Source: DASVDK01 sp036381125 [NCBI: Thermodesulfobacteriota bacterium] (GTDB lineage Bacteria; DASVDK01). From it: 26,883 nt of DNA. The notes under the pieces were generated by a model that saw only the letters and a program-made list of their open reading frames with translations, was not told the origin of the DNA and searched no databases. This document shows, in pieces, positions 1 through 26,883 of the stretch. The first letter of the stretch is position 1. Every line of letters starts with the position of its first letter. The stretch spans positions 1-26,883 of the forward strand of contig DASVDK010000151.1 in the NCBI GenBank assembly GCA_036381125.1, given 5' to 3'. A program made the translations under genes and the position numbers.

Positions 1-1006
1 CCGGCGCGAGGCGCCGCGCCTCGGCCTCCACGGCCGGCCCGAGGGTGACCGGCTCCCCGGGGGCCGGCGCCTCGCCCGCGTCGAGCCGCGCGAGGGCGAG
101 GAGGGCGGAGGTGAGCCGCGTGAGGCGCCCCACCTCCTCGAGGCCCGAGCGGAGCGCCGCCGCGTACGCCTCGGCCGTCCGGGGGCGCCGGAGCGTGACC
201 TCGATCTCGGTGCGCAGGCGCGACAGCGGCGAGCGGAGTTCGTGCGAGGCGTCCGCGGTGAACCGGCGCTGCGCCTCGACGCCCCGCTCGATGCGCGCCA
301 GCATCTCGTTGAGCGTCGTGACGAGCCGGCCGACCTCGTCCCGGGTGCCGGGATGGGGCAGGCGCGAGGCGAGGCTCGACTCGCCGATCTCGCGCGCCTT
401 GGCCACCACGTCGTCGATGGGCCGGAGCGCGCGGCGGGCGAGGAGGGCCCCGGAGGCCACGACGGCGACCAGGATCGCCGCGGCGGCCCCGGCGAAGAGG
501 AGGCGCGCCGTCCGGAGCGCGGCGAGGGAGGACGACAGCGGCGTCGCGACCTGGATCGCGTAGCGCAGGCGGCCCCGCGAGGCGACCGGGAGGGAGACCA
601 TCCGCAGCGGCTCGCCGGCCGGGCCGGCCGCCGTCTCGAAGACCGGCCGCCCCTCGGCGAGTCGTGCGAAGAGGGTGCGGCTCACCGGGAGCGCGCCGCC
701 GGACAGGCTCGCGCTCCGGTCGATCACGCGCCCGCCCGACGAGACGATCTGGGCGAGCGCGTCGGCCCGCATGGGCGGCGCCTGCTCGGCCGCGTGGGCG
801 CCGCGCAGGCGGGGCGCCTCGTCGTCGTCATCGTCGAGCGCCAGGGCCGCCTCGGCCTGGGCGGTGGCGAGCAGGCGCGCATCGACCTGGTCGCCGACCG
901 CGCGCACGAGGAGGCGATCGGCGACGAGCGCCGTCAGGATCAGGATCGCGGCCACGACGAAGCCGTGCCAGACGGCGAGGCGGGCCCTGAGCCCCGCGCG
1001 CCTCAC
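1..1006 (-). CDS. Sensor histidine kinase, two-component system (C-terminus beyond window)
   Basis: Membrane sensor kinase that would phosphorylate the response regulator encoded just upstream. Reading the minus strand from a GTG at 1006 gives about 335 residues before the window edge. It starts MRRAGLRARLAVWHG, followed by a first hydrophobic segment (about 12-32) and a periplasmic-type stretch holding five consecutive Asp (58-62). A second membrane segment lies near 165-185, then a HAMP-like region with RPIDDVV. The H-box (TADASHELRSPLSRLR) has the phospho-acceptor His at about residue 255. The HATPase domain lies outside the window, so catalytic completeness cannot be judged. The GTG overlaps the stop of the regulator gene, indicating translational coupling. 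The signal sensed is unknown; the acidic patch could bind a cation, which is inference. Confidence 0.9.
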   Translation of the reverse strand, partial: MRRAGLRARLAVWHGFVVAAILILTALVADRLLVRAVGDQVDARLLATAQAEAALALDDDDDEAPRLRGAHAAEQAPPMRADALAQIVSSGGRVIDRSASLSGGALPVSRTLFARLAEGRPVFETAAGPAGEPLRMVSLPVASRGRLRYAIQVATPLSSSLAALRTARLLFAGAAAAILVAVVASGALLARRALRPIDDVVAKAREIGESSLASRLPHPGTRDEVGRLVTTLNEMLARIERGVEAQRRFTADASHELRSPLSRLRTEIEVTLRRPRTAEAYAAALRSGLEEVGRLTRLTSALLALARLDAGEAPAPGEPVTLGPAVEAEARRLAP

Positions 1007-1680
1007 TCGGGGTCGGCCGCGAGCCGGTAGCCGCGGCCCCTCACGGTCCGGATCAGGGGGAGCGCCGCGCCGCGGTCGACCTTCTTCCTGAGGTGGCTCA
1101 CGTGCACGTCGACGAGGTTGGTCAGGTTGTCCGTCTCGTCTTCCCAGACGTGCTCGACGAGCCGTGTCCGGCTGACGACCTTGCCGGCGTGCCGCATCAG
1201 GTACTCGAGGATCGCGTACTCCCGAGGGGTGAGGTCCACGCGCCGGCCGCCGCGCGTGACGAGATGGCTCGCCGGGTCGAGGCGCAGGTCGCCGACCGCG
1301 AGCACGGGGGCGCGCGGCCCCTCGCCGCGCCGCAGGAGGGCCCGGATCCGCGCCAGCAGCTCGCCGAAGGCGAACGGCTTGACGAGGTAGTCGTCGGCGC
1401 CGGCGTCGAGGCCGGCGATGCGATCGGCGACCGCGTCCTTCGCCGTGAGCATGAGGATCGGCGCCGTCGACCCCTCGGCGCGCAGGCGCCGGCAGACCTC
1501 GATGCCCGGCGTCCCCGGCAGCAGCCAGTCGAGGATGACGAGATCGTGCTCGGCCAGGGCCGCGCGCTCCTCCGCCTCGTCGCCCGTTGCCGCGACGTCC
1601 ACCACGAACCCCTCCTCCTCGAGGCCCCGCTCGAGGAGGAGGGCCGCCTTCGGATCGTCCTCGACGAGTAGGAGACGCAT
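1003..1680 (-). CDS. OmpR/PhoB-family response regulator
   Basis: DNA-binding response regulator of 225 residues, the normal length for the OmpR family. The receiver domain (1-115) has the acidic pair D8/D9, phospho-acceptor D51 (in VILDWLLPG), T79 and K101 (in YLVKPF). A winged-helix output domain occupies about 128-222 and ends with the typical RTVRGRGYRL hairpin. The ATG at 1680 is preceded by a GAGGTGA ribosome binding site. The stop overlaps the GTG of the partner kinase, so regulator and kinase form one operon. Target genes are not evident; the closest gene upstream on the same strand is a broken DUF6448-like gene. Confidence 0.95.
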   Translation of the reverse strand: MRLLLVEDDPKAALLLERGLEEEGFVVDVAATGDEAEERAALAEHDLVILDWLLPGTPGIEVCRRLRAEGSTAPILMLTAKDAVADRIAGLDAGADDYLVKPFAFGELLARIRALLRRGEGPRAPVLAVGDLRLDPASHLVTRGGRRVDLTPREYAILEYLMRHAGKVVSRTRLVEHVWEDETDNLTNLVDVHVSHLRKKVDRGAALPLIRTVRGRGYRLAADPE

Positions 1681-1776
1681 GGAGCCGTCACCTCGGCATG
1701 CAACCGGGGGGCCAAGGGGGCCCGCGCCGCAGGTTGCCGTTTCCGCTCGGGATCTCCGGGCGACGACGTGAAAGGG

Positions 1777-1796
1777 GTGGGGCGCCTGCGCCCCAC
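1777..1796 (-). terminator. Perfect GC-rich hairpin, possible terminator after the DUF6448 remnant
   Basis: The sequence GTGGGGCGC-CT-GCGCCCCAC is a perfect 9-bp inverted repeat with a 2-base centre. It lies between the stop of the DUF6448 remnant and the start of the response regulator, both on the minus strand. On that strand it is followed by CCCTTTCAC, only a weak T-run, so termination would be inefficient. It could instead be a dyad operator for the two-component operon. Confidence 0.4.
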
Positions 1797-1821
1797 GAGC
1801 GGCGCAGGTGCCCCGGTCGGC

Positions 1822-2204
1822 TTACTCGGCGTGACCGGCGCCCTTCGCGGCCGCGTGGATCCCCTCCACGTAGCCGACGAACCCGAGTTCGGCGCTCACC
1901 CGCTCGCGGGCGGCCTGGACGCCGCTCCGGGACGCAGGCGTCTTCGTCGCGGCCGACCTCGCCATTGCCTCCTCGAAGCGATGCGTGATGCCGTGGCTTA
2001 CCGCGCCGGTAAGGAGCCCCCTGACCTCGCCGACGTCACCGGTCTCGAGGGCCCGCTCGGCCGGTCGGCGAGGGCCTTCGCCTCCGCGCCCTTGCCGCGG
2101 ACGGCGAGCGCCTGCTCGTAGGCGGCGACGAGTTCGGCCTCGGCCTCGGCCGGGGCGTAGGGGAGGACCAGGTTCACGTTCTTCGCGTCGAGCGCCTCGA
2201 CCAT
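1822..2204 (-). pseudogene. DUF6448-family protein, internally deleted and frameshifted
   Basis: From an ATG at 2204 the minus strand reads MVEALDAKNVNLVLPYAP, then AEAEAELVAAYEQALAVRGK, then GAEAKALADR. This resembles the N-terminal half of DUF6448 proteins (NVNLVL..., LAVR...EAKELAD). Right after ALADR the frame is lost. A second frame continues AERALETGDVGEVRGLLTGA, then VSHGITHRFEEAMARS, and ends GFVGYVEGIHAAAKGAGHAE with a TAA at 1822, matching the family C-terminus. The middle segment of the family (about 30 residues, around YFFETLVRIHRAGEGAPYTG) is missing at the join near 2055-2065. The signal peptide and HCDTMDGP start are also absent. The family assignment is from memory of the pattern; the two-frame structure is seen directly. 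Function of the family is unknown. Confidence 0.7.
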
Positions 2205-2266
2205 CGTTCGTGTTGACCGCTCGGACCGGCGTGCCGGGCAGTCGAGCCCGGCAGGCCGCCCGATTG

Positions 2267-2316
2267 CGCCCTGACGGTACGGCAGGGGCGGCGCAGGGTC
2301 TGCGACCGGAGTCGCC
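2267..2316 (-). promoter_or_regulatory. Crp/Fnr-type operator and promoter upstream of the DUF6448 remnant
   Basis: On the plus strand 2301-2316 reads TGCGA-CCGGAG-TCGCC, two half-sites around a 6-bp spacer with the GA-N6-TC core used by Crp/Fnr proteins. On the minus strand a -10-like TACCGT lies at 2279-2274, predicting a start near 2267 and placing the operator centre at -41.5 (class II position). The same 16 bases (2299-2314) recur at 2884-2899 upstream of the hemerythrin gene with identical spacing to a TANCNT hexamer. No -35 box is visible, as expected for an activated promoter. Confidence 0.5.
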
Positions 2317-2352
2317 CGGGCGGTCGCCCTCACGGCTGATCGTCGTCCACGG

Positions 2353-2802
2353 TCACCGCCCGAGCGTCGCCTTCAGGTAGCGGCCGACCAGGATGGCCGC
2401 GGGGTAGAGGACGGCCTCCTCCGTCTGCGCGTGCAGCACGAGCTTCCCGGCGAAGTCCGCGACGTCGGGTCTCCCCTCCTGTCGGGCCGCCTCGGCCAGC
2501 GCGTCGAGCGCCGCGACGATCCGGCCGTGCTCGGTGAGCATCCGCGGCAGCTCGGCCTCGAGGGCGTCCGTCAGCGGCAGGACGGCGGCCATGTCGGGCG
2601 TCGCCTCGCCGGTCGCGAGCCGCGCGAGCAGGCCGAGGGGCGGCGTGGCGATCTGCTCCTCGCGGACGAAGTGGGGATGGAGGACCTCGGCGACGGCCTT
2701 CGCGGCCTGGCCGATGCGGCCTCCCGCATTGATGGCATCGACGAGGCTCCTGTGGAGCGCCTCGTGCTCGAGGGCAAGCGGCTTCGGGGCTTCGAACGTC
2801 AT
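2353..2802 (-). CDS. Hemerythrin HHE-domain protein
   Basis: Predicted cytoplasmic non-heme di-iron protein of 149 residues, one four-helix hemerythrin-like domain. Candidate iron ligands sit in LALEHEALHRSL, VLHPHFVREE, MLTEHGRIVAAL and LVLHAQTEEAVLYP, the usual H...HxxxE...H...HxxxE spread. Such proteins bind O2 or NO, or take part in nitrosative-stress repair; which applies here is not decidable. An upstream in-frame start would give a 222-residue product, but the ATG at 2802 has an AGGAG site at 2815-2811 and fits the domain, so it is preferred. The gene diverges from a Crp/Fnr regulator and has a Crp-like site 80-100 bp upstream. With nrfHA nearby, a role in NO or nitrite metabolism is likely (inference). 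Confidence 0.88.
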   Translation of the reverse strand: MTFEAPKPLALEHEALHRSLVDAINAGGRIGQAAKAVAEVLHPHFVREEQIATPPLGLLARLATGEATPDMAAVLPLTDALEAELPRMLTEHGRIVAALDALAEAARQEGRPDVADFAGKLVLHAQTEEAVLYPAAILVGRYLKATLGR

Positions 2803-2826
2803 GGTCTGGTCTCCTCGACGAGCTTC

Positions 2827-2849
2827 GCCGGGCCGGGTGCCGGCCCGGC
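2827..2849 (-). promoter_or_regulatory. Perfect 9-bp hairpin in the hemerythrin leader
   Basis: GCCGGGCCG-GGTGC-CGGCCCGGC is a perfect inverted repeat between the predicted start (about 2852) and the AGGAG ribosome site (2815-2811). If the start is right, the mRNA begins almost directly with this stem. It could protect the 5' end or affect initiation. It lacks a T-run and is not a normal terminator. Confidence 0.45.
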
Positions 2850-2851
2850 TT

Positions 2852-2901
2852 CGTGGCCATGCTAGAGCGTCCACCTCCCCGGTTCTGCGACCGGAGTCGT
2901 G
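2852..2901 (-). promoter_or_regulatory. Crp/Fnr-type operator and promoter of the hemerythrin gene
   Basis: On the plus strand 2886-2901 reads TGCGA-CCGGAG-TCGTG, an inverted repeat with the GA-N6-TC core. On the minus strand a TAGCAT -10 candidate lies at 2864-2859, giving a start near 2852 and an operator centre at -41.5. The element matches that at 2301-2316. The likely binder is the Crp/Fnr regulator encoded divergently at 3061, whose recognition helix has R200, E201 and R205, the R-E-x3-R pattern of Crp. Binding is inferred. Confidence 0.55.
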
Positions 2902-3060
2902 CACGGGCGAGGATGTTGCATGCGCGTGCTGCGACGGTGGGGGTGGGCGACCGCTCTTTCCAGGGGAAAGGGACGAGCAGGGCGCCCGGAGGCGGGTTGC
3001 GGGGACGCCGGGACGCGGCACGACGGCCGCGCCGGGTCAACCCGACGCAGTGAGGTCCAC

Positions 3061-3792
3061 ATGTCCCAGCCCGCGGAAAGGGTCGGCCGGGTGCTGTCGC
3101 CCGAAGTGCTGCGAGGCATCCCGTACTTCGCCGAAGTCGACGCCGCCGGCCGCGAGGCGCTTGCCAGGGCGGCCCGGCTCCAGGGCTACCGGGCGGGCGA
3201 GGTCGTCCTGCTCGAGGGGGCACCCTGCCGCGGGCTCTACGTGGTGGTCGAAGGGCGGGTGAAGGTCTACAAGGCGTCGGCCGACGGGAAGGAGCAGGTG
3301 CTGCGCATCCTCGGTCCGGGGCGGACCTTCAACGACGTCCCCGTCTTCGACGGCGGGCCGAACCCCGGGAGCGTGGCCGCCCTCGAGCGCACGACCGTCG
3401 CGCTCCTGCCGAAGGCGGAGGTCCTCGCGTTGCTCGATCGCGACCCGAAGGTGGCGAAGGCCGTGATCAGGGTCCTGGCCGCACGGCTGCGCGCCCTCAC
3501 GGTGGTCATCGAGGACCTCTCGTTGCGGAGCGTCGTGGCCCGCGTGGCCAGGCTCCTCCTCGACTGCACGCGCGGACAGCCGGCGCTCGTCGAGGGCCCG
3601 GAGGGGGCCTGCGCGCGCCTCACCCAGCAGCAGCTCGCGGCGATGACCGGTTCGGTCCGGGAAGTCGTGCAGCGAGCCCTCAAGACCCTCGAGCGCGACG
3701 GCGCCATCCGGCTCGAGCGGGCGCGCGTGATCGTGCTCGACCCGGACGCCCTCGCACGGTGGGCCGAGGCGGACGGCCGGGGGGGCCGGTGA
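3061..3792 (+). CDS. Crp/Fnr-family transcriptional regulator
   Basis: DNA-binding activator/repressor of 243 residues. An N-terminal cyclic-nucleotide-type beta-barrel spans about 20-135 (GLYVVVEGRVKVYK, ILGPGRTFNDVPVFDGGPNPGS), followed by a dimerisation helix (137-165) and a C-terminal winged helix (about 170-236). The recognition helix SVREVVQRALKTL has R200, E201 and R205 in the same spacing as E. coli Crp R180, E181 and R185. There is no N-terminal Cys cluster, so this is not a [4Fe-4S] Fnr; an Nnr/Dnr-like (NO) or other effector is possible. The ATG at 3061 follows GTGAGG at about 7 bases. It diverges from the hemerythrin gene and sits 76 bp before nrfH, so it probably controls both (inference). 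Confidence 0.92.
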   Translation: MSQPAERVGRVLSPEVLRGIPYFAEVDAAGREALARAARLQGYRAGEVVLLEGAPCRGLYVVVEGRVKVYKASADGKEQVLRILGPGRTFNDVPVFDGGPNPGSVAALERTTVALLPKAEVLALLDRDPKVAKAVIRVLAARLRALTVVIEDLSLRSVVARVARLLLDCTRGQPALVEGPEGACARLTQQQLAAMTGSVREVVQRALKTLERDGAIRLERARVIVLDPDALARWAEADGRGGR

Positions 3793-3829
3793 GCCGCCCG
3801 TCGGGAGGCGCGACCGCCGCGAGGGGGAT

Positions 3830-3856
3830 TTGCCTCTCCTGCGCACGCTGTAGTAA
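3830..3856 (+). promoter_or_regulatory. Possible promoter for nrfHA
   Basis: TTGCCT (3830-3835) and TAGTAA (3851-3856) are separated by 15 bases, slightly short for a sigma-70 promoter. The ATG of nrfH begins 12 bases after the -10 candidate, so the leader would be only a few bases. No clear copy of the Crp-like operator seen at 2301 and 2886 was found here. The 76-bp gap after the regulator also allows readthrough. Confidence 0.35.
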
Positions 3857-3868
3857 CGTCGCAGCGCG

Positions 3869-4330
3869 ATGCCTGCGCGACGCCTGTCCGTTCCGACGGT
3901 CGTGGTCGCCGTCCTCGCCGGCCTCGCCGTGGGGGTGGGCGCGTACACGTTCGTCTACGCGAAGGGTGCCTCCTACCTCACGAACGACCCCGAAGCCTGC
4001 GCCAACTGCCACATCATGAACGAGCAGTTCTCGGGCTGGGTCAAGTCGAGCCACCGGTCGGTCGCGGTCTGCAACGACTGCCACACCCCGTCGGGGCTCG
4101 TCGCGAAGTACGCCGTCAAGGCGGAGAACGGCTTCCGCCACGCGTTCGCCTTCACGACCGGCCGGTTCCACGAGCCGATCCGGATCACCCCTCGCAACCG
4201 GGCGGTCACGGAGTCCGCCTGCCGGAAGTGCCACGCCGACATCGTGGCCGCCATCGAGGGGCCGCCGGGCGTGGACGCGAAGCCGCTCGCCTGCATCCGC
4301 TGCCACCGATCCGTCGGACACCTGGAGTGA
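3869..4330 (+). CDS. nrfH: NrfH-type tetraheme cytochrome c, quinol dehydrogenase subunit
   Basis: Membrane-anchored tetraheme cytochrome of 153 residues that takes electrons from menaquinol and passes them to NrfA. One N-terminal membrane helix (about 8-30) is followed by four CXXCH motifs: CANCH (44-48), CNDCH (68-72), CRKCH (118-122) and CIRCH (142-146). Met50, two residues after the first motif, matches the unusual heme-1 Met ligand described in NrfH. The length agrees with NrfH rather than the longer NapC/NirT. It is followed after 9 bp by nrfA, which confirms the pairing. It would act on the outer face of the cytoplasmic membrane. Confidence 0.95.
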   Translation: MPARRLSVPTVVVAVLAGLAVGVGAYTFVYAKGASYLTNDPEACANCHIMNEQFSGWVKSSHRSVAVCNDCHTPSGLVAKYAVKAENGFRHAFAFTTGRFHEPIRITPRNRAVTESACRKCHADIVAAIEGPPGVDAKPLACIRCHRSVGHLE

Positions 4331-4339
4331 GGGACGCTC

Positions 4340-5725
4340 ATGGCCGGAAACCGCGCCCGAAGGACCGCCCTGATCGCCGGCATCGTCGCCGTGACCGCCC
4401 TGGCGGCGGTCGGCGCCGTCGCCCTGCTCGTGAACGTCTTCGAGCGCAAGCAGGAGGCCCGCAACCCGTTCTACCGGGTCGTCGAGCTCACCGACGACAC
4501 CGTCGATCCGGCCGTCTGGGGGAAGAACTTCCCGCTCCAGTACGACGGCTACATCCGGACGGTGGACCAGGTCCGCACCCGCTACGGCGGCAGCGAGGCA
4601 GTGCCCCGCACCCCGACCGACGCCGACCCGCGCTCGATCGTGGCGCAGTCGCGACTCGAGGAGGATCCGCGGCTGAAGACGATGTGGGCCGGGTACGCCT
4701 TCTCGAGGGACTTTCGCGAGGAGCGCGGGCACGCGTACATGTTCCTCGACCAGATCTACACCGAGCGGCAGAAGGTCGCGCAGCAGCCCGGCACCTGCCT
4801 CAACTGCCACGCGTCGACCTACGCGGCCTACAAGGCGGCGGGGGGCGGCGACCTGGTCAAGGGCTTCGAGCTGGTCAACCGGATGCCGTACCAGGAGGCG
4901 CGCAAGCTGGTCGAGCACCCGGTCGCGTGCATCGACTGCCACGACCCGGGGACCATGCAGCTCCGGGTGACCCGTCCGGCCTTCATGGAGGGCATCCGCG
5001 CGGTCAAGGCGGCGCAGGGGGTCGAGGGCTACGACGTGAACCGCGACGCCTCGCGCCAGGAGATGCGGGCGTACGTCTGCGGCCAGTGTCACGTCGAGTA
5101 CTACTTCAGGGGCGACGAGAAGCGGCTCGTCTTCCCGTGGACCAAGGGGCTCAAGGTCGAGGAGATCCAGGCCTACTACGACGAGATCGGCTTCAAGGAC
5201 TGGGTGCACGCCGAGAGCGGAGCGCCGGTCCTCAAGGCGCAGCACCCCGAGTTCGAGATGTGGAGCCAGGGCATCCACGCGAGGTCCGGCGTGACCTGCG
5301 CCGACTGTCACATGCCCTACCAGCGCGTCGGCGCGCTCAAGATCAGCGACCACCACGTTCGCAGCCCGGTCCTCAACCTCAACAACGCCTGCCAGACCTG
5401 CCACAGGTGGTCGGAGGAGGAGCTGCGCCAGCGGGTCTTCACGATCCAGGACCGGACCTTCGCTATGCGCGGCCGCGCCATGGACGCGCTCGTCGCCCTG
5501 ATCGCCGACATCAAGGCCGCGAGAGAGGCCGGCGCCACCGACGCCGACCTCGCCGCGGCGCGCGACTTCCAGCGCAAGGCGCAGTTCCGGCTCGACTTCA
5601 TCGAGGCGGAGAACTCGATGGGCTTCCACGCGGACCAGGAGGCGGTCCGGATCCTCGGCGAGTCCATCGACTTCTCGCGCCAGGGCCAGGTCGCCGTCCG
5701 GGACGCGCGGCAGGCGCGGAAGTAG
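4340..5725 (+). CDS. nrfA: Ammonia-forming cytochrome c nitrite reductase, catalytic subunit (all-CXXCH)
   Basis: Pentaheme enzyme of 461 residues that reduces nitrite to ammonium with six electrons, at the periplasmic face and with NrfH. A hydrophobic N-terminal segment (9-31) serves as signal or anchor. Heme motifs are CLNCH (153-157), CIDCH (197-201), CGQCH (247-251), CADCH (320-324) and CQTCH (351-355). The first is the active-site heme by position, after RDFREERGHAY; most NrfA have CXXCK there, so this is the less common histidine variant. Family active-site and calcium-site residues are present in CGQCHVEYYF and VLKAQHPE, and the KISDHHVRSP block is conserved. The start follows GTGAGGGAC. 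nrfHA form an operon. Confidence 0.95.
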   Translation: MAGNRARRTALIAGIVAVTALAAVGAVALLVNVFERKQEARNPFYRVVELTDDTVDPAVWGKNFPLQYDGYIRTVDQVRTRYGGSEAVPRTPTDADPRSIVAQSRLEEDPRLKTMWAGYAFSRDFREERGHAYMFLDQIYTERQKVAQQPGTCLNCHASTYAAYKAAGGGDLVKGFELVNRMPYQEARKLVEHPVACIDCHDPGTMQLRVTRPAFMEGIRAVKAAQGVEGYDVNRDASRQEMRAYVCGQCHVEYYFRGDEKRLVFPWTKGLKVEEIQAYYDEIGFKDWVHAESGAPVLKAQHPEFEMWSQGIHARSGVTCADCHMPYQRVGALKISDHHVRSPVLNLNNACQTCHRWSEEELRQRVFTIQDRTFAMRGRAMDALVALIADIKAAREAGATDADLAAARDFQRKAQFRLDFIEAENSMGFHADQEAVRILGESIDFSRQGQVAVRDARQARK

Positions 5726-5780
5726 CGGGCGGGTCCGGCGCGCCCCGCGCGCCGGGCTCGCATTGCCGGGCCGATCGGCG

Positions 5781-5786
5781 TATGCT
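5781..5786 (+). promoter_or_regulatory. -10 box for a near-leaderless start of the DUF2238 gene
   Basis: TATGCT ends 9 bases before the GTG at 5796, so transcription would start at or next to the start codon. No convincing -35 was seen. The same hexamer in similar geometry precedes the LysR gene (8878-8873, minus). Confidence 0.4.
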
Positions 5787-5795
5787 CCCTGTTCC

Positions 5796-6425
5796 GTGAG
5801 CGCCGCGTCCGACCGCCCCCGCGCCGACTTCGGCAAGAACCGCCGCCTCAAGGCCATCGTCGGCGCGTACGCCGTCTGGTGGGTGCTCATGGCCGTCCGG
5901 CCGGTCTACCCGGCCGACTGGCTCCTCGAGAACCTGCTCGTCGTCCCGTTCGTGGCCGTCCTCGCCGGGACCTACCGCCGCTTCCCCCTCTCGGACCTGT
6001 CCTACGGCCTCGTGGCCCTCTTCCTCGCGCTCCACGCGGTCGGCGCGCACTACACCTACTCGGAGGTCCCCATCGGCGACTGGGCGCGCGAGGCCTTCGG
6101 GCTCTCGCGCAACCACTTCGACCGGGTGGTGCACCTGGCCTACGGGCTGCTCCTGGCCTACCCGGTGCGCGAGGTCCTCCAGCGCGCGGTGCGGGCGCGG
6201 GACGTCGTCGCCGATCTCCTGGCGCTCGGCGTGACGCTCGCCTCCAGCGCCCTCTACGAGCTGATCGAGTGGGGCGTGGCGGTCGTGGTCGACCCGGAAG
6301 CGGGCGCGGCCTACCTCGGCGCGCAGGGCGATCCGTGGGACGCGCAGAAGGACATGGCGCTCGCCGGGCTCGGCGCGGTCGTCGCGATGGTCGCGACGGC
6401 TGCCCGATGCGCGCGGCGACGGTGA
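5796..6425 (+). CDS. DUF2238 (YjdF-like) membrane protein
   Basis: Integral membrane protein of 209 residues from the GTG at 5796. Family signatures are present: YSEVPIGDW, the HFDRVVHLAYG block, ALYELIEWG, and GDPWDAQKDMALAGLGA near the C-terminus. About six membrane helices are predicted by eye. The molecular function of the family is not established. The reading frame opens at a TTG at 5763, but the GTG is chosen because a TATGCT box ends just before it and the length then fits the family. It is followed after 28 bp by an LctP-type permease on the same strand, so the two are probably cotranscribed, though no functional link is known. Confidence 0.85.
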   Translation: MSAASDRPRADFGKNRRLKAIVGAYAVWWVLMAVRPVYPADWLLENLLVVPFVAVLAGTYRRFPLSDLSYGLVALFLALHAVGAHYTYSEVPIGDWAREAFGLSRNHFDRVVHLAYGLLLAYPVREVLQRAVRARDVVADLLALGVTLASSALYELIEWGVAVVVDPEAGAAYLGAQGDPWDAQKDMALAGLGAVVAMVATAARCARRR

Positions 6426-6453
6426 GCGGCACGGACGGGGAGGGACCCTGGTC

Positions 6454-7953
6454 GTGCGCGTCCCGGCGATCGTGGAGGTCGGCCTCGCGGCGGCGCCGCT
6501 CCTGCTGGCGGTCCTCCTCCTGGTGTGGCGGCGGTCGCCCGGCTGGCGCGCCGGCGGCGCGGCCTGGGTCGTGGCGGCCGGTCTCGCGGCCCTCCCGGGG
6601 CCCTTCGCGCTCGCACCGGACCGGTTCCTCGCCGCCAACGTCCGCGGGCTCCTCCTCTCGCTCGTCGTCGTCTACGTCCTGGCGGCGGGCCTCCTCCTCT
6701 ACAACGTCCTCGAGCGCGCCGGCGCCATCCGCGCGCTCGCGGGCGCCGTGGCCGGAACGACCGCCGATCCGGCGCGCCGCGCGCTGCTCGTCGTGGGCGC
6801 GCTGTCGCCGTTCTTCGAGTCGGTGAGCGGCTTCGGCCTCGCGGTGGTGGTCGTGGGGCCGCTGCTCGTCGCGCTCGGCTTCGACGCGAAGCGGGCGACG
6901 CTCCTCGCCCTCCTCGGGCAGAACGCGGTCCCCTGGGGGGCGATGGCGATCGGCACCCTCATCGGCGCCGAGCTGGCAGGCGTGTCGGAGCGCGACATGG
7001 GGGTCGGCAGCGCGTGGCTCCACGCGCCGCTCGCGTTCCTCTACAACGGCCTCACGGTGGCCGCCGCGGCCGGCCGCGGCATGGTGCTCCGTCGGCTGCC
7101 GGACATCGTCGTCGGCGCGACGGCGCTCGCGGGCGGCGTCCTCGCCGGCTCCGCCTGGGTGAGCGTCGAGCTGGCCGGGGTGCTCGGCGGTCTGCTCGCG
7201 GCCGGCGCCCAGGTGGCGATGGCGTGGGCGATCGAGGGGCGCGGCCGGCCGGCGGCCGGCCGGCCGCCCGGACCTTCCGCCGCGCGCGCGGCCCTGCCCT
7301 ACGCGATCCTCGTCGCCGGGCTCCTCGTGAGTCGCCTCGTCCCGCCCGTTCGCGCCTGGCTCGACGGAACCCTCGTGCTCGACGCCGCCGCCCACGGCGT
7401 CCGGTTGCCGTTCCTCTACAGCCCCGCCTTCTTCCTCCTCGTCGCGTCGGCCGCGGCCGCGGCGCTCTTCCGCCTCGGGCGGCGCGCCGTGCTCGTGTCG
7501 CTCGCCGCGACGGCGCGCCAGTGCTGGCCCGCGGCGGCGGCGACGACGGCGTTCGTGACGCTCTCGACGGTGATGGTGGCGGCCGGGATGACGACGCGCC
7601 TCGCCGAGGCGGCGGCGGCCGCGGCCGGCGTCGCCTTCGCGCTCCTCTCGCCGCTCGTCGGCGGCCTCGGCGGCTTCATGACCGGCAGCAACACGGCCGG
7701 CAACGCGATGTTCGGACGCTTCCAGGTGGAGACCGCGCGGCGTGCCGGCCTCCCCCCGGATGTCCTCGCCTACGCCAACAACGTCGCCGCCGCCAACGCG
7801 ACCATGGCCTCCCCCTCGCGCGTCGTCCTCGCCGTCACCGTCACCGGCCGTGGGGGCGAGGAGGGGCGGGCGGTGCGGGCGATCCTGCCGGTCGTGGCCG
7901 CGGCGCTCGCGATCGTGGCCCTGCACGTCGCCCTCTGGAGCGCGGCGCGGTAG
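6454..7953 (+). CDS. L-lactate/glycolate permease family (LctP) transporter
   Basis: Membrane transporter of 499 residues with about 12-13 hydrophobic helices. The pattern matches the LctP family (lactate/glycolate:H+ symport): an N-terminal block SPFFESVSGFGLAVVVVGPL, a central GQNAVPWGAMAIGTLIG, and a C-terminal GGFMTGSNTAGNAMFGRFQ corresponding to the conserved GSNT..N..FG..Q motif. The GTG at 6454 has a GGGGAGGGA site about 9 bases upstream. It lies downstream of a DUF2238 gene and converges with a LysR gene, whose frame overlaps its last 113 bp. Substrate is probably a small 2-hydroxy- or other monocarboxylate; which one cannot be told. Family assignment is by motif memory. Confidence 0.82.
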   Translation: MRVPAIVEVGLAAAPLLLAVLLLVWRRSPGWRAGGAAWVVAAGLAALPGPFALAPDRFLAANVRGLLLSLVVVYVLAAGLLLYNVLERAGAIRALAGAVAGTTADPARRALLVVGALSPFFESVSGFGLAVVVVGPLLVALGFDAKRATLLALLGQNAVPWGAMAIGTLIGAELAGVSERDMGVGSAWLHAPLAFLYNGLTVAAAAGRGMVLRRLPDIVVGATALAGGVLAGSAWVSVELAGVLGGLLAAGAQVAMAWAIEGRGRPAAGRPPGPSAARAALPYAILVAGLLVSRLVPPVRAWLDGTLVLDAAAHGVRLPFLYSPAFFLLVASAAAAALFRLGRRAVLVSLAATARQCWPAAAATTAFVTLSTVMVAAGMTTRLAEAAAAAAGVAFALLSPLVGGLGGFMTGSNTAGNAMFGRFQVETARRAGLPPDVLAYANNVAAANATMASPSRVVLAVTVTGRGGEEGRAVRAILPVVAAALAIVALHVALWSAAR

Positions 7954-8866
7954 GCGCGCCGGGCGCGCGGTCCACGGCGGGGGGGAGGGGGCTCTCGCGC
8001 ACGAGGCGGACGAACGCGCGCGCCGCGATGGGCAACTCGCCCTCGGGGCGGGCGATCAGGACGATCGGGCTCACCGCCTCGTCGTCGTCGATCGTCACGA
8101 AGGCCGGGGCCGGGTCCACCGACACGCGGCTCCCCATGCGCGAGATGATGCTCACGCCCATCCCGAGGCCGACCAGGCGGCAGGCCGTGACGTAGTCCGC
8201 GCCCGTGCAGATGACCCTCGGCGCGAAGCCGTGGCGCGCGCAGAGCTCGACGATGCGTCGGTAGAACGGTTCGGACGGCTCGGCGATCATGATGAAGGGG
8301 TCGTCGCGGAAGGCGTCGAGCGGCGCGGTCCGGGCGCTTGCGCGCGGGTGATCGCGCGGGACGACCGCCACGAGCCGCTCGGCGCCGAGGACGGTCGTCT
8401 CGAGCGACGTCGGCGGGTGCGGGATGCGGATCAACGCGGCGTCGAGCTCGAACGCCTCGACGCTGCGGAGGAGCTGCGGGGTGCGCTGCTCGCGGATGAA
8501 GAGGTCGACGCCCGGGTGAGCGGCGCGGTACCGGTCGAGGAGGTCGGGGAGGAGGTGCCGCGCGAGCGCGCCCGACGCCCCCACGCGCAGCACCCCCCGC
8601 TCGAGCCCGAGCCGCGCGTGGATGTCCTGCTTCGCCTCGCGCGCCTGGGCGAGGATCTGCCTCGCCCTGGGCAGGAGCGCCTCGCCGAGGTCGGTGAGCC
8701 GCACGCGCCGGCTCGTCCGGTAGACGAGAGGCCCGCCGAGCTCCTCCTCGAGCCGCCGGATCTGCTGCGAGAAGGGCGGCTGGGCGATGGCGACCGACGC
8801 CGCGGCCCGGGTGAAGCTGAGGTGCTCGGCAAGCGCGACGAAGTAGCGGAGCTGGAAGAGTTCCAT
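7841..8866 (-). CDS. LysR-family transcriptional regulator
   Basis: Regulator of 341 residues. The N-terminal winged helix-turn-helix (1-62) has the typical ELFQLRYFVALAEHLSFTRA and SVAIAQPPFSQQIRRLEEEL sequences. A two-lobed effector domain follows (about 88-295, VLRVGASGALARHLLPDLL onward). The last 45 or so residues are low-complexity Pro/Arg/Ala and lie antisense to the end of the LctP permease, so they are probably a readthrough tail rather than a domain. It diverges from the amidohydrolase-peptide transporter operon, the usual LysR layout for controlling the neighbour, so that operon is the likely target. The ATG at 8866 follows a TATGCT -10 by 6 bases, suggesting a leaderless mRNA. Confidence 0.93.
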   Translation of the reverse strand: MELFQLRYFVALAEHLSFTRAAASVAIAQPPFSQQIRRLEEELGGPLVYRTSRRVRLTDLGEALLPRARQILAQAREAKQDIHARLGLERGVLRVGASGALARHLLPDLLDRYRAAHPGVDLFIREQRTPQLLRSVEAFELDAALIRIPHPPTSLETTVLGAERLVAVVPRDHPRASARTAPLDAFRDDPFIMIAEPSEPFYRRIVELCARHGFAPRVICTGADYVTACRLVGLGMGVSIISRMGSRVSVDPAPAFVTIDDDEAVSPIVLIARPEGELPIAARAFVRLVRESPLPPAVDRAPGAPTAPRSRGRRAGPRSRAPRPRPAGSPAPPAPPRPHGR

Positions 8867-8872
8867 AGCCGA

Positions 8873-8878
8873 AGCATA
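8873..8878 (-). promoter_or_regulatory. -10 box of the LysR gene (leaderless type)
   Basis: On the minus strand TATGCT ends 6 bases before the ATG at 8866, so the mRNA would begin at the start codon. It lies inside the AT-rich patch shared with the divergent amidohydrolase operon, which would allow autoregulation. Confidence 0.45.
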
Positions 8879-8910
8879 TCAATGGCAGACGGAACATATA
8901 TTGGAAATCC
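8875..8910. promoter_or_regulatory. AT-rich patch with repeated CATAT elements, candidate LysR-binding region
   Basis: In otherwise GC-rich DNA this stretch carries CATATCAATGG (8875-8885) and CATATATTGG (8895-8904), an imperfect direct repeat offset by 20 bases, about two helical turns. It lies between the divergent LysR and amidohydrolase genes. TATATT at 8897-8902 could be the -10 of the plus-strand operon. Binding is inferred from position. Confidence 0.4.
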
Positions 8911-8979
8911 TGGTTCGGGGGAGGGACCGTCGTCCCGGTGGGGCGTGCCGCCCCGAACCCACACCAGGAGGTCCGAGCG

Positions 8980-10200
8980 GTGTCCATTCTCGTCTCCGGG
9001 GTCTCGGTCTTCGACGGCCGCTCCCCCCGGCGCCGGCCGGGGCCGGTCCTCGTCGAGGGGGACCGGATCGCGGCGGTCGGGCCGGAGGCCGAGACGCGCG
9101 CCGCGTCCGCCGAGCGGCTCGACTTCGGTGACCTGCGCGACGCGACGCTCATGCCCGGGCTCGTCGACGCGCACATCCACCTCGCCATCAGCGGCGCCGA
9201 TCAGTCGGAGAAGGCCGATCCCGACGTGCTCATGGGGCTCAGGATGGCCCACCACGCCCGGATCAACCTCGAGGCCGGCATCACGACGATCCGCGACATC
9301 GGGGCCAAGAACCACATCGACGTCCATTTCCGCCGCGCGCTCGAGCGCGGCTACGTCCCCGGCCCCCGCATGCTGATCGCCGGCAAGCCGATCATCCCGA
9401 CGGGCGGCCACTGCACCTACATGGGGCGCGAGGTGGACGGGCCGGCCGAGGCGCGCCGCGCGGCGCGCGAGCAGATCCAGGCCGGCGTCGACTGGCTCAA
9501 GCTCATGGTGACGGGCGGGATCATGACCCACGGGACCGACCCGCGGACCGAGCAGATGCTTCCGGACGAGGTCGCCGCGGTCGTGGAGGTGGCCAGGGCC
9601 GCCGGCCGGCCGGTCGCGGCGCACTGCCAGGGGGGCCCGGCGGTCCGCCACGTGATCGAGGCGGGCATCACGTCCCTCGAGCACGGGCTCTGGCTCACCG
9701 AGGCGGACGTGGACCTCATGGTCCGGCGGGGGACCTACTACGTGCCGGCCTGCTCGTCGATCCACCTGATCGCCCGGGGCGAGCCGGTCCCCGGCAACCC
9801 CACGCCGCCGCCCCCCTGGTCGGTGGCGAAGGCGAGGCCGGCGACCGAGGCGCACCGGAAGAGCTTCGCCCTCGCGCTCGCGGCGGGCGTGAAGATCGTG
9901 GCCGGGTCCGACTACCTGCAGGCCGGGCTCCCGTACGAGCTGGAGCTGATGGTCGAGTGGGGGATGAACCCCGTCGACGCCCTCCGCTCGGCCACGAGCG
10001 TCGCGGCGGAGATGCTCGGGTTGCCGGAGATCGGCGCGGTCGAGCCGGGCAAGATCGCCGACCTCCTCGTCGTGGAAGGGAACCCCTGCGAGGACATCGG
10101 GGCCGTGTCCCGGCCCGCGGCCGTCCTCCAGTCGGGGCGTATCGTGATCCGTCACGCGCGGGCCGCCGGTCGGGACGCCGGCCCCGCGGGGAGAGCGTGA
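8980..10200 (+). CDS. Metal-dependent amidohydrolase (imidazolonepropionase/prolidase-like)
   Basis: Predicted zinc or mixed-metal hydrolase of 406 residues, cytoplasmic. The TIM-barrel metal site is visible: HIH (65-67) after MPGLVDA, K174 in WLKLMVTGG (candidate carboxylated lysine), H215 (AAHCQG), H235 (LEHGL) and D311 (AGSDY). The C-terminus ends with the usual GKIADLLVVEGNP strand. This is the pattern of the imidazolonepropionase-like and Xaa-Pro dipeptidase-like branch. A GTG at 8980 with AGGAGG 8 bases upstream is preferred over the earlier in-frame start at 8938. The stop abuts the start of a peptide-type binding protein gene, so a peptide or amide taken up by that transporter is the probable substrate (inference). 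Confidence 0.9.
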   Translation: MSILVSGVSVFDGRSPRRRPGPVLVEGDRIAAVGPEAETRAASAERLDFGDLRDATLMPGLVDAHIHLAISGADQSEKADPDVLMGLRMAHHARINLEAGITTIRDIGAKNHIDVHFRRALERGYVPGPRMLIAGKPIIPTGGHCTYMGREVDGPAEARRAAREQIQAGVDWLKLMVTGGIMTHGTDPRTEQMLPDEVAAVVEVARAAGRPVAAHCQGGPAVRHVIEAGITSLEHGLWLTEADVDLMVRRGTYYVPACSSIHLIARGEPVPGNPTPPPPWSVAKARPATEAHRKSFALALAAGVKIVAGSDYLQAGLPYELELMVEWGMNPVDALRSATSVAAEMLGLPEIGAVEPGKIADLLVVEGNPCEDIGAVSRPAAVLQSGRIVIRHARAAGRDAGPAGRA

Positions 10201-11715
10201 ATGCGCGCATCGATCAGGTGGCTTCGGGGCCTGCTCGTCGGGCTCGCCCTCGTGCTCGGGCCGGCCGCCACGGCCGGCGCCGAGGACCGCGGCAGGACCG
10301 CGGTGGTCGCGGTCGGCGTCGACGCGACCTCCATGGACCCGTACCTCTCGACCAACATCACCGACAAGCACGTCGCGTCGCACCTCTTCGACACGCTCCT
10401 GCGCCGCGACGACGCCATGCGGATCCAGCCGAACCTCGCGACGAGCTACCGCGCGGTCTCGCCGACCGTGTGGGAGTTCACGCTGCGTCCAGGCGTCCGG
10501 TTCGACGACGGCACGCCGCTCACGGCCGAGGACGTGAAGTTCACGGTCGAGCACGCGCTCGACCCGGCCCTCAAGGCCCCCTCGGTCGCGCAGTTCCGCC
10601 CGATCACACGGGTCGACGCGGTCGGCGCCCACACGGTCCGCATCACGACGAAGGAGCCGTACCCGGCGCTCCCGGCCGTGATGGCCGAGCTCTGGGTCCT
10701 CTCGAAGGCCCAGGCGGCCAGGGGGCAGCAGACGCTCAACGAGCGCCCGGTCGGCTCCGGCCCCTACCGGCTCAAGGCCTGGGCGCGGGGCGACTCGATC
10801 CTCCTCGAGGCACGCGCCGACTACTGGCAGGGGGCGCCGAAGATCCCGTACGTGCGGTTCAGGACCGTGCCCGACCAGAACACCCGGTTCGCGCAGCTCA
10901 GGACCGGCGAGGCGGACATCGTCGCCGCCCTGCCGCCGGAGGCCGTGGCGCTCGTCGCGGGTGACAGGTCCGTCCGGATCGCCAGGGCCCCCGGCGCGCG
11001 CGCCTACTTCGTGGGGCTCAACACGAAGCTCGAGGGGCCGCTGCGCGACAGGCGGGTCAGGCAGGCGCTGAACCACGCGGTCGACGTCCAGGCGCTCCTC
11101 GAGTTCGTCTACGAGGGGTACGGCTCGAGGCTCGCGACCCTCCTGACGCCGCAGCAGTTCGGCTACGCCGCGAGCGTGACCCCGTACCCCCACGACCCGG
11201 CGAAGGCGAAGGCGCTCCTCGCCGAGGCAGGCTTCCCGGACGGGTTCGCGATCCGGATGGAGGCGCCCGAGGGGCGCTACCCGAAGGACCGGGAGGTCGC
11301 GCAGGCGATCGCGGGCCAGCTCGCGAAGGTCGGCGTCCGCGTCGACCTCGCCATCCGCGAGTGGGGCACCTTCGTCGGGCAGTTCCGCACCGAGGCCGGC
11401 CCGCCGATGTACCTCATGGGGTGGAGCATCCCGACCTTCGACCCCGAGACGATCCTGACGCCGCTCCTCACGCCGAACCAGACGTACGGCCGGTTCGACA
11501 CGCCGAGCCTGACCCGGCTCGTCCACGAGGCGCGGTCGACCGTGTCGCCCGAGGCCCGGGCGGCGCTGTACGAGAAGGCGCAGGTGATCATGAAGGAGGA
11601 AGCGCCGGTGATCTTCCTCTTCCAGCTCGAGGACCTCTACGGCGTGGCGAGCCGCCTCGACTGGACGCCGCGGTCGGACGAGCGGATCCTCCTCTACCAG
11701 GCGGCGTTCCGGTAG
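10201..11715 (+). CDS. ABC transporter substrate-binding protein, peptide/nickel type (SBP_bac_5)
   Basis: Exported binding protein of 504 residues. A signal peptide (about 1-27, ending ATAGA) precedes a family-5 solute-binding domain. Signatures are SMDPYLSTNITDKHVASHLF, the WEFTLRPGVRFDDGTPLTAEDV motif (canonical for the family), NERPVGSGPYRL and RRVRQALNHAVD. The ATG directly follows the amidohydrolase stop, and two permease genes follow, so it belongs to one operon. Ligands of the family are oligopeptides, dipeptides, nickel or glutathione; the adjacent amidohydrolase favours a peptide-like or amide ligand. Confidence 0.94.
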   Translation: MRASIRWLRGLLVGLALVLGPAATAGAEDRGRTAVVAVGVDATSMDPYLSTNITDKHVASHLFDTLLRRDDAMRIQPNLATSYRAVSPTVWEFTLRPGVRFDDGTPLTAEDVKFTVEHALDPALKAPSVAQFRPITRVDAVGAHTVRITTKEPYPALPAVMAELWVLSKAQAARGQQTLNERPVGSGPYRLKAWARGDSILLEARADYWQGAPKIPYVRFRTVPDQNTRFAQLRTGEADIVAALPPEAVALVAGDRSVRIARAPGARAYFVGLNTKLEGPLRDRRVRQALNHAVDVQALLEFVYEGYGSRLATLLTPQQFGYAASVTPYPHDPAKAKALLAEAGFPDGFAIRMEAPEGRYPKDREVAQAIAGQLAKVGVRVDLAIREWGTFVGQFRTEAGPPMYLMGWSIPTFDPETILTPLLTPNQTYGRFDTPSLTRLVHEARSTVSPEARAALYEKAQVIMKEEAPVIFLFQLEDLYGVASRLDWTPRSDERILLYQAAFR

Positions 11716-11729
11716 GGCCAGGCTCCCTC

Positions 11730-12647
11730 GTGGCCGTCCTCGTCGCCAGGCGGCTGCTCGACGCGCTGCCGGTGCTCGTCGGCAGCTCGGTGCTCGTGTT
11801 CCTGCTGGTCCACCTCTCCGGCGACCCGGCGCTCCTCATGCTGTCGCCGGACACCCCGCCGGAGCAGGTGGCCGAGTTCCGGCGGGCCTACGGGCTCGAC
11901 CGGCCGCTCCACGTCCAGTACCTCCGGTTCGTCGGCGGCGCGATCCGGGGCGACCTCGGCGAGTCGATCCGCTTCCGCCGGCCCGCCCTCGACCTCGTCC
12001 TCGAGGCGCTCCCGGCCACGCTCGAGCTTGCGGGGGCGAGCCTCGTCCTCGTCGTGGGCATCGGCGTGCCGCTCGGCGTCCTGTCGGCCGCCCGGGCCGG
12101 GACCGCGATGGACGCCGCCGTCCGGGGGCTCGTCTTCGTCGGCCAGGGGACGCCCCCCTTCTGGCTCGGCCTGATGCTGATCGTCGTCTTCGCCGTGAAG
12201 CTGCGGCTGCTGCCGTCGTCCGGCCGGGGCGACCTCGCGCAGCTCGTCCTGCCCGCCGTCACGCTGGCCGCCTACTTCGTCGCCGCGGTGGCGCGGCTCA
12301 CGCGCGGCGGACTCGTGGCGGCGCTGCGGAGCGACTACGTGCGGACGGCGCGGGCCAAGGGGCTTGCGCCCCGGAGGGTCCTCTTCGGCCACGCGCTCCG
12401 CAACGTCCTCATCCCGGTCGTCACGATGATCGGCCTGCAGACCGGGACGCTCCTCGGCGGCGCGGTCGTCACGGAGACGATCTTCGCCTGGCCGGGAATG
12501 GGCCGCCTGATCGTGGACTCGATCTACCGGCGCGACTACCCGGTCGTGCAGGCCGCGATCCTCGTCACCGTCGTGCTCTTCGTCGCCGTGAACCTCGTGG
12601 TCGACCTCTCCTACCGGCTCCTCGATCCGAGGGTCCGTCATGAGTAG
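11730..12647 (+). CDS. ABC transporter permease, DppB-like
   Basis: Inner-membrane permease of 305 residues from a GTG at 11730, six helices by eye. It begins VLVARRLLDALPVLVGSSVL and has the DppB/OppB signatures: HLSGDPA near the N-terminus, YGLDRPLHVQYLRFVGGA, and the coupling-loop EAA region VRTARAKGLAPRRVLFGHAL. It ends with SYRLLDPRV. An earlier in-frame start at 11361 would run inside the binding protein gene and is rejected. Its last 8 bases overlap the next permease. No ATPase gene follows the pair in this window. Confidence 0.93.
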   Translation: MAVLVARRLLDALPVLVGSSVLVFLLVHLSGDPALLMLSPDTPPEQVAEFRRAYGLDRPLHVQYLRFVGGAIRGDLGESIRFRRPALDLVLEALPATLELAGASLVLVVGIGVPLGVLSAARAGTAMDAAVRGLVFVGQGTPPFWLGLMLIVVFAVKLRLLPSSGRGDLAQLVLPAVTLAAYFVAAVARLTRGGLVAALRSDYVRTARAKGLAPRRVLFGHALRNVLIPVVTMIGLQTGTLLGGAVVTETIFAWPGMGRLIVDSIYRRDYPVVQAAILVTVVLFVAVNLVVDLSYRLLDPRVRHE

Positions 12648-13470
12648 GGGCCGCGCCGCGCGGCTCCTCGCCGTGGCGTGCGGCGGCGTGGTCGCCGGCT
12701 TCGCGCTGGTCGCCCTCCTCGCCCCGTGGCTCGCGCCGTACGACCCGAACGGGACCGACCTCGGCAGCCGGCTGCTGCCTCCCGCCTTCCTCCAGGGGGG
12801 ACGCCTCGCGCACCCGCTCGGCACCGACCACCTCGGCCGGGACATCCTGAGCCGCCTCGTCGCGGGCTCGCGCGTGACGCTCCTGGTCGGCGCGAGCACC
12901 GTCGCGCTCGGCGGGCTGGTCGGCGGCACGATCGGCCTCGCGACCGGGTTCTTCGGCGGCGTGCTCGACCGGGTGGCGATGCGGCTCGCGGACATCCAGG
13001 CGAGCTTCCCCTACATCCTCGTCTCGCTCGCCCTGATCGCGGTCCTCGGGCCGAGCCTCGGCATCGTCATCGCCGTCCTCGGGCTCGCGAGCTGGCCCGT
13101 GTACGCGCGGACGGTCCGCGGGGCCGTCCTCGCGGTGAGGAGCCGGGACTACGTCGCCGTCGCCGTCGCCCTCGGCGCGCACCCCATGCGGGTCCTCGCG
13201 GCCCACGTGACGCCGAACGTCCTCGGGCCGCTCGTCATCGTGGCGACGCTGCAGGTGTCGAACGTGATGATCGCCGAGGCGACGCTCTCCTTCCTCGGCC
13301 TGGGCGTGTCGCTCTCGACGCCGACCTGGGGCGGGATGCTCAGGGAGGGGCAGTCCTACCTCTTCTTCGCGCCCTGGCTCGCGGCGTGGCCGGGGCTTGC
13401 GATCATGCTGGTCGCGGTCTCGACGAACTTCCTCGGCGACGCGCTGAACGACCGGGTCGCGTCGGCCTGA
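12640..13470 (+). CDS. ABC transporter permease, DppC-like
   Basis: Second inner-membrane permease, 276 residues. A first helix (about 11-32) is followed by a loop containing HPLGTDHLGRDILSRLVAGSR, the hallmark of the DppC/OppC family. Further helices and the coupling segment RDYVAVAVALGAHPMRVLAAHV are present. The C-terminus ends NFLGDALNDRV. The ATG overlaps the preceding gene by 8 bases, indicating coupling. The expected dppD/dppF-like ATPase genes are absent downstream: 13471-13705 holds no gene and the next genes are on the other strand. The transporter must therefore borrow ATPases encoded elsewhere or be incomplete. Confidence 0.93.
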   Translation: MSRGRAARLLAVACGGVVAGFALVALLAPWLAPYDPNGTDLGSRLLPPAFLQGGRLAHPLGTDHLGRDILSRLVAGSRVTLLVGASTVALGGLVGGTIGLATGFFGGVLDRVAMRLADIQASFPYILVSLALIAVLGPSLGIVIAVLGLASWPVYARTVRGAVLAVRSRDYVAVAVALGAHPMRVLAAHVTPNVLGPLVIVATLQVSNVMIAEATLSFLGLGVSLSTPTWGGMLREGQSYLFFAPWLAAWPGLAIMLVAVSTNFLGDALNDRVASA

Positions 13471-13705
13471 CGGCCGCCACCGGCGTCGAGGCCCGGGGTC
13501 AGGTCTTTCCATTTTCCGTGCGGTCAGGCCGCGACGCTTTCCGATCCGGCACGCCGGACGCGTGGAGGTCCGACCGACGGGAGGGCGGCGGGGATGCCGG
13601 ACCGCGGGCGAAGTCGCGGCAATGCGCTCGTGGTTGCCCGGCTTGCCGGGCCGGCCGGGGCCGCCGGGTCGGCGCCGCCTCGTCGCGCTGCGACAAGTCT
13701 CCCCC
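13471..13705. other. Non-coding spacer between convergent operons
   Basis: No credible gene. It holds GGGGTCAGGTCTTTCC at 13495-13510, similar to a motif I associate with REP/RAYT-type elements, and a 7-bp dyad GCCCGGC-TT-GCCGGGC at 13636-13651. It also holds short CCCC/GGGG repeats near 13697-13720. None of these has a T-run, so no clear terminator is visible for the convergent transcripts. Confidence 0.5.
13495..13520. repeat. Possible decayed end of a REP/RAYT-type element
   Basis: GGGGTCAGGTCTTTCC followed by ATTTTCCGTG resembles the GGGGTCAGGTCTTGCA-ATTTTGACA motif recalled from sequences near REP-associated tyrosine transposases in many GC-rich bacteria. No transposase and no second copy were noticed in the window. 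Recognition is from memory only. Confidence 0.3.
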
Positions 13706-13810
13706 TCAGGGGCAGGGGGCGGCGCGTACCGGGGCTTCCGGCCCGGCGAGGCGATCGGCCTCGGCCATCCGCTCCCGTGTGACCAGCTCCGCGAACGAGA
13801 GGTCCGTCAT
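13706..13810 (-). CDS. Small ORF coupled to the molybdopterin oxidoreductase gene (uncertain)
   Basis: A 34-residue frame starting MTDLSFAELVTRERMAEADR and ending VRAAPCP. Its ATG overlaps the stop of the oxidoreductase gene in an ATGA arrangement, typical of translational coupling. The N-terminal part (FAELVTRERMAEADRLA) is amphipathic and gene-like; the tail is generic GC-rich sequence. It could be a truncated small helical protein or a chance frame. No function is proposed. Confidence 0.3.
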   Translation of the reverse strand: MTDLSFAELVTRERMAEADRLAGPEAPVRAAPCP

Positions 13811-15837
13811 GACGTCGCCGCCCGCACCTCGAGGAACGTGCTCTGATAGGTCGCGCCCTCGCCGAAGTCGCTGTACCGCGGGCCGACCAGGACGTTCACC
13901 GTGCCGCCGCCCGCCTCCGCGGCCGGCCGCTGGCCGATGACGAGCGCGACGCCGGGCGGCGCGTCGTCGCTCACCCTGAGCGTCAGCGTGAGCGCGCCCC
14001 GGTCGTTCTCGAGGCGCACCGGTGCGCCGGCGTGCAGACCGCGGCGGGCCGCCTCGTCCGGATGGAGGACGACGGCGGGCGCCCCCTCGCGCGCCCTGAG
14101 CGACGCGACGCCGGAGAAGGCGGTGTGCGCCTGGAAGTACCCGGGCGCCGTGAGCAGGCGCAGGGGGAACCGCGCAGCGGCCTGCGCCTCCTCGGGGTCG
14201 GGCCGGTAGTCCGGCATGGGCGGCAGGCCCTGGGCGGCCAGCGTCTCCGAGTAGAACTCGAGCTTGCCCGACGGCGTCGCGAAGCGCTGCGTGCCGGGCG
14301 GCGGGCCGACGCGCAGGGGACGGCCGGTGAGGAGGGTGGCGGCGTCGAGCGAGGCGGCCGGCCCGACCGACGCGCCGAGGAGCGTGCGGACGAGGTCCTC
14401 GGTGTCCATCGACCAGACCGGGTCGGTCAGGCCCATGCGCCGGGCGAGCGTTTGCGCGAGCCGGCGGTTCGACCACGCCTCGCCCTGCGGGGGCACCGCC
14501 GCGCGCCCCGCCTGGACGTAGTACGTCCCGTACGAGCGGTACACGTCGTCGGTCTCGAGGTACGTCGCCGCCGGCAGGACGAGGTCGGCGTAGCGCGCCG
14601 TGTCCGACAGGAACGGATCGTGGACCACCGTGAACAGGTCCTCGCGCGAGAGACCGCGCCGCACCGCCGCCGCGTCGGGACAGGTGACGGCCGGGTTGTT
14701 GGCCGCGACGAAGAGGGCGCGTATCGGCGGCCGGTCGAGCGTGAGGAGCGCCTCGCCGAGCCGCGCGTGGTTCACGACCCGCGCGCCGACCGGCCCCGAG
14801 GGCTTGCGGAGCGGGTCGCCCTTGATGCCGATGCCGGCGGACGTCATCAGCAGGGCGCCGCCGCCGCGCTTGCCGTACGCGCCGACGACGCCCGGCAGGA
14901 GCGCCACGGCGCGGACCGCCTGGCCGCCCTGGGCCGAGCGCGACATCCCCTCGCCGAGCCGGATGAAGGGGGCCCGCGCCCGCCCGTAGGCGTGCGCGAG
15001 CCGCTCGACGTCGGCCGGCGCGACCCCGGTGAGGTCGGCGGTGCGGGCCGGGTCGAAGCGGGGCAGCACCTCACGCTCGAGGCGATCGAAGCCGACCGTC
15101 TCGCGCGCGAGGTAGGCGCGGTCGGCCAGGCCGTCGCGCGCGAGCACGTGCATGACGCCGAGGGCGAGCGCGGCGTCGGTCCCCACCCGGACGCGGATGT
15201 GCCAGTCGGCCCGGGCGGCCGTTCGGCTGCGGCGCGGGTCGATGACGACGAGGGTCGCGCCGGCCGCGCGTGCCGCCTCGACCTTGGCCCAGGTGTGGAC
15301 GTTCGTCGTGACGAGATCGGCGCCCCACGCGACGACGAAGTCCGAGTCGACCACGGTCTCCGGATCGGCGCCCCCCACGGGGCCGAGCGTCGCCTCCCAG
15401 GCCGCCTCGGCGCAGGTGTCGCAGACGGTGCCGGCGGCAAGCCGGCTCGTCCCGAGCGCGTGGAAGAGGCCGAGCAGCAGCCCCCGGTTGATCTGACCCT
15501 GGTGGGCGCTGTAGGCGTACCCGAGGATCGCCTCCGGGCCGTCCTCCCGGATGATGGCCGTCCAGCGCTCGACGATCTCGTCGAGCGCGGCGTCCCAGGA
15601 GACCGGCTCGAAGGCCCCCGTCCCCTTTGGCCCGGTCCGCCGGAGCGGCGTGCGCAGCCGCTCGGGCGAGTGGACCAGCTCCATCTCCCGGTTCACCTTG
15701 GCGCAGGTGAAGCCGGCCGTCATCGGCTGCTCGGGGTCGCCCTGGATCCGGACGATGCGGCCGTCCTCGACCGTCACCAGGAGGGAGCAGAGGTCGGGAC
15801 AGTCGTGGGCGCACGGGGTCCGGATGGTCGCTCGCAT
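13807..15837 (-). CDS. Molybdopterin-dependent oxidoreductase, DMSO reductase superfamily
   Basis: Catalytic subunit of 676 residues. An N-terminal Fe4S4 motif has Cys 9, 13, 17 and 45 (CAHDCPDLC ... GFTCAK), followed by molybdopterin-binding domains. A candidate Mo-ligand Cys lies in GTVCDTCAEAAWEATLG (C139 or C142). Other family features are DFVVAWGADLVTTNVHTW, VIDPRRSRTAARAD, and a C-terminal dinucleotide-binding domain from about 545 (RFPLRLLTAPGYFQAH ... VRLENDRGAL). There is no Tat signal, so the enzyme is probably cytoplasmic. The ATG at 15837 follows AGGAGG at 9 bases. No electron-transfer subunit is adjacent on this strand, so substrate and partner are unknown; BisC-like, formate- or thiosulfate-type activities cannot be separated. 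Confidence 0.9.
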   Translation of the reverse strand: MRATIRTPCAHDCPDLCSLLVTVEDGRIVRIQGDPEQPMTAGFTCAKVNREMELVHSPERLRTPLRRTGPKGTGAFEPVSWDAALDEIVERWTAIIREDGPEAILGYAYSAHQGQINRGLLLGLFHALGTSRLAAGTVCDTCAEAAWEATLGPVGGADPETVVDSDFVVAWGADLVTTNVHTWAKVEAARAAGATLVVIDPRRSRTAARADWHIRVRVGTDAALALGVMHVLARDGLADRAYLARETVGFDRLEREVLPRFDPARTADLTGVAPADVERLAHAYGRARAPFIRLGEGMSRSAQGGQAVRAVALLPGVVGAYGKRGGGALLMTSAGIGIKGDPLRKPSGPVGARVVNHARLGEALLTLDRPPIRALFVAANNPAVTCPDAAAVRRGLSREDLFTVVHDPFLSDTARYADLVLPAATYLETDDVYRSYGTYYVQAGRAAVPPQGEAWSNRRLAQTLARRMGLTDPVWSMDTEDLVRTLLGASVGPAASLDAATLLTGRPLRVGPPPGTQRFATPSGKLEFYSETLAAQGLPPMPDYRPDPEEAQAAARFPLRLLTAPGYFQAHTAFSGVASLRAREGAPAVVLHPDEAARRGLHAGAPVRLENDRGALTLTLRVSDDAPPGVALVIGQRPAAEAGGGTVNVLVGPRYSDFGEGATYQSTFLEVRAATS

Positions 15838-15882
15838 GGACGGAAACCTCCTGATTCCGAGGGTACCGGCAAAGGTGGCCCC

Positions 15883-15911
15883 TTGAAAGAGCCAGTTCCT
15901 GCGGTTATCGT
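15883..15911 (+). promoter_or_regulatory. Sigma-70-type promoter for the 11-mer-repeat protein
   Basis: TTGAAA (15883-15888) and TATCGT (15906-15911) are spaced exactly 17 bases apart. The gene start lies 52 bases downstream of the -10, behind an AAGGAGG site. This is one of the best vegetative promoter matches seen in the window. Confidence 0.6.
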
Positions 15912-15962
15912 AGTGCCATTTGTGCCGGTGCGACGCGCGGTTGCGCCGGAAAGGAGGGGCCG

Positions 15963-16229
15963 ATGCGGCGGCTATGGGCGGCGGTCCTCGCGGCGGCGGT
16001 GCTCCTCGGCGGGCCTGCCGGGGCGTCGGACGAGGAGGGGGCCAACGAGCAGGCGACCGGGGCGACGCGCGGCACCGCTGGAGACCTCGGCCGGACGCTG
16101 CGGCGCGCCAACGAGCGGGCGACCGAGGCGACGCGCGGTACGGCGAGGGAGGTCGGCAAGGCGGTGAAGGAGGCGGCCGACGACGTCGGCGAGGCCTTCC
16201 GGGACCTCGGCAGGAAGCTGTCGGAGTAG
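15963..16229 (+). CDS. Exported small protein with 11-residue amphipathic repeats
   Basis: Protein of 88 residues with a cleavable-looking signal peptide (1-21, ending GGPAGA). The mature part is built of 11-residue units: ANEQATGATRG, TAGDLGRTLRR, ANERATEATRG, TAREVGKAVKE, AADDVGEAFRD and a partial LGRKLSE. At DNA level two 66-bp units (16041-16106 and 16107-16172) are clearly similar. Such 11-mers form amphipathic helices, as in LEA and apolipoprotein-like proteins, so envelope or stress protection is possible (inference). No known family is recognised. It has a strong ribosome site (AAGGAGG) and its own promoter, and sits 24 bp before the MocR-type gene. Confidence 0.75.
   Translation: MRRLWAAVLAAAVLLGGPAGASDEEGANEQATGATRGTAGDLGRTLRRANERATEATRGTAREVGKAVKEAADDVGEAFRDLGRKLSE
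16041..16172 (+). repeat. Two tandem 66-bp units within the amphipathic-repeat gene
   Basis: Both units begin GCCAACGAGC and share the GACGCGCGG block. They encode two 22-residue repeats, each made of two 11-mers. Divergence between units is moderate, so the duplication is not recent. Confidence 0.7.
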
Positions 16230-16253
16230 ACCCGGACCTCGCGGTCGACTCGC

Positions 16254-17741
16254 GTGTTCGTCACCCTGAACGGCAACGGGTCGCTCCAGCAGCAGGTCTA
16301 CGAGGGGCTCAGGCGGGCGATTCTCGAGAGCCGCCTCGGCCCGCGCGCCCGCCTCCCCTCGACGCGCAGCCTCGCGCGCGAACTGGGCGTCTCGCGCAAC
16401 ACGGTCCTGGCGGCCTACGACCAGCTCCTCGCCGAAGGCTACGTCGTCGGCCGGGTCGGCTCCGGCACCTACGTCGCCGCCGAGCTGCCCGACGCGATGC
16501 TCGCCGCTCGCCGCGCCGAGCCGTCCGCTCGCGAGTCCGGCGCGCCGCAGCCGCGCCTGTCGACGTACGGCGAGCGGGTACGCCGCGTCGACCCGCTCGA
16601 CGTCCCCGGCACGAGCCGGACCCACCCGGCTCCGGCGCGCCTCCACTACGACTTCCGCTACGGCACCCCCTCGGTGGAGGAGTTCCCCCACGAGACCTGG
16701 CGCCGGCTCCTCGCCCGCCGTGCCAGGCGCGCGTCGGTCCACTCGCTCGGCTACGGGCGGCCGGAGGGGGAGCCGGTGCTGCGCGAGGCGATCGCCGACT
16801 ACCTTCGCCGCGCCCGCGCGGTCGACTGCCGCGCCGAGCAGGTCATCGTCGTCCAGGGCTCGCAGCAGGCGCTCGACCTCGTGGCGCGCCTCCTGGTCGA
16901 CCCGGGCGACGTGGTCGTCGTGGAGGATCCGGCCTACCAGGGCGCGCGCAAGATCTTCCTCGCCGCGGGGGGACGCCTCGTGGCCGCGCCCGTCGACGGG
17001 GAGGGGGCCGACCTCTCGCACCTCCCCCCGGAGGCCGACGCGGCGCGGCTCGTCTACGTGACCCCCTCCCACCAGTTCCCGACCGGCGCCACCATGTCGC
17101 TCTGCCGGCGTCTCGAGCTTCTCGGCTTCGCCGAGCGGACCTCGGCCTACGTCGTCGAGGACGACTACGACAGCGAGTTCCGCTACGAGGGCCGACCGGT
17201 CGAGTCGGTCCAGGGTCTCGACCGCCGCGGGCGGGTGGTGTACGTGGGGACCTTCTCGAAGGTGCTCTTCCCGGCCCTGCGCGTCGGCTACCTGGTCCTG
17301 CCCGAGCCGCTGGTGCCGATCGTGTCGGCGGCGAAGTGGCTCGCGGACCGCCACACCGCGACGCTCGAGCAGGAGGTGCTCGCCGACTTCATCGCGGGCG
17401 GGCACTTCGAGCGGCACCTGAGACGTGCGCGGGCGCACAACGCGGCGCGGCGCGCCGCGCTCCTCGAGGCGCTCGCCGAGCACCTCGGCGACCGCGCCGT
17501 CGTGTCGGGCGCCAACGCCGGCGTACACCTCCTCGTCTGGCTACCCGGCGTCCCGGCCGGCGCCGCGCCCGACCTCGTCGCGGCCGCCGCGAGGGCGGGC
17601 GTCGGCGTCTACCCGGTCGCCCCCTACTACCTGAACCCGCCGAACACCGCCGGCCTGCTGCTCGGATACGCCTCGCTCACCGAGTCGGAGATCCGGCAAG
17701 GCATTCGCCGCCTCGCCCAGGTGATCGCCGCACGCGGGTGA
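16254..17741 (+). CDS. MocR/PdxR-type regulator: GntR helix-turn-helix fused to aminotransferase-like domain
   Basis: PLP-binding transcription regulator of 495 residues. The N-terminal GntR winged helix (about 8-78) reads SLQQQVYEGLRRAI, LPSTRSLARELGVSRNTV and ends VVGRVGSGTYVA. After a linker, a fold-type I aminotransferase domain spans about 120-490. The PLP lysine is K336 in YVGTFSKVLFPALRVGY, and EDDYDSEFRYEGRP supplies the cofactor-contact Asp/Tyr region. Family members (PdxR, GabR, TauR) control vitamin B6, GABA or taurine genes, typically divergent neighbours. Here the neighbour just upstream is the amphipathic protein, and no pdx or gab genes are visible, so the target is unknown. 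The GTG at 16254 lacks a clear ribosome site and may be translated from the upstream mRNA. Confidence 0.92.
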   Translation: MFVTLNGNGSLQQQVYEGLRRAILESRLGPRARLPSTRSLARELGVSRNTVLAAYDQLLAEGYVVGRVGSGTYVAAELPDAMLAARRAEPSARESGAPQPRLSTYGERVRRVDPLDVPGTSRTHPAPARLHYDFRYGTPSVEEFPHETWRRLLARRARRASVHSLGYGRPEGEPVLREAIADYLRRARAVDCRAEQVIVVQGSQQALDLVARLLVDPGDVVVVEDPAYQGARKIFLAAGGRLVAAPVDGEGADLSHLPPEADAARLVYVTPSHQFPTGATMSLCRRLELLGFAERTSAYVVEDDYDSEFRYEGRPVESVQGLDRRGRVVYVGTFSKVLFPALRVGYLVLPEPLVPIVSAAKWLADRHTATLEQEVLADFIAGGHFERHLRRARAHNAARRAALLEALAEHLGDRAVVSGANAGVHLLVWLPGVPAGAAPDLVAAAARAGVGVYPVAPYYLNPPNTAGLLLGYASLTESEIRQGIRRLAQVIAARG

Positions 17742-17851
17742 CGCCGCGCACGGACGCGCCCGCTCGACGCATCGCGTCACGAGAGGCGACGCGGCGCCCG
17801 CGCGACCCGCCGATTACGGAAACGAGATGGACATTGACCACATTGTCGCCA

Positions 17852-17890
17852 CCGGACCGGGGCGATGTGATCCCCGTTGCATCGGTCCGG
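17852..17890. promoter_or_regulatory. Interrupted palindrome, candidate upstream activating site
   Basis: CCGGAC...CGATG and CATCG...GTCCGG form an interrupted inverted repeat (6 bp plus 5 bp, with an extra 5 bases on the left arm). A nested GGGG/CCCC pair lies inside. The centre is about 110 bp upstream of the start predicted from the sigma-54 promoter at 17956, the normal distance for an enhancer-binding-protein site. Confidence 0.4.
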
Positions 17891-17955
17891 CCGCGGCGAA
17901 CACGCGGCGTGAAGTTGCGCGGCGCGCTGTGAGCGATGTCGCGTCCGCCGACGTC

Positions 17956-17971
17956 TGGCACGGCAGATGCG
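17956..17971 (+). promoter_or_regulatory. Sigma-54 (-24/-12) promoter candidate for the FN3 lipoprotein
   Basis: TGGCACG-GCAG-ATGCG matches the sigma-54 consensus TGGCACG-N4-TTGCW at all positions except the first T and last W of the -12 element. The invariant GG and GC have the correct spacing. Start of transcription would be near 17982, about 26 bases before the ATG at 18008. Confidence 0.55.
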
Positions 17972-18007
17972 AGCGAACCCTCGGCAGGCAACCGACCGAG
18001 GGTCCCG

Positions 18008-18535
18008 ATGCGACACGAATCACATGTCGTCCGAGCCGTGCGATCGCTCCTCCCGGTACTGCTCCTGTCGGCGCTGCTGGCAGGCTGCGGCGCTGCGGCG
18101 CCGGCGGAGCCCTCGGCCCCGACGCGGCCGTCGCCTGCGCCGAGCCCGACGCCGACGCCGAATCCGACGCCGAACCCGACGCCGACCCCGAATCCGACGC
18201 CGAGCCCGACGCCGACGCCCACTCCGACGCCGACGCCCACTCCGACGCCGACGCCTACACCGACGCCGACGCCTACACCGACGCCGACGCCGAGCGTGAC
18301 GACGCTCCTCTGGGACGCGCCGACGAGCGGCCCGGAGGTCGAGTCCTACAACGTCTACATCGCGACGAACAGCGCGGGGACGAACTACACGCTGCGGGGG
18401 TCGACGACCGACACCGAGATCCCGCTCTCGGCGCTCGGCCTCACGCCGGGTGAGACGTACTGGGCGCAGGTGAGGTCGGTGGGGAGCACGGGCCTCGAGT
18501 CCAGCCCGTCGCAGCCGATCAGCTTCACCTACTGA
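18008..18535 (+). CDS. Lipoprotein with Pro-Thr repeat stalk and fibronectin type III domain
   Basis: Cell-envelope lipoprotein of 175 residues. The signal peptide ends in the lipobox LLAGC, with lipidated Cys27. A Pro/Thr/Asn/Ser linker of about 55 residues ([12 protein letters not shown] ... PTPTPTPT) forms an extended stalk, followed by a single fibronectin type III-like domain (about 96-175: [41 protein letters not shown]). The domain ends right at the stop, so it would be displayed at the tip of the stalk. The ATG at 18008 is chosen over an earlier in-frame start because the lipoprotein signal then fits and a sigma-54 promoter lies just upstream. Ligand is unknown; FN3 domains bind carbohydrates or proteins. 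The last 7 bases overlap the convergent permease gene. Confidence 0.85.
18140..18295 (+). repeat. CCGACG-rich tandem repeat encoding the Pro-Thr stalk
   Basis: Hexamer-based repeat of CCGACG with CCGAAT/CCGAAC/CCCACT/CCTACA variants. From 18218 there are four clean 18-bp units, two beginning CCCACT and two beginning CCTACA, showing stepwise duplication. Length is a multiple of 3, so slippage would change stalk length without breaking the frame. Confidence 0.85.
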
Positions 18536-19185
18536 GGCTGCTGTTCGGAGCGCGGCGGCGTCCGGCCGCCGGCCCATGCCCACGCCAGGCGCTCGAGACG
18601 GCCGATGAGAACGTTGGCGCCGATGGCGAGCGCGGAGACGGCCGACGTGCCGACGAGGATCTTGGCGGTGTGGTCCTGGTAGAGGCCCTCGAAGAGGAGG
18701 ACGCCGAGGCCGCCCGCGTTGATCCAGGCGGCGAGCGTCGCGATGCCGATGGTCGAGACCAGCGCCACGCGCACGCCGGCCAGCACGACCGGCAGGGCGA
18801 GCGGCGCCTCCACGTCGGCGAGACGCCGCCAGGCGCCCATCCCCATGCCCCGCGCCGCCTCGATCACCGAGGGGTCCACCCCGTCCAGCCCCACCACGAC
18901 GTTCCGTACGAGCACGAGCTGGCAATAGGCGACCAGCGCGATCAGGGCCGAGGCGCTCCCGAGGCCGGTCACCGGGATGAGGAGGGCGAACAGCGCGAGG
19001 CTCGGGACCGTGTAGACGACCCCGAGGAGGCCGAGGACCGGGCCGCGGAGGGGCCGGACGCGGGCGAGGAGCAGGCCGGTCGGCAGGGCGAGCGCGAGCG
19101 CGATGGCCAGCGTGGCGAGCGTGAGCAGCAGGTGCTCGCCGACGAGCCCGAGGACCCGGTCCCAGTACCGGACCAGGTAGCTCAC
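18529..19185 (-). CDS. Betaine/osmoprotectant ABC transporter permease (second)
   Basis: Inner-membrane permease of 218 residues, about five to six helices. It matches the OpuBB/OpuCD/YehW type: [39 protein letters not shown], and the coupling motif [33 protein letters not shown]. The GTG at 19185 overlaps the ATPase stop by 4 bases. The C-terminal tail is Pro/Arg/Gln-rich and its stop overlaps the convergent lipoprotein gene. It probably forms the pore together with the permease at 21157. Symbols opuBB, opuCD or yehW could all apply, so none is given. Confidence 0.92.
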
Positions 19186-20189
19186 CCGCCCCTCGGCCCG
19201 GGCCGCGCCCGGTCCCCGGCGGCCGGCTGTCGCGGCTGCGTGCGGCGCTGCACCCGGTCCCAGGTGACGATCCCCCTGGGCCGTCCTGCGGCGTCGACGA
19301 CGGCCACCGGCGCGCCGCCGCTGCGCAGGAGGGCCGAGACCGCGCGCTTGAGGCTCGCCCCCTCGGGCAGCGTCTCGTGCAGGTGGACCCCGGCGGCCCG
19401 CCCGGGCGGCGCCATCACCTCCTCGACCGGGACCACGGCGAGGTGCTGCAGGATGTCGTCCGCGTCGAGGAGGCTGCCGACGAAGGCCGTCGCCGGGCTC
19501 GCCAGGAGCGCCGCCGGGGTGTCGACCTGCTCGAGCCGGCCCGCCCGCATGACGGCGATGCGGTCGGCGATCCTGAGCGCCAGGTCGACGTCGTGCGTGA
19601 CGAAGAGCACGGTCTTGCCGAACTGCCGCTGGATGCCGAGGAGCGCATCGGCCAGCGCGCCGCGGGTCAGGGCGTCGAGCGCGCCGAACGGCTCGTCCAT
19701 GAGGAGGATGGGCGGGTCGCCCGCGAGGGCGCGGGCGATCCCGACCCGCTGGGCCTGGCCGCCGGACAGCTCGCGCGGTCGCCGTTCGCGAAACTCGTCG
19801 GGCGGCAGCCCCACGAGGTCGAGGAGGAAGTCGACCCGGTCCCGGATGCGGCGGCGGTCCCAGCCGAGGATGCGCGGCACGGTGGCCACGTTGCGGGCCA
19901 CCGTCTGGTGGGGGAAGAGGCCCACCTGCTGGATCACGTAACCGATCCCCCGCCTCAGCTCGGCCGGCGGCCGGCTGCGGACGTCGACGCCCTCGACCTC
20001 GACCCGGCCGGAGGTCGGCTCCACGAGGCGGTTGATGGTCTTGAGGAGCGTCGTCTTGCCGCTCCCCGACGTGCCGAGCAGGACCAGCAGCTCGCCCGCC
20101 TCCACGTCGAGCGACACCCCGTCGACCGCCGGCCGCGCCTGCCCCGGGAACGTCTTGACGACGTCGTCGAGGCGGATGGCGGTGGGCAT
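19182..20189 (-). CDS. Betaine/osmoprotectant ABC transporter ATPase with CBS-like tail
   Basis: Cytoplasmic ATPase of 335 residues. Walker A is G39-T46 (GTSGSGKT), the Q-loop lies in YVIQQVGLFPHQTV, the signature is LSGGQAQRVGIARAL, and Walker B is ILLMDEPFGALDALTR, with a switch His in VTHDVDLAL. After about residue 255 there is a single CBS-like module (EEVMAPPGR ... GRPRGIVTWDRVQ); OpuA/OpuC ATPases carry such modules for ionic-strength sensing. Only part of the usual pair is seen, so osmosensing may be altered. It starts 4 bp after the binding protein stop and overlaps the next permease, so it is in the same operon. Confidence 0.94.
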   Translation of the reverse strand: MPTAIRLDDVVKTFPGQARPAVDGVSLDVEAGELLVLLGTSGSGKTTLLKTINRLVEPTSGRVEVEGVDVRSRPPAELRRGIGYVIQQVGLFPHQTVARNVATVPRILGWDRRRIRDRVDFLLDLVGLPPDEFRERRPRELSGGQAQRVGIARALAGDPPILLMDEPFGALDALTRGALADALLGIQRQFGKTVLFVTHDVDLALRIADRIAVMRAGRLEQVDTPAALLASPATAFVGSLLDADDILQHLAVVPVEEVMAPPGRAAGVHLHETLPEGASLKRAVSALLRSGGAPVAVVDAAGRPRGIVTWDRVQRRTQPRQPAAGDRARPGPRGG

Positions 20190-20193
20190 ACGG

Positions 20194-21105
20194 TTAGAGG
20201 AGCCCCTGCTGCGTCAGGTACTCCCGGGCGACCTCGGCGTACTCGCGCTTCTTGCCGTCCACCTGCCAGTTCAGCTCCTGCATGACCGCGTCGGTCAGCT
20301 TGGGCTGGATGCGGTTGAGGACGGTCGCCACGTCGGGCGCCTTGTCGAGGAGCGCCTGCCGCACGACCGGCGCGACCTGGTAGGGGGGCCAGAGCCCCTT
20401 GTCGTCCTTGACGATGACGAGGTCGTAGCCCTTGATCTCGCCGTCGGTCCCGAACGCCACGGTGACGTCGGCCTGCCCGCTCACGAGCGCCCGGTACTTG
20501 ATGCCGTAGTCGACCAGCCGCACGCTCTTGAAGTCGAACCCGCCGTAGACCCGCTTGAGCCCCTTGAGGCCGTCGGGCCGCTCGGTGAACTCGGGGACCG
20601 CCGCGAGGACGAGGTTCGGCGCCTGCTTCGACATGGCCGAGAGGGTGTACATGTTGTACTTCTCGGCCGTCTTGCGGGTGATGGCGATGGCCTGCGTGTT
20701 GTTCATCGGCGCCGGGTCGAGCCACACCAGGTCCCACCGGCGCCTGTACTCGGCCTTGACGACCTCGTACACCTGACTCGGGTCGCTCATCACGTCCTTC
20801 TTGAGCATGTTGAGCAGCGCCGTGCCGGTGTATTCCGGGTAGAGGTCGATCTCGCCCGCCTTGAGCGCCTCGTGCGCGAGGAGCGTGCCGCCGAGGTTGA
20901 GCTTCCGCTCGACCTGGAAGCCCGCCTTCTCGAGCAGCAGAGCGTACATCTCGCCCAGGACGAGCTGCTCGGTGAAGTTCTTCGACCCGATGCGGATGGT
21001 CGGGCGCTCCGCTGCCGCGGCTGGGGGGACCTGGGCCAGGGCGACGAGCGCCGCCGCGAGCGCGGCGACCAGGGGGAGCAAGCGGAACGAGGGCTCGGGT
21101 CGCAT
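20194..21105 (-). CDS. Betaine/osmoprotectant ABC transporter substrate-binding protein
   Basis: Exported binding protein of 303 residues, OpuAC/ProX/OsmF family. A signal peptide (about 1-32, ending AAAAERP) precedes TIRIGSKNFTEQLVLGEMYA and EIDLYPEYTGTALLNML, both typical of the OpuC/OsmF branch; MNNTQAIAITR and VAFGTDGEIKGYDLVIVKD follow. Ligands of the branch include glycine betaine, choline and carnitine. An earlier ATG at 21147 exists, but the one at 21105 has GGAGGAG just upstream and places the signal peptide correctly. Flanked by its permease (21157) and ATPase (20189). Confidence 0.93.
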   Translation of the reverse strand: MRPEPSFRLLPLVAALAAALVALAQVPPAAAAERPTIRIGSKNFTEQLVLGEMYALLLEKAGFQVERKLNLGGTLLAHEALKAGEIDLYPEYTGTALLNMLKKDVMSDPSQVYEVVKAEYRRRWDLVWLDPAPMNNTQAIAITRKTAEKYNMYTLSAMSKQAPNLVLAAVPEFTERPDGLKGLKRVYGGFDFKSVRLVDYGIKYRALVSGQADVTVAFGTDGEIKGYDLVIVKDDKGLWPPYQVAPVVRQALLDKAPDVATVLNRIQPKLTDAVMQELNWQVDGKKREYAEVAREYLTQQGLL

Positions 21106-21156
21106 GGGGTCTCCTCCGTTGGTTGCGATCCGCTTACTATGGCGCACCCGCGCGCC

Positions 21157-21795
21157 TCACGCCGTGGCCCTGCGGACCGTGCGCTCGATCAGGCCGAAGG
21201 CCGCCTCGGCGCCGAGGGCAAGGAGCGCGACCGGGACGGCGCCGGCCAGCAGCGCGCGCCAGTCGCTCATCCCGAGGCCGTTCACGATGAACTCGCCGAG
21301 CCCGCCGCCGCCGATGAAGGCGGCGAGCGTGGCGCTGGCGACCACCTCGACGGCCGCGGTGCGCAGCCCGGCCACCACGACCGGCAGCGCCAGCGGGGTC
21401 TCGATGCGGAGCAGGATCTCGCGGGCGGTCATCCCCATGCCCCGGGCCGCCTCGATCGGCCCGGCGTCCACGCCCGAGTAGCCCGCGTACGTGTTCACGA
21501 GGATCGGGGGGATCGCGAGCACCGTGAGCGCGACCAGGGCGGAGCGGAAGCCGAGGCCGAGGTAGGGGAGGACGAGCACGAGCACGGCGAGGCTCGGGAC
21601 GACTCGCAGCGCCCCGGCCAGCGCCATGAGGGCGCCGCCCAGACGCGGCGCGCGCGCCGCGCGGATGCCGAGCGGGACGGCGACGACCATGGCGAGCAGC
21701 AGGGCGCTCCCCGCGAGGGCGAGATGGGTGCGGGCCGCCGCGCCGATCTCGGCCGCGTGGGAGGCCGCGTATGTCCAGGCGTCGAGCGCCGCCAT
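21157..21795 (-). CDS. Betaine/osmoprotectant ABC transporter permease (first)
   Basis: Inner-membrane permease of 212 residues. It shows the same family pattern as the permease at 18529: [72 protein letters not shown] and the ASATLAAFIGGGGLGEFIV motif. Two unlike permeases flanking binding protein and ATPase is the OpuC/YehWXYZ layout. It begins 18 bp after the RidA gene stop, so ridA is probably in the operon. Confidence 0.92.
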   Translation of the reverse strand: MAALDAWTYAASHAAEIGAAARTHLALAGSALLLAMVVAVPLGIRAARAPRLGGALMALAGALRVVPSLAVLVLVLPYLGLGFRSALVALTVLAIPPILVNTYAGYSGVDAGPIEAARGMGMTAREILLRIETPLALPVVVAGLRTAAVEVVASATLAAFIGGGGLGEFIVNGLGMSDWRALLAGAVPVALLALGAEAAFGLIERTVRRATA

Positions 21796-21813
21796 GCCGT
21801 CGGCCGCCGCGAC

Positions 21814-22197
21814 CTATCCCGCGACGGCGACCAGTTCGATCTCGACCAGCGCCCCGGGCAGCACGAGGTCGCACCGGACCGTGGAGCGAGCCGGCGGATC
21901 CACCGGGAAGTACTGGCGGTACACCTCGTTCATCCCCTGGAAGTTCGCGGTGTCGGTGATGAAGACCGTCGCCTTGACGACCTTGTCGAGGCCCGAGCCG
22001 CCCGCCTCGAGCGTGCGCTCGAGGTTCTCGAGCGCCTGCCGGGTCTGAGGCCCGATCCCGCCCTCGACCAGCCTGCCGGTCTCGGGGTCGGTCCCGAGCA
22101 TGCCCGACGTGTAGACGAGGCCGCCAGACTTCACGGCCGGGGAGAGCGGGAGGTCCCTGGGGGGCCTGCCGCTCCGGACGATCTCTCGTGTGGCCAT
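21814..22197 (-). CDS. RidA/YjgF family protein
   Basis: Small trimeric-barrel protein of 127 residues. RidA proteins hydrolyse reactive enamine/imine intermediates from PLP enzymes, releasing ammonia. Family signatures present are PLSPAVKSGGLVYTSGMLG, QALENLERTLEAGGSGLDKV, FQGMNEVYRQYF and PARSTVRCDLVLPGALVEIE; the Arg in STVRCDL corresponds to the catalytic-site Arg of active RidA. Two ATGs are possible (22203 and 22197). The second is chosen because GAGAGG then has a proper 6-base spacing. It sits between the liv and betaine operons on the same strand, 76 bp after livF, with a hairpin in between. Confidence 0.92.
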   Translation of the reverse strand: MATREIVRSGRPPRDLPLSPAVKSGGLVYTSGMLGTDPETGRLVEGGIGPQTRQALENLERTLEAGGSGLDKVVKATVFITDTANFQGMNEVYRQYFPVDPPARSTVRCDLVLPGALVEIELVAVAG

Positions 22198-22236
22198 CGG
22201 CATCCTCTCGCGCCTGCGTGGGGTCCGGGTCGAACG

Positions 22237-22254
22237 GGCGCCCGTCCGGGCGCC
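22237..22254 (-). promoter_or_regulatory. Perfect hairpin between livF and ridA
   Basis: GGCGCCCG-TC-CGGGCGCC is an 8-bp perfect inverted repeat in the 76-bp gap. No T-run follows on the minus strand, so it is a weak terminator or processing site at best, and may separate liv from ridA expression. Confidence 0.35.
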
Positions 22255-22273
22255 ATGGAGACATGGTAGCCGA

Positions 22274-22987
22274 TCACATCCCGAGGTACGCCCGCTTGAT
22301 CCCCTCGTCCGCGAGGAGGGCCTCGCTCGGCCCCTCGCGCGCGACGCGCCCGCTCTCGAGCACGACGCCGCGCGTCGCGAGCGCGAGCGCCTGGCGCGCG
22401 TTCTGCTCGACGAGGAGCACCGTCACGCCGCTCGCCGCGACCTCGCGGAGCGCCGCGAAGATCTGCCGCACGACGAGGGGCGCGAGGCCCTGGGACGGCT
22501 CGTCGACGAGCAGCAGGCGGGGGGCCGACATGAGGGCCCGCCCGATGGCGAGCATCTGCTGCTCGCCCCCCGAGAGGGTGCCGGCGGCCTGCGCGCCCCG
22601 CTCCGCCAGCCGGGGGAAGAGGGCGAGGACCCGCTCGAGCGCCTCGGCCTCGCGCGGCCGCGCGTGCGGCGCCGTGGCGCCGAGCAACAGGTTCTCCCGC
22701 ACCGTGAGGCTCGGGAAGAGGAGGCGCCCTTCGGGGATGAGGACGATCCCCATCTCGACGAGGCGATGCGGGGGCCGGCCGTCGATCCGCTCGCCCCCGA
22801 ACCGGACCTGGCCGGCCGCCGGCCGGACCAGGCCGGCCACCGCGCGCATCGCGGTCGTCTTGCCGGCCCCGTTGGCGCCGATCAGCGCCACGGTCTCCCG
22901 CTCGGCCACGGCGAACGACACGCCGTGGAGGACCTCGATGTCGCCGTAGCGGACGACGAGATCGCGGACCTCGAGGAGCGGCGTCAC
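22274..22987 (-). CDS. livF: Branched-chain amino acid ABC transporter ATPase LivF
   Basis: Cytoplasmic ATPase of 237 residues, the usual LivF length. It begins TPLLEVRDLVVRYGDIEVLH. Walker A is GANGAGKTT, followed by the LivF-type GIVLIPEGRLLFPSLTVREN, signature LSGGEQQMLAIGRALM and Walker B LLLVDEPSQGLAP. The GTG at 22987 overlaps the livM stop by 4 bases; the longer open frame reaching 23818 is only a shadow of livM. LivF normally pairs with LivG, but no livG is present between livM and livF or elsewhere in the window. Confidence 0.94.
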   Translation of the reverse strand: MTPLLEVRDLVVRYGDIEVLHGVSFAVAERETVALIGANGAGKTTAMRAVAGLVRPAAGQVRFGGERIDGRPPHRLVEMGIVLIPEGRLLFPSLTVRENLLLGATAPHARPREAEALERVLALFPRLAERGAQAAGTLSGGEQQMLAIGRALMSAPRLLLVDEPSQGLAPLVVRQIFAALREVAASGVTVLLVEQNARQALALATRGVVLESGRVAREGPSEALLADEGIKRAYLGM

Positions 22988-23955
22988 GAGACGAGCTTCC
23001 GCCAGGCCCGCGCGACGCCGTCGACGAGCCCCCTCGGGAAGAAGAGGACGGTCACGATGAGGAGGCCGCCGTAGACGACGAGGTGGAGGCCCTCGAGCCC
23101 GCCCCTCGCGAAGGCGCTCCGGCTGAACTCGCCGAGCGGCGTGAGGATCGCGGCCCCGACGATCGGGCCGAGCACGGTGCCGGCCCCGCCGACGAAGGCG
23201 CGCAGGAGGATCTCGATGGAGAGCGGCGTCGAGAAGACGACGCTCGGGTGGATGTTCAGGTAGTACTGGGCGTAGAAGGTCCCGCCGAGGGCCGTCAGGG
23301 CGCCCGAGAGGGTGATGGCGGCGAGCTTCGCCCGCGTGGCGTCGACGCCGACGGCCCGCGCCGCCTCCTCGTCGTCCCGCACCGCCTTGAGGCGCCAGCC
23401 GAGCGGCGAGCGGCCGATCCAGGCGACCAGGGCGGTCGCGAGGACCATCATCGCGAGCGAGATGTAGTAGAAGGGCACCCGGCCTCTGAACTGGAAAAGG
23501 GCCGGCGCGTCGCCGCGGAAGGGGAGGAAGACGCCGACGGCCCCGCCCGCGAGGTCCCAGTGGAGGACGAGCACCCGCAGGATCTCGTTGAAGGCGAGCG
23601 TCGTCAGCGCGAAGTAGACGCCCCGCAGCCCGAACCGGAAGCCGAGGAGGCCGATGCCGACGGCCAGGAGGGCCGCGGCGGCCGCCCCCACCCACATGCC
23701 GAGCCAGGGCGACAGCCCCACGATCGTGAAGAGGAGCGTCGACGCGTAGGCGCCGACGCCGAAGTACGCCGAGTGGCCGAGCGAGAGCTGCCCCGCGTAG
23801 CCGCCGAGGAGGTTCCACGCCTGCCCGAGATAGGCGTAGTAGAAGACCAGGATGAGCGTGTTGAGGGTGTAGCTGTCCGTGACGACGAGCGGCACGGCTG
23901 CCAGCCCGGCGACCGTGACGATCGCCGCGGCACTGCGTCCGCGTCCGCGCCTCAC
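22984..23955 (-). CDS. livM: Branched-chain amino acid ABC transporter permease LivM
   Basis: Inner-membrane permease of 323 residues with about nine to ten helices. LivM signatures are AWNLLGGYAGQLSLGHSAYF, GLRGVYFALTTLAFNEILRV, the coupling motif GWRLKAVRDDEEAARAVGVD, and GGAGTVLGPIVGAAILTPL. The GTG start overlaps the livH stop and the stop overlaps the livF start, both by 4 bases, so the three genes are translationally coupled. Confidence 0.94.
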   Translation of the reverse strand: MRRGRGRSAAAIVTVAGLAAVPLVVTDSYTLNTLILVFYYAYLGQAWNLLGGYAGQLSLGHSAYFGVGAYASTLLFTIVGLSPWLGMWVGAAAAALLAVGIGLLGFRFGLRGVYFALTTLAFNEILRVLVLHWDLAGGAVGVFLPFRGDAPALFQFRGRVPFYYISLAMMVLATALVAWIGRSPLGWRLKAVRDDEEAARAVGVDATRAKLAAITLSGALTALGGTFYAQYYLNIHPSVVFSTPLSIEILLRAFVGGAGTVLGPIVGAAILTPLGEFSRSAFARGGLEGLHLVVYGGLLIVTVLFFPRGLVDGVARAWRKLVS

Positions 23956-24818
23956 GCCCGGCCCAGCAGGCCGGTCGGCCGGACCACGAGGATGAGGACC
24001 AGGAGCCCGAAGGCGACGACCGGCTTGAGCGACGGGGCGAAGACCACGGCGCCGATCGCCTCGGCGACCCCCACGACGAGGCCGCCGACGAACGCCCCCG
24101 CGAGGCTTCCCATGCCGCCGAGGATCACGACGACGAAGGAGGTGAGCGTGAAGGGGAGCGCCACGTCGGGGGCGACCTCGAAGAAGGGGACGATGAGCGC
24201 GCCGGCGGTGCCGGCGCAGGCGGCGCCGAGGCCGTAGGCCACGCCGTAGAGCCGGTTCACGTCGGCGCCGACGATGCGCGCGCCGTCGCGGCTGTCGGCC
24301 GCCGCGCGCAGCAGGGTGCCGAGGCGGCTCCTGCCGAGGAAGAGGGCGAGCGCGCCGGTCAGGGCGACGGCGAGGCCGCCCGCAACGAGCCGCGCGACGT
24401 CGACCGTGAGCGGCCCGAGCGGCAGGGCGGCCAGGGCCAGCGGCGTCTGCACGCCCCGGTGGTTGGGGCCGAAGAGGAACAGGGCGCCGTTCTGCAGGAC
24501 GAGCGCGACGCCGACCAGGAGGAGGACCTGGATCTCCTCCGGCATCTCGAGCACCCGGCCGACGAGCACCCGCTGGAGCAGGTAGCCGACGACGAAGAGC
24601 GACACCGCCGCGGCCGGCAGCGTCAGGTAGGGATCGAGGCCCGACGCCGCCGACGCGAACACGGTGACGTACATGCCGACCATCATCAGCTCGCCGTGGG
24701 CGAAGTTGGTCACGCGCATGACGCCGAAGATGAGCGACAGGCCCACAGCCATGAGGCTGTAGACGGCCCCCGTCAGGAGGCCGCCGACGAGGGCCTGACC
24801 GAGGAGGACGGCCGACAC
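23952..24818 (-). CDS. livH: Branched-chain amino acid ABC transporter permease LivH
   Basis: Inner-membrane permease of 288 residues, about eight helices. LivH signatures are GAVYSLMAVGLSLIFGVMRV, NFAHGELMMVGMY, the coupling segment LGTLLRAAADSRDGARIVGA, and VVVILGGMGSLAGAFVGGLV near the C-terminus. The GTG start lies 4 bp after the livK stop. It forms the translocation pathway with LivM. Confidence 0.94.
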   Translation of the reverse strand: MSAVLLGQALVGGLLTGAVYSLMAVGLSLIFGVMRVTNFAHGELMMVGMYVTVFASAASGLDPYLTLPAAAVSLFVVGYLLQRVLVGRVLEMPEEIQVLLLVGVALVLQNGALFLFGPNHRGVQTPLALAALPLGPLTVDVARLVAGGLAVALTGALALFLGRSRLGTLLRAAADSRDGARIVGADVNRLYGVAYGLGAACAGTAGALIVPFFEVAPDVALPFTLTSFVVVILGGMGSLAGAFVGGLVVGVAEAIGAVVFAPSLKPVVAFGLLVLILVVRPTGLLGRA

Positions 24819-24822
24819 GCGC

Positions 24823-26073
24823 CTACGTGCGCTCGTCCCAGCCCGGTGCCGGGAAGACCGGCCTCGCCTCGGCCTCGGCGTCCGGCAGGACGACCACGGG
24901 CCGCCGCTTCTGCACCTGGATCAGCGAGGTGCTGGCGTTGACGTTCTGGCCCTGCGCGTCGAACGTGATCGGACCGCCGGCCATGAGGTGGTCCTTGATG
25001 CTGGTCGTCCTGAGCGCCGCCACGATCCCGGCGGGGTCGAGGCTCTTGGCCCGCTCGAGGGCGTCGGCGGCCACGACGATCCCCTCGTAGCTGTAGCCGG
25101 AGTTCGTGTCGACGCCGCGGTCGTACGCCCGGCGGAAGGCGGCCTCCACGCGGCCGTGGAGCGGGCTCTTCGGGTTGTACCAGGGGGGCGCGTCCATGGC
25201 GAACTCGCCGAGGGGACCGGTCTGCTCGATGAACTCCTTCTCGTACCAGCCGGGGCTGCCGGGCGAGAGAATCCCCTTCAGCGGGACGCGCTGCTTGTAG
25301 AGTTCGCGCACGAGCATGACCGAGTCGCGGATCCGGTTGAACGGCAGGAGCACGTCCGGCCTGGCCGCCTTGATCCTGGCCACCTCGGTCGACAGGTCCT
25401 GCACGGTGAGGTCGTAGCCGATGACCTCTACGATCTTCACCGGGCTCTTCGCCGCCTCCATGGCCTGGAGGAACGCCTTGGAGACCACGGTGCCGAAGAG
25501 GTCCTTGGTGTACGTGACGACGGCGCGCTCCACCTGCGCGCCGCTCAGCCGGATGATCTCGGCGAGGTAGGCCGCGCCGTTCTTGCCGAGCGCGCTCGTC
25601 GTCGGGAAGATCCGGAAGACCTTGGTGAAGCCGCTCGTCGTGATCTGGTCGGCGGCCCCCACGTCCACGACGAAGGGCACCTCGCGCCGCTCGCAGACCT
25701 GGGCGATCGCCATGACGACGTCGCTCTGGAAGGCGCCGATGATGATCTGCGCGCCCTCGCGGATGAGCCGCTCGGCCTCGGCCGCGCCGACCTCGGCCTT
25801 GCTCTCGGAGTCGCCGACGAGCAGCTCGAGCCGCGCGTCCTTCGACCGGATCCCGCCGGCGCGGTTGATCTCCGCCACGGCGAGCTGGGCCCCCTGGCGG
25901 CAGGCCTGACCCACCTGGGCGAGGACGCCGCTCACCGGGTGGATCGCCCCGATCTTGATCGTCTTCGCCTGCGCCGCGCCGATGCGCGCGCCGGCCGCCA
26001 TCGTGACCGCCGCCGCCCCGGCGCCGGCGAGGAACGCACGCCGGTCCATGCCGGGTCGCCCAACGAGCCCCAT
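24823..26073 (-). CDS. livK: Branched-chain amino acid-type ABC transporter substrate-binding protein (Tat signal)
   Basis: Exported binding protein of 416 residues (periplasmic-binding-protein type I, LivJ/LivK family). A twin-arginine signal is visible: MDRRAFLAGAG followed by a hydrophobic stretch to GAAQA. The mature protein begins KTIKIGAIHPVSGVLAQVGQ and continues GAQLAVAEINRAGGI and GAFQSDVVMAIAQVCER. The open frame reaches 26229, but the ATG at 26073 has GGAGGAGG 8 bases upstream and places the Tat signal near the N-terminus. Tat export suggests folding in the cytoplasm. The ligand need not be a branched-chain amino acid; this family also binds amides, aromatic acids and other small acids. 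Confidence 0.9.
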   Translation of the reverse strand: MGLVGRPGMDRRAFLAGAGAAAVTMAAGARIGAAQAKTIKIGAIHPVSGVLAQVGQACRQGAQLAVAEINRAGGIRSKDARLELLVGDSESKAEVGAAEAERLIREGAQIIIGAFQSDVVMAIAQVCERREVPFVVDVGAADQITTSGFTKVFRIFPTTSALGKNGAAYLAEIIRLSGAQVERAVVTYTKDLFGTVVSKAFLQAMEAAKSPVKIVEVIGYDLTVQDLSTEVARIKAARPDVLLPFNRIRDSVMLVRELYKQRVPLKGILSPGSPGWYEKEFIEQTGPLGEFAMDAPPWYNPKSPLHGRVEAAFRRAYDRGVDTNSGYSYEGIVVAADALERAKSLDPAGIVAALRTTSIKDHLMAGGPITFDAQGQNVNASTSLIQVQKRRPVVVLPDAEAEARPVFPAPGWDERT

Positions 26074-26382
26074 CGAGCCTGCCTCCTCCATCAACGGCTC
26101 GCGGCCGTCGTCCGCTCCGCGCGGGGTGAACCCACGCTCCGCTCTACGCGCGGCTTGCGCCGCGCGCCACCCGGTGGCCGCTCGCCTCTGCGGCGCCTGG
26201 CGGCGCCGCCTGCCCAGTCTGTGAGCCATCCTACGAAGGGGGCGGTCGGAAAGTCAAACGCTCGCCCGGGTCGTCGAGGAGCCGCGCAGGATCGTGAGGC
26301 GCGCCACGGTTCGCCGCAGGCGTCTCGAGTGGACCGGGTGACCGGACCCCGAGTGGCTCTCCTCGTCCCCGGATGCCCGCCA
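26074..26382. other. Intergenic region between divergent binding-protein genes
   Basis: No gene is supported. The in-frame extension of livK to 26229 looks like translated leader (Arg/Ala-rich). The region holds a hairpin at 26147-26166 and presumably the promoter of the liv operon, but no clear -35/-10 pair was found. Confidence 0.5.
26147..26166 (-). promoter_or_regulatory. Leader hairpin with GCAA tetraloop upstream of livK
   Basis: On the minus strand CGCGCGGC-GCAA-GCCGCGCG is an 8-bp stem closed by a GNRA tetraloop, about 75 bases upstream of the livK start. It is a stable RNA structure if transcribed. No terminator T-run follows, and its role is unknown. Confidence 0.4.
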
Positions 26383-26388
26383 TAGAAT
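26383..26388 (+). promoter_or_regulatory. -10 box for a short plus-strand transcript
   Basis: TAGAAT ends 7 bases before an ATG at 26396, the geometry of a leaderless start. No -35 is apparent. The transcript would run into the strong terminator at 26455-26515, giving an RNA of about 120 bases. Confidence 0.4.
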
Positions 26389-26394
26389 GGTGCG

Positions 26395-26515
26395 CATGTC
26401 GCTCCTCGAACAGGTCGCCGCCGGATCGGCGGCCGGCGAGACGTGTGGGCCGGCCGACGCTCCGTCGGCGCGCGCCCGTGGTCGGGCGCCACGAGCCGAC
26501 GGAGCGTCGTTTTTT
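26395..26515 (+). ncRNA. Candidate short RNA or attenuated leader
   Basis: Bounded by TAGAAT (26383-26388) and an intrinsic terminator. It contains a first hairpin GCCGCC-GGATC-GGCGGC (26417-26433) and then the 55-base terminator structure. An open frame from the ATG at 26396 (MSLLEQVAAGSAAGETCG...) runs through the terminator, so it is unlikely to be an intact gene but may be a leader peptide or gene remnant. It lies upstream of an Lrp remnant and a binding-protein gene on the same strand. Confidence 0.35.
26455..26515 (+). terminator. Strong intrinsic terminator
   Basis: A perfect 14-bp stem, CGACGCTCCGTCGG pairing with CCGACGGAGCGTCG (26455-26468 and 26496-26509), encloses a second perfect stem GCGCCCG-TGGT-CGGGCGC. 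It is followed at once by six T (26510-26515). The T-run is only on the plus-strand side, so it acts on plus-strand transcripts. It is the clearest terminator in the window. Confidence 0.85.
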
Positions 26516-26574
26516 CGGCCGCCCGATGGACGGCCGGTCCGGCGGCCCGTATCGTCGGAGCGGGACGGGCGTGA

Positions 26575-26763
26575 GGGGAGATCGTCCGCGCCGGGGAGCG
26601 CGCCGCCTCGCCCCTCGCGCTCGAGGACCTGCTCGATCGGATGCACCGGATCCCTGGTCTCTCGAACACCATGACCACGCTCGTGCTCACCTCCGTCGAG
26701 GAGGCGGGGCTGCCGGGGCAGATGGCCGTGCGCAGCGGCTCGAGCGTGTGCGGAGGACACTGA
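26575..26763 (+). pseudogene. C-terminal remnant of an Lrp/AsnC-family regulator
   Basis: After an in-frame TGA at 26572 the frame reads EIVRAGERAASPLALEDLLD, then RMHRIPGLSNTMTTLVLTSV, then EEAGLPGQMAVRSGSSVCGG and H, and stops at 26761-26763. The LEDLLDRMHRIPGLSNTMTTLVLTSVEE-type block matches the last helix and strand of the Lrp/AsnC ligand-binding (RAM) domain. The helix-turn-helix and the first half of the domain are missing. The final 18 residues are unlike the family. Its stop overlaps the ATG of the next gene (TGATG), so translation may still be coupled. Lrp regulators often control amino acid transporters, which fits the neighbours. Assignment is by motif memory. Confidence 0.55.
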
Positions 26764-26883
26764 TGCCGGCAGGATGGGGGATCGTCGTGCTGCTCGCCGC
26801 GCTGGTTGCCGCGGCGCCGGCGGCCCGGGCGGCGACCGTGAAGATCGGCGTCGCCGGACCGATGACCGGCGACGTCGCCCAGT
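26763..26883 (+). CDS. ABC transporter substrate-binding protein, branched-chain type (N-terminus only)
   Basis: Forty residues are visible before the window ends. A signal peptide (about 1-23, MPAGWGIVVLLAALVAAAPA and RA) is followed by ATVKIGVAGPMTGDVAQ, the first strand of LivJ/LivK-type binding proteins (KIGVAGPMTG). The ATG overlaps the stop of the Lrp remnant; GGAGGA upstream at 26752-26757 is a good ribosome site. It is the second such protein in the window and diverges from livK. Confidence 0.85.
   Translation, partial: MPAGWGIVVLLAALVAAAPAARAATVKIGVAGPMTGDVAQ

Follow-up and report, generated by a model that had tools for sequence, protein, structure and literature searches.

The nearest described regulon to the one considered here is that of HcpR, which is known from delta-proteobacteria and others. 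PMC1274295 describes HcpR sites of the form wTGTGAnnnnnnTCACAw or TTGACnnnnGTCAA, and HcpR regulons with genes of the hemerythrin, ferredoxin and nrfHA types. The same paper gives TTGATnnnnATCAA as the FNR box, and CTTGATnnnnATCAAG and ctTTGcgnnnncgCAAag as the sites of DNR and NnrR, the NO-responsive Crp/Fnr activators (PMC1274295). A literature search, with subscription papers and regulon databases outside its range, returned nothing on DUF6448 or on the operator and regulon described below.

The window, i.e. the whole 26,883-nucleotide stretch of DNA that was analysed (GC content 74%), contains two plus-strand copies of the 16-mer TCTGCGACCGGAGTCG, at 2299-2314 and 2884-2899. We are fairly confident, from sequence comparison, that both are operators of the adjacent Crp/Fnr regulator and belong to a class II activator regulon. 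The copies agree without mismatch, and each overlaps an imperfect palindrome (plus strand TGCGAC-CGGA-GTCGCC at 2301-2316 and TGCGAC-CGGA-GTCGTG at 2886-2901), so that the exact duplication and the inverted repeat reported in the first-pass annotation were both confirmed. On the minus strand the predicted core of operator 1, before a remnant of a DUF6448 gene, reads GGCGAC-TCCG-GTCGCA, and that of operator 2, between the hemerythrin and regulator genes, CACGAC-TCCG-GTCGCA. Each copy thus contains CGAC-TCCG-GTCGCAGA, followed after 19 nt, as annotated for a TANCNT motif, by TACCGT (2274-2279) or TAGCAT (2859-2864) on the same strand. These are predicted -10 hexamers, 21 nt from the respective cores, a spacing conserved elsewhere. 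If they occupy -12 to -7, this distance puts the operator centres at -41.5, the class II position that had been proposed, and transcription would start at about 2267 and 2852.

The number of 16-mer copies is unremarkable by itself, since 1.65 chance matches are expected at three mismatches, within which no third site occurs in the window. In DNA of such high GC content the repeat might be put down to chance or to a non-regulatory repeat. We consider that reading hardly credible, as the composite GACNNNNGTCGCAGA-N19-TANNNT (i.e. GAC-N4-GTCGCAGA-N19-TANNNT) has two exact matches in the window, and no others at up to two mismatches, against an expectation of 0.08, and none of 100 shuffles gave two matches. 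It is contradicted already by the genome-wide composite scan and the spacing count described below, together with the conservation of the site elsewhere.

Operator 2 would be read into a hemerythrin (HHE) gene at 2353-2802 on the minus strand (Pfam Hemerythrin, 4.5e-9), which has a 60% homologue in Neoroseomonas eburnea. Divergent from it, at 3061-3792 on the plus strand, lies the gene of the Crp/Fnr-type regulator, the presumed operator binder, followed downstream by nrfH and then nrfA. The DUF6448 gene had been described as a remnant, and indeed its pieces lie in two minus-strand frames, each matching Neoroseomonas homologues: an open frame at 1998-2333 with the N-terminal piece (Pfam positions 10-55, 4.6e-9), and a C-terminal piece found by translation at about 1825-2016 (46-53% to Neoroseomonas). 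DUF6448 has decayed in the window (1825-2333), yet operator 1 and its -10 hexamer are intact, and the promoter may therefore now drive nothing useful.

A contig scan with the regulator gave 42 loci. The closest were two from one MAG (L001 and L002, 66-67% identity) and two from Neoroseomonas (L003 and L004; 64% and 62%); the remaining loci were mostly from Chloroflexota at 42-50%, and ten fell below 36%. The sites at the close homologues read TCTGCAACCTACGTTGCA (L001), TCTGCGACTTTGGTCACA (L002), TCTGCAACCTAAGTCGCC (L003) and TCTGCGACCAAAGTCGCC (L004). Regulator and DUF6448 genes diverge in both Neoroseomonas, with a hemerythrin gene after DUF6448 in N. eburnea, so that the partners are those seen in the window. 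G001 is the genome of L001, and its phylum, which we infer to be Methylomirabilota, has a regulator homologue at E 1e-35 in 26 of 95 genomes; L051 (G227), a 64% homologue, has the site TCTGCAACCTACATCACG. The molybdopterin oxidoreductase of the window has a 73% relative in this phylum, which probably includes the window as well. In Acetobacteraceae, the family to which G003 (Neoroseomonas) belongs, the regulator is rare: at the same cut-off only one genome among 200 has it, namely G003 itself, a distribution that suggests transfer.

The predicted operator is conserved beside relatives of the regulator in Chloroflexota, in the two Neoroseomonas and in the phylum of G001. Conservation upstream of orthologous genes, the lack of which would by the first-pass annotation have refuted its proposal, was seen before intact DUF6448 in the two Neoroseomonas, and between the regulator and a divergent hemerythrin gene in Chloroflexota. 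Enrichment was assessed with palindromes of the half-site TGCGAC at 10 of 12 positions, up to 400 nt upstream of each homologue, with 150 of the 179 permuted half-sites as control. All four closest homologues have the site (permuted mean 0.08, maximum 1), as do eight of the 28 homologues of 42-50% identity (mean 0.45, maximum 3). The other 20 of these 28 have no site at 10 of 12 positions, which was counted against the operator reading, and it is likewise absent at that threshold from all ten homologues below 36% (L033-L042; permuted mean 0.31), the most distant regulators, most of which have no R-E in the recognition helix. At the 26 loci of G001's phylum a site was found on one side in seven (mean 0.65, maximum 5) and on the other in six (mean 0.65, equalled by one of 150 permutations), the sides being contig coordinates and not gene orientation. 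Relaxation to 9 of 12 positions gave a weaker signal: 12 of 28 at 42-50% (mean 4.06, equalled by one of 150 permutations) and two of the ten distant regulators (equalled by 104 of 150). By these counts the site is strongly enriched and far from universal. Also counted against the operator reading were the two DUF6448 genes found in the 95 genomes of G001's phylum (L078 and L079), which have neither a close regulator nor a site. Another clade of homologues (L065-L075, L097 and L098) has sites of the TATGACTTAAGTCACA or TGTGACCTAGGTCACG type; in L097 (4358) and L098 (4986) the site is at the regulator's 3' end, and hexamers resembling CATACT stand at a distance of 21-22 nt.

When the 95 genomes of G001's phylum were scanned for GACNNNNGTYGCAGA-N19-TANNNT, 10 matches were obtained in 10 genomes, and none with the reversed pattern. 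Eight of them (G001, G203, G204, G205, G206, G227, G232 and G234) lie 37-272 nt from regulator homologues, i.e. a strict composite match was found in eight of the 26 genomes that have a homologue. The match in G220 adjoins a broken regulator homologue, and that in G268 is probably due to chance. With the Chloroflexota form of the pattern, 10 sites were found in seven of eight genomes (control 1); six adjoin the regulator and four do not, these being L112, which precedes a DUF2249-DUF438-hemerythrin gene, L120, which precedes a frame that by eye is Hsp20-like, and L116 and L118. A looser pattern gave six matches in G001, G002 and G003 against three for the reversed control, with three of the six beside the regulator, a result counted against the operator reading; the matches elsewhere were L045, L046 inside an ABC-ATPase-like frame and L047 about 200 nt ahead of a frame like ribonuclease E (both frames by eye). 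In GC-rich metagenome DNA, a fixed distance between operator and -10 hexamer filters weak operator motifs strongly.

Crp/Fnr proteins are numerous, many genomes having 10 to 40 first-look candidates, and Crp/Fnr relatives bind similar sites, so another such protein of the cell might read these operators and the neighbouring regulator be coincidental. This seems very improbable, both because eight of the ten genome-wide matches stand beside homologues of the window regulator and because operator variant and recognition helix change together across clades. In all nine Chloroflexota with TACGAC-type sites, R-E is replaced by R-D. In a tree built without L066, L042 and L024, and with no reference HcpR, the window protein groups with L001-L004 and L051 (support 100/100), and the predicted site is present in all six rows of this clade. 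Clade B has 11 rows, nine with the site (L014 is without it, and the upstream region of L013 was not covered), and in clade C the site was found in 11 of 14 rows. The divergent regulator had been suggested as the likely partner of the operators, a pairing that conservation of the site beside its homologues supports.

For class II activation, Crp/Fnr proteins require exact spacing on one helical phase. A spacing of 21 nt was initially noticed by eye at seven of seven sites of clade A, the nearest clade, on the side away from the regulator. For a count, 32 regulator-adjacent sites were chosen from the matches, oriented by the non-regulator gene and laid out both ways. The hexamer YANNNT ([TC]ANNNT) was found 21 nt from the core in 23 sites and 22 nt from it in five, together 28 of 32, although several loci are near copies within clades, so that the effective number is smaller and the counts overstate independence. 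In 500 shuffles the best adjacent pair of offsets reached 8 at most, and nothing comparable was seen on the opposite side of the core (maximum 6, at offset 18). Among the 16 Chloroflexota sites, which were outside the first impression, 10 have the hexamer at 21 nt and two at 22 nt. The operator overlaps the -35 region in every aligned site, which would also suit a regulator that uses the same operator with the same partner, yet represses or acts dually. We regard this as unlikely, since a spacing of 21-22 nt in most of the sites is what class II activation needs. Conservation and spacing in relatives support a Crp-type operator at a class II position, with TGCGA-N6-TCGCA as its GC-rich form, as originally put forward.

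In the activator reading, a regulator dimer would bind TGCGA-N6-TCGCA (family form TRYGAC-N4-GTCRYA), the site being centred at -41.5, and would activate, in class II fashion, a promoter with its -10 hexamer 21 nt from the operator core. Both window promoters would fire away from the regulator gene, one into hemerythrin and one into the former DUF6448. Binding and activation by the regulator are inferred.

The genes read from the sites elsewhere were as follows. In clade B (Chloroflexota) the divergent gene belongs to the hemerythrin cluster in seven of nine loci (Pfam for L007), and in six of these hemerythrins, aligned to that of the window, H13, H44, E48, H124 and E128, which we take to be the metal ligands, are invariant. 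A second site, also in seven of nine loci, stands directly past the regulator and precedes a ferredoxin-cluster gene (Pfam for L007), and in L123 of the same clade the site precedes a DUF2249-DUF438-hemerythrin gene, after which come a DUF2249-like frame (by eye) and two hemerythrin genes. In clade C (phylum of G001) the site is between the 3' end of the regulator gene and a DUF2249 gene, behind which comes a COX1-like gene; four loci (L090, L091, L095 and L100) have a hemerythrin-cluster gene farther along (Pfam for L095). The COX1-like protein (L095 2611-3936, together with its cluster) is multi-TM and is repeatedly found next to DUF2249 and hemerythrin genes; that of L095 had no solved relative at E 0.01 and no NCBIfam name. 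The genes read from the clade A sites are DUF6448 (L003 and L004), HlyD and ABC exporter genes (L002 and L089), HlyD after hemerythrin in L004, and a TetR-like gene (by eye) in L001. Near HlyD/ABC exporters, L001 also has a single frame (1907-3961) that by eye is DedA-like in its N-terminal part and continues as a TolC-like outer membrane part. In G220 (L121, 4734-7801) the site, an ABC-2 permease, norC and norB stand in a row beside the regulator homologue with the broken frame, the best solved relatives of the genes after the permease being nitric oxide reductase subunits C (2.2e-25) and B (4.7e-109). Judged by these similarities, the putative norCB genes behind the site are the most direct link to NO.

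A local regulon of hemerythrin, DUF6448 and perhaps nrfHA had been proposed; its first two members are supported, with conserved sites in Neoroseomonas and Chloroflexota, and nrfHA is not. None of the 42 regulator loci showed similarity to NrfH or NrfA (about 5 kb of flank, some contigs being shorter), and the 3793-3868 spacer before nrfH in the window has no site. NrfA relatives occur in five of the 95 genomes of G001's phylum; in four of these loci (L080, L081, L082 and L084) the roughly 0.7-1 kb upstream of nrfH has no site, the scoring sites falling inside coding sequence, and the fifth (L083) starts inside nrfA. Absence from the 42 loci and the siteless regions before nrfH leave nrfHA without support as a conserved target. 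As a core target hcp was also rejected: it was above the cut-off in one of 21 genomes with the regulator lineage, with weak matches in six more. Because of this rarity the system was not filed as HcpR.

The regulator has cNMP_binding and HTH_Crp_2 domains (Pfam), and its structure model has a Crp fold (mean pLDDT 88.4). Pfam, the model and fold comparison agree on a sensor domain with a Crp-type winged helix. The fold comparison placed cAMP-binding proteins on top (Clr, Z 19.9), with the DNR sensor domain (Z 18.3) and P. gingivalis HcpR (Z 17.9, tied with others) not far behind, and it confirms membership of the Crp/Fnr family, not a ligand. The recognition helix reads S-V-R-E-V-V-Q-R, and the annotated R-E-x3-R pattern is present as R200, E201 and R205, which, aligned by motif, we take to be R180, E181 and R185 of CRP. 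The G and A of TGxGA are kept, and R200 and E201 fit the rule, given in PMC1274295, that ties the first two of these helix residues to the two bases. Fe-S cluster cysteines had been reported as missing, and the window protein sequence indeed has no N-terminal cysteine cluster. FNDVPVFD, at the position of the cAMP pocket motif of Mtb CRP, is invariant in 31 homologues (alignment A1, from which L013, L024 and L033 onward were omitted). The GE...RT of Mtb CRP reads ND...NP in the window protein, with the arginine replaced; the pocket Glu and Arg, which we presume to bind the cAMP phosphate, are thus both missing, and the altered motif argues against cAMP as ligand.

From the genes read from such sites, the signal is probably nitric oxide, nitrosative stress or O2. 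We consider it evenly balanced whether this is a separate Crp/Fnr lineage with its own pocket signature (FNDVPVFDGGPNP), which senses NO or O2 without Fe-S or cAMP, drives a hemerythrin-centred protection regulon and has been passed, together with its operator, between the phylum of G001, Chloroflexota and Acetobacteraceae. The analysis yields a model of the binding site and a list of targets for a regulator lineage whose bacteria are mostly uncultured, and brings hemerythrin, DUF2249/DUF438 and DUF6448, which is unstudied, under a single operator type. Neoroseomonas eburnea provides a cultured test case.

Compared with FNR, the regulator shares the superfamily and the class II promoter geometry, whereas the Fe-S cysteines of FNR are missing from the window protein. 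With DNR and NnrR it shares the superfamily, the fold (DNR) and NO-related target genes; however, their sites, as given in PMC1274295, differ from TRYGAC-N4-GTCRYA, and the sites here read neither TTGAT-N4-ATCAA nor TTTGcg-N4-cgCAAA. The cAMP-CRP proteins (E. coli CRP, Mtb CRP, GlxR and Clr) are alike in fold, R-E-x3-R helix, class II geometry and site shape, but differ in the pocket motif and its invariant FNDVPVFD. HcpR is likewise a Crp/Fnr regulator, with sites that, in the form given in PMC1274295, are close to TRYGAC-N4-GTCRYA and with similar guest genes; unlike HcpR sites, those described here carry C or T as the fourth base of the half-site, and hcp is rare in genomes with this regulator lineage. 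On these sequence comparisons, the regulon would be new and would work like known class II Crp/Fnr activators.
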